Made by a program: the position numbers and the translations under genes. The notes under the pieces were generated by a model. That model was given only the letters and a program-made list of their open reading frames with translations, made no database searches and was not told where the DNA came from. DNA of 64,000 bases, from positions 3,534,001 to 3,598,000 of the forward strand of contig NZ_CP125957.1 in assembly GCF_030064125.1 (NCBI RefSeq). The letters are read 5' to 3'. Positions within the stretch are counted from its first letter, which is position 1. Each line of letters opens with the position of its first letter. Positions 1 through 64,000 of this stretch are shown piece after piece. Source of the stretch: Pseudomonas sp. G2-4 (lineage in GTDB: Bacteria > Pseudomonadota > Gammaproteobacteria > Pseudomonadales > Pseudomonadaceae).

Positions 1-723
1 GCCACGGGTTTCCACGCCGACGGTTTCGGCAGCGGTGATTTGAACGTGATCGATGTAGTGGTTATTCCAGAAGGCCTCGAACAAACTGTTTGAGAAGCGG
101 CTGACCAGAATATTCTGCACCGTCTCCTTGCCCAAGTAATGGTCGATCCGATAGATCTGTTTCTCGCTCATGACCTTGAGCAGGCAGGCGTTCAGCGCTT
201 CTGCGGTTTGCAAGTCGGAGCCGAATGGCTTCTCGATCACCACCCGCCGGAAGGCATCCTCCTGCTCCTGAAGCAATCCGGCCGCGCCAAGGCGACTAAC
301 CACTTCACTGAAAAAGCGCGGCGCGGTCGCCAGGTAGAAAACCGCATTGCCGGTGCCGCTGGCGGCGATTTTCGCCGCCAGCGCCTGATACGTGCTGTCA
401 TCGAGAAAATCACCCTGGACGTAGCTGATGCCCGTGGCCAATTTGGCCCACAGCACCGGGTCGAGCGCCCGGTCGGCATCGCCGCCCTTGTTCGCCGCTT
501 CGTGACGGATGAAGTCCTCGAGTTTCCTGGCAAAGTCCACATCGCTTATGGCGTTGTGGTCGACCCCGATGATCCGCAGCCCATCGCCGAGCAAACCATC
601 ACGACTGAGGTGGTAAAGCGCCGGCATCAGCAGGCGCTTGACCAGATCACCATGGGCACCGAACAGGAACAGCGTGGTCGGCGGCGCGGGTTCTGCCTTG
701 GATTTGCTGCCGATCGAGGTCAT
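1..723 (-). CDS. zwf: Glucose-6-phosphate dehydrogenase, N-terminal part (cut by window edge)
   Basis: Oxidises glucose 6-phosphate to 6-phosphogluconolactone with NAD(P)+, feeding the Entner-Doudoroff and pentose phosphate routes. Read on the minus strand, the first 241 codons are visible. They carry the N-terminal dinucleotide-binding segment (LFGAHGDL near residues 17-24, a family GxxGDL-type motif), the conserved IEKPFG stretch and the catalytic-site signature RIDHYLGKE. The C-terminal half lies outside the window. The ATG overlaps the stop of gnd (ATGA at 720-723), which implies translational coupling and one operon. A full-length family member is about 490 residues, so about half is seen here. 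Confidence 0.93.
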
Positions 724-1700
724 TTTTTAGGCGTCTCCACGTGGCCGCCAAAGCCGAAGCGCATGGCCGAGAGCATTTTGTCGCCATAGGTGCTTTGCTG
801 GCGCGAGCGGAAACGGGCAAAGAGCGAGCTGGACAGCACCGGGACCGGCACCGCTTGCTCAATGGCTGCCTCGATGGTCCAGCGCCCTTCTCCGCTGTCG
901 GCGACCTCACCGGAAAAACCGTCCAGTTGCGGATCGCTGGCCAGTGCGTCGGCAGTCAGGTCCAGCAACCAGGAGGAAACCACACTGCCGCGCCGCCAGA
1001 CTTCGGCGATATCGGCCACATTCAGGTCGAAACGTTGTTCCGGCGGCAGGCTTTCACTGGCTTTGGTCTTGAGGATGTCAAAGCCTTCGGCGAAGGCCTG
1101 CATCATGCCGTATTCAATGCCGTTGTGAATCATCTTCACAAAATGCCCGGCGCCCGCCGGGCCCGCGTGGATGTAGCCGCGTTCGGCACGGTCGTCGTCG
1201 GACTGACGGTCGCGGGTGCGCGGGATATCGCCCATGCCTGGCGCCAAACTGGCGAACAGTGGGTCCAGGCGCTTAACCACTTCGGCGTCACCACCGATCA
1301 TCATGCAGTAGCCGCGTTCCAGTCCCCAAACGCCGCCGGAGGTACCGACGTCAATGTAGCTCAGGCCTTTTTCCAGCAGGGCATGGGCGCGACGGATGTC
1401 GTCCTTGTAGTACGTATTACCGCCGTCGATGATCACATCGCCTGGCTCAAGCAATCCGCTGAGGACGGTGATTGTGTCCTCCGTGGGCGCCCCCGCCGGC
1501 AGCATGACCCAGACCGCCCGCGGTTTCTCGAGGCCGGCGACCAACGCAGGCAGATCGGTTACGCCTGTGGCGCCTTCCTGGCTCAGGTTTTCGACAAAAG
1601 CGGCATTGCGGTCATAGACCACGGTGGTGTGCCCATTGAGCATCAGGCGCCGCGCAATATTGCCGCCCATGCGGCCCAGTCCAATAATCCCGAGTTGCAT
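720..1700 (-). CDS. gnd: 6-phosphogluconate dehydrogenase, decarboxylating, short type
   Basis: Oxidatively decarboxylates 6-phosphogluconate to ribulose 5-phosphate. The protein has 326 residues, beginning [13 protein letters not shown] with the Rossmann motif GLGRMG at residues 7-12. It also carries the family segments [31 protein letters not shown] and [22 protein letters not shown]. This is the ~300-330 residue GndA/YqeC-like class rather than the ~470-residue enzyme. I chose the ATG at 1700 because GGGAG lies about 8 bases upstream and the dinucleotide-binding strand starts at once; the longer reading frame upstream adds a non-conserved tail. It overlaps zwf by four bases, so both are probably transcribed together. 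Confidence 0.92.
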
Positions 1701-1973
1701 GTACTGATGCTCCCTACTACAAATAAAGGTAAGACAAAAATTTAGCTCGTACGACAGGTGGAGGTTAGTCCAGAGCATTGCTGCATAGTTTCCGGGTAAT
1801 TCGAGCGATCACAAGGGATAACGCTCAAGATCCGGCCGAAGACACAGCGACCATGAAAAATAAAAAAGTTCCAATCACAAGCAAAAGAAATCAGAATCGG
1901 CGCCGATAGTAGAGGTGTCGACCAAAAACTGGCGGCATCTCTATAGTTGATGTAGCCATTTGCGAGGTGAGCA

Positions 1974-2147
1974 ATGGGCCCTGTCGTTACCGCACGTCCT
2001 CCCCAAACCCTTTATGTGACCATTCGTCGCGACGAATTACGCCTACTCAAGGAAGAGCGTGATCTACTGCTTGATGAAGTGATGCAGTTGCGCATGCAGT
2101 TGCAACACGCACAGCTACCCCACCAAAGCCAGTCGCTGGCTCGGTAA
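1974..2147 (+). CDS. Small conserved-looking coiled-coil protein, 57 aa
   Basis: Unrecognised small protein. The ATG is preceded by a good ribosome site (GAGGTGAG, 1964-1970). The 57 residues run from a short Pro/Thr-rich start (PPQTLYVTIRRDELRLLKEE) into a strongly heptad-like stretch rich in Leu, Glu, Asp and Gln (roughly residues 18-46), so a short coiled coil is likely. No signal peptide or membrane segment is seen. It stands alone, divergent from gnd, and is followed by a perfect 9-bp hairpin at 2172-2204. I infer it is real from the ribosome site, codon use and helix pattern. No function can be given. Confidence 0.65.
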   Translation: MGPVVTARPPQTLYVTIRRDELRLLKEERDLLLDEVMQLRMQLQHAQLPHQSQSLAR

Positions 2148-2171
2148 CTGCACCCTAGAGGTACAGCATCA

Positions 2172-2204
2172 GGAAGTGACCCTGGCCACATCGGTGTCAC
2201 TTCC
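2172..2204 (+). terminator. Hairpin after the 57-aa gene
   Basis: GGAAGTGAC (2172-2180) and GTCACTTCC (2196-2204) form a perfect 9-bp stem around a 15-base loop, 24 bases after the stop of the small gene. There is no clear T-run after it, so intrinsic termination is uncertain. It may instead act in mRNA stability. Confidence 0.4.
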
Positions 2205-2543
2205 CTGTAAGCCCGGCATGCGCACTGGTGGCGCGGGGATTTTATTCCCGCTGGACTGCGTAGCGGTCCCGATCCTGCGTGTTCAGCCTGCCAGGCTGAT
2301 CAGCGACCTGTTAGGGTTGCTGCGCATCCCGACGGGGATAAATCCCCTGGCCACAGATAAGCCCCCGCTACAGATAAATCACCTCGGGTGATTCGCGTCC
2401 GGCCCATCATTTTGTATCAAAAAAACTCACAAAGTTTTCACACCCCTACCGCGATACTCCCGGCCTCTTAAGATAGTTCGGCGTATGCCTGTGGACCCCC
2501 ATCGGGGTGCCAAAGGCTTCGTCAATGACGGCTGGAGCGCTTG
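2205..2543. repeat. Non-coding stretch with a decayed REP-like pair
   Basis: No convincing gene is seen. The segment at about 2232-2352 resembles a decayed copy of the GTGGCGAGGG...CCCTCGCCAC palindromes found elsewhere in the window (gggattttattcccgctgg ... tgcgcatcccgacggggataaatcccctggccac). The remainder, up to the cptA ribosome site GGAG at 2533-2536, is expected to hold the cptA promoter, which I could not pinpoint. Confidence 0.5.
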
Positions 2544-4283
2544 ATGAGTTTGTTCAAACGCAGCAAAACGACTGCGAAAAGTTTCGACTGGGCCGGGTTC
2601 GGCTGGCTTTTTCTGTTTTTCTGGTACTTCTCGGGTATTACCCAACTGCTCATTCTGCTGACCGGCACTTCTGGCTTCACGGGGTTTCGCCAGGCGCTCC
2701 TGATGAGTGCCGTGTGGCTGGCGCCCATGCTGCTATTCCCCGCCCGTACGCGCGTGCTCGCTGCATTGATTGGCGTGGTGCTGTGGGCCTGCTCCATGGC
2801 CAGCCTGGGTTACTTCTTCATTTATCAGCAGGAATTCTCCCAAAGCGTCATCTTCATCATGTTCGAATCGAACATCTCTGAAGCTGGCGAGTACATGACT
2901 CAGTATTTTGCCTGGTGGATGGTAGCGGCCTTCCTGGCTCACACCGCTGTCGGGTACTGGCTCTGGACTCGGCTGCGTCCGGTGTACCTGTCCCGAGGGC
3001 GGGCCTGGGTGGCAGCGGTCGTGATCATAGTGGCTGTGGTCGGCTATCCGCTGACCAAGCAGACCCTGCGCACCGGCACCTTCGCCCGCGGCCTGGAGAA
3101 ATTCGAAGATCGCATCGAGCCCGCGGTGCCATGGCAGATGCTGGTGGCTTATCGTCGCTACGGCGAACAGCTGGAAAACATGCAAGGCATGCTGCACAGC
3201 GCCAGCAAGATCAAGCCATTAAGCCACCTCAAGGATGCCACGGCCAACCAGCCGGCGACCCTGGTGCTGGTGATCGGCGAATCCACCAACCGCCAGCGCA
3301 TGAGCCTTTATGGTTATCCAAGGGAAACCACGCCGGAGCTGGACAAGCTCAAGGACCAGCTTTCGGTTTTCGACAACGTCATCACCCCGCGCCCCTACAC
3401 CATCGAAGCGCTGCAGCAAGTGCTGACGTTCGCTGACGAGGAGAACCCGGATCTGTACCTGAGCACGCCATCGCTGGTGAGCATGATGAAGCAGGCCGGC
3501 TACAAGACGTTCTGGATAACCAACCAGCAGACGATGACCAAGCGCAACACCATGCTCACGACCTTCTCTCAACAGGCCGATGAGCAGGTGTACCTGAACA
3601 ACAACCGCAACCAGAACGCCGCGCAGTACGATGGCGACGTGATCGAGCCGTTCAACAAGGCCCTGACCGACAGCGCACCGCGCAAGCTGATCGTGGTGCA
3701 TCTGCTCGGCACCCACATGAGCTATCAGTACCGGTATCCGCCGACCTTCAACAAGTTCACTGATCGCCAAGGCGTGCCAGCCGGTGTACGGGACAATCAG
3801 GTCCCGACCTACAACAGCTACGATAACGCGGTGCTGTACAACGATTTCGTGGTGTCCAGCCTGATCAAGGACTACGCCAAGACCGACCCTAACGGCTTCC
3901 TGCTGTATCTGTCGGACCATGGTGAAGACGTGTTCGATTCGCTGGGCCATAGCACCTTGGGCCGCAACGAAGCCAAGCCGACCGCGCCGATGTACACCAT
4001 TCCGTTCATGGCCTGGGCCTCGCCCAAGTGGCGCGAAAGCCATGACTGGAACTTTGCTGGCGACTTGTCACGGCCCTACAGCAGCTCTCACCTGATCCAC
4101 ACCTGGGCAGACATGGCGGGCTTGAGCTTTGATGAGCTGGACCGTAGCAAGAGCCTGGTCAGCGACAACTTCACGGCCCGGCCGCTGCTGATCGGCAACC
4201 CCTATGAAAGCCAGCGTAAAGGGCTGATCGACTTCAGTCTGATGAAACCCAAGACACCAGTGACCGAGGTTGTACAGAAATAA
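2544..4283 (+). CDS. cptA: CptA-like lipid A/LPS-core phosphoethanolamine transferase
   Basis: Inner-membrane enzyme predicted to move phosphoethanolamine from phosphatidylethanolamine onto the LPS core or lipid A. It has 579 residues. The N-terminal ~170 contain about five hydrophobic helices; the periplasmic part is an alkaline-phosphatase/sulfatase fold. Visible motifs are LVLVIGESTNRQRMSLYGYP (metal site and entry), TPRPYTIEALQQVL with Thr286 as the probable nucleophile, HLLGTHMSYQYRYP and LYLSDHGEDVFD. The wording of these motifs is closer to enterobacterial CptA (YijP) than to EptA as I know them. I chose ATG 2544 because GGAG sits 7 bases before it; a TTG at 2541 is possible. The gene stands alone and ends at a bidirectional terminator. 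Confidence 0.85.
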   Translation: MSLFKRSKTTAKSFDWAGFGWLFLFFWYFSGITQLLILLTGTSGFTGFRQALLMSAVWLAPMLLFPARTRVLAALIGVVLWACSMASLGYFFIYQQEFSQSVIFIMFESNISEAGEYMTQYFAWWMVAAFLAHTAVGYWLWTRLRPVYLSRGRAWVAAVVIIVAVVGYPLTKQTLRTGTFARGLEKFEDRIEPAVPWQMLVAYRRYGEQLENMQGMLHSASKIKPLSHLKDATANQPATLVLVIGESTNRQRMSLYGYPRETTPELDKLKDQLSVFDNVITPRPYTIEALQQVLTFADEENPDLYLSTPSLVSMMKQAGYKTFWITNQQTMTKRNTMLTTFSQQADEQVYLNNNRNQNAAQYDGDVIEPFNKALTDSAPRKLIVVHLLGTHMSYQYRYPPTFNKFTDRQGVPAGVRDNQVPTYNSYDNAVLYNDFVVSSLIKDYAKTDPNGFLLYLSDHGEDVFDSLGHSTLGRNEAKPTAPMYTIPFMAWASPKWRESHDWNFAGDLSRPYSSSHLIHTWADMAGLSFDELDRSKSLVSDNFTARPLLIGNPYESQRKGLIDFSLMKPKTPVTEVVQK

Positions 4284-4390
4284 CCGGAATCGGAAATGTG
4301 CGGGGACATGGTTGACACCTAACCCGTTACTTTCAGGATTAAGCTGTATTGCGACTTGGTGCCCAGCCAAACTTGGGTATAGTCCATAAA

Positions 4391-4423
4391 AAAATGCCCG
4401 TAATCTTTCGATACGGGCATTTT
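4391..4423. terminator. Bidirectional intrinsic terminator
   Basis: AAAATGCCCGTA (4391-4402) pairs with TACGGGCATTTT (4412-4423) around a 9-base loop. A-runs and T-runs flank both sides, between the convergent genes cptA (+) and yccA-like (-). Confidence 0.88.
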
Positions 4424-4496
4424 CTTTAACCAGCCACCAGATTGCCAGGTTGTCACGCAGCCTGCGAAGCGGGCTTTTCCCTCATCGTAAATGCAA

Positions 4497-5168
4497 TCAG
4501 TCGTCGCGACCCATCAGGCCGAACAGCTGCAGCAAGCTGACGAACAGGTTGTAGATCGATACATACAGGCTGACGGTCGCCATGATGTAGTTGCGCTCGC
4601 CGCCATGGATGATGGCGCTGGTCTGGTACAGGATGCAGACCGACGAGAACAGCACGAAGCCGGCGCTGATCGCCAGTTGCAGGCCGCTGATCTGGAAGAA
4701 GAAGCTGGCCAGCACAGCGCCCATCAACACGAAGAACCCGGCGGTGATGAAACCACCCAGGAAGCTCATGTCCTTGCGGGAGATCAGCACGTAGGCCGAC
4801 AGTCCGCCAAATACCAGCGCGGTCATGGCGAAGGCCGAACTGACCACTTCGGCGCCGCCCTGCATCTGCAGGTAGCGGTTGAGGATCGGGCCGAGCAGGA
4901 AGCCCATGAAACCGGTCAGGGCGAAGGCCGATACCAGGCCCCAGGCCGAATCGCGAAGCTTGTTGGTGAGGAAGAAAAGGCCATAGAAACCGATCAGCAC
5001 CACGAAGATGTTTGGGTAACCCACACGCATCTGTTGTGCGACGTAGGCCATCACACCGCTGAAAGCGAGCGTGAGTGCCAGCAGGCCATATGTGTTGCGC
5101 AGGACGCGGCTAACCTCTAGCTGCTCAGCCTGCACGCTGTTGTTCACTGCGTAATCCTGTTCGCGCAT
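4497..5168 (-). CDS. yccA: Bax inhibitor-1 / YccA family membrane protein
   Basis: Integral inner-membrane protein of the BI-1/TMBIM family; E. coli YccA is a known FtsH substrate and modulator, and that role is only inferred here. It has 223 residues, with a short polar N-terminus (MREQDYAVNNSVQAEQL) followed by seven closely packed hydrophobic segments and a short charged end (GLMGRDD), which is the usual family length and layout. The ATG at 5168 has a very strong ribosome site (GGAGGAG). The longer reading frame upstream is not needed. Monocistronic, facing cptA across a shared terminator. Confidence 0.85.
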   Translation of the reverse strand: MREQDYAVNNSVQAEQLEVSRVLRNTYGLLALTLAFSGVMAYVAQQMRVGYPNIFVVLIGFYGLFFLTNKLRDSAWGLVSAFALTGFMGFLLGPILNRYLQMQGGAEVVSSAFAMTALVFGGLSAYVLISRKDMSFLGGFITAGFFVLMGAVLASFFFQISGLQLAISAGFVLFSSVCILYQTSAIIHGGERNYIMATVSLYVSIYNLFVSLLQLFGLMGRDD

Positions 5169-5245
5169 GGCGACACTCCTCCGGTTTTGAAACATTCAGT
5201 GGCAAGGATCATAACAGACGCTCTGTAACAAGCTACGTAGAGAGT

Positions 5246-5273
5246 TTGACAGTGTGTTTCATTCCGGTATTAT
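5246..5273 (+). promoter_or_regulatory. Sigma-70 promoter of tRNA-Ser
   Basis: TTGACA (5246-5251) and TATTAT (5268-5273) are separated by 16 bases. A GC-rich discriminator (ggcgcccgc) follows, as is typical of stringently controlled stable-RNA promoters. Transcription would start near 5280, about 13 bases before the tRNA. Confidence 0.75.
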
Positions 5274-5292
5274 GGCGCCCGCAACGCAACAC

Positions 5293-5380
5293 GGAGGTGT
5301 GGCCGAGTGGTTTAAGGCAACGGTCTTGAAAACCGTCGACTGTAACAGGTCCATGAGTTCGAATCCCATCGCCTCCGCCA
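5293..5380 (+). tRNA. tRNA-Ser (anticodon UGA)
   Basis: An 88-base class II tRNA with acceptor GGAGGTG pairing to CGCCTCC, discriminator G and encoded CCA. The anticodon stem ACGGT/ACCGT encloses loop CTTGAAA with anticodon TGA at 5327-5329. It has a long variable arm and the T-loop GTTCGAATC. A terminator follows. Confidence 0.96.
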
Positions 5381-5390
5381 TCTTTATACG

Positions 5391-5418
5391 AAAAAGCCCT
5401 GATTATTCAGGGCTTTTT
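5391..5418 (+). terminator. Terminator of tRNA-Ser
   Basis: AAAAAGCCCTGA pairs with TCAGGGCTTTTT around a 4-base loop, ten bases after the tRNA CCA end. Confidence 0.85.
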
Positions 5419-5504
5419 CGTGTCTGGCGTTCAGAATGCCAGCCCGGCTCCAGCATAGGTACACAGCTATGGCAAAACCTACCCAACCGCTCAAGGAAAG
5501 AAAC

Positions 5505-6359
5505 GTGACCAGTAAAACCATCAGCTCTCTTGTTGCAGCAGTCATAGGCGTCGTCCTGCTATGCGTCTTCTTTGGCAGTTGGTACACGGTCGACGAAACC
5601 GAGCGCGGCGTGCTGCTGCGCAACGGTGCATTGGTCGGGGTGGTGGAACCGGGGTTGTCATTCAAAATGCCGTTTATCGAGTCGGTACGCTTGATCAGTA
5701 CGCAGAGCCAGGTCACCTCCTATGAAGACCTCCAGGCCTACAGCAAGGACCAACAGTCCGCGCAGCTGAAAGTATCCGTCTCCTGGCACATCGCGCCTTC
5801 CGATGTGGCGAAGGTCTATACCCAGTTCAAGGACCTTGAAGGCATCCGCGACCGGATGATCAGCCGCCAGGTGCCGACACAGGTGGAAAACGTATTCGGC
5901 AAATTCAACGCCGTGGCCGCCGTGCAGAACCGCGTGCAACTGGTCAACGATATTTCCAGCGCCATCAAGGCCACCATTACCGGGCCTGTGATCATCGACA
6001 GCGTCCAAGTCGAGAACATCGACTTCAGTGACGCCTATGAAAAAGCCATCGAGGCGCGCATGGCGGCGGAAGTACAGGTGAAGACCCGCGAGCAACAACT
6101 CGCCACCGAGCAGGTTCAAGCCCAGATTCGTGTGACCCAGGCCCAGGCGGAGGCCGACTCGCAAGTGGCCCAGGCCAAAGCGGATGCACAGGCCACCGAA
6201 TTGCGCGGAAAGGCTGAGGCCGAGGCTATCAAGGCACGGGCCCAGGCCCTGGCCAGCAACCAGAACCTGGTGGAACTGACCAAGGCCGAGCGCTGGAATG
6301 GTGTGCTACCCACCACCGTACTGCCGAACAGCACCCTCCCCTTCATCGACATCAAGTAA
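5505..6359 (+). CDS. SPFH/prohibitin-family membrane protein
   Basis: Membrane-anchored SPFH (stomatin/prohibitin/HflK) protein, a family that forms large scaffold rings and often modulates membrane proteases. One N-terminal hydrophobic helix (TISSLVAAVIGVVLLCVFFG) is followed by the SPFH domain (about residues 30-190, VDETERGVLLRNG onward). Next comes a long Ala/Glu/Gln-rich coiled coil (VQVKTREQQLATEQVQAQIRV...) and a short hydrophobic end. I chose GTG 5505 (284 residues) because AAGGA lies 7 bases upstream; an in-frame ATG at 5469 gives 12 more residues but has a poor ribosome site. Single gene between tRNA-Ser and the kinase; the partner is unknown. Confidence 0.8.
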   Translation: MTSKTISSLVAAVIGVVLLCVFFGSWYTVDETERGVLLRNGALVGVVEPGLSFKMPFIESVRLISTQSQVTSYEDLQAYSKDQQSAQLKVSVSWHIAPSDVAKVYTQFKDLEGIRDRMISRQVPTQVENVFGKFNAVAAVQNRVQLVNDISSAIKATITGPVIIDSVQVENIDFSDAYEKAIEARMAAEVQVKTREQQLATEQVQAQIRVTQAQAEADSQVAQAKADAQATELRGKAEAEAIKARAQALASNQNLVELTKAERWNGVLPTTVLPNSTLPFIDIK

Positions 6360-6364
6360 CCCCA

Positions 6365-6388
6365 GGCGCGGCCAGTCCTGGCCGCGCC
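6365..6388 (+). terminator. GC-rich hairpin after the SPFH gene
   Basis: GGCGCGGCCAG and CTGGCCGCGCC form a perfect 11-bp stem with a 2-base loop just after the stop codon. There is no T-run, so it may be a weak or Rho-assisted terminator. Confidence 0.5.
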
Positions 6389-6488
6389 CCCCTTCCTGGC
6401 GAAGCCCCCCCACGGCAGTAACCGTCTCGCTAACGCTACACTCACCTGACTAATGAACACGACGTTCACCGTTTGCAGGGAGCTCAAC

Positions 6489-6632
6489 GTGTACCCAGGC
6501 CAAAGCAAGCTGACGCAACCATCGATACGCCGATTAGATTGCCCCCTCTGCGACTCACGTCTTGAGCACTTCTCCCTACTCGGGAACTCACCGACTCCTT
6601 CGCCAATCGTTCTGAACGGGAGAATAGTGTGA
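6489..6632 (+). CDS. Candidate 47-aa leader peptide overlapping the kinase start
   Basis: A GTG codon 6 bases after GGGAG (6478-6482) opens a 47-codon frame with a CPLC pair in the middle (residues 18-21). It ends in TGA at 6630-6632, overlapping the GTG start of the histidine kinase (GTGTGA). The good ribosome site and the coupled stop/start are what support it. Composition and codon use are not strongly gene-like and I know no homologue. It could simply be leader sequence. Confidence 0.3.
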   Translation: MYPGQSKLTQPSIRRLDCPLCDSRLEHFSLLGNSPTPSPIVLNGRIV

Positions 6633-8425
6633 CGACCATTATCAAAAAATATAAATGGCCCGCCTTATTGGCTGTTGCGCTTGTTGCCTTTTCCGCGCTG
6701 ATATTCTTTTTGATCAAGTCATACACGTACGACTCATCGACCTACTTTGAATCCCGTGACTTCATTCGCCAGCTCAAGCAATCCGACGCCAACTGGAACG
6801 TCAAAATCCTCAGGAAAAAAATCGGCGTCAGCAACAACCTGTCGCTGGTACCGCCTCCAGCGGCGGCCGATCGATGGCTGCAGTTGGAACAGCTCAATAA
6901 TTCTGGCCCCCTGGCGGCTCTTTGGGCGTCGAGGCGACAAGGTTATGTGGATGCGGTGAAGAACAAAACTGCACTGGTCGATCAATTCCAGCAACACAAC
7001 GCCAATCTACGCACCGCCCTCGATGCACTGCCAATTACTGAAGACAACATTCAAACCCTGCTTAAAGAGATGACGTTCGAAAGTCCTGCAGAACGTCAAA
7101 CCGCGGCCTCCAGTGTTCTTGAGCTGACGTTGACGACGCTGGAATACGCACTTTATGTCACTTCGGACAAGGCCCGGGAAGCGCAGCGCCAACTCAGCGA
7201 ACTGGAACAATACATCGACCAGTTGCCTACGACCTCTCGCCCCCTTTTCATCACCCTGACCCAGCACGTCAAATCCATTATCGAGGAACAACCCGTCGTC
7301 AATGACCTGCTTGACCGCATCAGCGTTATTCCAGTTGCCCAGGAACTGGACAACATCAATGAGCTGTTGAACGAGACCCAACGCAGGACAGCCGCAACGG
7401 ACCGTCAATATCATAGTTATCTGGCCGTGTGTGCCAGCCTCATGGCGTTTTTCATGATCTATCTGGCCGTGCGGCTGGTTCGCAGCTACGCCGTCATCAA
7501 CCAGATCAATCACGAACTGCAATCGTCCAATGAGCGGCTTGAGGAGCGAGTACAAGAGCGCACTCGCGAGCTGAAGGAGGCCGAACGCGAACTGATGGAC
7601 GCCGCACGGATGGCGGGCATGGCCGAGATTGCCACGAACGTGCTGCACAACGTCGGGAATGTGCTCAACAGCGTAAATATTTCAGCGGACCTTGTAACGC
7701 GCAAGTTAAGGAGCAGTAAGACCCTGGGCCTCGGAAAAGCAGTAAAAATGATGAATGAACACGCCGACGACCTGGGCCGTTTCATCACCCAGGACGAAAA
7801 GGGCCGGTTGTTGCCCCGCTACTTCAATGAACTGGTCGACTCCATCGCTGCCGAACAAACACTGCTGATCGAAGAGCTGGCGCAACTGACCAAAAGCATC
7901 GACCACATCAAGGAAATCGTCACCACCCAACAAACCTATGCCGGAGCCGCCAGGCTAATCGAAGAGCTCAATGTCAGTGACCTGTTCGAAGATGCGCTAC
8001 GCATGAACTCGGGTGCACTGAGCCGGCATCACGTCACCGTTATCAAGGATTACCAGGACATCCCTCCCATACGGGGTGACAAGCACCGGTTGCTGTTGAT
8101 CCTGATCAACCTCATCAGCAATGCCAAATTCGCGATGTCTCACGTTAGCGGCCACCCGCGGGAAATGACATTGGGCATCCGGACCCTCGATCAAACGACG
8201 CTGTGCCTCAGCGTTCAGGATCGCGGCGAAGGCATTGCGCCCGATAACCTGGCACGAATCTTCAACCACGGGTTCACCACCCGCAAGGACGGCCACGGAT
8301 TCGGCCTGCACAGTTGTGCGTTGGCAGCGGTTGAAATGAATGGGCGGCTCCACGTCCATAGCGACGGGCCGGGGCACGGAGCGCAGTTCACCCTGGAAAT
8401 TCCGCTGGAACTGGCGCGCCCCTGA
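6629..8425 (+). CDS. Orphan membrane sensor histidine kinase
   Basis: A 598-residue inner-membrane kinase. One transmembrane helix lies at about residues 11-30. An all-helical periplasmic sensing region follows (about 31-262), then a second membrane helix (about 265-285, YLAVCASLMAFFMIYLAVRLV) and a coiled-coil linker (LEERVQERTRELKEAERELMDAARMAG). The phosphoacceptor region AEIATNVLHNVGNVLNS has the probable phospho-His at 340. The catalytic domain carries NLISNAKFAMS (N box), DRGEGI (G1) and HGFGLHSCAL (G2). The HNVGN-type dimerisation sequence differs from the common HisKA (HELR) form. No response regulator gene is adjacent. The GTG start has GGGAG 6 bases upstream. Ligand unknown. Confidence 0.85.
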   Translation: MTTIIKKYKWPALLAVALVAFSALIFFLIKSYTYDSSTYFESRDFIRQLKQSDANWNVKILRKKIGVSNNLSLVPPPAAADRWLQLEQLNNSGPLAALWASRRQGYVDAVKNKTALVDQFQQHNANLRTALDALPITEDNIQTLLKEMTFESPAERQTAASSVLELTLTTLEYALYVTSDKAREAQRQLSELEQYIDQLPTTSRPLFITLTQHVKSIIEEQPVVNDLLDRISVIPVAQELDNINELLNETQRRTAATDRQYHSYLAVCASLMAFFMIYLAVRLVRSYAVINQINHELQSSNERLEERVQERTRELKEAERELMDAARMAGMAEIATNVLHNVGNVLNSVNISADLVTRKLRSSKTLGLGKAVKMMNEHADDLGRFITQDEKGRLLPRYFNELVDSIAAEQTLLIEELAQLTKSIDHIKEIVTTQQTYAGAARLIEELNVSDLFEDALRMNSGALSRHHVTVIKDYQDIPPIRGDKHRLLLILINLISNAKFAMSHVSGHPREMTLGIRTLDQTTLCLSVQDRGEGIAPDNLARIFNHGFTTRKDGHGFGLHSCALAAVEMNGRLHVHSDGPGHGAQFTLEIPLELARP

Positions 8426-8463
8426 TCAGGGTTGAACCTGACAACCACATGCATGAAAGCGTC

Positions 8464-9363
8464 TCAGTGGGAATCCGAATCCCACAGCCAATCCCACAAA
8501 CCCGGCAAGTGCACAGGCTGGGTGGTGTTCTTGACCGTGCGAACCATAGCCGCTCGCTCCAACGCCTGGCGGTCATCATAGAATGGCCTGGCGTCGGTCC
8601 TCACGCCCGTGGCACGGGCAGCGTCGAGCAGGATCTGCAGGTACTCCCGAGTGTGACGGGCGGTATAGCGGTTGAGGTCGTGGAAGGTGACGACCACCGG
8701 AATCACCCCATCAACCGTCGGCAGCTGTCCTGCGGCGATGCGCTCGCGTACTTCGGAGAGCTGGCGCGTCAGGTTCATTCGCCGTCGCGGGCTGAGGGTG
8801 ATCCCCCAGACCTTGCCATCGTTGGCGCTCAGGTCGGTGAGCAATACGTGCAGTCCATGGCGCTTGTAGGCGGCAAAGGTACGTCTGTCGTAGCTCCAGA
8901 ACGGCGGCCTCACCAGGCTAGGCGCCGCACCGGTGACCGCCGCGATGTCGGCAGCGCCATTGACCAGTGACTGCTCCAGCTCGTCAGGATTCAGGAACCG
9001 GTGATTGGTGTGCCAATAGGTCGCCGTATGAAAGCCCAGCACGTGGCCTTCTTGCTGCTCACGGCGCATCAATGAACGGCCGATATCACTTCCGCCAGCC
9101 CGTGGCGCACGGGTTTGAACAAAGAAGACCGCCTTGATCCCCGGCTGCACCGGATTATCCATGAGTGCGTCCAAGACCGCCTGGCTAGGATTCCAGAAGC
9201 GCGAAGCGCTGGGGCCATCATCGAATGTGAGCAAGAAACGAATCGGCGGTTGTGCCCGCAGGTTTTGCTCGGTCTGCGGAGTCAGTTCGATGGGTCGACC
9301 GATACATCCCGACAGACCGGTGGCAAGCGCTACGAGAGCCAGGGCCCTGGCGAAGATTTTCAT
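8464..9363 (-). CDS. Polysaccharide deacetylase family lipoprotein
   Basis: Predicted outer- or inner-membrane lipoprotein with a NodB-type carbohydrate esterase 4 domain. Signal peptide MKIFARALALVALATGLSGC gives the lipobox LSGC with Cys20. The domain starts with LLTFDDGP (Asp48/Asp49, catalytic base and metal Asp). It continues with GFHTATYWHTNH where the family normally has the metal HxxxH, then RPPFWSYD and, near the end, VVVTFHDLNRYT. The 299 residues fit one domain. The His spacing in motif 2 is HTATYWHTNH, so metal ligands may be shifted. Convergent with the kinase, monocistronic. The substrate (peptidoglycan, PNAG or other) cannot be told. Confidence 0.8.
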   Translation of the reverse strand: MKIFARALALVALATGLSGCIGRPIELTPQTEQNLRAQPPIRFLLTFDDGPSASRFWNPSQAVLDALMDNPVQPGIKAVFFVQTRAPRAGGSDIGRSLMRREQQEGHVLGFHTATYWHTNHRFLNPDELEQSLVNGAADIAAVTGAAPSLVRPPFWSYDRRTFAAYKRHGLHVLLTDLSANDGKVWGITLSPRRRMNLTRQLSEVRERIAAGQLPTVDGVIPVVVTFHDLNRYTARHTREYLQILLDAARATGVRTDARPFYDDRQALERAAMVRTVKNTTQPVHLPGLWDWLWDSDSH

Positions 9364-9558
9364 GTTTTGCCTTAAATAAGATGCCGCACTGCTGTGCCTT
9401 TGATCCCTGGCCCACGGTCTTGAAGCTCACCTTGGAGAAGGTTAACTGGGTTTGGTTCCTGACAGGGAGCACCGGTCTGTTCATGACCGCCTGGAAATCC
9501 GATGGAATTTTCCGCACCGCTCCGCATCCATCCGTATAGAACTAATTAGGGAGGATTT

Positions 9559-9813
9559 ATGGGCGGGCCATCGCTTTACATCATCGACTACGTGCTCCAT
9601 GGCGAGCCCAAGTCATTCATCATTCGCGCTGAACTGATGAATAACTCCGAAGCTTGGCATTGGGCCAGTTGCGATGCGGGTGTCGGGCGCATACCCAAAT
9701 TCGGGCGGGAAAAGGTCAAGCGGGTTTCAAAACCCCTGGCTGAAAAATACGGTATTACCGACGTGCGCTGGCGAGCGAGCGTCGCACCGTCCTGGATCAA
9801 GGAGTCCGGCTGA
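9559..9813 (+). CDS. Small conserved Pseudomonas protein, 84 aa (DUF6555-like)
   Basis: Eighty-four residues with no signal peptide or membrane helix. It begins MGGPSLYIIDYVLHGEPKSFIIRAE and contains WHWASCDAGVGRIPKF and DVRWRASVAPSWI. I recall this Trp-rich pattern from a domain of unknown function restricted to Pseudomonas, but the assignment is from memory. The ribosome site GGGAGGAT sits just before the ATG. No partner is evident; the next gene is another small orphan. Confidence 0.72.
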   Translation: MGGPSLYIIDYVLHGEPKSFIIRAELMNNSEAWHWASCDAGVGRIPKFGREKVKRVSKPLAEKYGITDVRWRASVAPSWIKESG

Positions 9814-9965
9814 CTTAGAGAACACAGTTTCCGGCGTACCGGTTGTCCAGCCGTGCGCCGGATTCTTCGACAGACCCGAAATAACTCAACTACGCTTGTA
9901 TAACACCATAAACCCGCATCTCGCGGGCTTAGTGCTGCCTCATCAACCCTGAATGGAGGTGTGAC

Positions 9966-10196
9966 ATGTCCGAAAAAGAGTCCATCACCACGCTGCTCAC
10001 TTTACTGGAATCGCGCCAGGCCAGGCTCACGGCCGCCTGCAAGGAAATCGCCGACTGGGTCGATCACCAGGGCGGACATCCCACCGCGCTGCGCATCCGC
10101 GACCGGCTGAACGACATCGACAAAGATGCTCCGTCGATCCAGAGCGCATTGACCTCGCTCAAGCCTGTTGAGCGGCCATTACCCAAATTCCGCTAA
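9966..10196 (+). CDS. Small hypothetical protein, 76 aa, helical
   Basis: Not recognised. It has 76 residues beginning MSEKESITTLLTLLESRQARL, predicted mostly helical, cytosolic and highly polar. It has a very good ribosome site (GGAGGTGTGAC before ATG). A short GC hairpin (CCCGC/GCGGG, 9913-9927) precedes it and may end transcription from the gene upstream. Its small size, clear translation signal and typical GC3 argue that it is real. Confidence 0.7.
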   Translation: MSEKESITTLLTLLESRQARLTAACKEIADWVDHQGGHPTALRIRDRLNDIDKDAPSIQSALTSLKPVERPLPKFR

Positions 10197-10319
10197 CGCT
10201 TTGCGGCAGACACGTTCCCCTGAACTCTACCGGTTGGAAAACCGATGGAACGAGGGCGTTCTTTGCGCCTCGATATTGATATGTATCGGCGTAAAGAACC
10301 GCGAAAGGGAGAACCCATC

Positions 10320-10745
10320 ATGAATGCCAAAGTCCTGCTGTTGATTGCCTGCACCAGCCCGGCCACCGTCATGGCGCAAGGTTGTGATGTCATCACGCGC
10401 TCCCAGAGTCCGTCTGTACCGGCGATTGAATCCCACAGCTGCTATGAATACAACGGCATGCCCGCCGAGACCTTGGACTGGTCCTGCAGCAATGAGAGCA
10501 AGGGAACAGTAAGCACCCAGAAGCGTAAAGTGGAGCGCTGCGACGAGGGGTATGTGGCCACGTGCCAAGCCAGACTGACGCAAGAAGCCCTGGCCAATCC
10601 GCGCTCGACCAGCAAGGACCGCACGGGCGGGTCCGCCAACATTCCTGACAATGCGCAAGTCACCCAGTACTACTATAGTGCCGAGGACTTGGGCCAGGCA
10701 CAAAAGGACTGCGAAACCACCGGCGGCCGCTGGAAGAACCAGTGA
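10320..10745 (+). CDS. Exported Cys-containing protein, 141 aa
   Basis: Probable periplasmic protein of unknown function. The start at 10320 gives a classical signal peptide (MNAKVLLLIACTSPATVMAQG, cleavage after AMAQ-type site VMAQ) preceded by GGGAG. The mature part contains six cysteines (GCDV, HSCYEY, DWSCSN, VERCDEG, ATCQAR, KDCETTGG), suggesting disulfide bonds. The longer upstream reading frame starts in non-coding-like sequence. The gene is convergent with the PLDc_N protein, 27 bases apart. Confidence 0.72.
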   Translation: MNAKVLLLIACTSPATVMAQGCDVITRSQSPSVPAIESHSCYEYNGMPAETLDWSCSNESKGTVSTQKRKVERCDEGYVATCQARLTQEALANPRSTSKDRTGGSANIPDNAQVTQYYYSAEDLGQAQKDCETTGGRWKNQ

Positions 10746-10772
10746 TCTCGCGATCCATGCACTCTCCTGCTG

Positions 10773-11000
10773 TCAGCCCTTGCTGTGTTCCGGCGATGAC
10801 GGGCCTTCCTTGATGCCTCGAGGCCCGGCCACCCCCCAGATGATCAAGCCCAACACGGGCAGGATTATCAGCAGCAAGGCCCAACCGGCCTTGGTCCCTG
10901 CCGACTTGTCGCTTCGAAAGACGCTGATGATTGCCCACAGATCCACCAGCAGCAAAAGCACCGCAACAGCGATCCAGAAATAACTGGCTAATTCAGACAT
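10773..11000 (-). CDS. PLDc_N-domain small membrane protein
   Basis: Seventy-five residues with two membrane helices: SYFWIAVAVLLLLVDLWAIISVF (residues 6-28) and AGWALLLIILPVLGLIIWGVAGP (38-60). The hallmark FRSDKSAGTKAGWALLLIILPVLGLIIW matches the N-terminal domain of cardiolipin synthases/phospholipase D (PLDc_N), here as a free-standing protein, which is common in Pseudomonas. The C-terminal tail is polar. The ribosome site is AGGATAAGG. Function unknown; it lacks any phospholipase catalytic domain. Confidence 0.8.
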   Translation of the reverse strand: MSELASYFWIAVAVLLLLVDLWAIISVFRSDKSAGTKAGWALLLIILPVLGLIIWGVAGPRGIKEGPSSPEHSKG

Positions 11001-11061
11001 GGCCTTATCCTCTTGTCGGTCTAAGGATTAGGCATGAACGCTCAGGGACTGTTCAAAGAAT

Positions 11062-11259
11062 TTACGTCCTGGCGGGCGCGCCATCATTCAGATGAGCTAC
11101 CCACTGCTCATAGGCTTCGTGTTGACGCTGAACCGCCTCTTCCCAGGCCGCTCCGGTCATTTGATGAACACAAATAAGCGTCATCATCTCTGATGTCGCC
11201 GCATCGAGCTCCACGAGAAGCTCATGGGATTTGATTTTGAAGTCTTCAACGGTGGTCAT
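11062..11259 (-). CDS. Small hypothetical protein, 65 aa
   Basis: Not recognised. The start MTTVEDFKIKSHELL at 11259 has GGGAGAGAG upstream; the longer frame begins in sequence with no ribosome site. The 65 residues are amphipathic and helical, with one Cys (MTLICVHQ) and an acidic middle, and no signal peptide. It lies upstream of the PLDc_N gene on the same strand, 61 bases away, and could share its transcript. Confidence 0.65.
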   Translation of the reverse strand: MTTVEDFKIKSHELLVELDAATSEMMTLICVHQMTGAAWEEAVQRQHEAYEQWVAHLNDGAPART

Positions 11260-11552
11260 CTCTCTCTCCCCACTGCCCGGGGCTGGCCATCCACCCAATG
11301 AGACATGGATTCATTTTTTTGAATCTGATTCATTCGAGGCGATGACCGGTAGCGCATACAGCGCTGGCGCTCGAATTGATGCAGGGCCTGGCAGCCGTCA
11401 TGAGGCTTGAAATGAACTCAGTCATTCCCGTCCCGCCACGGTCGTATTGATAGGGCTACCGAAAAACTGTTATTTGAACGCGCGGGTGATGCCGGGCTCA
11501 AATATTGCAGTTATATTGCAATTATATGACAGTCACTGATCGAGCAAGGCTT

Positions 11553-11915
11553 ATGAAAATTCGAGCGACCGTCATCTGCGAGGAGAATCGCCATATCCTC
11601 CTGGTTCGCAAAGCCAAGAGCCGCTGGGCATTACCTGGCGGTTCCGTTGAGCGCGGTGAAACCCACGCCGGAGCAGCCATTAGAGAACTGGCGGAAGAAA
11701 CCGGCCTGGACGTCGAAAATCTGCTCTACCTGATGCGAATCCATGACGGTGAAACCGAACACCACGTATTCGAAGCCTCGGTCAGCGACTCAACGGCGGC
11801 CAGGCCACAGAATGAAATCAGCGATTGCCTTTGGCATCCACTGGACGCCATTGCGCAGCTGCAGATGAAAAGAGGGACGCGGGAGATTCTTGAGGCGTTT
11901 CGGCGGCGGTTGTGA
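11553..11915 (+). CDS. Nudix hydrolase, 120 aa
   Basis: Hydrolyses a nucleoside diphosphate linked to another group; the substrate is not evident. The complete Nudix box GGSVERGETHAGAAIRELAEETGL fits Gx5Ex7REUxEExGU, with catalytic Glu residues in REL-AEE. The start at 11553 (MKIRATVICEENRHILLVRK) matches the usual beta-strand start of the fold, with AAGG just upstream; an ATG at 11526 would add nine residues. The gene ends against the tRNA terminator on the opposite strand. Confidence 0.82.
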   Translation: MKIRATVICEENRHILLVRKAKSRWALPGGSVERGETHAGAAIRELAEETGLDVENLLYLMRIHDGETEHHVFEASVSDSTAARPQNEISDCLWHPLDAIAQLQMKRGTREILEAFRRRL

Positions 11916-11952
11916 GCCTGGCGGTAGCGCCGAAAAAAAAGAAGCGCAACAA

Positions 11953-11986
11953 AAAGGGTTGCATGAGATATCTCATGCAACCCTTT
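11953..11986. terminator. Perfect 34-bp palindrome, bidirectional terminator
   Basis: AAAGGGTTGCATGAGAT repeated in inverse without a spacer gives a 17-bp stem, with A-run and T-run flanks. It serves the tRNA operon on the minus strand and probably the Nudix gene on the plus strand. Confidence 0.85.
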
Positions 11987-11994
11987 GTTTCGTA

Positions 11995-12081
11995 TGGTGC
12001 CCGAAGCCGGAATCGAACCGGCACGCCCTTACGAGCGGGGGATTTTAAGTCCCATGCGTCTACCAGTTTCGCCATTCGGGC
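11995..12081 (-). tRNA. tRNA-Leu (anticodon UAA)
   Basis: An 87-base class II tRNA on the minus strand: acceptor GCCCGAA/TTCGGGC, discriminator A, encoded CCA. The anticodon stem GGGAC/ATCCC-type loop holds TAA. It has a long variable arm and T-loop GTTCGATTC. It is the second gene of a minus-strand tRNA pair. Confidence 0.95.
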
Positions 12082-12230
12082 GGTAGCGCGGTCAAGCCGT
12101 CTGGAAGTGGGCAAACGTCGGGTTTGCCGGATCCAGCCGGGTGCAGCAGAGGGAGGAATATATACATCCCTCCCCGCCGAAGCAAGAAGGCCCCAGTCCT
12201 TTTCAAGACAAAACCTTGCAGCGCTTCTAA

Positions 12231-12275
12231 AATAAAAAAGCTCCGTAAATCAAAGATCTACGGAGCTATTTTAAA
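12231..12275 (-). terminator. Terminator-like hairpin after tRNA-Cys
   Basis: AGCTCCGTA (12239-12247) pairs with TACGGAGCT (12259-12267). On the minus strand it is followed by a run of six T, between tRNA-Cys and tRNA-Leu. Confidence 0.75.
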
Positions 12276-12276
12276 G

Positions 12277-12350
12277 TGGAGGCCGAAGTCGGAATCGAAC
12301 CGGCGTAGGTGGATTTGCAATCCACTGCATAACCATTTTGCTATTCGGCC
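12277..12350 (-). tRNA. tRNA-Cys (anticodon GCA)
   Basis: A 74-base tRNA on the minus strand: acceptor GGCCGAA/TTCGGCC, discriminator T, CCA, anticodon GCA in loop ATTGCAAAT, T-loop GTTCGATTC. In many pseudomonads it lies in a pgsA-tRNA-Gly-Cys-Leu cluster; neither pgsA nor tRNA-Gly is seen here. Confidence 0.95.
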
Positions 12351-12479
12351 TCAAGACGCTTGATGCAATGCAGCCACATCAACCGCGTACAAACCTGATC
12401 AGGAAACAGGACTCTTAGTAAGCGCTATCCCCTTGAAAACATTGAGATTTTTTACGTCTCAGCGCGTTCGATGGGCGCA

Positions 12480-12508
12480 ATTATGTACTCATTTGCCTAG
12501 GCTGACAA
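12480..12508 (-). promoter_or_regulatory. Probable promoter of the tRNA-Cys/Leu unit
   Basis: On the minus strand TTGTCA (12503-12508) and CATAAT (12480-12485) are 17 bases apart, giving a leader of about 120 bases before tRNA-Cys. The rest of the gene-free stretch 12351-12735 holds a small hairpin near 12445-12465, a REP half at 12576-12616 and the presumed promoter of the next gene; no coding sequence is seen in it. Confidence 0.55.
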
Positions 12509-12575
12509 CCCCTTGATTTCAAAAAAAATTGTCCCTTGACTAGCCTCAGTCTGAACATTGCAGGTGGCTGGTTTA

Positions 12576-12616
12576 GGGCTGCTGCGCAGCCCAGCGGGAG
12601 CAAGCTCCCTCGCCAC
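12576..12616. repeat. Solitary REP half (family A)
   Basis: GGGCTGCTGCGCAGCCC joined to AGCGGGAGCAAGCTCCCTCGCCAC: the right-hand half of the family A pair, without its left partner. Confidence 0.8.
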
Positions 12617-12735
12617 GGGGGAAATTCAGGTGCCTAGGAGGAGCGAACTAAGGGGCAGTCGCAGCCCACCGCCATTATGGGTAACATACCGGCCTTCCCG
12701 CAGCCCTTCTGCGACCTGCCGAATAAGCCCATTCC

Positions 12736-13515
12736 ATGCCTTTTGAACTCAGCGTTGACCTCACCACCCTCGCTATCCTTGCCGTTGTCGCGTTCATTGC
12801 CGGTTTCATCGATGCCATTGCCGGAGGGGGCGGCCTGCTGACCACGCCCGCCCTGCTGACGGCCGGCCTGCCGCCCCATCTGGTCCTGGGCACCAACAAG
12901 CTCAGTTCGACCTTCGGCTCGGCCACGGCCAGCTTCACCTTCTACAAGCGCAAGCTGTTCCATCCCCGGCAATGGACCCACGCCATCGTTGGCACGCTGG
13001 TGGGTGCCCTGACTGGCGCAGTCGTCGCCCATTACTTGCCGGCCGAATGGCTGAACAAGATGCTGCCGGTGATCGTCTTCGCCTGCGGCCTCTACCTGCT
13101 GTTCGGTGGCACGCCCAAGGCGCCGCTGGACAGCGACGCACCGATCAAGAAGACCTGGCAATCGACCCAGGGCTTCAGCCTGGGTTTCTATGACGGCGTG
13201 GCCGGCCCAGGCACGGGTGCGTTCTGGACCGTCAGCAGCCTGCTGCTCTACCCCATCGACCTGGTCAAGGCCAGTGGCGTGGCCCGTAGCATGAACTTCG
13301 TCAGCAACATTGCGGCGCTGTCGGTGTTCATCTTTTCGGGGCAGGTGGATTGGATCATTGGCCTGAGCATGGGCCTGTCGGTGATGGTCGGCGCGTTCTT
13401 TGGTGCCCGCACCGCCATCAGCGGCGGTGCCAAGTTCATCCGGCCGGTGTTCATCACCGTGGTGCTGGGCCTGACCGTACGCCTAGCCTGGCAGCACTGG
13501 TTCAGCGTGGCCTAG
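12736..13515 (+). CDS. TSUP (TauE/SafE) family permease
   Basis: Inner-membrane protein of the TSUP family, whose members export or import sulfonates, sulfite or related organic anions; the substrate is unknown here. It has 259 residues with about eight hydrophobic helices. The family motif [22 protein letters not shown] lies at residues 20-41 and [18 protein letters not shown] follows. The second half repeats the pattern ([17 protein letters not shown]). The 3' end overlaps the 3' end of nudC on the other strand by 33 bases. Confidence 0.86.
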
Positions 13516-14313
13516 ACGCCGCGCCACATAGAGGTCGATCAGGTAACGGGCGATGGAACGCGAGGCCGGCAGGGGCGGCAGGTCGTGGACGTTGAACCAC
13601 TGCGCGTCCTCGATTTCATCTTCCTGGGGCACGATGTCGCCACTGGCGTATTCGGCGTGAAAGCCCAGCATCATCGAATGGGGGAACGGCCAGCACTGGC
13701 TGCCCATGTACTGGATGTTCTTCACCTCGATGCTGACTTCTTCGCGCACCTCGCGAATCAGGCAATCCTCCGCCGACTCGCCCGGCTCGGCAAAGCCGGC
13801 CAGGGTGCTGTAGACACCTGTGACGAAACGCGGCGAACGGGCCAGCAGGACTTCATCGCCGCGGGTAATCAGCACAATCATGCTCGGCGAAATCCGCGGG
13901 TAATGCCGTAAGTCGCAGGCATCGCAGTACATCGCCCGCTCCAGCGGAATCTGGCCCATGCGCTTGCCGCAACTGCCGCAGAAACGATGCTCCCGGGCCC
14001 AAGTGCCGATCTGCGCCGCGTAGCCCAGCACTTTGTACAGCGTGTGGTCGCCCTCGAGCATGAAGGCCCGCAGGCCTTTCCAGTTGCAACCGGGGATGTC
14101 CAAGGGACTGTGCAGTTCCAGCAGGTAGACCGGCTCGCCATCCAGATGGCCGATGCCGTGTTCGGCGAGAATCGACAAGTCCTGGCGCTTGAGCCAATCG
14201 CGGGGGAACAGCGCGCCGTTGTCGTCGAACAGAAAGCCTTCGGGGCTGCGGGCCACGGCCCAGCCGCCAGGAAGATCGGTATCGAGTACTGCGGTGGTCC
14301 AGCGTGAAATCAT
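13483..14313 (-). CDS. nudC: NAD+ diphosphatase / RNA deNADding enzyme NudC
   Basis: Hydrolyses NADH to NMNH and AMP and, in E. coli, removes NAD caps from RNA. It has 276 residues: an N-terminal half, a zinc ribbon (CGSCGKRMG ... [10 protein letters not shown]), then a Nudix domain with the box [25 protein letters not shown]. The family signature downstream, normally SQPWPFPxS, reads SQCWPFPHS here, so Pro is replaced by Cys. It is followed by [11 protein letters not shown]. The next gene upstream on the same strand (a crotonase) ends 6 bases before its start, so they are likely co-transcribed. Tail-to-tail overlap with the TSUP gene. Confidence 0.9.
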
Positions 14314-14319
14314 GGTCAG

Positions 14320-15132
14320 TCAATCCAGAAATTCGGGTTTCTGTTTGCTCATATGGGCGGCCATGGCCACGCGCAGGTCGGGCGATTGCAGCATGGCGGC
14401 GTTCCACGTGGCGACGTATTCCAGCCCGTCGTCGATGCGGTGGTCGCGCATGTAGCTGATCATTGCCTTGGTGCCGGTCACGGCAATCGGCGACTTCGCG
14501 GCGATGTCCCGGGCGATGCCCATCACGCCGTCGAGCAGGCTGGCGGCATCACTGTAGACACGATTGACCAAGCCGATGCTGCGCGCTTCGTCGGCACCGA
14601 AGGTGCGCCCCGTATAAGCGAGTTCACGCAGCATGCCGTCCCCGATGATCCGGGGCAAGCGTTGCAATGTGCCAACATCGGCGGCCATGCCGATATCGAT
14701 TTCCTTGATGGAGAACTGGGCGTCTTCGGCTGCGTAGCGCATGTCGCAGGCTGAAACCAGGTCGATAGCCCCACCCAGGCAATAGCCCTGGATCGCGGCG
14801 AGCACGGGTTTGCGGCAGTTGTCCACGGCATTGAACGAGGCTTGCAGTTGCAGGATCTTGCGCCGCAACAGGCGTGCGTTGCGGCCGACGTCCTTGCCCA
14901 GTTCATTGGCCACCCCCGCCAGCATCATCAGGTCGATGCCGGAGGAAAAATGCTTGCCGGCACCGCTGAGCACCACCACTCGCACGGCGTCGGTGTCGTC
15001 GATCCACTGGAAAATCTCGATGATCTCGCTCCAGAACGCGGCGTTCATCGCGTTGATCTTTTCCGGGCGATTGATCTGCACATGGGCGATGTTGTCGGCA
15101 AGCTCGACGGTGAACGCTTGATATTGCGACAT
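14320..15132 (-). CDS. Crotonase family enzyme resembling dienoyl-CoA isomerase
   Basis: Member of the enoyl-CoA hydratase/isomerase superfamily, 270 residues. The oxyanion-hole segments are GKHFSSGIDLMML and AIQGYCLGGAIDLVSACDMRYA. The segment KEIDIGMAADVGTLQRLPRIIG closely follows the pattern of delta3,5-delta2,4-dienoyl-CoA isomerase (ECH1), which uses a Glu and an Asp in this region, both present. I infer a role in beta-oxidation of fatty acids with odd-positioned double bonds. The usual annotation would be enoyl-CoA hydratase; sequence alone cannot prove which reaction. Likely co-transcribed with nudC. Confidence 0.85.
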   Translation of the reverse strand: MSQYQAFTVELADNIAHVQINRPEKINAMNAAFWSEIIEIFQWIDDTDAVRVVVLSGAGKHFSSGIDLMMLAGVANELGKDVGRNARLLRRKILQLQASFNAVDNCRKPVLAAIQGYCLGGAIDLVSACDMRYAAEDAQFSIKEIDIGMAADVGTLQRLPRIIGDGMLRELAYTGRTFGADEARSIGLVNRVYSDAASLLDGVMGIARDIAAKSPIAVTGTKAMISYMRDHRIDDGLEYVATWNAAMLQSPDLRVAMAAHMSKQKPEFLD

Positions 15133-15267
15133 GGCAGTGATCCTTTACCGGCTGAAAAGAGGCCTGAACTATAGCAAGTCAGCACGACAGGTCGTAGACA
15201 GTGCATCGGCCAAAAGCGGGACTGCCTGCCGACCAAACAAAGGCGAACCTGCATAAGGGGATTTATC

Positions 15268-15297
15268 TGTGGCGAGGGGATTTATCCCCTCGCCACA
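15268..15297. repeat. 30-bp perfect palindrome derived from REP ends
   Basis: TGTGGCGAGGGGATTT joined to ATCCCCTCGCCACA gives a near-perfect hairpin between the divergent-ended genes opmB (-) and the crotonase promoter region. It looks like two family A outer arms fused without the usual inner part, and sits just after the opmB stop, where it may help end transcription. Confidence 0.7.
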
Positions 15298-15317
15298 AGG
15301 TCCTGCTTCGCTCCTGC

Positions 15318-16793
15318 TTATTCATCCGCCTTTAGCTGCCCATCCCAACCACCGCCCAGCGCCGCTATCAACTGCACGCTGGCAATCAATCGGCTCTGTT
15401 GCAAGCTCAGCATGCTGCGTTCGTTGCTCAGGGCGGTGGCCTGGACCGTGACCACATCGAGGTAAGCAATCAACCCGGCCTTGTACTGATTCTGGGTCAG
15501 GCGCAGGGACTCACGAGCGGCATCGAGAGCTTCCTGGCGCACGCGGGCTTCGTCTTCCAGCACCTTGAGCTGGATCATGTAGTTTTCCACCTCGCGAAAA
15601 CCGTCGAGCACGGTCTGGCGATAGGTGGCGACGGTCTGGTCGTAGGCGGCGACAGAGCGGTCGACTTCCGCCGAACGCTGGCCGCCATCGAACAGCGTCA
15701 TCGCCAGTTGCGGCCCCACCGACCAGAAGCGGTTCGGCACGCTGACCCAATTATCGTAGGTACTGCTGCTGTAGCCGCCGCTCAGGCTCAGGGTCAAGTC
15801 CGGGTAATAAGCGGCCTTGGCCACACCGATGTTGGCATTGGCGGCCATCACCGAGCGTTCCGCCGAGGCGATGTCCGGCCGGCGTTCGAGCAGTTGCGAC
15901 GGCAGCGCCACCGGGATCTGCGGCAGCGACGGGATGTCCTGGGTTTCAGCCAGGTTGAACTCGGCCGGCGGCAGGCCCATCAGCACGGCGATAGCGTTTT
16001 CGAACTGGGCCCGCTGCCAGATCAGGTCGATCAGGTCGCCCTGGGTGGTCTTGAGCTGGTTTTGGGCCTGGGCCACCGCATCCTTGCCGGACACACCCGC
16101 GCGGTACTGGTTTTCGGTCATCTTCAGCGAACGCTGATAGTTGTCCACGGTGGTCTGCAACAGGCGCTTCTGTTCATCGATCACCCGTAATTGCAGGTAG
16201 TTCTGCACCAGCTCCGATTGCTGGCTCAGGCGCATCGCGGCCAGGTCGGCGAAACTCGCTTGCGCGCTGGCCTCATCGGCTTCCAGGGTTCGACGCAGCT
16301 TGCCCCAGACGTCCGCCTCCCAACTGACACCCGCCTGGGCACTGTAGGTGTCGCGAATGCCGCTGGAGGAACTGCTCAGGCTCGAACTGCTGCTGCCGGT
16401 GCCCTGGCTGGAGCGGTTCTTGCCGACGGTCAGGTCCACCGTTGGGAAGAAGGCGCCCCGGGCACTGCGCACCAGCGCCCGGGCCTGACGGTACTGGGCT
16501 TCGGCCTGGGCCACGGTCTGGTTGGAGGTGTTGAGCTGGTCGACCAGGCCATTGAGCTGCGCATCACCGTACAGTTCCCACCAGGCACCACGGGCCAAGG
16601 CGTCACTGGGGTTGGCCTGGCGCCAGCCCTGGGCCTCCTTGTACTGCACCGGTGCGGCGGCTGGCGGGCGCTGATAGTCCGGGCCGATGGCGCAGGCGCT
16701 AAGCAGCGCCACGCACAACGCCAGGCTCAGCGCCCGCGAACCACGAGCGGTGATCAGCGCAGAGGCAAGGTTGGAAAGCGAACGATCGGTCAT
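15318..16793 (-). CDS. opmB: Outer-membrane efflux channel of the Mux system
   Basis: TolC/OprM-type trimeric outer-membrane channel for the MuxABC pump. It has 491 residues; the signal peptide carries lipobox LSAC with Cys34, as in OprM-family lipoproteins. The two OEP repeats are visible: RGAWWELYGDAQLNGLVDQL / QAEAQYRQARALVRSARGAFFPTVDL, then ANANIGVAKAAYYPDLTLSLSGGYSSS. A Ser-rich stretch lies around residues 135-145. The start codon overlaps the muxC stop (ATGA at 16790-16793), so it is the last gene of the operon and translationally coupled. Confidence 0.9.
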   Translation of the reverse strand: MTDRSLSNLASALITARGSRALSLALCVALLSACAIGPDYQRPPAAAPVQYKEAQGWRQANPSDALARGAWWELYGDAQLNGLVDQLNTSNQTVAQAEAQYRQARALVRSARGAFFPTVDLTVGKNRSSQGTGSSSSSLSSSSSGIRDTYSAQAGVSWEADVWGKLRRTLEADEASAQASFADLAAMRLSQQSELVQNYLQLRVIDEQKRLLQTTVDNYQRSLKMTENQYRAGVSGKDAVAQAQNQLKTTQGDLIDLIWQRAQFENAIAVLMGLPPAEFNLAETQDIPSLPQIPVALPSQLLERRPDIASAERSVMAANANIGVAKAAYYPDLTLSLSGGYSSSTYDNWVSVPNRFWSVGPQLAMTLFDGGQRSAEVDRSVAAYDQTVATYRQTVLDGFREVENYMIQLKVLEDEARVRQEALDAARESLRLTQNQYKAGLIAYLDVVTVQATALSNERSMLSLQQSRLIASVQLIAALGGGWDGQLKADE

Positions 16794-19700
16794 AGCGGAG
16801 TTTCCAGGGCAGCATCAGTGCGCACGCCGCGCCAGCGGTTGAAGCGATGGCGCAGGTTGTCAAGATAAAGGTAAACCACCGGGGTGGTGTAAAGGGTCAG
16901 GACCTGGCTGAACACCAGCCCGCCGATGATGGTCAGGCCCAGCGGCTGGCGCATTTCCGAACCTTCGGCGGCGCCCAGCAATAGCGGCAAGGCGCCAAGG
17001 ATCGCCGCCACGGTCGTCATCAGGATCGGCCGCAGTCGCAGCAGGCAGGCGCTGCGGATCGATTCCAACGGCGTTTGGCCGCCACGCTCCAGTTGTAGCG
17101 CCAGGTCGATCATCAGGATCGCGTTTTTCTTCACCACGCCAATCAACAGGAACAACCCCAACAGGGAAATCAGGCTGAACTCACCGCCCAGCGCGTAGAT
17201 CGACAGCAACGCACCGACCCCGGCCGACGGCAAGGTGGACAGGATGGTCAGCGGATGAATGTAGCTTTCGTACAGCACACCGAGCACCAGGTACACCGCC
17301 AGCAATGCCCCGAGGATCATGAACGGCTGGCTCTTCTGGGTGGCGGCGAACGCATCGGCGGTACCGGCCATTTTGGCGATGACATCCTCGGGCAAGCCGA
17401 GCTTGGCGATGGCCCGTTCGATGGCGGCGGTGCCCTGCTCCACCGTCACGCCTTCGGTCATGTCGAAGGAGATGCCCTCGGAAGCGAACTGGCCCTCATG
17501 GCTGACCCGGTCGTCCTCCAGGCTGTTTTCATAATGGGCAATGGCCGACAGCGGCACCCGCGCCCCGTCGGCGGTAATCACCTGGACCTGTTCGAGGGTC
17601 TTGGGGTCCTGGGCATACTTGGGGTTGACCTCCATCACCACCTGATATTGGTTGAGGCTATCGTAGATGGTGGAAATCTGCCGCTGACTGTAGGCGTTGT
17701 TCAGCACGGCGGTGACCATATCCATGTCGATGCCCAGGCGCTTGGCCTGGTCGCGGTCCACCACCAGCGTCACCTGCTGGGCGCCGCCACCGTCACGGGC
17801 GTCGATGGCGGTCAGTTCCGGCAAGGCACGGAAGGCGGCCACCACCTTGGGATACCACGTGCGCAGGGAGGCCAGGTCGCCGCTCTGGAGGATGTAGGAA
17901 TATTGCGAAGTGGTCTGCTCGCGGCCACCGCCAAACTGCAGGTCCTGATCGGCCATGAGCATCAGTTGGCCACCGGGGACCTTGGGCATTTCCTTGCGCA
18001 GGCGTTCAATGACTTTCTGCGCGGAAATCCCGCGCTCCTTGATCGGTTTGAGGCGCACCAGCATGAAGGCGTTGTTGGTGCCGTTGTTGCCACCGATGAA
18101 GCCGGCGACGCTCTCCACCGCCTCATCCTTGAGCACGGCGCGGCGGAAGATTTCCATCTTCGGTTGCATCACGTTGAACGACAGCCCATCGTCGCCGCGC
18201 ACGAAACCGATCAGTTGGCCGGTGTCCTGCTGCGGCATGAAGGTTTTCGGCACCACCACGTACAACGCGACGTTCACCCCGATGGTCACCAACAGGCTCA
18301 GCAAGGTCAGGCGCCGATGGCGCAGCACCCAATCCAGGCTGGTGGCATAACCACGAACCATCCGCTCGTTGAGATCCTGGCTCCAGCGCTGCAAGCGGTT
18401 CTCCTGCCCAGGCACGTGGGGCTTGAGCCAACGGGCGCAGAGCATTGGCGTGAGGGTCAGCGAGACCACCAGCGAGACCACGATGGACGCCGCCAGGGTG
18501 ATGGAAAATTCCCGGAACAGGCTCTCGATGATCCCGCCCATGAACAGGATCGACAGGAACACCGCCACCAGCGAGACGTTCATCGACAGCAACGTAAAGC
18601 CCACCTCTTCGGCGCCCAGGTAAGCCGCCTTCATCGGCGGTACGCCTTCGTCGATGTGCCGGGAGATGTTCTCCAGCACCACGATGGCATCATCCACCAC
18701 CAAACCGGTGGCGAGGATCAGCGCCATCAACGAGAGGTTATTCAGGGAAAAGCCGTAGAGGTACATCACCGCGAAGGTGCCCACCAGCGACACCGGCACC
18801 GCCAGGGTCGGGATCAGCGAAGCGCGGAAGTTGCCGAGGAACAGGAACACCACCAGCACCACCAGGGCCACGGCAATCAGCAGGGTCATTTCCGCTTCGT
18901 GCAAGGTGGCCTTGATCACTGGCGAGCGATCCATGGCCAGGTTCAGCTTGACGCTGGCCGGCAGTACAGCCTGCAACGCTGGCAACTGGGCCTTGATCTC
19001 GTTGACCGTCTCGATGATATTGGCCCCGGCCTGGCGGTTGATCACCAGCAACACGGCCGCATCGTTATTGAAGAAGCCGCTGTTGTAGCGGTCCTCGACG
19101 CTGTCGGTGACCTTCGCCACGTCCTTGAGCCGCAGCACCGAGCCGTCCTGGTAACGGATGATGAGGGTTTCGTAATCCTTGGCTTTCTCCAGCTGGTCGT
19201 TGGCCTGGACCTGCCACATGCGCTGGTCGTCTTCCACCGAACCCTTGGGCCGGCGTACGTTGCTGTCAGCAATGGCGGTGCGCACATCGTCCAGTGCCAC
19301 GCCGTATTGGTTGAGCAATTGCGGTTCCAGCTCGATGCGTACCGCTGGCAGGGAACTGCCGCCGATCTGCACCTCGCCGACACCCGAGACCTGGGACAGG
19401 CTCTGGGACAGGATGGTGGAAGCCAGGTCGTAAAGCTGGCCTTTTTCCAACACATCCGAGGTCAGCGACAGCACCATGATCGGCGCCTGGGACGGGTTGA
19501 CCTTCTTGTAGGTGGGCATGCTGCGCATGCCGCTGGGCAAAAGGTTGCGCGAGGCATTGATGGCGGCCTGCACTTCCCGGGCAGCGCCGTTGATATCACG
19601 GTCCAGGTCAAACTGCAGGATGACGCGGGTAGAACCCTGGCTGGAGCGACTGCTCATGGTGTTGACCCCGGCGATGGCGCCGAAGGAGCGTTCCAGCGGG

Positions 19701-19900
19701 GTCGCCACCGTCGAAGCCATCACCTCGGGGCTGGCCCCTGGCAAGTTGGCCTGGACCACGATCACCGGGAAATCCATCTGCGGCAGCGGTGAAACCGGCA
19801 GCAGGCCGAAGCACACGCCGCCGAGCAGCATGATGGCGAAGCTCAGGAGCATGGTTGCTACGGGGCGGCGGATGAAGGGGCCGGAGAGGTTCATCAGCAA
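16790..19900 (-). CDS. muxC: RND efflux pump inner-membrane subunit MuxC
   Basis: One of two distinct RND permeases that form a mixed pump (MdtBC/MuxBC type); in P. aeruginosa the system exports novobiocin, macrolides and others. It has 1036 residues with the RND plan: an N-terminal helix starting MLMNLSGPFIRRPVATMLL, a large periplasmic loop, TM2-6 with the proton-relay segment GLVVDDAIVVLENI, a second loop, and TM8-12 ending near VLTLYTTPVVYLYLD. This subunit follows the MdtC pattern. The 172-base gap to muxB contains a REP pair, unlike the overlapping junctions elsewhere in the operon. Confidence 0.91.
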   Translation of the reverse strand: MLMNLSGPFIRRPVATMLLSFAIMLLGGVCFGLLPVSPLPQMDFPVIVVQANLPGASPEVMASTVATPLERSFGAIAGVNTMSSRSSQGSTRVILQFDLDRDINGAAREVQAAINASRNLLPSGMRSMPTYKKVNPSQAPIMVLSLTSDVLEKGQLYDLASTILSQSLSQVSGVGEVQIGGSSLPAVRIELEPQLLNQYGVALDDVRTAIADSNVRRPKGSVEDDQRMWQVQANDQLEKAKDYETLIIRYQDGSVLRLKDVAKVTDSVEDRYNSGFFNNDAAVLLVINRQAGANIIETVNEIKAQLPALQAVLPASVKLNLAMDRSPVIKATLHEAEMTLLIAVALVVLVVFLFLGNFRASLIPTLAVPVSLVGTFAVMYLYGFSLNNLSLMALILATGLVVDDAIVVLENISRHIDEGVPPMKAAYLGAEEVGFTLLSMNVSLVAVFLSILFMGGIIESLFREFSITLAASIVVSLVVSLTLTPMLCARWLKPHVPGQENRLQRWSQDLNERMVRGYATSLDWVLRHRRLTLLSLLVTIGVNVALYVVVPKTFMPQQDTGQLIGFVRGDDGLSFNVMQPKMEIFRRAVLKDEAVESVAGFIGGNNGTNNAFMLVRLKPIKERGISAQKVIERLRKEMPKVPGGQLMLMADQDLQFGGGREQTTSQYSYILQSGDLASLRTWYPKVVAAFRALPELTAIDARDGGGAQQVTLVVDRDQAKRLGIDMDMVTAVLNNAYSQRQISTIYDSLNQYQVVMEVNPKYAQDPKTLEQVQVITADGARVPLSAIAHYENSLEDDRVSHEGQFASEGISFDMTEGVTVEQGTAAIERAIAKLGLPEDVIAKMAGTADAFAATQKSQPFMILGALLAVYLVLGVLYESYIHPLTILSTLPSAGVGALLSIYALGGEFSLISLLGLFLLIGVVKKNAILMIDLALQLERGGQTPLESIRSACLLRLRPILMTTVAAILGALPLLLGAAEGSEMRQPLGLTIIGGLVFSQVLTLYTTPVVYLYLDNLRHRFNRWRGVRTDAALETPL

Positions 19901-19946
19901 CCGCTCCAGACTTCAGACCAAAGGCCGAGAGAAGTCGCCGGGCTTT

Positions 19947-20036
19947 TGTGACGAGGGAGCTTGCTCCCGCTTGAGTGCGCAGCGCTCACAAAAGGGGCTG
20001 CTGCGCAGCCCAGCGGGAGCAAGCTCCCTCGCCACA
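19947..20036. repeat. REP pair (family A) inside the mux operon
   Basis: Arms TGTGACGAGGGAGCTTGCTCCCGCT and AGCGGGAGCAAGCTCCCTCGCCACA lie in inverse orientation around GCGCAGCGC / GCTGCGCAGCC. It lies between muxB and muxC, where it could form a large mRNA hairpin that lowers or protects downstream message. Confidence 0.85.
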
Positions 20037-20072
20037 GGAAGCCCGTTCTGCCCAGGTTGTCGGGCGTTGCTG

Positions 20073-23000
20073 TCATACCCCCACCTCTTTCCCATCAGGC
20101 TTGGCAAAGCGGCGTCCCAAGCGATCGAAGTACAGGTAGATCACCGGCGTGGTGAACAACGTCAGCACCTGGCTCACCAACAGCCCACCCACCATCACCA
20201 GGCCCAGGGGCTGGCGCAGTTCGGCGCCGGAACCGGTGGCGAGCATCAGTGGCACGGCTCCGAACAAGGCTGCCAGGGTGGTCATCAGGATCGGCCGGAA
20301 GCGCAGCAGCGCGGCCTGGTAGATCGCCGTCTGCGGGTCCAGGCCCTGGTTGCGTTCGGCGTCGAGGGCGAAGTCGATCATCATGATCGCGTTCTTCTTG
20401 ACGATGCCGATCAGCAGGATGATGCCGATGATCGCGATCATGCCCAAGTCATTGCCGCTGAGGATCAATGCCAGCAAGGCGCCGATGGCCGCCGAAGGTA
20501 ATGTGGAGAGAATGGTGATCGGGTGGATATAGCTCTCATACAAAACGCCCAGGACGATGTACATGGTCACCACCGCCGCCAGGACCAGCAGCAAGGTACT
20601 CGACAGCGACGCCTGGAACGCCTGGGCTGCGCCCTGGAACTCGGTCTGCACGCCCACCGGCATGCCGATGTCCTGCTGGACCTTTTCAATCGCCTCCACT
20701 GCATGGCCGAGGGCCACGCCCGGCGCGAGGTTGAACGACATCATCACCGCCGGAAACTGACCGATGTGAGCGATCGCCAGTTGGGCCTGACGCTCTTCGA
20801 CACGGGCCAGGCTCGACAGCCGGACCTGACCGCCGTCGGTGGTCTTGACGTGAATCTGGTCCAGCGCCTGCGGCCCGATCCGCTCCCCGGCCTGGGCCTG
20901 CAATACCACGCGATACTGGCTGGCCTGGGTGTAGATGGTGGAAATCTGTCGCTGGCCAAAAGCGTCATACAGCGCATCGGTGATGTTCGAGACGGATACG
21001 CCCAGGCGCGAGGCGGCATCGCGGTCGATCACCAGGTAGACCTGCAGGCCCTTGTCCTGCAAATCGCTGGCGACGTCAGTCAGTTCCGGCTGGTGGCTCA
21101 GGGCTTCGACAAGGCGCCCGCTCCAGAGGCTGAGCAACTCGGCGTCCGGCGAGGACAGGCTGAATTGGTACTGCGTTCGGCTGACGCGGTCTTCAATGGT
21201 CAGGTCCTGCACCGGCTGCATGAACAGACGGATGCCCACCAGGCGATCCAACTGTGGCTGCAAACGGGTAATGATCTCGGTGGCACTGTCATCCCGTTCG
21301 CTGTGGGGCTTGAGGTTGATCAGCAGCCGCCCGCTGTTGAGCGTGGCGTTGTCGCCATCGACGCCGATGTAGGACGATAGGCTCTCCACCGCCGGGTCAG
21401 CGAGGATCACCTTGGCCAGTTGCTGCTGGCGCTCGCTCATGGCCGCAAAGGAAATCGATTGCGGCGCCTCGGAAATGCCTTGGATCACTCCGGTGTCCTG
21501 CACCGGAAAAAAGCCCTTGGGCACGGCCAGGTACAACACCACCGTCAGTACCAGGCTGCCCACGGCCACCAGTAGGGTCAGCGGCTGATGCTTGAGCACC
21601 CACTGCAACTTGCGCCCGTAGGCGGCGATGAGCCAGTCGATCCAGGCCCCGCTGGCGCGGTAGAAACGGCCCTGCTCTGCTTCCTTGGGCTCACGCTTGA
21701 GCAATCGGGCGCACATCATCGGCGTCAGCGTCAGGGACACCACCAGGGAAATCAGGATCGCCACCGCCAGGGTGATGGCGAACTCGCGGAACAGCCGCCC
21801 CACCACGTCCGCCATGAACAGCAGCGGGATCAACACCGCAATCAGCGACAGCGTCAGGGAAATCAGCGTGAAGCCGATCTGCTTCGCGCCCTTGAGCGCG
21901 GCCTGCAACGGGCTGTCGCCCTCCTCGATATAACGGGCGATGTTCTCCAGCATGACAATGGCATCGTCCACCACGAAACCGGTAGCGATAGTCAGGGCCA
22001 TCAGGGTCAGGTTGTTGATGGAAAACCCGGCCAGGTACATGACGCCGAACGTGCCGATCAGCGACAGCGGCACGGCCACCGAGGGAATGATGGTGGCGCT
22101 GACACGGCGCAGGAACAGGAACGTCACCATGACCACCAGGACGATGGCGATCAGCAATTCATGTTGCACGTCGGTGACCGAAGCGCGGATGGTCTGGGTA
22201 CGATCAGTCAGCACCGTGACGTCCAGGCCGGCCGGCAGGTTGTCGGTGATGCTCGGCAGCAGGGCCTTGATCCGGTCCACCACCTCGATGACGTTGGCCC
22301 CGGGCTGGCGCTGGATGTTCAGCAGCACGGCCTGGTTTTCATTGGCCCAGGCGGCAAGGCGTTCGTTTTCGGCGCCGTCGACGATCTGCGCGACGTCCTT
22401 GAGGCGCAACGGCGCGCCGTTGGCGTAGGCCAGGATCAGTTCGGCGTAGTCTTTGGGCGAGGTCAACTGGTCATTGGCGTCGAGCATCGAGACCCGGGTC
22501 GGGCCGTCGAAGTTGCCCTTGGGCTGGTTGACGTTGGAGGCGCCGACCAGCGTGCGCACATCCGCCAGGTTCAAGCCGTTGGCCGCCAGGGCCTCGGGGT
22601 TGACCTTGATCCGCACGGCCTGGCGCTGGCCACCGGCGATGGTGACCATGCCGACGCCGCTGATCTGGGCGATTTTCTGCGCCATGCGGGTGTCCACCAA
22701 GTCGTTGAGCTTGGGCAGCAGCATGGTCTTGGAAGTGATCGCCAGGGTCAGCACCGGGGTGTCGGCCGGGTTGACCTTGTTGTACACCGGCGGTGCCGGC
22801 AGGTCATTGGGCAGCAGATTGGTGGCCGCGTTGATCGCCGCCTGTACCTGCTGCTCGGCAACATCCATGTTGATGTCGAGATTGAAGCGCAGGGTAATCA
22901 CCGATGCGCCACCAGAACTGGTGGACGCCATCTGCGTCAGGCCTGGCATCTGCCCGAACTGCCGTTCCAGCGGGGCGGTCACCGCGCTGGTCATGACATC

Positions 23001-23168
23001 GGGGCTGGCGCCCGGGTACAGGGTCATCACGCGGATGGTCGGGTAATCGACCTGGGGCAATGCCGATACCGGCAACAACCGATAGGCGATCAGGCCGGCC
23101 AGGACGATGGCCAGCATGCTCAGGGTGGTGGCGACCGGGCGAAGGATGAACAGCCGCGAGAAATTCAT
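20073..23168 (-). CDS. muxB: RND efflux pump inner-membrane subunit MuxB
   Basis: First of the two RND transporters of the pump. It has 1031 residues; N-terminus [25 protein letters not shown], porter-domain start [22 protein letters not shown], central relay [22 protein letters not shown]-terminal half with [25 protein letters not shown]. Its length and motifs match MdtB/MuxB. The ATG overlaps the muxA stop (ATGA, 23165-23168). Together with muxC it makes a heterotrimeric pump, as known for MdtBC; that stoichiometry is inferred here. Confidence 0.91.
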
Positions 23169-24478
23169 GCGCCGCCCTTTTTCGCCTTGTCGGCCGCAGC
23201 CGGTTCAGTCGGGGTCGCCGCGGTTTTGCCTTGCAGGTGCTCGGTCGGTGTGGTGGGCACGTCCTGGCTGTCGTTGACCACTTCCACTTCGCTGCCCTCC
23301 TTCAAGCGATCAGTGCCTTCAAGCACGACTCGATCACCCGCCGCCAGGCCTTCGGTGACCACGGTGTTTTCACCGTCGTTGGCACCGATCTTCAACTTCC
23401 TGATGGTGACTTTCTTATCCCCTTCCAGCGCATAGACGAAGGTGCCGTTGGTGCCGAACTGAATGGCCGCCGTCGGCGCCAGGACCACGCCCTTGAGGGT
23501 GTCGGCCAGTAGATGGACATTGACGAACTGGTTGGGGAACAGCGACTGGTCGCGGTTATCGTAGCGGGCCTTGAATTTCAGGGTGCCGGTGGTGATGTCG
23601 ATCTGGTTGTCCAGGCTCTGCAGCACACCGCTGGCCTGGAGTTTCACATCGCCACGGTCCCAGGCTTCGACCGGCAGTTTCGCCCCGCTGCGGTAGCGAG
23701 CGAGCACAGTGTCGAGGTTGTTTTCCGGCAGGGTGAACACGACGCTGATGGGTTGGGTCTGGGTGATGACTGCCAGGGCTGCAGTGTCATTGGCCGCCAC
23801 CAGATTGCCAACGTCCAGTTGCCGCAGGCCTACCCGCCCGGAAATCGGTGCACGGATCTTGGTGAATTCGAGGTTGAGCTTGGCGTCGTTGACCGCCGCC
23901 TGGTTGGTCTTCACCGTGCCCTGGTACTGGCCCACCAGCGCAGCCGCAGTGTCGAGCGTCTGCTTGGCAATGCTGTCCTCGGCATACAAGCCGCGATAGC
24001 GCTCAAGGTCCACCTGGGCATTCTTCAGTTGGGCCTGGTTCTGCAACAGCGTGCCTTCGGCCTGGAGCAAAGCGTTCTGGTACGGACGTGGATCGATCTC
24101 GGCCAGCAGGTCCCCGGCCTTGACCATCTGCCCTTCTTCAAAAGCGATCTTGATCAGTTCACCGCCCACGCGGCTGCGCACGTTGATGGTATTAAGGGCC
24201 GTGACCGTGCCAAGCGCCTTGTAATACAGCGGGAAATCCCCGGTGACCGCTGGCGCCACCCGAACCGGAATCGCCCCCGCTGCGCCGCCAAACCCAGGCC
24301 GCATGCCGCCCGAGCGCCCCATGTGGCCAGCCGCGGCTTTATGCTCTGCTCCGGACTTGTCCGGGCCTGCGGGCCAGAACTTCCAGGCCAGTAGCGCGAC
24401 GACCAATACGATGAGCAGACCGAACAGCCAGCGACGGGAATGACGGGAAACAGAGGATTGCATGGAGTGATCAACCAT
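23165..24478 (-). CDS. muxA: Periplasmic adaptor (membrane fusion) protein MuxA
   Basis: Adaptor linking the MuxBC pump to OpmB. It has 437 residues: a membrane anchor ([22 protein letters not shown]), a Gly-rich linker, then a barrel-sandwich/lipoyl part with [34 protein letters not shown] helical hairpin follows ([32 protein letters not shown]), then [20 protein letters not shown] and the beta-barrel. An Ala/Lys-rich tail ends it. The start is uncertain between MVDH (24478, used here) and MQSS five codons later; neither has a strong ribosome site. First gene of the operon. Confidence 0.9.
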
Positions 24479-24610
24479 TGGGCGCGTGGGCTTCTTTTAC
24501 AGGAGGCTGAACGATAAGCACTGGCGGGTATTTAGCAAAGCGCCTTTACCGGCAATTTACCTTGGGCTTACGCATCGCAGAGTCGGCTAAAGCCTTGAAG
24601 CACAAATAAA

Positions 24611-24636
24611 AACGGCCTGGAAGGGGCCAGGCCGTT
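24611..24636 (-). terminator. Terminator of tpx
   Basis: AACGGCCTGG and CCAGGCCGTT form a 10-bp stem. On the minus strand it is followed by TTTTTATTTG, 20 bases after the tpx stop. Confidence 0.85.
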
Positions 24637-24655
24637 AACAATTGTAATAAATGCG

Positions 24656-25156
24656 TTACTTCAGGACGGCGAGCGCAGCGTCGTAGTTCGGCTCTTCCGC
24701 GATTTCCTTGACCAGCTCGCTGTGCAGCACAGTGTCGTTTTCATCCAGCACCACCACGGCACGTGCCGTCAGGCCTGCCAGCGGACCATCGGCGATGGCA
24801 ACGCCGTAGTTTTCGATGAACTCACGACCGCGCAGGGTCGACAGGTTCTGGACGTTTTCCAGGCCTTCGGCACCGCAGAAACGCGCCTGTGCGAATGGCA
24901 GGTCGGCGGAGATGCACAGCACCACAGTGTTGTTCAGTTCGTTGGCCTGGGCGTTGAACTTGCGCACGGAGGTGGCGCAGGTCGGGGTATCGACGCTTGG
25001 GAAGATGTTCAGCACTTTGCGCTTGCCGGCGAGGCTCGCCAGGGTAACGTCGGACAGATTGCCGGCCACCAGGGAAAAGGCTGGCGCCTTGGAACCGGCT
25101 TGTGGCAATTGGCCGTTGACTTGAACCGGATTGCCTTTGAGCGTGACTGTAGCCAT
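24656..25156 (-). CDS. tpx: Thiol peroxidase (atypical 2-Cys peroxiredoxin)
   Basis: Reduces hydrogen peroxide and alkyl hydroperoxides using thioredoxin. It has 166 residues, the normal Tpx length. The peroxidatic Cys60 is in [17 protein letters not shown] and the resolving Cys94 in [12 protein letters not shown]. The start has AAGGA upstream. Monocistronic: a terminator follows and about 150 bases separate it from the next gene. Confidence 0.95.
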
Positions 25157-25303
25157 GAACGGATTCCTTCTGACAGGTTTGAAAATGGTCGAGGGCGGAG
25201 TTAACCATGAAATCGCCGAACGACCTATGGTCGGACATAAAAAGTCATGGCTTGGGTGCCGCCTGTAGGCGCAGCCGAAGGCCTCCTACAGGTATCACCG
25301 GGC

Positions 25304-25975
25304 CTACCTGGCCTTGAGCTGTAGAAACGACTGGTGCAAATCCGACGCCCAGCCATCGATCACGCCTTTGACATCATCGGGTTTCATCACCTGGGACTCA
25401 TTGGACAACGGCTTGCCCGTGCCCTTGCGCACCACCTGTGCGACCACTTGATTGCTGGCACCGTCGAGAAATACCGCTTCGGTGCCCAGGGTGGTCTCCT
25501 GGTCGCGAATGCCGCTGGCGGTGCTGACGGCAGCCGCCACCAGCGCAATCGGCACTACTTCATAAGGCTTCAGGCCTTCAGTTTTGCTGCTGACCGCGGT
25601 AATGGCGGCGCGCATCACCAATACGCCTGGCCCGGGGCTGGTTGCCAAGGGCAAGGACTTTCCCGCTTCTCGCTGGAGTGCCTGGTCGTAATAACCCGTG
25701 ATGCCGGCCAAGGTGGCCTGGGGGATCTTCACGGTCGGCTGCGGTTTGGGATAGAGCTGTGTCGGCTCGATATAAAGGCTGGTGTACTTGCCAAGATCAA
25801 TTTGCGGATCGACCCAGCGCATCACCTCGGCACCCGACGGTGATTTCTCTTCCTTGAGCCGGGTGTAATCCCCCAGGAAACCGGAGTATTCATCCGGCTG
25901 GGTGACCTTGCTGGAGCAACCCGCCAAGGCGAGCGAGACAATGCATACGGAGCCTATCATTGACGCGAACTTCAT
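25304..25975 (-). CDS. DUF3313-like lipoprotein
   Basis: Secreted lipoprotein of unknown function, 223 residues. The start at 25975 gives signal MKFASMIGSVCIVSLALAGC with the lipobox LAGC (Cys20) and a ribosome site CAGGAGT; the longer frame adds seven residues without support. The mature part contains SGFLGDYTRLKEEKSPSGAEVMRWVDP, typical of the DUF3313 family as I remember it. The C-terminal half has a small hydrophobic patch (EVVPIALVAAAVS). No operon partner is evident. Confidence 0.78.
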   Translation of the reverse strand: MKFASMIGSVCIVSLALAGCSSKVTQPDEYSGFLGDYTRLKEEKSPSGAEVMRWVDPQIDLGKYTSLYIEPTQLYPKPQPTVKIPQATLAGITGYYDQALQREAGKSLPLATSPGPGVLVMRAAITAVSSKTEGLKPYEVVPIALVAAAVSTASGIRDQETTLGTEAVFLDGASNQVVAQVVRKGTGKPLSNESQVMKPDDVKGVIDGWASDLHQSFLQLKAR

Positions 25976-26067
25976 GCTGTCACTCCTGTAAGCCACACGA
26001 GATGGAGGCGCGAATTACAGGTATAGCCAATGGACAGGTTTTTGCCTGTGCTGGACAGAAGAAGTCA

Positions 26068-26562
26068 TCAGCCTCGTTCGCGCGGTATCAGGCTCTGCAA
26101 CTGCTGCGCGAGAAAGTCGGCGTCAAAGGCAAAAGTGTCCGGGTCCTTCAATCCGTTGGTGCGCCGCCATTGCCACTGCAACGAAGGTGGCTGGCAAACC
26201 AGCGAGATGCTGCCGTAGCGGGTGGCGGTCAACCCCATGATCGACAAGGATATCTGGCCACCGGCTCCCATCACATCCGGCACGAACTCCACCGGTTTGC
26301 CGGTAATGGACACCGTCAGTTTTTCAGTCTTGAAACTGGACGTTTCTGCCGGAACACTCGGCCCATGAGCCACATACGCCTCCCGCTTCACCTCCAGGAG
26401 GTTCGGCGCAATGACGGGCGCCAGCCATTGTTCGATTTGCCCGTACAACGCCTCGATCTGTTTTGCCCACACCGCCGCCTGGGCCTGGTGCTGCTGTTTC
26501 TTGTGCGCCTCGCTGTCGGCGTAGTGACGAAGCATCTCGCCCAATTGCTGTACATCGTCCAT
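26068..26562 (-). CDS. Hypothetical cytosolic protein, 164 aa
   Basis: Not recognised. Residues 1-55 form a long polar helix rich in Gln, His and Ala (MDDVQQLGEMLRHYADSEAHKKQQHQAQAAVW). The rest looks beta-rich (KLTVSITGKPVEFVPDVMGAGGQISLSIMGL and SISLVCQPPSLQWQWRRTN). It has no signal peptide or membrane helix. It is separated by about 90 bases from genes on both sides, on the same strand as both. A two-part helix plus beta-sandwich layout is visible but gives no function. Confidence 0.65.
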   Translation of the reverse strand: MDDVQQLGEMLRHYADSEAHKKQQHQAQAAVWAKQIEALYGQIEQWLAPVIAPNLLEVKREAYVAHGPSVPAETSSFKTEKLTVSITGKPVEFVPDVMGAGGQISLSIMGLTATRYGSISLVCQPPSLQWQWRRTNGLKDPDTFAFDADFLAQQLQSLIPRERG

Positions 26563-26660
26563 GCGCTGTTCCTCGATTAAGGCCGTACTGCAAAGCTGGA
26601 TGATGACAGGTTAAAGACGCCGACGTATGCAAAAGCCACTTTGCCCGGGCGACGGGTTCT

Positions 26661-27158
26661 TCAGCGCAGCCGTGCCATGGCCAGGGTGTCCACCCAGCGC
26701 CCGTCACGTACGGCATAGTCGCGCATCAGGCCTTCGGTTTCGAAGCCGAACTTTCGATACAGTCCGATGGCGGCTTCGTTGTCGGCGTAGACCGTCAACT
26801 CGACCCGCCGCAGGTTCATCCAGTTGTCCGCCACGTCCAGCGCAGCGGCCAACAGCATCGAACCCACGCCTTTGCCCTGCCAGGCCTGCGCCACCCCCAT
26901 GCCCAGACTTGCGCAATGGGCGCGACGGACACGGGTGTACTGTTCCAGCCCCAGATTGCCGATCACTTCGCCCCCGTGCAGGGCAACCAGTTTCACCTGG
27001 CGTTCGTCATCTGTTGCCAGGCGCTTGCGCCAGACCTCAGTGGATTGGAAAGGCATCTGCAATACCTGGCGGGTGACCACTGGGTCGTTGTAGAGCGCGG
27101 TGACACCGGCGATGTGGGCTTCAGTAAAGCGTGCGAGGGTTATCGTGGATTCAGGCAT
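26661..27158 (-). CDS. GNAT N-acetyltransferase, YhhY/AaaT-like
   Basis: Acetyl-CoA-dependent N-acetyltransferase, 165 residues. The acetyl-CoA loop is LGMGVAQAWQGKGVGSMLL (QxxGxG), followed by WMNLRRVELTVYADNEAAIGLYRKFGFETEGLMRDYAVRDGRWVDTLAMARL. This C-terminal block closely follows the pattern of E. coli YhhY (AaaT), which acetylates some amino acids, so an amino-acid substrate is a reasonable inference. Monocistronic, 120 bases from norR. Confidence 0.85.
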   Translation of the reverse strand: MPESTITLARFTEAHIAGVTALYNDPVVTRQVLQMPFQSTEVWRKRLATDDERQVKLVALHGGEVIGNLGLEQYTRVRRAHCASLGMGVAQAWQGKGVGSMLLAAALDVADNWMNLRRVELTVYADNEAAIGLYRKFGFETEGLMRDYAVRDGRWVDTLAMARLR

Positions 27159-27278
27159 GCGGCTCCTCCCTGGAGCGTGACAAGGCCAAGCACTATAACC
27201 TGCGCGCCCCCACGTGGCATAAGCTCATACGACCTGACAGCCGGCGTTTCTCTTGCGGGACCGCGTACAGGTGAACCG

Positions 27279-28811
27279 CTACTTGAGCCCCAACCGCCGC
27301 GCCAGCTTATGCAGGTTGCTCGGGTCAACCTCCAACAACCGCGCCGCCCCCGCCCAGTTCTGCCCGCAGCGTTCCAGGGCCTTGAGGATCGCCTGCCGCT
27401 GGCAACCATCGACCGCTTCGCTCAAGGGCTGGGACGGTGTATCGAGCGCTTCCGGAGGCGCCTCGAGCAGCGCGTGCGTCATGGAGGTGTTGGCATTGAC
27501 ATCCAGATCCAGCACCTGCGGTTCCAGGGTCATGATCAGGCTGCGACTGGCGCCCCGGCTGAGTTGTTTCAGCGCAGCACGACTGATCACGTGCTCCAGT
27601 TCCCGCACATTACCCGGCCAGCTGTACGCCAGCAGCGCCTGTTCGGCCGCCGGTGACAGGCGCAACCCGCGCAAGCCCAGGCGTGTGCGGTTCAGTTCGA
27701 GGAAGTGCCCGGCCAGCATCAACACATCGTGGCCGCGCTCGCGCAACGGAGGGATCGGCACCGGGTAGACCGAAAGCCGGTGGTACAAATCGGCGCGAAA
27801 CAGGCCATCGCGAATGCTGTCGGGCAGATGCCGGTTGGTGGCGGCGATGATCCGCACATCGACGTGCAACGGCTTGTCCGCCCCCAGGCGCTGAATCTCA
27901 CCGTTTTGCAGGGTGCGCAGCAGCTTGGCCTGCACACTCAGCGGCAACTCGCCGACCTCGTCGAGAAACAGCGTGCCGCCATTGGCCGCGTCGAAACGCC
28001 CGGCGCGGTCGGTCGTCGCCCCGGAAAACGCGCCTTTGACGTGACCGAACAACTCGCTTTCGGCCAGGGACTCCGGCAACGCCGCGCAATTGACCTGGAC
28101 CAACGGCTTGTGGCCGCGCCGGGACAAGCGATGCAGACGCCGGGCGAACAACTCCTTGCCCACCCCGGTTTCGCCCAGCAACAGCACCGGCAGTTCGGAG
28201 TCGGCCAGTACATCGAGCTCGTTGAGCAGCTGTTGCAGCCCCTCGCTGCGCCCGAGGATTTCGCCCTCTTCGGCCGGCAGCCGCAGGTCCGCCGGGTCAC
28301 TGCGCGAGGCCCGCAGGCTACGGTTCTCCTGCTCGAGTCGAGTCACCCGCACCGCCGCCTCGATCTGCAAGGTGCAGCGCTTGAGCTCCTCTCGGGCGCG
28401 GCTGTCGAACGTACCGGCGTGCAACGCATCCAGGGTGATCGCGCCCCATAGCCGGCCTTCCACATACAGGCTCACGCCCATGCAGTCGTGCACCGGTAGC
28501 GGCTCGCCGACGTGGTCGTCGAGCAAGCCGTCATAAGGATCCGGCAGGCGACTGTCGGGCTCGAACCAGGTGGGTTCGCGCGAAGCCATGATCGCCGCCA
28601 GGCGTGGGTGCTGGGCAATCACGAATCGACGGCCCAATGCCTCGTGGACCAGGCCTACGGTCGCCACGGGCCTGAGGCTGTCATCGTCCAGGCGCAACAA
28701 CCCCACGGCGCCGCTGTTGAAGTATTCGCGCAGGGTCTGCACCAGACGCTGCAATCGCACCGCATTGGGCAGCTCGACGATCAGGTCGGCGGCCAGGCTT
28801 TCACGCAGCAT
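27279..28811 (-). CDS. norR: Nitric-oxide-responsive sigma-54 activator NorR
   Basis: Enhancer-binding protein that senses NO through a mononuclear iron in its N-terminal GAF domain and drives sigma-54 promoters. It has 510 residues: GAF (about 1-175), AAA+ (about 185-420) with Walker [35 protein letters not shown] and R-finger region [14 protein letters not shown], and a Fis-type HTH at the end ([37 protein letters not shown]). The sigma-54 contact loop reads GAFSGA instead of the common GAFTGA. It is divergent from ytfE; the shared gap holds three NorR-type sites, the nearest touching the norR start, so autoregulation is likely, as in E. coli and Ralstonia. Confidence 0.9.
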
Positions 28812-28869
28812 GGTAATGAAGACCCTCCAGGGTTCGTTTGACCCTTGGCAACCAGGGTGACAATCACCC
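28812..28869 (+). promoter_or_regulatory. Three NorR-type enhancer sites before ytfE
   Basis: Three inverted repeats of the form GGT-N7-ACC: 28812-28824 (GGTAATGAAGACC), 28830-28844 (GGGTTCGTTTGACCC) and 28855-28869 (GGGTGACAATCACCC). Centres are 19 and 25 bases apart, and the last lies 48 bases before the -24 GG. GGT-N7-ACC is the published binding pattern of Ralstonia NorR (GT-N7-AC for E. coli), also present as three copies there. Confidence 0.85.
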
Positions 28870-28908
28870 AGGTAAAAAATTATTGGTTTATTTTCAACCA
28901 GTTAAATC

Positions 28909-28924
28909 TGGCACGCCGGCTGCA
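28909..28924 (+). promoter_or_regulatory. Sigma-54 promoter of ytfE
   Basis: TGGCACG-CCGG-CTGCA, with GG and GC exactly ten bases apart, as the -24/-12 rule demands. Transcription would start near 28935, about 36 bases before the ytfE start. Confidence 0.85.
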
Positions 28925-28971
28925 AAGTCCGGGTCATCTGTCCCTCCCGGGATTCAACCCAAGGAAACATG

Positions 28972-29649
28972 ATGAGCCTAGAACTGCTGGAACAAAGCCT
29001 CGGCCAACTGGCCTGCGACATTCCCGGTGCCACCCGTACCTTCCATCATTACAACCTCGACTTCTGTTGCGGCGGGCAAAAATCCTTGCGCGAAGCGGCC
29101 CTGGGCAAAGGCCTGAACCCACTGCTGATCGCCGATGCCCTGCGCACTTTGCAAGCCGCCGGCGAACTGGGCCATGACTGGCGCGACGAGCCCCAGGCGC
29201 TGTTGATCGCGCACATCCTGGAACGCTACCACGCCCGCCATCGCGAACAACTGCCAGAGCTGATCCGCCTGGCCCGTCGCGTCGAACAGGTCCATGGCGC
29301 GCGGGCCAGTTGCCCAAACGGCCTGACCGATCACTTGCAGGACATGTATCAGGAACTCGAAGGCCACATGCTCAAGGAAGAACAGGTGCTGTTCCCGATG
29401 CTGCAACAGGGCCTGGGCGAACGGGCCTTGGCGCCGATCCAGGTGCTGCGCTACGAACACGAGCAACACGGTGAAGCCCTGGAAACCATGCTCGCCCTGA
29501 CCGACCAGATCACCCCGCCCGCCGACGCCTGCAACACTTGGCGCGCCCTGTATCGCGGGCTGGTGGAATTTCGTGACGACCTGATGCAGCACATTCATCT
29601 GGAAAACAATGTGCTGTTCGTCAATGCGATGAAGCCCACTGCTCGCTGA
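28972..29649 (+). CDS. ytfE: Di-iron iron-sulfur-cluster repair protein YtfE/DnrN (NorA)
   Basis: Hemerythrin-like di-iron protein that restores Fe-S clusters damaged by NO; also known as RIC, ScdA, DnrN or NorA. It has 225 residues: an N-terminal ScdA_N part with HHYNLDFCCGGQKSL (the conserved CC pair), then a four-helix domain with metal-binding His/Glu (LIAHILERYHARHREQLPELIRLA, EGHMLKEEQVLFPML, YEHEQHGEALE, MQHIHLENNVLF). Of the two adjacent ATGs, 28972 is spaced better (6 bases) from AAGGA than 28969. Control by NorR and sigma-54 is read directly from the upstream sites. A REP pair follows. Confidence 0.92.
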   Translation: MSLELLEQSLGQLACDIPGATRTFHHYNLDFCCGGQKSLREAALGKGLNPLLIADALRTLQAAGELGHDWRDEPQALLIAHILERYHARHREQLPELIRLARRVEQVHGARASCPNGLTDHLQDMYQELEGHMLKEEQVLFPMLQQGLGERALAPIQVLRYEHEQHGEALETMLALTDQITPPADACNTWRALYRGLVEFRDDLMQHIHLENNVLFVNAMKPTAR

Positions 29650-29672
29650 TCCTCAAACATTGCATTACCCCC

Positions 29673-29761
29673 TGTGGGAGCGAGCTTGCTCGCGATGACG
29701 GTGGCTCAGACAACTCAATACTGACTGATCCGACGCCATCGCGAGCAAGCTCGCTCCCACA
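29673..29761. repeat. REP pair (family B)
   Basis: TGTGGGAGCGAGCTTGCTCGCGATG and its inverse CATCGCGAGCAAGCTCGCTCCCACA enclose about 38 bases. Almost identical to the pair at 31634-31722 (I see one base difference in the middle). Confidence 0.88.
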
Positions 29762-29784
29762 GGGATTGCCATGGAGCGTTCCAT

Positions 29785-30225
29785 CTAAAACTGCCAATAA
29801 AACATCGCCTTGGCCAACATCACGATCAACACCATGTGCCCAAGGATACTGCGGCGCAACCAGCAGGCCCGAGCCGGGGTCAACCGGCCGCTCTTGAGCC
29901 AGTACGCCAGCCACAAGTAGTGCCCGATGATGCTCAGGGCCAACAGGATCTTCAGGCTCAGCAGCAGCCCGAAGCTGTTGCTCAACGGTTGGCTCAATGC
30001 GCCGCGATGTTGCCAGGCCAGGGCGATGCCGGCGCCGTATAGCAACAGCACCACACCGTGCAGCACCTGCCGCGAGCGCTTGGCGATTGCCTGGTCAGCG
30101 GCGTCCCGGATGCCTTGGGCCAGGGGCCGGCGGGCGGCATGCCAGATGAAAACCTCGAAAAACAACGTGCCAATAAAAGCGATGGCAGCCAACAAGTGCG
30201 TGACCAGCAAGACCCCATACATCAT
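29785..30225 (-). CDS. CopD-like membrane protein next to nnrS
   Basis: Small integral membrane protein, 146 residues with four hydrophobic helices: GVLLVTHLLAAIAFIGTLFFEVFIWHA, VLHGVVLLLYGAGIALAW, FGLLLSLKILLALSIIGHYLWLAYWL and ILGHMVLIVMLAKAMFYWQF. Conserved His residues (THLLAA, GHYLW, LGHMV) suggest heme or copper binding, as in CopD/DUF2269-type proteins; that is inference. Start 30225 (MMYGVLL) has a very strong ribosome site (GGAGGGGG). It follows nnrS by 22 bases on the same strand, so the two are co-transcribed and probably act together in NO tolerance. Confidence 0.78.
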   Translation of the reverse strand: MMYGVLLVTHLLAAIAFIGTLFFEVFIWHAARRPLAQGIRDAADQAIAKRSRQVLHGVVLLLYGAGIALAWQHRGALSQPLSNSFGLLLSLKILLALSIIGHYLWLAYWLKSGRLTPARACWLRRSILGHMVLIVMLAKAMFYWQF

Positions 30226-30247
30226 CGTCCCCCTCCGCCCCATCGAC

Positions 30248-31438
30248 TCATCCCGGATGCCCATCCACCCGGGCCTTCAACAGCATCGGGCCATAGCGCC
30301 AGGCATAAAGGCCGAACGCCAACGTCCAGCACAGCCCCGCCAGCCACAATGCGCCCAACGGGAACACCAGCACCAACAGCACACGGCTCACACACGCCAG
30401 ATTCAGCAGGACGAAGGCCAGGGTCATGCCCGCCGGCGGCTCGAGGGGACGTCCGGTATGGCCCAGGCTGACGCGGGCAATCATCGCCAGGATCAACCCG
30501 GCCATGGCGCCGATGGTCAGGCCATGCACCGCGAGGCTCGGATTCACCGGCACGCCGAAGTGCCACAGCGCCATACCCAGGCACGCCACCGCCAGCCAGC
30601 CGTAGGCGAGATGCAGCGACCACAGCAGCGGCACCCGCCACAAGTCCCGATCATGCCAACGCACCAGTCGAATCCCGTGCCCCACCGCCAACGCGGCGAA
30701 CAACAGGCCGACCCAGGCACTGGCCGACAGCGCCGGACCAAAGGCATAGAGCAGCGCCACCAGCGCCGACCCCGCCAGCAACAGGCGATCGAGCCACGGC
30801 CAGGGAGCGACGCCCTCTACCCGGCCCAAGCCGCGCTGGGTGAAGAATGGAATGACTCGCCCGCCGATCAACCCCATCATCGCCGCCACCAGCCACAAGC
30901 CGGTGAGCACGCTTTGGCGTTGCAAGCCCTCGTTGTGCTGCACCAGGCCGTACATCGACAGCGCATCGGCGGCGGCCAACAGCAGCAGGACCAACACAAT
31001 GGGATAATTGCGCTTCTGCCGCACGCGCCACAACGTCACGCCCATCAATGCCGCGACCGCCAGGGCGAAACCCAGCTCCAGCACGGTCAGCAATGGCCAG
31101 GGCGCATCGACCAACCAGGCCAACCGCGCGCCCAACCACAATGACGCCAGCGCCGCCAAGCGCTTGCCGCTGATACCCGGGGTACCCGTCCAGGTCTGCA
31201 CCGCCGTCAGCAGGAACCCGGCGATTATTGCCAGGCCGAAGCCGAACAACAGTTCATGGCGATGCCAGCCCAACCAACCGCCGGCCGGCTGCCAGGCCGA
31301 CAACCGCCCGGTGAACGCCAGGAGCCAAAGGGGAACGGCCACCAGCGCCAACCCACAGCCCGCCAAGAACAACGGCCGAAACGCCAGGCGCCACAGCGGC
31401 AAAATGGCCATGGCCTTGCGACGGTCAAGCACTTGCAT
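30248..31438 (-). CDS. nnrS: NnrS family heme-copper membrane protein
   Basis: Multi-span inner-membrane protein of the NnrS family, found with denitrification genes and shown in Vibrio and Rhodobacter relatives to bind heme and copper and ease NO stress. It has 396 residues with about twelve hydrophobic helices. Motifs include WHRHELLFGFGLAIIAGFLLTAVQTWTG, GGRVIPFFTQRG, LHLAYGWLAVACLGMALWHFG, HGLTIGAMAGLILAMIARVSLGHTGRPL. An imperfect DNR/ANR box lies about 92 bases upstream. First gene of a pair with the CopD-like protein. Confidence 0.9.
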   Translation of the reverse strand: MQVLDRRKAMAILPLWRLAFRPLFLAGCGLALVAVPLWLLAFTGRLSAWQPAGGWLGWHRHELLFGFGLAIIAGFLLTAVQTWTGTPGISGKRLAALASLWLGARLAWLVDAPWPLLTVLELGFALAVAALMGVTLWRVRQKRNYPIVLVLLLLAAADALSMYGLVQHNEGLQRQSVLTGLWLVAAMMGLIGGRVIPFFTQRGLGRVEGVAPWPWLDRLLLAGSALVALLYAFGPALSASAWVGLLFAALAVGHGIRLVRWHDRDLWRVPLLWSLHLAYGWLAVACLGMALWHFGVPVNPSLAVHGLTIGAMAGLILAMIARVSLGHTGRPLEPPAGMTLAFVLLNLACVSRVLLVLVFPLGALWLAGLCWTLAFGLYAWRYGPMLLKARVDGHPG

Positions 31439-31529
31439 ACACCACTCCTCTGCCTCACCGGGGATCTGGCCCGCTAGCGAGGTACGACAAATCAGGGTTC
31501 GGATGATCGGCTATCGATGCTGGCAGGCC

Positions 31530-31543
31530 TTGTCTCAGATCAA
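31530..31543 (-). promoter_or_regulatory. Imperfect DNR/ANR box before nnrS
   Basis: TTGTC-TCAG-ATCAA: one half matches the TTGAT-N4-ATCAA consensus exactly, the other has two changes. Its distance to nnrS (about 92 bases to the ATG) suits a class II activator site. No clear -10 is seen. Confidence 0.5.
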
Positions 31544-31633
31544 GCCCACTACCTGCCCGGACAGATACTTGCAAGGGGCCTGCCGAAACTGCTCCGCGCC
31601 GAGTGCAGTTCTCCAAAAAAGCCCATTCCCCCC

Positions 31634-31722
31634 TGTGGGAGCGAGCTTGCTCGCGATGACGGTGGGTCAGACAACTCAATACTGACTGATCCGACGCCAT
31701 CGCGAGCAAGCTCGCTCCCACA
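31634..31722. repeat. REP pair (family B), near-copy of 29673-29761
   Basis: Same 89-base unit as the pair after ytfE, in the same orientation. It ends 8 bases before the first NorR-type site of the dnr promoter. Confidence 0.88.
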
Positions 31723-31729
31723 GGCATCA

Positions 31730-31789
31730 GGGTATTTATCACCCTGACAGGGTCATTCGAACCCTAATGCGCCAGGGTTATTTATACCC
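31730..31789 (+). promoter_or_regulatory. Three NorR-type enhancer sites before the dnr operon
   Basis: Three perfect GGGT-N7-ACCC repeats: 31730-31744 (N7 ATTTATC), 31750-31764 (CATTCGA) and 31775-31789 (TATTTAT). Centres are 20 and 25 bases apart, and the last is 48 bases before the -24 GG of a sigma-54 promoter. This geometry equals that of the ytfE promoter (19, 25, 48). Confidence 0.82.
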
Positions 31790-31828
31790 TAACTCCCGGC
31801 AACCCTCGAAATACAAGGACGGCCGGCA

Positions 31829-31844
31829 TGGCCCGTCTCTTGCT
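31829..31844 (+). promoter_or_regulatory. Sigma-54 promoter of the peptide-dnr-dnrP unit
   Basis: TGGCCCG-TCTC-TTGCT, with GG (31830-31831) and GC (31842-31843) ten bases apart. Predicted start near 31855, leaving a short leader with ribosome site GAGGT before the first ATG. Confidence 0.78.
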
Positions 31845-31878
31845 CAAGCAGGGCATAGACTTAAGCCCGAGGTAACCC

Positions 31879-31968
31879 ATGAAAAACGTCGCTCTGCCAC
31901 TGACCTGGTTCATAGTGCTCTCTTGCGTCGTGGCGCTGGCCAGCAGCCTGTCCCTCAGCCTCGTCTGA
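31879..31968 (+). CDS. 29-aa single-helix membrane peptide at the head of the dnr operon
   Basis: Too short for ordinary gene calling. The ATG lies 5 bases after GAGGT (31869-31873) and the peptide MKNVALPLTWFIVLSCVVAL... is hydrophobic almost throughout, enough for one transmembrane helix, with Lys2 as the only charge. It is the first open frame after the predicted sigma-54 start and lies 34 bases before dnr, so it would be made whenever dnr is. It could be a real small membrane protein or a leader peptide affecting dnr translation; I do not know a homologue. Confidence 0.6.
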   Translation: MKNVALPLTWFIVLSCVVALASSLSLSLV

Positions 31969-32002
31969 AGCCGATTACCTTCTTGCCACAAGGATTCATG
32001 CC

Positions 32003-32686
32003 ATGGTGCTCCACCGTGTCCATCACCAGATTCTGCGCAGCCATCACCTGTTCGAGCCATTGAACGACGAACAACTCGACGAATTGATGAGTACCAGTCA
32101 ACTGCTGAACATTGACAAGGGGAACCCGCTGTTCCGCCAGGGAGAACCGGCGCAGGCGTTTTATTTCGTGATCTCCGGGGCGGTGAAAATCTACCGCCTG
32201 ACCCCGGACGGCCAGGAAAAAGTCTTCGAGGTGATCGGCGAGCGCCAGACCTTCGCCGAAGCCATGATGCTGATGGACACCCCCAACTACGTGGCCTCCG
32301 CCGAAGCCGTCGGCCCGACCCAGGTGTACCGGCTGTCCAATGCCACCTACATGCGCCTGTTGCACAGCAACAGCCAGTTGACCTTTGCCCTGCTCGGCAA
32401 GCTCTGCGTGCGTCTGCACCAGCGGGTCAACGAGATTGAAACCCTGTCGCTGAAAAATGCCACCCACCGCGTGGTGCGCTACCTGCTGACGCAACTGGTG
32501 CGCCTGCAAACCGTGGACAGCCAGTTCGAACTGCCGATGGCCAAGCAATTGATCGCCGGGCACCTGTCCATCCAGCCGGAAACCTTTTCGCGGATCATCC
32601 GACGCCTGATCGATGAAAAAATCATTACTCAGGATGGTCGCCAGATCGCCATTCTCGATCGCCTGCGTCTGGAACAGTTCGAATGA
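32003..32686 (+). CDS. dnr: NO-sensing CRP/FNR-type regulator DNR
   Basis: Heme-dependent activator of the nir, nor and nos genes. It has 227 residues: a cAMP-type sensor domain (FRQGEPAQAFYFVISGAVKIYRLTPDGQEKVFEV ... FAEAMMLMDTPNYVASAEAV), a dimer helix (RLHQRVNEIETLSLKNATHRVVRYLL) and a HTH with recognition segment AGHLSIQPETFSRIIRRL. The N-terminus has no Fe-S cysteines, which separates it from ANR/FNR. It closely matches P. aeruginosa DNR in length and wording. The ATG has AGGA 8 bases upstream. Its own promoter appears to be NorR/sigma-54 controlled, and its stop overlaps the dnrP start. Confidence 0.93.
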   Translation: MVLHRVHHQILRSHHLFEPLNDEQLDELMSTSQLLNIDKGNPLFRQGEPAQAFYFVISGAVKIYRLTPDGQEKVFEVIGERQTFAEAMMLMDTPNYVASAEAVGPTQVYRLSNATYMRLLHSNSQLTFALLGKLCVRLHQRVNEIETLSLKNATHRVVRYLLTQLVRLQTVDSQFELPMAKQLIAGHLSIQPETFSRIIRRLIDEKIITQDGRQIAILDRLRLEQFE

Positions 32687-32883
32687 CTGCACAGCCCATC
32701 TGCCTTTATTGCCAACACGCCAACCCTGCAAGCGAAACCGAATGCCGTCAGTGCGGCATGCCCCTGCCAGCCGAGGCCGCACAGGCCGGCGAGCGCCGGC
32801 TGCGGCGCTTCACCTGGTTCTGCGTCGGGCTGACGATCTTCTGCATCGTCATGTTTTTCTGGCTGCCTCGCAGCATCGCCTGA
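32683..32883 (+). CDS. dnrP: Zinc-ribbon membrane protein DnrP
   Basis: Sixty-six residues. An N-terminal zinc ribbon has two Cys pairs (CLYC at 7-10, CRQC at 21-24), then a basic linker (GERRLRRFTW) and one membrane helix (FCVGLTIFCIVMFFWLP) near the end. Small proteins of this kind follow dnr genes in denitrifying pseudomonads and have been called DnrP; their function is unknown. The ATG overlaps the dnr stop (ATGA), and the gene ends 4 bases before the norD stop on the other strand. Confidence 0.82.
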   Translation: MTAQPICLYCQHANPASETECRQCGMPLPAEAAQAGERRLRRFTWFCVGLTIFCIVMFFWLPRSIA

Positions 32884-32887
32884 ACCC

Positions 32888-34726
32888 TCAGTCCTGAGTC
32901 AGTTGTCGGTACAACTGCGGTAGACGCAGCGGCAGTTGCTCGGGCTGGCGAATCAAGGTGTAGCCATTGGCTCCGAACATGTACGGCAGGTAATCCCCCG
33001 CTTCCCGATCGATGGTGATACAGAACGGTGTCAACCCTTGGCGCCGAGCCTCCAGCACCGCCTGGCGGGTGTCCTCCACGCCGTAGCGCCCTTCGTAAAG
33101 GTCCAGGTCATTGGGCTTGCCATCGCTGAGCAGCAACAACAATTTGCGCCGCCGCTTGCAGCCAGCCAACCGTTGCGTGGCCTGGCGGATCGCCGCGCCC
33201 ATGCGCGTGTAGTAACCGGGCTTGAGTCCCTGGATGCGGCCCCGGGTGTAGTCGTCGTAGCGTTGGTCGAAAGCCTTGAGTTCATGCATCCGCACCTGCT
33301 GGCGCCGCAGCGAGGAAAACCCGTACAAGGCGAAATCGTCCCCCAGCACCGAGAGGGTTTCACCGAACAGCAACAGGCTGTCGCGGATCACATCGATCAC
33401 CCGATGCTCGTCGTTGAGGTGGGCGTCGGTGGACATCGACAGATCGGCCAGCAGCAGGCACGCCAGGTCGCGGCGGGTCTGGCGTTGCTCCATGAACAGA
33501 CCGCGTTCGCTGCACTGGCCGTGCTGGCGTTCGACGTGGAAATCCAGCCAGGCTTGCAGGTCCAGTTCCGAACCCTGGGTTTGATGGCGCAGCCACTGTC
33601 GATCGTTGCGCAGGTGCTCGAACTGGCGACGCAAGCGCTGGGCCGAACTGCGCAGGCGTGCCGGCAGTGGCTGGGGCTGGCAATCGCGAGGGGTGAAGGT
33701 CTGCAGGCTGACGAAATCGTCTAGAAGCCGTTGTTTGCGGTAGTCCCATTCGGGCAACCGCATGCCCTCGCCCAGGGGAATGTCATCAACATCGGCCGGC
33801 GGCAGGTCAAGGTGCAGCTTCAGGCCGCCGCCCTTGCGCAAGCGAGTGCGTGACAGGGTCAATTGGTCCAGGTCGTCGGCGACGCGGGCGGCGTCGGGAT
33901 CTTCGCTGTCGTCCGCCCAACGATCCAGGTCCACGTGTTCGGTCCAGCTGAACAGATTCTCCAGGCGCACGATCAACAATCCACCGTCACGGTTGCTGTC
34001 ATCGATGCGCTCGGCGCGTTTGCGACCGCCCTGTTGCTCACCCGGCGGCGTCGCCAGGTATTGCTCGGACTCTTCAAGGTTGGCCGCCTGGGGATTGGCC
34101 AGATGCTGGGGTGGGTATAGCCACAACGGCAACGGCCAGGCCGCCCGCTCACTGCGGGGAAACTGCTCGACGCTGCCTGGCGCGCGCAGGGCTTGGCACA
34201 GCGCGCGTTCGAGGGCGCCTTCGGCGGGGTTGAGCGTGGCCGGGTCGGGGCGCAGGGACAGATGCGCGTCCACCAGTCGCCGGTAGCGAGGACGCAGCGC
34301 CGGGTAGCGCTCCAGCACCGCTTGGGTCCAGCGCTGATTGTCCCGCCCCCAATGCTTCATCGGTCCCGATTGCGCGGCCAGCAACGCGAGCCAGCGATAC
34401 AACTCTTCGTTCAGACCGACATCGGGGAACGCCGCCAGGCTCGCCGGCAGACGCAGGTTATCGCCATCGCAACAGGCCAGGGGCACTTGCTTGCAGGTGC
34501 CGGCGATCTGCTGCAACAGGTTGCGACGCAGCAACAGCTCACGATCGCTGACCGCCTCCACACCCAACTGGCGAGAACCTCCCGTGGCGTGAAACAGCAC
34601 TTGAAGGGAACGTTGCCGAGCGATCAGCTCCACCCGTGCTTCGGGAAAATCCACACTGGCGCGGCGGGTGATGAAACGGTGCCAGACACTGCCGACCCAC
34701 TCTTCCAGCTCTAGGGTGAATGCCAT
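32888..34726 (-). CDS. norD: NorD, VWA-domain protein for NO reductase activation
   Basis: Partner of the AAA+ ATPase NirQ/NorQ, required for active NorCB, probably for metal insertion. It has 612 residues; the C-terminal ~200 form a von Willebrand A domain with the MIDAS start LLLADLSMSTDAH, then KRRRKLLLLLSDGKPNDLDLYEG and DREAGDYLPYMFGANGYTLI. The N-terminal part is helical and family-specific (MAFTLELEEWVGSVWHRFITRR). It lies downstream of norB on the same strand with a 165-base gap filled by a REP pair, so its expression relative to norCB may be set after transcription. Confidence 0.92.
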   Translation of the reverse strand: MAFTLELEEWVGSVWHRFITRRASVDFPEARVELIARQRSLQVLFHATGGSRQLGVEAVSDRELLLRRNLLQQIAGTCKQVPLACCDGDNLRLPASLAAFPDVGLNEELYRWLALLAAQSGPMKHWGRDNQRWTQAVLERYPALRPRYRRLVDAHLSLRPDPATLNPAEGALERALCQALRAPGSVEQFPRSERAAWPLPLWLYPPQHLANPQAANLEESEQYLATPPGEQQGGRKRAERIDDSNRDGGLLIVRLENLFSWTEHVDLDRWADDSEDPDAARVADDLDQLTLSRTRLRKGGGLKLHLDLPPADVDDIPLGEGMRLPEWDYRKQRLLDDFVSLQTFTPRDCQPQPLPARLRSSAQRLRRQFEHLRNDRQWLRHQTQGSELDLQAWLDFHVERQHGQCSERGLFMEQRQTRRDLACLLLADLSMSTDAHLNDEHRVIDVIRDSLLLFGETLSVLGDDFALYGFSSLRRQQVRMHELKAFDQRYDDYTRGRIQGLKPGYYTRMGAAIRQATQRLAGCKRRRKLLLLLSDGKPNDLDLYEGRYGVEDTRQAVLEARRQGLTPFCITIDREAGDYLPYMFGANGYTLIRQPEQLPLRLPQLYRQLTQD

Positions 34727-34777
34727 GCTTATCTCCTCTTAAGCCGTTGCACTGAAGGGACTGGCTCACACCGCTTT

Positions 34778-34871
34778 TGTGGCGAGGGAGCTTGCTCCCG
34801 CTTGGGTGCGCAGCGCCCACAAAAAAGGGGGTCTGCTGCGCAGCCCAGCGGGAGCAAGCTCCCTCGCCACA
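34778..34871. repeat. REP pair (family A) between norB and norD
   Basis: TGTGGCGAGGGAGCTTGCTCCCGCT and AGCGGGAGCAAGCTCCCTCGCCACA arms with inner GTGCGCAGCGC / GCTGCGCAGCC. Confidence 0.88.
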
Positions 34872-34891
34872 GGTTTAGTGGTTGTGATCAC

Positions 34892-36322
<1,431 letters not shown>

Positions 36323-36763
36323 TCAGCCCTCCTTGTTTGGCGGCCAGCCATTGGTGTTGATTTTCGAACTCCACTTGAGGAACTCGGCGATGTCGTCGAC
36401 TTCCTGCTCGCTCAAGTTGAACTGCGGCATGGCCCGACGACCGGGAACCCCCAGGGGCTGCATTTTCATCCAGGCGTGAAGGAACGGTGTGAAGGCTTCC
36501 TCGCCGCCACGCCGGTTGACCACATTGCCCAGCTCCGGCGCAAAATACGCGCCCTCGCCCAGCAGGGTATGGCAGCCGATGCAGTTGTTGCGCTCCCAGA
36601 CGCCCTTGCCGCGAATCACCGATTCGGTCAATTGCGCCTGGTTGCTGCGTTCTGGAAAGGTCTGTTCCGTGTGATAGGTCAGGGCCAGGAATATCAGGAA
36701 GAAGAAGATGCTTCCCCCGAAGTAAATATTCCTGGCCATGCCTTTGGTGAAGGTATCTGACAT
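36323..36763 (-). CDS. norC: Nitric oxide reductase cytochrome c subunit NorC
   Basis: Membrane-anchored c-type cytochrome that passes electrons to NorB. It has 146 residues, the usual NorC length, when started at 36763 (MSDTFTKGMARNIYFGGS; ribosome site GAGGAAGTG). It has one membrane helix (NIYFGGSIFFFLIFLALTYH), heme motif CIGCH in RNNCIGCHTLLGEGAYFAPEL, and the distal Met in PQFNLSEQEVDDIAEFLKW/RRAMPQFN. The longer frame upstream runs through the promoter and REP and is not real. Confidence 0.95.
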   Translation of the reverse strand: MSDTFTKGMARNIYFGGSIFFFLIFLALTYHTEQTFPERSNQAQLTESVIRGKGVWERNNCIGCHTLLGEGAYFAPELGNVVNRRGGEEAFTPFLHAWMKMQPLGVPGRRAMPQFNLSEQEVDDIAEFLKWSSKINTNGWPPNKEG

Positions 36764-36791
36764 GGTCACTTCCTCATTGCTTGGCGTGTTC

Positions 36792-36834
36792 ATTCTAGGA
36801 AGCAAGGGCTCGAAAACCGCTTGATGGCGATCAA
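36792..36834 (-). promoter_or_regulatory. norCBD promoter with perfect DNR/ANR box
   Basis: TTGAT-GGCG-ATCAA at 36821-36834 is a perfect FNR-family palindrome. On the minus strand a -10 TAGAAT (36792-36797) lies about 33 bases from its centre, the class II arrangement with a start near 36786. Confidence 0.88.
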
Positions 36835-36881
36835 GAATCTCCGATGGTTTTGGTGGGTTGTTCCAGCAGCACCGATCCACC

Positions 36882-37015
36882 GTGGCGAGGGAGCTTGCTC
36901 CCGCTGGGTCGCGAAGCGGCCCCAAAACCTGCTGGCAGGGTGTGTCAGGTATAAGAAGGTTGTTGTCGCGGGAGGGGCTGCTGCGCAGCCCAGCGGGAGC
37001 AAGCTCCCTCGCCAC
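36882..37015. repeat. REP pair (family A) between the cox4-like gene and norC
   Basis: Outer arms GTGGCGAGGGAGCTTGCTCCCGCT and AGCGGGAGCAAGCTCCCTCGCCAC are about 85 bases apart. The left inner arm is degraded (GGGTCGCGAAGCGGCCCC). Confidence 0.85.
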
Positions 37016-37018
37016 GGG

Positions 37019-37276
37019 TTATGTGCTTGACAGGAGTGCCGAGGCAATCAGTACCGCCAACAGCACCGCCCAGCTCAATATCAACCACCGCCACAAACGC
37101 GGCGCATGGCGCAGTTCCATGAAGCCATCGGCAATCACCCAGGCCTTGGCAACCGCCACCATCAATATGGCCACCGAGATCAGCCCGGTGCCAGCGGCCT
37201 GGCCCAGCGCCACGGTGCCCACACTGAGCATGGCCAACGCCGTCCAGCAGACGATCAGGACACGGGAAACCGACAT
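37019..37276 (-). CDS. Cytochrome c oxidase subunit IV-like small membrane protein
   Basis: Eighty-five residues, three hydrophobic helices (VLIVCWTALAMLSVGTVAL, LISVAILMVAVAKAWVIADGFM, WRWLILSWAVLLAVLIASAL). The central AVAKAWVIADGFMELRHAP is the hallmark of the COX4-like/NorF-type proteins that accompany NorE. The start at 37276 (MSVSRV) has GAGG 7 bases upstream; a GTG two codons earlier is possible. It follows norE by 12 bases, and equivalent genes lie between nirQ and norC in P. aeruginosa (PA0522 region). Probably helps NO reductase assembly or function. Confidence 0.8.
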   Translation of the reverse strand: MSVSRVLIVCWTALAMLSVGTVALGQAAGTGLISVAILMVAVAKAWVIADGFMELRHAPRLWRWLILSWAVLLAVLIASALLSST

Positions 37277-37288
37277 GCGCACCTCATC

Positions 37289-37856
37289 TCAATCGAGGAT
37301 GTAGACCAAGGGAAACAAGAGCACCCAGATCAGATCCACCATGTGCCAATACAGCACGCCGGATTCCAACCCACTGCACCGCTGCGAATCATAGCGACGG
37401 TGCCGGCAGCCCTCGGCCAGCCAGCCGAGGATCACCATGCCCAGCAACACGTGCAGGAAATGAAACGCCGTGAGGATCCAATACAGGGTGAAGAAGGTGT
37501 TGTGCTCCATGCCCAGGCCGTTCGCCAACAGATGGGCGTACTCAGTGAGTTTGATCCCCACATAGCCCGAAGCGAGCAACAACGCCACGCACAAGAACAG
37601 CGCGCCTCGGCGCGGCCGGTCTTGCCTGACCTGCTCTTGGGCCAGGGCAGCGAACAACCCGGCAGTCAGCAGGCTGAGGGTCATCGCCAGCCCGGTGGAG
37701 CGATCCAACAGGTGCCGGCCTTCGCTGAACATCTGCGGATGCAAGGCCTGGGCGACGGCGAAGGCCAGGAGCAGCAGCGCAAACACCGTCAGTTCGGCAA
37801 GGATGAAAAACCACATCGCCAAGTCTCCCGGCAAGCGCCGGGACGTGGTCGCGGTT

Positions 37857-37873
<17 letters not shown>
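37289..37873 (-). CDS. norE: NorE, cytochrome c oxidase subunit III-like protein
   Basis: Five-helix membrane protein of the COX3 family that accompanies nor genes (called NirO in P. aeruginosa). It has 194 residues. Motifs: RRLPGDLAMWFFILAELTVFALLLLAFAV, GYVGIKLTEYAHLL, FFTLYWILTAFHFLHVLLGMVILG and WHMVDLIWVLLFPLVYILD. The start at 37873 (MSTSAETATTS) lies inside the last codons of nirQ (17-base overlap); an ATG at 37882 is a second option. It supports full NO reductase activity in relatives; it does not itself carry the catalytic metals. Confidence 0.87.
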
Positions 37874-40536
<2,663 letters not shown>

Positions 40537-40560
40537 GCCCCATCAATAAGAGGAAAAACC

Positions 40561-40872
40561 ATGAAGCCTATTCTGATTGCCCTGACCCTGGCCGCTGCGG
40601 CGTGCCTGCAACCGGCGCTGGCACAAGACGGCCCGACGTTGTTCAAGAGCAAGCCCTGCGCAGCGTGCCACGCCATCGATACCAAGGTGGTCGGCCCGGC
40701 GCTCAAGGAAGTAGCGGCAAAAAATGCCGGCGTCGCCGGGGCACAAGACGTGCTTGCCAAGCACATCAAGGAAGGTACGCAAGGCAACTGGGGACCGATG
40801 CCGATGCCGGCCAACCCGGTGACCGATGAAGAAGCCAAGATCCTGGCGGCGTGGGTCTTGACCCTTAAATAA
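40561..40872 (+). CDS. nirM: Cytochrome c-551
   Basis: Small periplasmic cytochrome that gives electrons to NirS. It has 103 residues; the signal peptide [22 protein letters not shown] leaves a mature protein of about 81 residues. Heme motif CAACH in [23 protein letters not shown]; the distal Met is in [28 protein letters not shown]. It starts 24 bases after nirS. A REP pair separates it from nirC. Confidence 0.95.
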
Positions 40873-40902
40873 ACCCAGGCAAGACCTGCCTGACACAAAC
40901 CC

Positions 40903-41027
40903 TGTGGCGAGGGAGCTTGCTCCCGCTGGGCTGCGCAGCAGCCCCCTGGTTTTGCCTGACACACTGAGTCGTCAGGTTGCTATTGGGACTGCTTCGCAGC
41001 CCAGCGGGAGCAAGCTCCCTCGCCACA
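40903..41027. repeat. REP pair (family A) between nirM and nirC
   Basis: Complete pair with inner arms GGGCTGCGCAGCAGCCCC and ACTGCTTCGCAGCCC. It separates the structural genes (nirSM) from the heme d1 genes and may set their message ratio. Confidence 0.88.
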
Positions 41028-41059
41028 GGAACGCGCATGACTTTAGTTCAGGAGGCGTC

Positions 41060-41389
41060 ATGGAACGACACAGCTCAACAACCTTGGCGACCGCCCTGCT
41101 CTTTGCCTTTTCTTCCTGCGTGCTGGCCGCTCCCGCCCCCCAACGCCAGGCCCAACTGCAACACCTGCTGGAGCAGGACTGTGGCGCCTGCCACGGCCTG
41201 TACCTGACCGGCGGTCTCGGCCCACCCCTGACCCAGCAAGCCCTGGCCGGAAAGTCCCGCGACAGCCTCATCGCCACCGTCACCCTCGGGCGACCCGGCA
41301 GTGCCATGCCCGGTTGGGCAGCGCTGCTCGATCCCAACGACATCCGCTGGCTGGTGGACCGGCTCCTTCAAGGAAAACCCGCCTCATGA
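41060..41389 (+). CDS. nirC: Cytochrome c55X (NirC)
   Basis: Periplasmic c-type cytochrome; NirC-type proteins can donate electrons to NirS and are thought to serve d1 maturation. It has 109 residues from ATG 41060 with GGAGG upstream. Signal peptide TTLATALLFAFSSCVLAA, heme motif CGACH in EQDCGACHGLYLTGGLGPPLT, distal Met in RPGSAMPGWAALL. The stop overlaps the nirF start (ATGA). The longer frame upstream is read through the REP element and is not real. Confidence 0.93.
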   Translation: MERHSSTTLATALLFAFSSCVLAAPAPQRQAQLQHLLEQDCGACHGLYLTGGLGPPLTQQALAGKSRDSLIATVTLGRPGSAMPGWAALLDPNDIRWLVDRLLQGKPAS

Positions 41390-42564
41390 TCCGTTCTCTC
41401 CTGTCCTTCACGGCCATCGCCGTGCTGCTGTCAGCTTGCGCCCAGGCACCACTGCGCGGCACCGGCGACCTGGGTGTGGTGGTGGAGCGCGCCACCGGCA
41501 GCCTGCAAATCATCGAAAGCGACACCCGCACCGCCCTCGCCCGCGTCGAAGGCCTGGGGGATCTGTCCCATGCCTCGGTGGTGTTCTCCCGTGACCAGCG
41601 CTACGCCTATGTGTTCGGCCGCGATGGCGGCTTGAGCAAGGTTGACCTGCTCACTGCGCGCATCGACCGGCGCATCATCCAGGGCGGCAACAGCATCGGC
41701 GGTGCGATCAGCCAGGATGGCAAGCTGATTGCCGTCTCTAACTACGAGCCCGGTGGCGTCAAGGTGTTCGATGCCCTGACCCTGGAGCAGGTCGCCGACA
41801 TCCCCGCCACGCGGTTGCCTGACGGCCAGAAACGTTCACGGGTCGTGGGCCTGGTGGATGCGCCGGGGCAACGTTTCGTGTTCAGCCTGTTCGACACGGG
41901 CGAGATCTGGACCGCCGATTTCAGCCAGGGCCACACGCCACGCATCGAGCGTTTCACCGCCATCGGCCAGCAACCTTATGACGCCCTGATCACCCCCGAT
42001 GGACGCTATTACATGGCCGGGTTGTTCGGCGAAGACGGCATGGCGCAACTCGACCTCTGGCACCCCGAGCACGGGGTGAAGCGAGTCCTGGGCCATTACG
42101 GACGCGGCCAGGCCAGGCTCCCGGTGTACAAGATGCCCCATCTGGAAGGGTGGGCCCTGGCTGATCAGCAAGCCTTCGTGCCCGCCGTCGGTCACCATCA
42201 GGTATTGGTGATGAACGCGCGCACCTGGCAGTTGACCGACGCCATCGCCGTCGCCGGCCAGCCGGTGTTCGTCACCGCACGCCCGGACGGTCGACAGGTG
42301 TGGGTCAACTTCGCCTATCCGGACAACGACCGCGTCCAGGTCATCGACACCCAGACCCACGCCATCGTCGCGGACCTGCGCCCCGGCCCTGCGGTGCTGC
42401 ACATGGAGTTCACCGCACGGGGTGATCAACTGTGGCTGTCCGCCCGGGACGGTGGCGAAGTCCAGGTCTGGAACCCCTACACCCTCGAACGCCTGAGTAC
42501 GCTGCCGGCCCTGAGTCCCAGCGGCATTTTTTTCAGCAGCCGTGCGCACAAGCCGGGGTATTGA
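41386..42564 (+). CDS. nirF: Heme d1 biosynthesis lipoprotein NirF
   Basis: Periplasmic propeller protein needed late in heme d1 synthesis. It has 392 residues; signal [18 protein letters not shown] with lipobox LSAC (Cys18), so it is membrane-tethered. The body resembles the d1 domain of NirS without a c-heme: [81 protein letters not shown]. Coupled to nirC by ATGA and followed by nirD after two bases. Confidence 0.94.
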
Positions 42565-42566
42565 CC

Positions 42567-43025
42567 ATGACCTCCCACTCACTGGCCCGGCGCCTGATCG
42601 ATCAATTCCAGCATGGCATGCCGTTGTGCGCCGAACCCTACCGGGCCATGGCCAACGCCCTGGGTTGCACCGAGCCCCAGGTGCTCGAATGCCTGCAACA
42701 CCTGCAAGTGGCCGGCACCTTGTCACGGGTCGGCCCGGTGTTCGAACACTCCCGGGCCGGCGCCAGTACCCTCGCCGCCCTGGCGGTGCCCCAGGACCGA
42801 TTGCAGCAGGTGGCGGCGCGCGTCAGCCAATACCCGGAGGTCAATCACAACTACGCCCGGGAGCACCGCTACAACCTGTGGTTCGTGCTGACCGGCCCCA
42901 ACCGCGCCCACCTGGAAAACATTCTCCAGGAACTGGAAAGCGACACCGGTCTCACGCCGTTGGACCTGCCCATGCTGACCGCCTACCGCATCGACCTGGG
43001 CTTTGCCCTGGAGGCCACCCCATGA
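42567..43025 (+). CDS. nirD: Siroheme decarboxylase subunit NirD
   Basis: Part of the NirDLGH set that decarboxylates siroheme to didecarboxysiroheme on the heme d1 path. It has 152 residues with an AsnC/Lrp-like fold: N-terminal winged-helix part ([39 protein letters not shown]), then a ligand domain with [23 protein letters not shown]. It starts two bases after nirF and overlaps nirL by four bases. Confidence 0.93.
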
Positions 43026-43534
43026 AAATCGCCTTGAGTGAGCAACAGTCACTGGCGCTGCGCCGTCTGCTGGAGACCGGCCTGCCCCTGACATCACGGC
43101 CCTTCCAGGCCCTGGCCGAGCAGATCGACGCCAGCGAACAACAGGTCCTCGAGCAGATGCAGGATTGGCATGAACAGGGCCTGTTCCGCCGCGTCGGCCT
43201 GGTGGTCAACCATCGCGCCCTGGGGTTTGCCGCCAACGCCATGCTGGTGCTGGATGTGCCGGATGCGTTGGTCGATGAAGTCGGGCGCCGCCTCGGGCAA
43301 GCCCCAGGGATCAGCCTGTGCTACCAGCGCCCTCGACGCCTGCCCCAATGGCAATACAACCTGTTCTGCATGATCCACGGTCGCCAGCGTGACCGTGTGG
43401 AAGCGCAGGTCCAGGTGTTGCTTGACCAGCATTTGCTGAGCGACCTGCCCCACCAGTTGCTGTTCAGTACCCATCTGTTCAAGCAGTGCGGCGGACGCTT
43501 CGCGCCACCGGCCGGAGCCCGTGTCAATGGATGA
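43022..43534 (+). CDS. nirL: Siroheme decarboxylase subunit NirL
   Basis: Second Lrp-like subunit, 170 residues. HTH part [25 protein letters not shown], then [29 protein letters not shown] and [21 protein letters not shown], where NirL/H types have CYxRPRR in place of the NHNYxRE of NirD/G. It overlaps nirD (ATGA) and nirG (8 bases), so all are translationally coupled. Confidence 0.93.
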
Positions 43535-43970
43535 CCTCGACCGACGCCTGATCAATCGCCTGCAACTGGGCCTGCCGCTGGTGCGTCACCCTTGGCAGGC
43601 ACTGGCCCATGAACTGAACAGCAGCAGCACCGAGCTACTCGACCGGCTGCACGAACTGCTCAACGACGGCGTGCTCACCCGTTTCGGCCCGATGTTCGAT
43701 ATTGATCGCCTCGGCGGTGCGTTCACCCTCGCCGCCCTGGCAGTGCCCGAACCACGTTTCGACACCATCGCCGAGCTGCTCGGGGCCATGCCCGAAGTGG
43801 CCCACAACTACCGCCGCGAGCACGCCTGGAACATGTGGTTCGTGCTCGCTTGCCCTGGCGAACAAGCCATCAGCGACACCCTGACACGCATCGAGCACCT
43901 GACCGGCCTGGTGCCGCTGAACCTGCCCAAAGAGGAGACTTACCATGTCGGCCTGTATTTCCCCGTCTGA
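43527..43970 (+). CDS. nirG: Siroheme decarboxylase subunit NirG
   Basis: Third Lrp-like subunit, 147 residues, started at ATG 43527 ([19 protein letters not shown]); a GTG two codons earlier is possible. It contains [26 protein letters not shown], the NirD/NirG form of the ligand motif. It overlaps nirL by 8 bases and nirH by 26. Confidence 0.93.
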
Positions 43971-44481
43971 ACCGCGGCTGCACGCGCCGCAAGCGCTGGA
44001 TGAAACGCCATTGGCGCTGCGGCTGGTGGAACTGACCCAGGCCGGCCTGCCTTTGCTCGAAGATCCCTGGGCCTGGCTCGGTGAACAACTGGGGCTGAGC
44101 GTGGAATCGACCCTCGACCTGATCAAACGCTTGCAGGCCGAAGGCGCGATCCGCCGCATCGCGGCCGTGCCCAATCACTATCGCCTGGGCTATCGCCACA
44201 ACGGCATGACCGTCTGGGACGTGGCCGACACCGACATGCCGCGCCTCGGCGCCCTGCTGGGTGCGCAGCCCTTCGTCAGCCATTGCTACCGCCGCCCGCG
44301 CCGGCCGGGCTGGCGCTACAACCTGTTCGCCATGGTCCATGGCCGCAGCCGCGAAGAAATCGACAGCTACCGCGAGCACCTGCGCTACCTATTGGGGGAC
44401 GCCTGTGGCGCCGACGACATGCTGGTGAGCAGCCGCATCCTGAAAAAAACCGGCCTGCGCCTGTCGCCATCCTTGCGCTGA
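43945..44481 (+). CDS. nirH: Siroheme decarboxylase subunit NirH
   Basis: Fourth Lrp-like subunit, 178 residues. HTH region LALRLVELTQAGLPLLEDPWAWLGEQLGLS, then GAIRRIAAVPNHYRLGYRHNGMTVWDV and CYRRPRRPGWRYNLFAMVHG as in NirL. It begins inside nirG (26-base overlap), and 28 bases with a clear ribosome site separate it from nirJ. Confidence 0.93.
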   Translation: MSACISPSEPRLHAPQALDETPLALRLVELTQAGLPLLEDPWAWLGEQLGLSVESTLDLIKRLQAEGAIRRIAAVPNHYRLGYRHNGMTVWDVADTDMPRLGALLGAQPFVSHCYRRPRRPGWRYNLFAMVHGRSREEIDSYREHLRYLLGDACGADDMLVSSRILKKTGLRLSPSLR

Positions 44482-44509
44482 ACCCGCCCGTCGACCGAAG
44501 GAGCGCCTT

Positions 44510-45706
44510 ATGTTGAGGATCAGCCACTACCTGCGAGCCCTGGCCGGCCAATGCCCCGCCCCACGCACCGCATCACCGGGCAGCACACGGCCACCCGTGG
44601 TGATCTGGAACCTGCTCAGGCGCTGTAACCTGACCTGCAAGCACTGCTACGCGACGTCGGCCGACAGCGTATTTCGCGATGAGTTGGACACGGCGGCGGC
44701 GCTCCAGGTCATCGATGACCTGCATGACGCCGGTGTGCGCGTATTGATCCTCTCCGGTGGCGAACCGTTGCTGCGCGAGGATCTGTTCCAGCTCAGCGCC
44801 TATGCCCGCGACAAAGGTTTTTTCCTCGCCCTGTCCACCAACGGTACGCTGATCGATGCGGGCAATATCCAGCAGATCGACGCGGCATGCTTCGATTACG
44901 TGGGCATCAGCATCGATGGCCTGGAAGCGACCCACGATGAGTTCCGCCAGCTCAAGGGCAGTTTCGCCAGCTCCATGGCGGCCATCCGGCTCTGCCGTGA
45001 GCGCGGGATCCGCATCGGCTTGCGCACCACCCTCACCCAGCAGAACCATGCCCAGTTGCCGCAATTGCTGGACTTGATGACTGAATATGACGTGCAGAAA
45101 TTCTACCTGTCGCACCTCAACTACAGCGGCCGGGGCAAGCGCAGCCGCAAGCTCGATGCCCAGCAGCAGATGAGCCGCGAGGCAATGACGCTGATCTTCG
45201 AGCGGGCCTGGCGGGACATCGAGCAGGGTCGCGAGAGTGATTTCGTCAGCGGCAACAACGACGCCGATGCGATCCTGCTGCTGCAATGGGTCGCCCGGCG
45301 CCTACCCCAGCACTACACCGCCCTGGAGCAGATGCTGCGGGCCTGGGGCGGCAATGCTTCGGGCAGCGGCATCGCCAATATCGACAACACCGGCGAGGTC
45401 CATCCCGACACTTACTGGTGGCAGCACTCGGTGGGTAATGTCCGCCAGACACCCTTCAAGACCCTCTGGCTAGAGCGCCCCGACGCCCTGCTGCTGAAGC
45501 TGCGCGAGCATCCACGGGCCGTGGGCGGTCGCTGCGGCCAATGCCGCTGGCTGGCGATCTGCAACGGCAATACCCGCACCCGCGCCTGGGCCGACGGCGA
45601 CTTGTGGGGCCAGGACCCCGGCTGCCATCTCAGCGATAACGAAATTGGTTTGCACGCGATCCCCAGCGTTGCGATGCCCAGCGACGCATTGCCCTGCGCC
45701 CGATAA
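44510..45706 (+). CDS. nirJ: Radical SAM heme d1 biosynthesis protein NirJ
   Basis: Installs the oxo groups on the tetrapyrrole during heme d1 synthesis. It has 398 residues. The radical SAM cluster motif CNLTCKHC gives Cys39, Cys43 and Cys46; LILSGGEPLLREDL is the SAM-binding GGE segment; a C-terminal SPASM-like region has CGQCRWLAICNGN ... DPGC for a second cluster. The ribosome site AAGGAG precedes the ATG. Confidence 0.95.
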   Translation: MLRISHYLRALAGQCPAPRTASPGSTRPPVVIWNLLRRCNLTCKHCYATSADSVFRDELDTAAALQVIDDLHDAGVRVLILSGGEPLLREDLFQLSAYARDKGFFLALSTNGTLIDAGNIQQIDAACFDYVGISIDGLEATHDEFRQLKGSFASSMAAIRLCRERGIRIGLRTTLTQQNHAQLPQLLDLMTEYDVQKFYLSHLNYSGRGKRSRKLDAQQQMSREAMTLIFERAWRDIEQGRESDFVSGNNDADAILLLQWVARRLPQHYTALEQMLRAWGGNASGSGIANIDNTGEVHPDTYWWQHSVGNVRQTPFKTLWLERPDALLLKLREHPRAVGGRCGQCRWLAICNGNTRTRAWADGDLWGQDPGCHLSDNEIGLHAIPSVAMPSDALPCAR

Positions 45707-45755
45707 CCCAATGGCGAACCTGATGCCGAACCTGATTCCGAACCAAGGAAATCCC

Positions 45756-46595
45756 ATGCCAGCCCCTCTCGTTTTGCCTGCTGCCCTGCAATCGACCCTC
45801 AGACCGGGGGAGGTCGCCCTGGTCGGCGCCGGCCCCGGTGACCCCGGCCTGCTGACGTTGCGCGCCTGGAGCCTGTTGCTGCAGGCCGACGCGGTGGTCT
45901 ACGACCGCTTGATCAGCTCGCAGTTGTTGAGCCTGATCCCGCTGACGTGCGCCCGGCACTACGTGGGCAAGGCTGCCGGCTGCCACAGCCTGCCCCAGGC
46001 GCAGATCAACGAGTTGCTGGCCGACCTCGCCGACCAGGGGCAACGGGTGGTCCGGCTCAAGGGCGGCGATCCGTTCATCTTCGGGCGTGGTGCCGAAGAA
46101 CTGGAGTACTTGCTCGCCCGCGGTATCGATTGCCAGGTGGTGCCCGGCATCACCGCGGCGGCCGGTTGCAGTGCCTACGCCGGCATCCCGCTGACCCATC
46201 GCGACTTGGTCAACTCCTGCCGTTTCATTACCGGTCACCTGCAACGCGAAGGCGATCTGAGTTTGCCCTGGCAAAGCCTGGCGGATGACAGCCAGACCCT
46301 GGTGTTCTACATGGGGTTGTCCAACCTGGGCACTATCGCCGCGCGGCTGATGGAGGCCGGCCTGGCCGCCGATACCCCGGCAGCGTTGATCAGCAACGGT
46401 ACGCGCCCCGACCAGCAGGTGCTTCGCGGCACTCTGCAGCAATTACCCACCCTGGCCATGCAGTGCGCCGACGGCCTGCCGACCTTGACGGTGATCGGCA
46501 AGGTGGTCGGCTTGTTCGCCCATCAGTCGCTGGAGCATCCGGCGCGCCTGCACCCCGTACATGCTCTCCCCTTCGCCTCGAAGGTGGCGTCGTGA
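45756..46595 (+). CDS. nirE: Uroporphyrinogen-III C-methyltransferase NirE
   Basis: Makes precorrin-2 from uroporphyrinogen III, the entry to heme d1 synthesis. It has 279 residues from ATG 45756 (AAGGA 7 bases upstream), which equals the P. aeruginosa length. Motifs VALVGAGPGDPGLLTLRAW, DAVVYDRLIS, VRLKGGDPFIFGRGAEELEYL and VVPGITAAAGCSAYAGIPLTHR are those of SUMT enzymes. An in-frame ATG at 45711 would add fifteen residues encoded by a small repeat (NLMPNLIPNQ), less likely. The stop overlaps the nirN GTG. Confidence 0.95.
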   Translation: MPAPLVLPAALQSTLRPGEVALVGAGPGDPGLLTLRAWSLLLQADAVVYDRLISSQLLSLIPLTCARHYVGKAAGCHSLPQAQINELLADLADQGQRVVRLKGGDPFIFGRGAEELEYLLARGIDCQVVPGITAAAGCSAYAGIPLTHRDLVNSCRFITGHLQREGDLSLPWQSLADDSQTLVFYMGLSNLGTIAARLMEAGLAADTPAALISNGTRPDQQVLRGTLQQLPTLAMQCADGLPTLTVIGKVVGLFAHQSLEHPARLHPVHALPFASKVAS

Positions 46596-48088
46596 GTCGC
46601 TGGTGGCTCGTTCCGTTGCTGTGGGTTGGAACTGCCCATGGGACGGTCGCGACGGCGCCGGACATGGCACTGGCCGAGCGCGACTACCAGCAGCATTGTC
46701 AGCAATGCCACGGGGTGAATCGCATCGGCGGCGCCGGGCCCGCGCTGTTGCCCCAGAGCCTGAGCCGGATCAAGCCCGCTGAAGTCCGCCAGGTGATCGA
46801 GAATGGCCGGCCAGCGAGTCAGATGGCGGCGTTCGGCGCGATACTGGAACCGGCGCAGATCGACGGCCTGGCGCTGTACCTCCAGCGCCCGCCCGCCGTC
46901 GAACCGACCTGGAATGAAGACGACATTCGCCAGAGCCATCGGGTGCTGGCGGATGTCGCCAAATTGCCCACCAAACCCCAGCACACGGCTGACCCGCTGA
47001 ACCTGTTCGTGGTGGTGGAGGCCGGCGACCATCACATCGACATCGTCGACGGCGATCGCTTCGAGGTGATCGCCCGTTTCGCCTCACACTTCGCGGTGCA
47101 CGGCGGACCGAAGTTCTCGCCGGACGGGCGCTTTGTCTACCTGGCCTCCCGGGACGGTTGGATCAGCCTGTATGACCTGCACAACCTCAAGTTGATCGCC
47201 GAAGTGCGGGCCGGAATCAATACCCGCAACCTGGCGGTGAGCAAGGACGGTCGCTGGGTGCTGGTGGGTAATTACCTGCCCGGCAACCTGGCGGTGTTCG
47301 ATGCCCGGGACCTGTCATTGGTCAAGACCGTCGCCACGGTGGGCGCTGACGGTCAGGCTTCGCGGGTCAGCGCGGTCTACACCGCTCCGCCGCGCAACAG
47401 CTTCATCGTCGCATTGAAGGACGTGAAAGAGGTTTGGGAACTGTCCACCGGTCCGAACCCGGACTTCGTGCCCAGGCGCATCGAAGTCCAGGATTATCTG
47501 GACGACTTTTCCTTCTCGCCCGATTACCGGCAGTTGCTCGCCACCTCGCGCAAAGCCCAGGGCGGCCAAGTGATCGACCTCGACAATGGCCGGGTGGTCA
47601 CGGACATTGCGCTGCCGGGCATGCCGCACCTGGGCTCGGGGACTTATTGGAAACACGATGGGCACTGGGTGTTTGCCACACCCAATATCAGCAAAGGCCT
47701 GATTTCGGTCATCGACTTCAGTACCTGGAAAGTCATCAAGCAGATCCCCACCCTGGGGCCGGGTTTCTTCCTGCGCAGCCACGTCAATTCCCGCTACGCC
47801 TGGACCGACGTGTTCTTCGGCCCGGACAACGACGCCATTCACCTGATCGACAAACAAACCCTGGAAATCGCCCACACCCTGCGCCCCATGCCCGGCAAAA
47901 CCGCCGCCCACGTCGAATTCACCCGCGACGGCCGCTACCTGCTGCTGAGCATCTGGGACACCGACGGCGCGCTGATCGTCTACGACAGCAATACCCTCCA
48001 GGAGATCAAGCGCCTGCCCATGAACAAACCGTCGGGCAAGTACAACGTTGGCAACAAGATCGAATTTGCCGAGGGCACCTCTCATTAG
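46592..48088 (+). CDS. nirN: Dihydro-heme d1 dehydrogenase NirN
   Basis: NirS paralogue that carries out the last step of heme d1 formation, introducing the side-chain double bond. It has 498 residues from GTG 46592 (GTGA overlap with nirE). The signal peptide is WWLVPLLWVGTAHGTVA, the c-heme motif CQQCH in QHCQQCHGVNRIGGAGPALLP, then a d1-type propeller (HFAVHGGPKFSPDGRFVYLASRDGW, GIEFAEG-type end KYNVGNKIEFAEGTSH). Last gene of the nir operon; REP elements follow. Confidence 0.94.
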   Translation: MSRWWLVPLLWVGTAHGTVATAPDMALAERDYQQHCQQCHGVNRIGGAGPALLPQSLSRIKPAEVRQVIENGRPASQMAAFGAILEPAQIDGLALYLQRPPAVEPTWNEDDIRQSHRVLADVAKLPTKPQHTADPLNLFVVVEAGDHHIDIVDGDRFEVIARFASHFAVHGGPKFSPDGRFVYLASRDGWISLYDLHNLKLIAEVRAGINTRNLAVSKDGRWVLVGNYLPGNLAVFDARDLSLVKTVATVGADGQASRVSAVYTAPPRNSFIVALKDVKEVWELSTGPNPDFVPRRIEVQDYLDDFSFSPDYRQLLATSRKAQGGQVIDLDNGRVVTDIALPGMPHLGSGTYWKHDGHWVFATPNISKGLISVIDFSTWKVIKQIPTLGPGFFLRSHVNSRYAWTDVFFGPDNDAIHLIDKQTLEIAHTLRPMPGKTAAHVEFTRDGRYLLLSIWDTDGALIVYDSNTLQEIKRLPMNKPSGKYNVGNKIEFAEGTSH

Positions 48089-48122
48089 GTTGGGCGTGGT
48101 TCAGCCAGACAGACAAAAAACC

Positions 48123-48279
48123 TGTGGGAGCGAGCTTGCTCGCGATAGCAGTGGGTCAGTCAACCTCTCTATTGCTGATCCGACGCCATCGCGAGCAAGC
48201 TCGCTCCCACATTGTTCCGGAGGAGCGCAAGACCTATATCCACCCCAGTCCCCTGTGGGAGCGAGCTTGCTCGCGATGG
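48123..48279. repeat. REP pair plus extra half (family B) after nirN
   Basis: A complete inverted pair lies at 48123-48211 and a third single arm at 48254-48279 (TGTGGGAGCGAGCTTGCTCGCGATGG). Confidence 0.87.
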
Positions 48280-48309
48280 CGATCTACCAGGCGCCGCATG
48301 ACTTGCCAA

Positions 48310-48750
48310 TCAGCCGCTGGGACTCTGGCGAAAACTCACCGCCAGCCGGTTCCAGCTGTTGATGGTGCTGATCGCCAGGGTCAAGTCCACCAGTTCTTCC
48401 TCGCTGAACACCCCACGGGCCTGGGCATAAACCTCATCCGGCACCTGGCTTTCCGCTAGCAGCGTCACCGCCTCGGTCCAGGCCAGGGCGGCGCGTTCAC
48501 GGGGGGTGAAAAAGCCACTGTCGCGCCATACCGCCACGGCGTACAGACGCCGCTCGGTCTCGCCCAGGCGCCGTGCGTCCACCGAATGCATGTCAGTACA
48601 GAACGCACAACCGTTGAGTTGCGAAGCGCGGATCTTGATCAGGTGCAGCAACGCAGGCTCGATGCTCAGGCGGCTGGTCAGCGCTTCCAGGCCGATCATC
48701 GCTTTCATCGCCCCGGGGGACGCACTGTAGTAATCCAGACGCGGGCTCAT
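48310..48750 (-). CDS. Carboxymuconolactone decarboxylase / AhpD-like protein
   Basis: Alkylhydroperoxidase-like helical protein, 146 residues from ATG 48750 (GGAG upstream). The active-site core is IRASQLNGCAFCTDMHSVDARRLGE, with a redox CxxC pair and downstream His, as in AhpD/YciW-type proteins. It continues with AVWRDSGFFTPRERAALAWTEAVTLL. The longer frame crosses the divergent promoter. It lies head to head with the MocR regulator, 206 bases apart, so that regulator may control it. Confidence 0.85.
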   Translation of the reverse strand: MSPRLDYYSASPGAMKAMIGLEALTSRLSIEPALLHLIKIRASQLNGCAFCTDMHSVDARRLGETERRLYAVAVWRDSGFFTPRERAALAWTEAVTLLAESQVPDEVYAQARGVFSEEELVDLTLAISTINSWNRLAVSFRQSPSG

Positions 48751-48956
48751 GGCGCGCTCCGTAGCGATTGATACCTTCAAAGGTAGGCCCCGGGGTCGGC
48801 GAGCGACAGGTCCAATTTGTCGAAAAACCTGGGGCCACATCGTACATAGGCCAATGGACGGGATTTTCTCCACGCAACTTCTATGCAACCGCACAATGCG
48901 AGTAATCTTGCGCCTTTGACGCTGGCCGCCAAACAATCGCCCAGGAGCCTGCGGGT

Positions 48957-50390
48957 ATGGAACTTCATGTTGTCATCAACGGCCGCAAGGACCTGGCGGG
49001 CCAGTTGTATCAACAATTGCGCAGCGCCATCGAAAGCGGGCGCCTGACCGCCGGCACGCAACTGCCGCCCAGCCGTTTGCTCGCCGAACAACTGGGGGTT
49101 TCGCGCAAGACCGTTTCCGACACCTACGCCCAACTGACCTACGAAAACTTCCTCACCGGCATTATCGGCAAAGGCACCTACGTCAATGCGCGGCCCGCCA
49201 GGATCGTGCGCAAACAAAGCCACCGCGAACTGGCTGGGGCCGACGTCGTCGAGGCCTGGCGCACCATGCCGGACCTGATGCGCCATCCCACCCTCGAGGG
49301 CGCGTTGCGGTATGACTTCATCGGCGGCGCCACCGGCAAAGGCCAGTTCCCCCTGGACGACTGGCGCCGTTGCACCGCCCATGCCCTGCGCCAGATCGCC
49401 AGCGCCAAGGGCTTCTACAGTCAGCCCGAAGGCTTGCCGGCGTTGCGCAATGCCATTGCCCGGCACATCGCGTTTTCCCGCGGGGTCAATTGCCAGGATG
49501 AAGACGTGGTGGTGTGCAACGGCGCGCAGCAGGCCCTGGACCTGATCTCCCGGGTGTTGACCCGGCCCGGTAGTTTGGTGGCGATGGAAGATCCGGGTTA
49601 TCCGCCGGCGCGGCTGCTGTTCGGCTCCCAGGGCGCCACGGTGGCTGGTGTGCCGGTGGACGAGCAAGGCATGCGCGTGGATTTGATTCCCGATGGCACG
49701 CGCCTGATTTATGTAACGCCTTCCCACCAGTTCCCCCTGGGCATGCCCATGAGCCAGGCCCGCCGCGAAGCCTTGCTGGCGCGGGCCTATGAGTTGGGGG
49801 CGATCATCATCGAGGACGACTACGACAGCGAATTCCGCTACGAAGGCCGGCCCGCCGATTCACTGCAAAGCATGGACGAACGCGGGATCGTGGCGTACGT
49901 CGGGACCTTCTCCAAGACCCTGTTGCCAGAGTTGCGGCTCGGTTACGCGATCCTGCCGCCGGCGATCCTCGAAGCGGTGATCCTGGCCAAGCGCCTCACC
50001 GACCAGCACACCTCCACCCTGCCCCAGTGGGCACTGGCCAAGTTCATTGCCGAGGGCTGCCTGCTCAAGCACATCCGCCGCTGCCACACCCTGTATGCCG
50101 GTCGGCGCGAGCGGCTCCTGGCCCGCATGGCCGGCGACCTGTCGCCCTGGTTCGAGGCCGTGCCCACCACTGCGGGCTTCCACATGGCGGTGCTGTGCAA
50201 GGTGCCAATCGACTTGGCGCTGGTGATCGATCTGGCGAAAAAGGCCGAAGTCGGGCTGTACAGCCTTGAAGGTTTTTTCAACGAGACGCCGGTGCGGCCG
50301 GGGTTGTTCTTCGGTTTCGGGGCCATCGAGACCCTGGACATCGACATCGCCCTCGACCGTCTGCGGGACATTTTGCAGCAGGTCGCCTGA
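48957..50390 (+). CDS. MocR/PdxR-type transcription regulator
   Basis: GntR-type DNA-binding domain fused to an inactive or PLP-sensing class I aminotransferase domain. It has 477 residues. The winged helix covers about 10-75 (QLYQQLRSAIESGRLTAGTQLPPSRLLAEQLGVSRKTVSDTYAQL ... GKGTYV); the aminotransferase part has QQALDLISRVLTRPGSLVAMEDPGYP, IIEDDYDSEFRYEGRP and the PLP lysine in GTFSKTLLPELRLGY (Lys320). The ligand is probably PLP or an amino-aldehyde adduct. Divergent from the AhpD-like gene and just upstream of an ABM monooxygenase, either of which may be its target. Confidence 0.87.
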   Translation: MELHVVINGRKDLAGQLYQQLRSAIESGRLTAGTQLPPSRLLAEQLGVSRKTVSDTYAQLTYENFLTGIIGKGTYVNARPARIVRKQSHRELAGADVVEAWRTMPDLMRHPTLEGALRYDFIGGATGKGQFPLDDWRRCTAHALRQIASAKGFYSQPEGLPALRNAIARHIAFSRGVNCQDEDVVVCNGAQQALDLISRVLTRPGSLVAMEDPGYPPARLLFGSQGATVAGVPVDEQGMRVDLIPDGTRLIYVTPSHQFPLGMPMSQARREALLARAYELGAIIIEDDYDSEFRYEGRPADSLQSMDERGIVAYVGTFSKTLLPELRLGYAILPPAILEAVILAKRLTDQHTSTLPQWALAKFIAEGCLLKHIRRCHTLYAGRRERLLARMAGDLSPWFEAVPTTAGFHMAVLCKVPIDLALVIDLAKKAEVGLYSLEGFFNETPVRPGLFFGFGAIETLDIDIALDRLRDILQQVA

Positions 50391-50513
50391 CCGATTGGTC
50401 TGGGCATTTATCCGCCCATTGGCTGTTTGAGCCTCGCCCCGACGGGCCTATTCTGCACGGGTGTCGTTGAGTGTTGAGCAAACCCCATTCGACTTGATTC
50501 AGGAGCCTGAACA

Positions 50514-50807
50514 ATGTCTCGCCAAGTGATCAATACCGTCCAGGTGCAGGCCGCCGCCGGACGCTCGGAAGAACTGGGCCGGCAATTACAGCAGATCGTC
50601 GAGACCCTGCGCGCCATGCCGGGCTGCGACGCCTATCTGGTTGACCGTTGCCCTGACGATGGCGACCGCTGGAACGTCAGCGCCCGCTGGCAATCGGAAG
50701 CGGCCATGCAGGCCCACTTCAACTGCCCTGAAGTGCAGAGCTTCATCGGCCTGATCGACAGCCATCTGGCCAGAAGCGTGGATTTCAATAGTTTTCCGGT
50801 TGTATGA
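50514..50807 (+). CDS. ABM-domain (antibiotic biosynthesis monooxygenase-like) protein
   Basis: Small dimeric alpha+beta-barrel protein, 97 residues: QVINTVQVQAAAGRSEELGRQLQQIVETLRAMPGCDAYLVDRC ... WNVSARWQSEAAMQAHFNCPEVQSFIGLIDSHLA. The pattern RWxSExxMxxHF is typical of ABM/quinol monooxygenases. It needs no cofactor in studied relatives; the substrate is unknown. Ribosome site CAGGAG. It follows the MocR regulator by 123 bases on the same strand. Confidence 0.83.
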   Translation: MSRQVINTVQVQAAAGRSEELGRQLQQIVETLRAMPGCDAYLVDRCPDDGDRWNVSARWQSEAAMQAHFNCPEVQSFIGLIDSHLARSVDFNSFPVV

Positions 50808-50825
50808 GCGCTAAAGCCTTACTCC

Positions 50826-50954
50826 GTGGCGAGGGAGCTTGCTCCCGCTCGGCTGCGCAGCAGTCGTAAATCGGCTGACGTGGTCTGCCTGGACAGTGGC
50901 GGTGTTCCGATGGGGGTGGCTTCGCCACCCAGCGGGAGCAAGCTCCCTCGCCAC
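50826..50954. repeat. REP pair (family A)
   Basis: Arms GTGGCGAGGGAGCTTGCTCCCGCT and AGCGGGAGCAAGCTCCCTCGCCAC with inner GGCTGCGCAGCAG. The rest of the 303-base gap up to 51110 shows no gene. Confidence 0.87.
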
Positions 50955-51110
50955 GGGGGTATGGGCCAGCCTGGTGTAAATTCGCCGCCCACCCATTGGT
51001 CTACCCACCTTCCGAAAGATTGGACGTTTGCTTGCTCCACCTGGGGGCTTAGGGTGAATCCATCGCCGCGACAGCGCGAATCCACTCAAAACCACACAGG
51101 TCATACCCTC

Positions 51111-51515
51111 ATGAAAACCCTCTGCCTGATCGCCGCCCTCGGCCTGCTGCCCGTCGCCCACACCTACGCCCACGAAGCCGCGCCTTCGGAGAAGGTCACG
51201 GTGTTGCAGGAAAAAATGCTGAAAAACCTGCCCGGTAAAAAAGCCATGATGCTGACCGTCGACTATGCCCCTGGCCAATCGTCCATCGCCCACAAACATG
51301 AAGGCACGGCCATGGCCTACGTGCTCGAAGGTGCCATCACCTCCCAAGTCAAAGGCGAGCCGGCGATCACCTACAAGGCCGGGGAATTCTGGTACGAAGC
51401 GGCGGGATCCGAGCACCTGGTTTCGAAAAATGCCAGTGCGACAGAGCCGGCGAAACTGCTGGTGTTCATGGTGATGGGAGAGAAGGAGGCGGTGTTGATT
51501 CCGCTGAAGAACTGA
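51111..51515 (+). CDS. Exported cupin-domain protein
   Basis: Periplasmic single-cupin protein, 134 residues from ATG 51111. Signal peptide MKTLCLIAALGLLPVAHTYAHE. Cupin motif 1 is GQSSIAHKHEGTAMAYVLEGAI (His and Glu metal ligands), motif 2 is GEFWYEAAGSEHLVSKN (His). The longer frame upstream is read through the REP element and is not real. The ribosome site is weak. Function unknown; may bind a small molecule or metal. Confidence 0.82.
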   Translation: MKTLCLIAALGLLPVAHTYAHEAAPSEKVTVLQEKMLKNLPGKKAMMLTVDYAPGQSSIAHKHEGTAMAYVLEGAITSQVKGEPAITYKAGEFWYEAAGSEHLVSKNASATEPAKLLVFMVMGEKEAVLIPLKN

Positions 51516-51534
51516 GCACTGGCAATGGTGTACC

Positions 51535-51623
51535 TGTGGGAGCGAGCTTGCTCGCGATAGCGGTGTGTCAGCCAATATCAATGTGGCTGATTCAACGCCA
51601 TCGCGAGCAAGCTCGCTCCCACA
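51535..51623. repeat. REP pair (family B)
   Basis: Complete inverted pair around GTGTGTCAGCCAATATCAATGTGGCTGATTCAA. Confidence 0.88.
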
Positions 51624-51656
51624 GGGGTCCACAGTGAATCTTGAAAGCAAAAAAAA

Positions 51657-51678
51657 CCCCGCATCTCTCAATGCGGGG
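51657..51678. terminator. Terminator of gdhB (and cupin gene)
   Basis: CCCCGCAT and ATGCGGGG around CTCTCA, flanked by eight A on the left and seven T on the right, so it can act in both directions. Confidence 0.9.
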
Positions 51679-51700
51679 CTTTTTTTCACTCAACGCCGGA

Positions 51701-54700
51701 TCAGTTGGCCGTCACGACCGCCTGACCACTCAACGCCAGGTCCAGCAGTTCGCGGTTGGCGACCGCGTACATGGCGTAGTCGGTGCCGCTGGCGGCACGG
51801 ATGTCCACCAGCATCGCACGCCAACGGTCAACCATGCTGGCATGCTGCTCCAGCCACAGCGCCAGGCGGGCTTCCACCTCCTGACTGCCATCGCCTTCCT
51901 GCAGGACCGAGATGGTGATCGCCCGTTGCTGCCAGTCGATGTCATCGCGGAACGCTTCACGGGCCAGTGCCTGCCAGTTGTTTTCCACCGGCAAGGCGCT
52001 GATCTGTTGCAGGTACCAGGTGATGTCCAGGGCGCTGCCCACGGCAAAGTAGGCCTTGGCCACATCGGCGGCGTTCTGACCGGTAACGTCGGAGGCCTCG
52101 ATGATCGGCAGCAAGGTGTACAGGTGGGTGGTGCCTGCAACCATGCGCGCCAGCAGCTCCGGCACGCCGGCCGCCACGTAGGCCTGGTAGCGGGTCTGCC
52201 AGCCTTCGCGGGTCGGACCTTCCAGCAACTCGTCGAGCTTGAGGCCCAACGCCGCCAGGTGCGGACCGAAGTGCGCCACGTCACGGGCAGCGTTCTGCTC
52301 GTTGCGGCGGCTGCGCAGGAACCAGCGCGTCGCGCGACGACCCAAGCGCATCAACTCGTCCATCAACTCCAGTTGCACGTCCGCCGACACCTGGTGGTCC
52401 AGGGCTTCTATTTGGCGGAACCAGTGCGGGAGGTGGAAGATGTCGCGCACGATCACATAGGCACCGGCCACGTTCGCCGGGCTCATGCCCGTAGACTCCT
52501 TGAGCCTTTGAACGAAGGTGATGCCCATGTGGTTGACCAGGTCGTTGGCGATCTGGGTGCTGACGATCTCGCGCTTCAGGCGATGGCGACGCATGGCCTC
52601 GGAGAACTTGCTCACCAGGGTCGGCGGGAACGCAGTCTCCATGTCACGGGTCAGGTAGTCGTCATCCGGCACCTGGGAGTTGAGCAGCGCTTCCTTGAGG
52701 TCGATCTTGCTGTAGGAGATCAGCACCGACAGTTCGGCACGGGTCAGGCCATGGCCCGCCGCGACACGCTCAGCCAGCTGTTCTTCGGCGGGCAGGAACT
52801 CGATGGCGCGATCCAGCTTGCCGCGGGCCTCCAGGTCGTTCATCAGGCGCTTGTACTCGGCGATCCGCACGAAAGCGCGACGGGCCGCCAGGGACAGGGC
52901 CTGGGTCTGCTTGTAGTTGTTGCCCAACACCAGGCCACCGACTTCGTCGGTCATGCTCGCCAGCAACTGGTTGCGTTGCTTGTCGGTCATGTCGCCGGCC
53001 TGCACCACTTCGTTGAGCAGGATCTTGATGTTCACTTCGTGGTCGGAGCAGTCCACGCCGCCGGCGTTGTCGATGAAGTCGGTGTTGGAACCGCCGCCAT
53101 TGAGGCCGAACTCGACGCGACCCAGTTGGGTCATGCCCAGGTTGCCGCCCTCGCCCACCACCTTGCAGCGCAGTTCGTTACCGTTCACGCGCAGTGCATC
53201 GTTGGCCTTGTCGCCGACATCGGCGTGGCTTTCGCTGCTGGCCTTGACGTAGGTGCCGATACCGCCGTTCCACAACAGGTCCACCGGCGCCTTGAGCAAG
53301 GCGTTGAGCAGTTCGGTCGGGGTCAGCTTGTCGGCCTTGATGTCGAAGCGTTCTTTCATCTGTGGCGAGATGGCAATACTCTTCGCGCTGCGCGAGAAGA
53401 TACCGCCGCCTTCGGACATGATGCTGGTGTCGTAGTCGGTCCAGGCCGAACGCGGCAGGTCGAACAGGCGCTGGCGCTCGGCGAAGCTGCTGGCAGGCTC
53501 AGGGTTCGGATCGATGAAGATGTGCAAGTGGTTGAAGGCCGCGACCAGTTGCAGTTTGTCCGACATCAGCAAGCCGTTGCCGAACACGTCGCCGGCCATG
53601 TCGCCGACGCCCACCACGGTGATGCTGTCTTCCTGGACATTGATGCCGCGCTCGCGGAAGTGGCGCTGAACGCCGACCCACGCGCCTTTGGCGGTGATGC
53701 CCATTTTCTTGTGGTCGTAGCCGGCCGAACCGCCGGAGGCGAACGCATCGCCGAGCCAGAAGCCGTAGTCGATGGCAATGCCGTTGGCGATGTCAGAGAA
53801 GGTCGCCGTGCCTTTGTCCGCCGCCACCACCAGGTACGGGTCATCGTCGTCATGGCGCACGACGTTGGCCGGTGGCACCAGGGCGCCGTCCTTGAGGTTG
53901 TCGGTGATGTCCAACAGGCCCGAGATAAAGATGCGGTAGCAGGCGATGCCCTCGGCCGCGATCTCGTCCCGGCTGCCGCCCAATGGCAGGCGACGCGGCA
54001 GGAAACCGCCCTTGGCGCCCACCGGCACGATCACCGAGTTCTTCACTTGCTGGGCCTTCACCAGGCCAAGCACTTCGGTGCGGTAGTCTTCTTCACGGTC
54101 GGACCAGCGCAAGCCGCCTCGGGCAACGTTGCCGAAGCGCAGGTGCACGCCTTCGACCCGTGGCGAGTAGACGAAGATTTCGAACTTCGGTACCGGCTTT
54201 GGCAGCTCCGGGATCAGGTGCGGGTTGAACTTGAAGCTGAAGTAGGACTTGTTCTGGCCGTTGGCGTCGGTCTGGTAGAAGTTGGTCCGCAGGGTGGCCT
54301 TGATCAGGTCCAGGTAGCGACGCAGGATGCGGTCTTCGTTGAGCACCTGGACGTCGTCCAGCGCCGTGAGGATCGCCTGTTCCAGGCGCAGCTGCTTGTC
54401 TTCCAGGTCGTCGCCGCTGAGTTTGCGCGCCAGGTAGAAGCGGGTCTTGAACAACCGGGTCAACTCGCGAGCGATGTCGGTGTGGTTGTTCAGGGTGCTG
54501 GCGATGTAACCCAGGTCGAAGCCGAGGCGGATCTGCTTCAGGTAACGGGCGTAGGCACGCAGCAGCGCCACGTCACGCCATGGCAAGCCGGCGGTCAGCA
54601 CCAGGCGGTTGAACGCATCGTTCTCGGCATCGCCGCGCACGATGTGGACGAAGGCGTCCTGCAAAGTGTCGTTGAGCTGCTGGATATCCAGGTCCAGGCC

Positions 54701-56569
54701 TTCGGCGGCGGTGAACGCGAAATCATGAATCCAGAACTCGCGGCCATTGGTGTGGCGCAGGCGGTACGGGAACTCGCCCAGCACACGCAAGCCGAGGTTT
54801 TCCAGGATCGGCAAGACGTCGGACAGCGCCAGCGGCGTGTCGGCGTGATACAGCTTGCAATGCAGCTCGCGCTGGCCGGAGACCTGGCCCAGTGGCTGGT
54901 AGAAGCTCATGACCAGCGGATTTTTTTCGTTCAGGCTCAGCAAGTGTTGCATGTCGACCACGGCCGAGTGCGCGGCAAAACGCTCACGGTAGCCGGCCGG
55001 GAAGCCTTTCGGGAAATCAGACAGCACGTTGGTGCCCTGGGCTTCGCCGAAGCTTTCGATCACCAGGTTGGCGTAGTCGTCCTTCCAGCTGCGGCAGGCC
55101 TGCACCACTTCTTTTTCCAGCAGGACCGGATCGATGTCGAGACGGTTCTTCGGGTCCACCCGCAGGATCAGCTGTACGCGGGCCAGCACGGATTCGGAGA
55201 AGAAGGTCCAGAATTCGCAGTCCGACGCCTTCAGGCGATCCATCAGCACTTGCTGGATCTTCTGGCGCACTTCGGTGGAATAGATGTCGCGAGGCACATA
55301 GGCCAGGCAGTAGCAGAAACGGCCGTAGGGGTCTTTGCGCAGGAACACGCGGATCTTGTTGCGTTCCTGGATCTGCACGATGGACATCACAGTGCTGAAC
55401 AGCTCGTCCACCGGGGTCTGGAACAGGTCGTCACGGGGCAGCACTTCGACCACCTGGGCCAGTTCCTTGCCCAAGTGCGCCTTGGCCTGGAAGCCCGAAC
55501 GACGTTCGACTTCCTCGACCTTGCGGCGGATGTACGGGATGACCCGCACGCTCTCGCCATACACCGAGGAGGTGTAAAGGCCCATGAAGCGGCATTCCTT
55601 GATGACCTTGCCGTCAGCGTCGATCACGCGGATCGACACGTAGTCCGGGTAGGCTGGACGGTGTACGCGACTCGGGTGCGCGGCCTTGGCGAACGACAGC
55701 GGGGTCGGTTCGCGCAGGTAGTTGACGGCGTAGTCTTCGATGCGCAGGTCATCGGCGGTGAGGCCGGCGCGCAGCAGTTTGGTCAGGCCGAGGAACGAGT
55801 CAGGGTTGTACTCGATGTGGCCGCCATCGGCTTCATCGCGCACCACGAACTCTTCGTAGCCGAGGAAGGTAAAGTGGTTGCCCACCAGCCATTCCAGGAA
55901 GCTCTTGATTTCGTTTTTTTCATCGGTGTCGATGGCGTAGGCGCTTTCGTCCAGGCCAACCAGGATTTCCTGGACCTTGGCTTTCATCGGTTCGAAATCA
56001 GCCACGGCCACGCGCACTTCGCCCAGCACTTGCTCAAGCTCCTTGCTCAGGACGTTGAGTTCGGCGGCGTTGGCGCAGCGGTCGATTTCCAGATACATCA
56101 ACGACTCTTGCAGGATGTCGTCGCCTTGGGTGCCTTTGGGCAGGACTTCCAGCAACTCGCCCTTGCTGCCGCGACGCACGCTCAGCACGGTGGTTTGCAG
56201 GGTATGGATGCTGTAGCCGCGACGGTTCAGTTCGGTGCGGACCGAATCCACCAGGAACGGCAGGTCGTGGTGCAACACTTCCACAGCCGTGTGGGTCGAC
56301 TGCCAGCCGTGGCGTTCGTAATCGGGGTTGTAGACGCGCACCTGCGGTTGCGCGTGATCGAAGCGCTCAAGCAGGCGCCAGGCAGACAAAGTGCAGCCGG
56401 CGAGGTCGGACAACCGGCGCTGGGTAAGTTCATCGAGGGAAATGATGCCGAAGAATTGTTCAGCGAACAGCGCCACTTGTGGCAGTGCCTGTTCACTGAT
56501 GTGCTGCGCCAGTGCCGCTTGCAGTTGATGCTGGAAGTCGGCTTTGCTGGCTGCGGTGAAGAACGCCAT
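51701..56569 (-). CDS. gdhB: NAD-specific glutamate dehydrogenase, large (GDH-180) type
   Basis: Converts glutamate to 2-oxoglutarate and ammonia with NAD+, mainly catabolic. It has 1622 residues from ATG 56569 ([20 protein letters not shown] upstream), matching the ~1620-residue Pseudomonas enzyme. The catalytic core lies in the middle: [39 protein letters not shown] (substrate lysines), [27 protein letters not shown], and the NAD-binding part [17 protein letters not shown]. Long N- and C-terminal extensions with ACT-like regions flank it. Monocistronic with a strong terminator. Confidence 0.96.
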
Positions 56570-56741
56570 CTGTGGTACTCCGCTTGGGCTTGTTATTGAT
56601 GAAAGCGTCGCGTGCAACCCCTCGCGGGGCTATTGGCCATCCCGTTCCTGATTCTCGGGCAGAGGAAACAGGATGACAGGTGGGTGAAGCTGGACGAGCC
56701 CCGCAGGTCACATCCTTTTCCATGTAATTTCATGTCATGGA

Positions 56742-56780
56742 CACCTGCAAAAAACACCCGTGGGGTGGCCTTTGCAGGTG
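56742..56780. promoter_or_regulatory. Two-part hairpin upstream of gdhB
   Basis: CACCTGCAAA (56742-56751) pairs with TTTGCAGGTG (56771-56780), and inside it CACCC/GGGTG form a second stem. It lies about 170 bases upstream of the gdhB start. It may be a protein-binding palindrome or leader structure. The gene-free stretch 56570-57034 shows nothing else I can name. Confidence 0.45.
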
Positions 56781-57034
56781 CACATCCGTTGCGCAGCTTA
56801 CCGAGTGCGACAATGTGCCTGCTTGCAGCGCTGCGACATATTCGGTCATCGGCTAGCTAAACAGCCCCTGCGCACCGAACAACCCTAGCAGCCCAAGGGC
56901 CAAACGGCACCTGGCGGAGTGAAATCAGCGCTGGATCCTGGGTCTGCCAGCGGTAATCCAGCAGAAATTCCTCCCGGCTGGCAAAATCGACCTTTTACTC
57001 CCCCGCAGGGCTCATCGAGCCAGGAGCCATCACC

Positions 57035-57388
57035 ATGCAAATGACCACCGCCCTTCTGATCGCCAACCCGTGCGACGACGAAGAAGACAACATGGCCATG
57101 CTCTGCTGCCACAGCGCCCAGGGCGACATGTTCCTGATGACCCGCTACCCCGACGAAGACGAACTGGAAATCACCCTGGATGGCGAGCCTTCGACGCTTG
57201 ATGGCGTGAAGGTGACGCTGAGCCCGACCCTGCTGAAGATCGAAATCGCCGCAGCGGACGCCGATGCGCTTAATGGCGATGATGTGCTGGAGATCATTCA
57301 TAACAGCGATGCGGCGGATCTGGCGGAAGTGGAACTGACGTTGCAGAACATTCTCAGGGGTACGGGGACCTATGTAAGACAGGTCTGA
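57035..57388 (+). CDS. Small acidic conserved-looking protein, 117 aa
   Basis: Not recognised. It has 117 residues, strongly acidic, with a CDDEEDNMAMLCCHSAQGDMFLMTRYPDEDELEITLDGEP start and an alternating beta-type C-terminal half (VKVTLSPTLLKIEIAAADADALNGDDVLEIIHN). No signal peptide or membrane helix. Ribosome site CAGGAG 8 bases before the ATG; a second in-frame ATG two codons on is possible. Single gene, divergent from gdhB. Confidence 0.7.
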   Translation: MQMTTALLIANPCDDEEDNMAMLCCHSAQGDMFLMTRYPDEDELEITLDGEPSTLDGVKVTLSPTLLKIEIAAADADALNGDDVLEIIHNSDAADLAEVELTLQNILRGTGTYVRQV

Positions 57389-57407
57389 TTCCAGCGTTTT
57401 CATGGAC

Positions 57408-57597
57408 GCCATCACGAGCAAGCTCGCTCCCACAGAGGAATGGCGATAGGAGTCGGGTAGCTCTTGTGGCGAGGGAGCTTGCTCCCGCTGGGTTGCGCAG
57501 CAACCCCAAAACCACACACCGCGATCTGACAGGTAAACCGCGGCAGCATCAATTGCGACTGCTGCGCAGCCGAGCGGGAGCAAGCTCCCTCGCCACA
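57408..57597. repeat. REP cluster: family B half followed by a family A pair
   Basis: 57408-57434 is one family B arm (GCCATCACGAGCAAGCTCGCTCCCACA). 57465-57597 is a complete family A pair. The two families stand side by side here. Confidence 0.85.
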
Positions 57598-57720
57598 CGG
57601 GTTTGCGAGCATCTCCCCACCGCACCTTGCCGACGCCGCGACTTCTTACCACCAGGTGAACCACCGTCGGTCGCTCTCGTATCAAGACGCCCTTGACGAC
57701 CGCCCGGATTCTGATGTTTC

Positions 57721-57736
57721 CTGAAACCGGTTTCAG
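57721..57736. promoter_or_regulatory. PtxS operator before ptxS
   Basis: CTGAAACCGGTTTCAG, a perfect 16-bp palindrome containing TGAAACCGGTTTCA, the published PtxS recognition sequence. It lies 37 bases before the ptxS start, implying autorepression. Confidence 0.9.
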
Positions 57737-57772
57737 AGCCGCTCAATAAATCCAATAAGCAGGTTTCTATCC

Positions 57773-58798
57773 GTGAATTCTTTCTCCGCCGCCCAGCGCA
57801 GCCGCGTGACCATGCTTGATGTCGCCGAGCGCGCCGGGGTCTCCAAGGCCAGCGTCTCGCGTTTCATCGGCGAGGACCGCGCCCTGCTCTCCGAGGCCAT
57901 CGCCCGGCGCATCGAGCAGGCGATCAGTGAGCTGGGCTATCGCCCAAACCAGATGGCCCGTGGCCTCAAGCGCGGACGCACACGCCTGATCGGCATGCTG
58001 GTGGCCGATATCCGCAACCCCTATTCAATAGCCGTGATGCATGGCGTGGAAACCGCCTGCCGTCGCCATGGCTACAGCCTGGTGGTGTGTAACACCGACC
58101 GCGATGACGAACAGGAACGCCAGCACCTGGCGTTGTTGCGCGCCTACAACATCGAAGGGCTGATCGTGAACACCCTCGGTCATCACCGTGAGGAACTGCT
58201 CGAATTGCGCGATGAAATGCCGCTGGTGTTGGTGGATCGCAAGGTCGATCGGCTCGAAAGCGATCTGGTGGGCCTGGACAACCCCGCCGCCGTCGAGATG
58301 GCGCTAGACCACCTGCAGCAACGAGGCTACAGCGACCTGCTCCTGGTGACCGAGCCGTTCGACGGCACCAGCTCGCGGATCGAGCGGGTCGACAGTTTCA
58401 AGGCTGGCATCGAGCGCCGCCCTGCCCTGACCGGCGCCGTGGTGGAAACCGGCGATCAGCTGGCCGCGCGTATCAAGACCTTCCTGGCTCAACCGGGCCA
58501 TGGCCCCAAGGCGTTGTTCTGCGCCAACGGCATTGCCGCGTTGGCCGCCACTCAAGTTTTGCGCGACCTGGGTTGCCACTTGTTCGACGACGTGGGCCTG
58601 ATCGCCCTCGACGATCTGGATTGGTACCCGTTGGTGGGCAGCGGCATCACTGCCCTGGCCCAACCGACCGCCGAGATCGGCGCCAGTGCATTCGAGTGTT
58701 TGCTCAAGCGCTTGCGCGGCGACAACGGGCCGGTGCGGACCCTGGATTTTGCGGCGCGGTTGATTGAGCGCGGGTCGACGCTTGGGAATGGTCGGTGA
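57773..58798 (+). CDS. ptxS: LacI-family repressor PtxS
   Basis: Repressor of 2-ketogluconate use, released by 2-ketogluconate. It has 341 residues; the LacI HTH is at about 13-40 (VTMLDVAERAGVSKASVSRFIGEDRALLSEA), the hinge helix around RPNQMARGLKRGRTRLIGMLVADIRNPY, then a periplasmic-binding-type ligand domain (LVVCNTDRDDEQERQHLALL, GLIALDDLDWYPLVGSGITALAQP). The start is a GTG at 57773. Identity rests on the two TGAAACCGGTTTCA palindromes and on the kgu genes directly downstream. Confidence 0.9.
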   Translation: MNSFSAAQRSRVTMLDVAERAGVSKASVSRFIGEDRALLSEAIARRIEQAISELGYRPNQMARGLKRGRTRLIGMLVADIRNPYSIAVMHGVETACRRHGYSLVVCNTDRDDEQERQHLALLRAYNIEGLIVNTLGHHREELLELRDEMPLVLVDRKVDRLESDLVGLDNPAAVEMALDHLQQRGYSDLLLVTEPFDGTSSRIERVDSFKAGIERRPALTGAVVETGDQLAARIKTFLAQPGHGPKALFCANGIAALAATQVLRDLGCHLFDDVGLIALDDLDWYPLVGSGITALAQPTAEIGASAFECLLKRLRGDNGPVRTLDFAARLIERGSTLGNGR

Positions 58799-58811
58799 TG
58801 GTGAGGGCCCT

Positions 58812-58888
58812 ATCGCGAGCAAGCTCGCTCCCACACTGGACCTGCGTCGCACTGAAAATCCCTGTGGGAGCGAGCTTGCTCGCGATGA
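58812..58888. repeat. REP pair (family B, reversed order)
   Basis: ATCGCGAGCAAGCTCGCTCCCACA first, then TGTGGGAGCGAGCTTGCTCGCGAT, the opposite arm order to most other family B pairs in the window. It lies between ptxS and the kgu operon operator. Confidence 0.87.
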
Positions 58889-58943
58889 GGCCCTGAAGCA
58901 CATCCCTATAAATTTTTTTTGAATGCTTTTTTTTTAAACAAAA

Positions 58944-58959
58944 CTGAAACCGGTTTCAG
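58944..58959. promoter_or_regulatory. PtxS operator before kguE
   Basis: Second perfect CTGAAACCGGTTTCAG, identical to 57721-57736, 13 bases before the kguE start; a repressor here would block the kguEKTD promoter. Confidence 0.9.
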
Positions 58960-58972
58960 AGGTACAAGGACA

Positions 58973-59755
58973 ATGACCAAACCACCCGTTTCCATCAGCC
59001 TTTCCAGCTACGGCGCCGACCTGGTGCGGCAACATGGCCAAGGCAGCTTCATCAGTCTGCTGGCGGCCGCCGGTGCCTCGCGCATCGAATGGCGCGAAGA
59101 GTTGCTCACCACCGAACAGCCCGCCGAACTGGCCACGGGCGCCCAGGCCCAAGGTTTGCAAAGCATTTTTTCGTCACCCCTTGAGCTGTGGCTCGCGGGC
59201 CGGTCCAAGCCTAATCCAGCCCTGGTGCTGACCTTGCAACGTGCCGAGGCGTTCGGCTCGACATGGCTGAAAGTCTCTCTCGGTCATTTCACCGACTCCC
59301 ATGACCTGTCGGCCCTGGCGGATGCGCTCGCCGCAAGCCCGGTGCAGCTACTGGTGGAAAACGACCAGACCTTGCAGGGCGGTCGAATCGAACCCCTGCA
59401 GCGGTTCTTCGCCGCCGCCGAGCAGCAAGCGTTGCCCATCGGCATGACCTTCGACATTGGCAACTGGCAATGGCAGGACCAATCGGCGGCCGTGGCGGCT
59501 CGGCAGCTCGGACGGCATGTGGTTTATGTGCATTGCAAGGCCGTGGCCCGACGCACCGACGGCAAACTGATTGCCGTGCCTCCGGCGATGGTGGACCTGC
59601 ATCTGTGGGAGCAACTGCTCAAACAGATGCCAGCCGGCGTGATGCGTGCCGCCGAGTACCCGTTGCAGGGCGATGACTTGCTGCAATTGACCGCTGAACA
59701 TGTCGCCACCCTTGCCCGCCTCGGTCAACCACGTCGGGAGCCTGCCCATGTCTGA
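58973..59755 (+). CDS. kguE: KguE, epimerase/isomerase-like protein of ketogluconate use
   Basis: TIM-barrel protein of the xylose isomerase-like family in the 2-ketogluconate operon; its exact reaction is not settled. It has 260 residues from ATG 58973; AAGGA and GAGGT lie just upstream. The longer frame would start inside the operator region and is rejected. It contains [56 protein letters not shown] and [12 protein letters not shown], with the barrel's acidic and His residues. It overlaps kguK by 8 bases. Confidence 0.88.
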
Positions 59756-60722
59756 GTTCGATGTGCTGTCGTTCGGCGAAACCATGGCGATGCTGGTGGC
59801 CGACCAGAACGGCGACCTGGCCTGCGTCAATCAGTTTCACAAACGCATCGCCGGGGCCGACAGCAACGTAGCCATCGGCCTGTCGCGCCTGGGCTTCAAC
59901 GTCGCGTGGCTGAGCCGGGTCGGTGCCGATTCCCTGGGACGCTTCATTGTCGAGACGCTGGAGAACGAAGGCCTGGATTGCCGTCACGTGGCAGTCGATC
60001 CCGAGCGCCCCACCGGCTTCCAGTTCAAATCTCGCACCGACGATGGCAGCGATCCGCAAGTCGAGTATTTTCGTCGCAGCTCGGCGGCCAGTCAGCTGTC
60101 GTTCGAATCCATCGCGCCGCCGCTGCTTGGCGCCCGTCACTTGCACGCCACCGGCATTGTCCCGGCGCTGTCGGTCACCGCCCGGGAAATGTCCCTGGAG
60201 CTGATGACCCGCATGCGCGAGGCCGGCCGCAGCCTGTCGTTCGACCCCAACCTGCGCCCGAGCCTGTGGCCCAGCGAGTCGATGATGATTCGCGAAATCA
60301 ATCGCCTCGCCGCCCTCGCCCACTGGGTCTTGCCGGGCCTCAGCGAAGGCCGGTTGCTGACCGGGTTCGACGAGCCGGCCGACATCGCTGCGTTCTACCT
60401 GGACCAAGGCGCCGAAGCCGTGGTGATCAAGCTCGGCGCGGACGGTGCCTATTACCGCACGCCGCTGGACCAGGGTGTTGTCGCCGGCGTGCCGGTGGCC
60501 CGGGTGGTGGACACCGTGGGCGCCGGCGACGGCTTTGCCGTCGGCCTGATCAGCGGTCTGTTGGAAAACCGCGGTATCACCGAGGCGGTGCAGCGCGCCA
60601 ACTGGATCGGCAGCCGCGCGGTACAGAGCCGTGGGGACATGGAAGGGTTGCCGACGCGCCTTGAGTTATTGGCTGAATTTGAAACCGCCTATCGCGAGCA
60701 AGCTCGCTCCCACAGGGGTTAA
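59748..60722 (+). CDS. kguK: 2-Ketogluconate kinase
   Basis: PfkB-family sugar kinase forming 2-keto-6-phosphogluconate. It has 324 residues; [21 protein letters not shown] start, PfkB segment [34 protein letters not shown], and the catalytic GAGD motif in [19 protein letters not shown]. Oddly, its last codons ([11 protein letters not shown] and the stop) are encoded by a family B REP arm at 60691-60716, so the natural C-terminus has been replaced or extended by repeat sequence. Confidence 0.92.
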
Positions 60723-60757
60723 CTCGATCCCATGTGGGAGCGAGCTTGCTCGCGATA
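60691..60757. repeat. REP pair (family B) inside the kgu operon
   Basis: ATCGCGAGCAAGCTCGCTCCCACA (within the 3' end of kguK) and TGTGGGAGCGAGCTTGCTCGCGAT, reversed order as at 58812. It separates kguK from kguT by about 94 bases. Confidence 0.9.
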
Positions 60758-60816
60758 GACGCCACCGCAAAACACACCTGCTGCAAACAAAAACAACAAG
60801 CTCAGGAATCAAAGAC

Positions 60817-62115
60817 ATGCAAACGCTCAACCTCGCCACCCGCCGCTGGTGGTACATCATGCCCATTGTGTTCATCACCTACAGCCTGGCTTACCTGGAC
60901 CGGGCCAACTACGGATTTGCCGCTGCCTCGGGCATGGCCGAAGACCTGATGATCACCCCAGGGCTGTCGTCCTTGCTGGGCGCGCTGTTTTTCCTCGGCT
61001 ACTTTTTCTTCCAGGTGCCGGGGGCGATCTACGCGCAGAAACACAGCGTGAAGAAGCTGATTTTCGTCAGCCTGATCCTCTGGGGCTCCCTGGCGACGTT
61101 GACCGGGGTCGTTTCCAACGCGTACTGGCTGATCGTGATCCGCTTCATGCTCGGCGTGGTCGAGGCCGCCGTGATGCCGGCCATGCTGGTGTACCTGTGT
61201 CATTGGTTCACCCGGGCCGAACGCTCACGCGCCAATACCTTCCTGATCCTCGGCAACCCGGTGACCATGCTGTGGATGTCGGTGGTGTCGGGTTATCTGG
61301 TGCAGCAATTCGACTGGCGCTGGATGTTCATCATCGAAGGCCTGCCGGCGGTGCTCTGGGCCTTTATCTGGTGGCGCCTGGCCGATGATCGTCCGTCCCA
61401 GGCCAAGTGGCTCAGCGACCAGGAAAAACACGACCTGGAAAGTGCACTGGCAGCCGAACAGGTCGGCATCAAGGCCGTGAAGAACTATGCCGAGGCCTTC
61501 CGCTCGCCCAAGGTCATCATCCTGGCGTTGCAGTTTTTCTGCTGGAGTATTGGGGTCTACGGGTTCGTGCTGTGGTTGCCGTCCATCCTCAAGGCTGGCT
61601 TGCAGATGAGCATGGTCGAGGCCGGCTGGCTGTCGTCGTTGCCGTACCTGGCGGCGGTGGTTGGCATGCTGGTGGTGTCCTGGGCGTCGGACAAGGCCCA
61701 GAAGCGCAAGCGCTTCGTCTGGCCGCCGCTGCTGGTCGCTTCCATCGCGTTTTATGCCTCCTACCTGCTAGGGCCTGAACACTTCTGGTGGTCCTACAGC
61801 CTGCTGGTGGTCGCCGGAGCCTGCATGTACGCGCCGTACGGGCCGTTTTTTGCCATCGTTCCGGAAATCCTCCCCGCCAACGTTGCCGGCGGCGCCATGG
61901 CGCTGATCAACAGCATGGGCGCGCTGGGTTCGTTCGGCGGCTCGTACCTGGTCGGTTACCTCAACGGCTCCACCGGCTCCCCTGGCATGTCCTTTCTGCT
62001 GATGAGCGGCGCCTTGCTGGTGGCCGTGGTGCTGACCCTCGCCCTCAAGCCCGGCGCCAGTGACCGGGCCGTGCCGAAAACCGCGACGCCGCACTCGGCG
62101 CCCGCCCATTCCTGA
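60817..62115 (+). CDS. kguT: 2-Ketogluconate transporter, MFS family
   Basis: Proton-coupled major facilitator, anion:cation symporter type, importing 2-ketogluconate. It has 432 residues from ATG 60817 (AGGA upstream) with twelve hydrophobic helices. Conserved parts are RWWYIMPIVFITYSLAYLDRANYGFAAASGM, FFLGYFFFQVPGAIYAQKHSVKKLIF (MFS loop 2-3), WFTRAERSRANTFLILGNPVTMLWMSVVSGYL and GYLNGSTGSPG. Preceded by the REP pair; followed by kguD after 14 bases. Confidence 0.9.
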   Translation: MQTLNLATRRWWYIMPIVFITYSLAYLDRANYGFAAASGMAEDLMITPGLSSLLGALFFLGYFFFQVPGAIYAQKHSVKKLIFVSLILWGSLATLTGVVSNAYWLIVIRFMLGVVEAAVMPAMLVYLCHWFTRAERSRANTFLILGNPVTMLWMSVVSGYLVQQFDWRWMFIIEGLPAVLWAFIWWRLADDRPSQAKWLSDQEKHDLESALAAEQVGIKAVKNYAEAFRSPKVIILALQFFCWSIGVYGFVLWLPSILKAGLQMSMVEAGWLSSLPYLAAVVGMLVVSWASDKAQKRKRFVWPPLLVASIAFYASYLLGPEHFWWSYSLLVVAGACMYAPYGPFFAIVPEILPANVAGGAMALINSMGALGSFGGSYLVGYLNGSTGSPGMSFLLMSGALLVAVVLTLALKPGASDRAVPKTATPHSAPAHS

Positions 62116-62129
62116 ATCGAGACCCACCC

Positions 62130-63107
62130 ATGAAAAAGCACGTGGTGTTATACAAAGCGCTGTCAGCGCAATTGATGGCCCGTTTGCAAGCGCAGGCCCA
62201 AGTCACCCTCATTGAGCGCCTCGACGCCCAGGGCCTGGTGCAACTGCGCGAGGCCTTGCCGAGCGCCCATGGCCTGCTGGGGGCCAGTCTCAAGCTGGAC
62301 GCGCCGTTGCTGGACCTGGCGCCGAACCTGCAAGCCATTGCCAGCGTCTCGGTGGGGGTCGACAACTACGACATCGACTACCTCACCGACCGCCGGATCC
62401 TGCTCACCAATACCCCGGACGTGCTGACCGAAACCACCGCAGACACCGGTTTTGCCCTGATCCTGGCAACGGCCCGACGCGTGGTGGAACTGGCCAACCT
62501 GGTGCGTGCCGGCGGCTGGCAACAGAGCATAGGCCCCAAGCATTTTGGCAGCGACGTCCATGGCAAGACCCTGGGCATCATCGGCATGGGCCGCATCGGC
62601 GAAGCCTTGGCCCAGCGCGGGCACTTCGGCTTCGGCATGCCGGTGCTTTACCACAGCCACTCGCCCAAGCCTGAGGTTGAGCAGCGGTTCAACGCACGCT
62701 ATTGCAGCCTTGAAACGCTGTTGCAGCAGGCCGACTTCGTTTGCCTGACCTTGCCCTTGACGGCTGAAACCCAAGGGCTGATCGATACGCAGGCGTTTGC
62801 CCGCATGCGTCCCGAGACCATTTTCATCAATATTTCCCGAGGCAAAGTGGTGGACGAAGCGGCACTGATCGACGCCCTGCGCAACGGGCAGATCCGTGGC
62901 GCGGGGCTGGACGTGTTCGAGCGCGAACCCTTGAGTGCGGATTCGCCGCTGTTGCAAATGGATAACGTGGTGGCAACGCCGCACATGGGCTCGGCCACGC
63001 ATGAGACACGGGAGGCGATGGCGCGTGGTGCGGTGGATAATCTGCTGGCGGCATTGGCGGGTGAGCGGCCGGTGAATCTGGTGAATGCGGGGGCGTGGAA
63101 GGGCTGA
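62130..63107 (+). CDS. kguD: 2-Ketogluconate (6-phosphate) reductase
   Basis: D-isomer-specific 2-hydroxyacid dehydrogenase that reduces 2-keto-6-phosphogluconate to 6-phosphogluconate. It has 325 residues; the NAD(P) site is GKTLGIIGMGRIGEALAQRGHFGFGM, the catalytic Arg in INISRGKVVDEAALIDAL, Glu in GLDVFEREPLSADSPL and His in VVATPHMGSATHETREAM. Last gene of the operon; a REP pair follows. Confidence 0.92.
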   Translation: MKKHVVLYKALSAQLMARLQAQAQVTLIERLDAQGLVQLREALPSAHGLLGASLKLDAPLLDLAPNLQAIASVSVGVDNYDIDYLTDRRILLTNTPDVLTETTADTGFALILATARRVVELANLVRAGGWQQSIGPKHFGSDVHGKTLGIIGMGRIGEALAQRGHFGFGMPVLYHSHSPKPEVEQRFNARYCSLETLLQQADFVCLTLPLTAETQGLIDTQAFARMRPETIFINISRGKVVDEAALIDALRNGQIRGAGLDVFEREPLSADSPLLQMDNVVATPHMGSATHETREAMARGAVDNLLAALAGERPVNLVNAGAWKG

Positions 63108-63121
63108 ATTGTCCTTCCTTT

Positions 63122-63251
63122 TGTGGCGAGGGGATTTATCCTCGCAGAGCTGCACAGCAACCTTGAAAACCTGACCCGGTGCGCCTGGCTTATTGAATCG
63201 ACAATGTAGGGGCTGCTCCGCAGCCCAACGGGGATAAATCCCCTCGCCACA
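63122..63251. repeat. REP pair (family A variant) after kguD
   Basis: TGTGGCGAGGGGATTTATCC and GGGGATAAATCCCCTCGCCACA with inner GGGGCTGCTCCGCAGCCC. It carries the GGATTTAT core instead of AGCTTGCT. The rest of the gap to 63417 contains short hairpins (CTGTCA/TGACAG near 63321-63336) but no gene. Confidence 0.83.
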
Positions 63252-63417
63252 GGGTTCTGCCCAGAATGGATTATGCGAGTTTAATTATCGGCTTGGAGGA
63301 AATGCCGCTTGTCGGCACTGTCAACTCTGACAGCTGACGCACCCGGACCATTGGGTCCTAACTTATGGTGCGAGCAAACGTCCTATCCGTTGGCCCGAAT
63401 CAATGGAGACTCTGATC

Positions 63418-63933
63418 ATGAAAAACGATGCCAGACCCCGTGACGGCGAAGCCCTCGATATAGCAGGCAAAGGCGCTCCAGGAAAAGTTGTCATAGTAGA
63501 CGAAGGACGCATATACAGAATCTACTCATGTTTAAATCCAGCCGCCAAACTTGTTGATATGAGCCATCAAAGCAATAACGGCATGCACAACATAAAGTTA
63601 TTTACCACAAGCGCCGACAAAGCGTCCCAGTGGAGATTTACCGGGCGAACCTCCGACGGTTATTACTTAATCCTCAACCAGAGGGATGAAAATCTAGCGC
63701 TTGGAGAGGCGACCAATGACAACGTAATAGCCTCAGCACTCACCCGAAGACCGGCCCAATATTGGATATTAAAGGAGGTTGGCAACGGTTATTTCTATTT
63801 TGAAAACAAATATGATGGTTTGGTTATGGATGTAGCAGGAGGCAGCACGGAGAATAATACTAACATTGTCGTTTGGCCCCTTCCAGCGTCAGGAAAAAAA
63901 GCCCATCAGCAATTCAAATTATCTCCAGTATGA
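63418..63933 (+). CDS. Ricin-type beta-trefoil lectin-like protein
   Basis: Predicted carbohydrate-binding protein, 171 residues from ATG 63418 (GGAGA 8-9 bases upstream). Three repeats with the trefoil pattern are visible: YRIYSCLNPAAKLVDMSHQSNNGMHNIKLF...QWRF, YYLILNQRDENLALGEATNDNVIASALT...YWIL, and YFYFENKYDGLVMDVAGGSTENNTNIVVWPL...QFKL, each with a xDVAGG/LALGE-like turn and a hydrophobic end (QWRF, YWIL, QFKL). No signal peptide. Codon use is clearly unlike its neighbours (many AAA, ATA, TTA, AGA), suggesting transfer. Role unknown; such proteins can be insect- or fungus-directed. Confidence 0.78.
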   Translation: MKNDARPRDGEALDIAGKGAPGKVVIVDEGRIYRIYSCLNPAAKLVDMSHQSNNGMHNIKLFTTSADKASQWRFTGRTSDGYYLILNQRDENLALGEATNDNVIASALTRRPAQYWILKEVGNGYFYFENKYDGLVMDVAGGSTENNTNIVVWPLPASGKKAHQQFKLSPV

Positions 63934-63945
63934 GAGCGCTCATCA

Positions 63946-63977
63946 TTTTTGAATCACTCATTACCTGAGATTCAAAA
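63946..63977. terminator. Hairpin after the lectin-like gene
   Basis: TTTTTGAATC (63946-63955) and GATTCAAAA (63969-63977) form a 9-bp AT-rich stem 13 bases after the stop codon. A terminator is plausible. Confidence 0.5.
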
Positions 63978-64000
63978 TTTGCCCTGAGAACAACCAAAAA

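Follow-up and report, generated by a model that had tools for sequence, protein, structure and literature searches.

The dnr locus and its neighbours

The 64-kb stretch of Pseudomonas sp. G2-4 DNA analysed here, called the window, carries dnr downstream of norR, dnrN and the divergent gene nnrS, with norC, nirQ and nirS further on. The features that bear on dnr control are the following.

27279..28811, minus strand: norR (its product is called NorR1 here), with GAF, AAA+ (GAFSGA loop) and Fis-type HTH domains
28812..28869, plus strand: three predicted NorR sites between norR and dnrN, starting at 28812, 28830 and 28855
28909..28924, plus strand: sigma-54 element of dnrN, TGGCACGCCGGCTGCA, with the 53-bp distance to the last GGT that is also seen at dnr
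28969..29649, plus strand: dnrN/ytfE, iron-sulfur repair di-iron protein (NF008221, 325.6 bits, cut-off 254)
30248..31438, minus strand: nnrS, divergent from dnr
31530..31543, minus strand: FNR-like box, TTGTCTCAGATCAA, assigned to the divergent nnrS
31633..31723, no strand assigned: REP-type inverted repeat pair, recognised by eye, ending 6 bp before site 1
31730..31744, plus strand: predicted NorR upstream activator site 1, GGGTATTTATCACCC, with a counterpart in 72 loci, the GT-N7-AC core being a condition of detection
31750..31764, plus strand: predicted NorR upstream activator site 2, GGGTCATTCGAACCC, offset by 20 bp from site 1
31775..31789, plus strand: predicted NorR upstream activator site 3, GGGTTATTTATACCC, offset by 25 bp from site 2
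31829..31844, plus strand: predicted sigma-54 -24/-12 element, TGGCCCGTCTCTTGCT, with GG-N10-GC
31879..31968, plus strand: predicted single-span membrane peptide of 29 residues, a shortened DnrO, MKNVALPLTWFIVLSCVVALASSLSLSLV
32003..32686, plus strand: dnr, NO-responsive regulator DNR of the CRP/FNR family (PF00027, PF13545)
36821..36834, minus strand: perfect FNR/DNR box before norC, TTGATGGCGATCAA
38743..38756, no strand assigned: FNR/DNR box between nirQ and nirS, one mismatch, TTGATCGCCGTCAA

NorR1 has the make-up of a NorR protein: a GAF domain with the residues of the NO-binding iron, an AAA+ domain, an HTH domain and a score of 689 bits against the curated family NF003451 NorR (cut-off 476). 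Its HTH_8 match stays below the Pfam cut-off (16.5 of 22 bits), and its loop reads GAFSGA, not GAFTGA. By alignment, it keeps R75, Y98, D99, H111 and C113 of E. coli NorR, all of which are described as affecting the iron centre (PMC2941729). Position 81, an arginine in E. coli NorR that is described as critical for repression (PMC2941729), is an alanine in NorR1. RpoN is encoded in the same genome. The dnr product has a CRP/FNR fold nearest to a solved DNR (best PDB match 3dkw, 'DNR protein', E 3.3e-94), and DNR boxes stand at the nir and nor genes of the window. The promoter between norR and dnrN has the same architecture as the candidate promoter before dnr, with an identical last spacing, and dnrN, as the presumed target of NorR1, serves as an internal reference. 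Because the dnrN sites start immediately next to the norR start codon, NorR may also repress its own gene.

A candidate NorR/sigma-54 promoter before dnr

The sequence-only reading had placed three GGGT-N7-ACCC sites and a -24/-12 element before dnr, and all of them are exactly where it put them. The -24/-12 element, TGGCCCG-TCTC-TTGCT, has one mismatch to TGGCACG-N4-TTGCW, and 53 bp separate the GGT of site 3 from its TGG. Transcription of dnr would be expected to start near 31855. GGGT-N7-ACCC occurs five times in the window against 1.10 expected, a count reached by one of 100 shuffles; the remaining two copies (28830 and 28855) are both between norR and dnrN. Throughout the 6.65-Mb genome, the exact 20/25 triplet is found without mismatch only once, at dnr, the next best match having two mismatches, and the paired-site pattern has 19 matches (seven at dnr and norR-dnrN, 12 elsewhere) against nine for the reversed control. 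A scan of the window for sigma-54 elements alone is not significant (13 found against 17.7 expected), in contrast to the combination of triplet and sigma-54 element, which is.

Two other origins or uses of the sites were considered and rejected. Chance or base composition as the source of the triplet was rejected on the strength of the shuffles and the whole-genome pattern scans. The divergent nnrS was rejected as the user of the sites, as the sigma-54 element is oriented toward dnr and nnrS has a box of its own. In one relative (L066), the triplet also aligns on the minus strand with a sigma-54-like element toward nnrS, which looks like a fortuitous reading of palindromic sites.

Conservation among relatives

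Conservation in relatives had been named beforehand as a test of the sequence-only reading, and the reading passes it: triplet and sigma-54 element stand before dnr in 72 of 81 loci, a set made of the window and 80 Pseudomonas records (L001-L080) that were the best of 157 relatives, so that the set favours the lineage of the window. In the 72 element-bearing loci, sites 1 and 2 are 20 bp apart in 64, sites 2 and 3 are 24 or 25 bp apart in 71, and the GT of site 3 lies 52-54 bp from the -24 element in 69, a constancy that is partly a condition of detection, as the detector leaves 6-8 bp of play per site. In the same loci, the promoter lies anywhere from 53 to 727 bp before the ATG. In two of the 72 (L057 and L058), the element is the dnrN promoter, with dnr behind dnrN. 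In three others (L060, L072 and L075, accepted via an offset chosen after their displacement had been seen), an inserted REP-type sequence of about 163 bp parts the intact triplet from the promoter, so that site 3 lies 215-217 bp from the -24 element. An intact but displaced triplet is what one would expect of a looping enhancer, and these loci would amount to a natural enhancer-distance experiment.

A stricter detector, with at most two sigma-54 mismatches and no offset for the displaced loci, accepts 69 of the 81 real regions and, under otherwise the same conditions, none of 4,050 dinucleotide-preserving shuffles; the opposite strand passes once, in L066. Of 1,800 control pieces taken elsewhere in the loci, none of which starts within 3 kb upstream of dnr, 101 pass. 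Each of the 101 begins nearer than 5.2 kb to dnr on its upstream side, in the stretch that holds the norR-dnrN promoter; the geometry was determined for 57 promoters of the norR-dnrN type. Over the 210 sites of the 70 loci with a full or GAF-less NorR1, GT and AC are fixed by the construction of the detector. The flanking G (96%) and the flanking C (100%) are not needed by it, and the seven bases in the middle vary.

A survey of the family covers a wider range, with some genomes in both sets (e.g. L001 and L115). The dnr gene is present in 106 of 298 genomes, and 70 of the 106 upstream regions were examined, the 36 left out being 34 of group g15, one of g9 and one of g18. At least two sites and a sigma-54 element occur within 1.5 kb in 29 of the 70 regions: 16 of 22 in g1, 12 of 14 in g15 (in L135-L143 the first site lies beyond the stretch cut), one of two in g16 and none of 32 in the other groups.

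Association with NorR1

The element goes with the presence of norR, as well as being conserved, and both agree with the earlier proposal of a NorR/sigma-54-type promoter before dnr. In the 81-locus set, all 68 NorR1-bearing loci have the element (in L013 the norR gene ends at the contig edge), a figure that is not a genus-wide rate because the set favours the lineage of the window. Only two of the 10 NorR1-less loci have it (L068 and L069), both with altered sites and L068 with a norR fragment. A natural GAF-less NorR, consisting of AAA+ and HTH domains only, stands beside dnrN in L057, L058 and L063, with copies in L102 and L103; two of the three former loci have the element, both at dnrN. 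Removal of the GAF domain from E. coli NorR is described as abolishing NO control (PMC2941729), and the GAF-less proteins may therefore be constitutive.

On the dnr tree, four independent pairs on well-supported branches can be compared, of which 2.8-2.9 agree on average and none disagrees (median p 0.25). When L068, L069 and L124 are counted as having kept their sites, altered as these are, 1.6 agree (p 0.5), and the test repeated without L183 (promoter beyond the stretch examined) and L144/L145 (66% NorR) has the same outcome. With four independent pairs on supported branches, the joint change of NorR1 and element gives a direction, not a proof. NorR1 is also not sufficient, as G029, G046, G090 and G168 carry a NorR1 of 77-78% identity and have no triplet within 1.5 kb of dnr.

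FNR-type boxes and control by ANR or DNR

In P. aeruginosa, dnr is controlled by ANR according to the accessible part of a review (PMC8139620), and the P. aeruginosa-like locus L166 has an FNR-like box at -75 with two mismatches. If the box at 31530 played the same role in the window, ANR or DNR would control dnr and the NorR sites would add little. FNR-type boxes are indeed found at -76 to -78 before dnr in L057, L059 and L061, none of which has a triplet directly before dnr. Against such control of the window gene stands the position of its box: 473 bp separate it from dnr, compared with 92 bp for nnrS. Over 62 triplet loci, the FNR-like box (the one nearest nnrS where a locus has several matches) is 86 +/- 14 bp (35-108) from the nnrS start and 466 +/- 82 bp (265-656) from dnr; it tracks nnrS rather than dnr. 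The earlier statement that no DNR/ANR box can be seen before dnr holds for 420 bp, in which no FNR box was found in the window at up to two mismatches, and fails further upstream, where the box at 31530-31543 lies. An FNR box close upstream of dnr, as in the P. aeruginosa type, is missing from the window. Nor was a sigma-70-like promoter found at 31440-32010, in a kind of scan that misses many. Control of dnr through the box at 31530 is accordingly judged unlikely. Because the FNR-type box remains in relatives lacking the triplet, among them L057, in which the box still lies 76 bp before dnr and no nnrS was seen next to dnr, the lineage seems to have swapped dnr promoter types.

The NorR2 paralogue

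The genome encodes a second NorR (NorR2, C1:1043865-1045382, L110) that is 53% identical to NorR1 and lies beside a flavohaemoglobin-like gene, taken by eye as hmp. This protein, instead of the neighbouring NorR1, might be the main ligand of the dnr sites: it is present here and in NorR1-less genomes, the geometry of the hmp promoter is nearly equal (-97/-78/-52), and the GT-N7-AC cores are alike. The finer motif speaks against it. The three sites upstream of hmp read GTC-N5-GAC in 18 of 18 cases from six genomes, as do all three E. coli NorR sites, whereas none of the three dnr sites of the window does, and only 13 of the 210 sites in the 70 loci with a full or GAF-less NorR1 do. Moreover, the element is gone together with NorR1, and NorR2 is kept, in L016, L047, L050, L054, L059, L061, L062 and L065. 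Binding of the dnr sites mainly by NorR2 is therefore improbable in the window, about as much so as control by ANR or DNR.

The situation may differ where NorR1 has been lost. GTC-N5-GAC is found in five of the six sites of the NorR1-less loci L068 and L069 (against 13 of 210, Fisher p 1.3e-5, relatedness ignored) and in all three sites of the NorR1-less L124, i.e., in eight of nine sites over the three loci. L034, the sister of L124, still has NorR1 and already shows two GTC-N5-GAC sites. This pattern suggests that NorR2 may take over the dnr promoter once NorR1 is lost. The sigma-54-like element of NorR2-hmp has GA at -12, not GC (TGGCATGGAATCTGAT), and five relatives have CTGAG there.

A third account, in which the triplet is a by-product of the neighbouring REP-type repeats or of composition, is suggested by the REP-type pair ending just before site 1 but is hardly credible, since none of the 4,050 shuffles matches, the spacing is kept in 72 loci though the distance to dnr varies, and the sites are intact where a REP-type insert has parted them from the promoter (L060, L072 and L075). 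The pair in the window is presumably a REPIN.

Expression of dnr in P. donghuensis P482

NorR-activated transcription of dnr predicts that dnr mRNA moves with NorR-type targets, and published RNA-seq data on P. donghuensis P482 support this. In tomato exudate, the accessible part of the report gives log2 fold changes of 3.23 for dnr, 4.99 for nnrS, 6.36 for ytfE, 6.13 for hmp and 4.2-4.4 for norB/C/D, and nir genes are not induced (PMC10256816). The presence of NO in the exudate is the inference of the P482 authors, the treatments were harvested at different times, the growth test was done with shaking and that part of the report says nothing of how the RNA cultures were aerated; cio/cco changes in the same table also point to other respiratory stress (PMC10256816). 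P. donghuensis strain HYS (L067) has the triplet. The sequence-only reading further held that DNR turns on nir and nor. Its nor half agrees with the joint rise of dnr and norCBD under an NO signature; its nir half does not, and the absence of a nir response shows that dnr rising by itself does not suffice for nir. In the same data norR falls (-1.67; PMC10256816) while the presumed NorR targets rise.

The 29-residue peptide and the probable origin of the arrangement

Between the candidate promoter and dnr lies the open reading frame of the 29-residue peptide, which would be the first gene of the dnr transcript. Neither Pfam nor NCBIfam has a family for it or for DnrO. Among short DnrO forms, 83 of 85 have exactly 29 residues, with a pN/pS of 0.40 (some genomes are counted twice), and from this constancy of length and the pN/pS the peptide seems still to be selected as a protein. 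A full DnrO of 170 residues is present in L070 and L073, and the relatives of the window keep only its N-terminal membrane segment. The peptide persists in the NorR1-less L016, L047, L050, L054, L062 and L065 and in L063, which has a GAF-less NorR1. It is missing in L067, L076 and L080, where the promoter sits close to dnr, and also in L057, L058, L059, L061, L132 and L133.

In group g15, which we regard as Stutzerimonas-like by its gene order and size, 12 of the 14 loci examined (L134-L143, L180 and L182) have dnrN with a NorR-type element upstream of dnr, as does L179, one of the two in g16. Of these 13 loci, 11 have a DnrO-like frame between dnrN and dnr, the exceptions being L179 and L180. 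Where visible, norR is divergent from dnrN (L134, L179, L182 and L183, and by position G190, G130 and G198); in the L180 genome it is on another contig. In L070/L130, the element is followed by the full 170-residue DnrO and then dnr, and norR is about 90 kb away. Probably, a dnrN-dnrO-dnr operon under one NorR-type promoter, as in g15, was split, and dnrO-dnr kept or gained a copy of the promoter.

Comparison with known systems

Vollack and Zumft reportedly found in 2001 that the operon order in P. stutzeri is dnrN-dnrO-dnrD and that NO induces dnrN and dnrO transcripts. This operon resembles the window in its genes and, as far as the available accounts go, in a NorR-type triplet with a sigma-54 promoter whose transcript can reach dnr. 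In P. stutzeri, however, one promoter serves dnrN, dnrO and dnr, whereas in the window dnr probably has a promoter to itself, dnrN remains beside norR and only 29 residues are left of dnrO. At the g15 locus L135, unlike the window, an FNR-type box can also stand directly before dnr. The available part of a comparative genomic study predicts NorR sites in P. stutzeri before dnrN and hmp, and dnr is not among the NorR targets that it names (Rodionov et al., 2005; PMC1274295).

E. coli norR-norVW (NC_000913) shares with the window three GT-N7-AC sites and a sigma-54 element with GG-N10-GC, at site spacings of 21 and 24 against 20 and 25. Its target is an NO reductase, whereas that in the window is a regulator; its sites are of the GTC type, and the last one is 66 bp from the -24 element, compared with 52 in the window. 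P. aeruginosa has the same regulator gene and the same downstream targets as the window. Unlike the window, the P. aeruginosa-like L166, whose DNR matches PDB 3dkw at E 1e-146, has no triplet within 1.5 kb and only a 52% NorR in addition to its box at -75. In Vibrio, as here, two paralogues NorR1 and NorR2 are told apart by a few site bases, the targets being norVW and hcp there and dnrN/dnr and hmp here (Rodionov et al., 2005; PMC1274295, in its accessible part). The labels NorR1 and NorR2 used here correspond neither to those of Vibrio nor to the 'NorR2' named in the accessible part of a study of F113 (PMC3570484). No published test of NorR at dnr turned up among the open-access papers searched. 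A NorR promoter upstream of dnr is not wholly unprecedented, as g15 has a NorR-type dnrN promoter with dnr behind it. What appears to be new is a dnr gene with a probable dedicated NorR/sigma-54 promoter of its own, in the P. fluorescens lineage.

Two proposed successive uses of NO

Judged by its sites and their geometry, their conservation and co-occurrence with NorR1, and the lack of another recognisable dnr promoter, the segment 31730-31844 is very probably a NorR-activated sigma-54 promoter dedicated to the 29-residue frame and dnr, through which NO would be used twice in series. NO would bind the iron in the GAF domain of NorR1, whose gene lies 3 kb off, and NorR1 assembled on the three sites would open sigma-54 polymerase at about 31855. 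The DNR thus made, itself needing NO, would then act at norC and nirS through their FNR-type boxes. With NorR as an apparent second NO sensor that turns on dnr in the P. fluorescens lineage, denitrification might begin only after NO has been detected twice. A broader scenario is possible but, taken as a whole, rather doubtful: dnr would have been freed from ANR and oxygen and made to depend on NO only, with NorR1 for its making and NO again for DNR activity; NorR2 would have taken over by drift to GTC-N5-GAC after separate losses of NorR1 (L068, L069 and L124); and the peptide may tune the transcript.

In the order described for P. aeruginosa, oxygen (ANR) stands above NO (DNR). If the proposed promoter works as predicted, soil and root bacteria of the P. 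fluorescens lineage would commit to denitrification once NO passes a threshold, and DNR could be loaded whenever plants or neighbours release NO. This would bear on the emission of NO and N2O, and P. aeruginosa would be a poor model for these bacteria. Their natural variants, with displaced sites, motif drift or a GAF-less NorR, make distance dependence, hand-over between paralogues and lost NO control testable.
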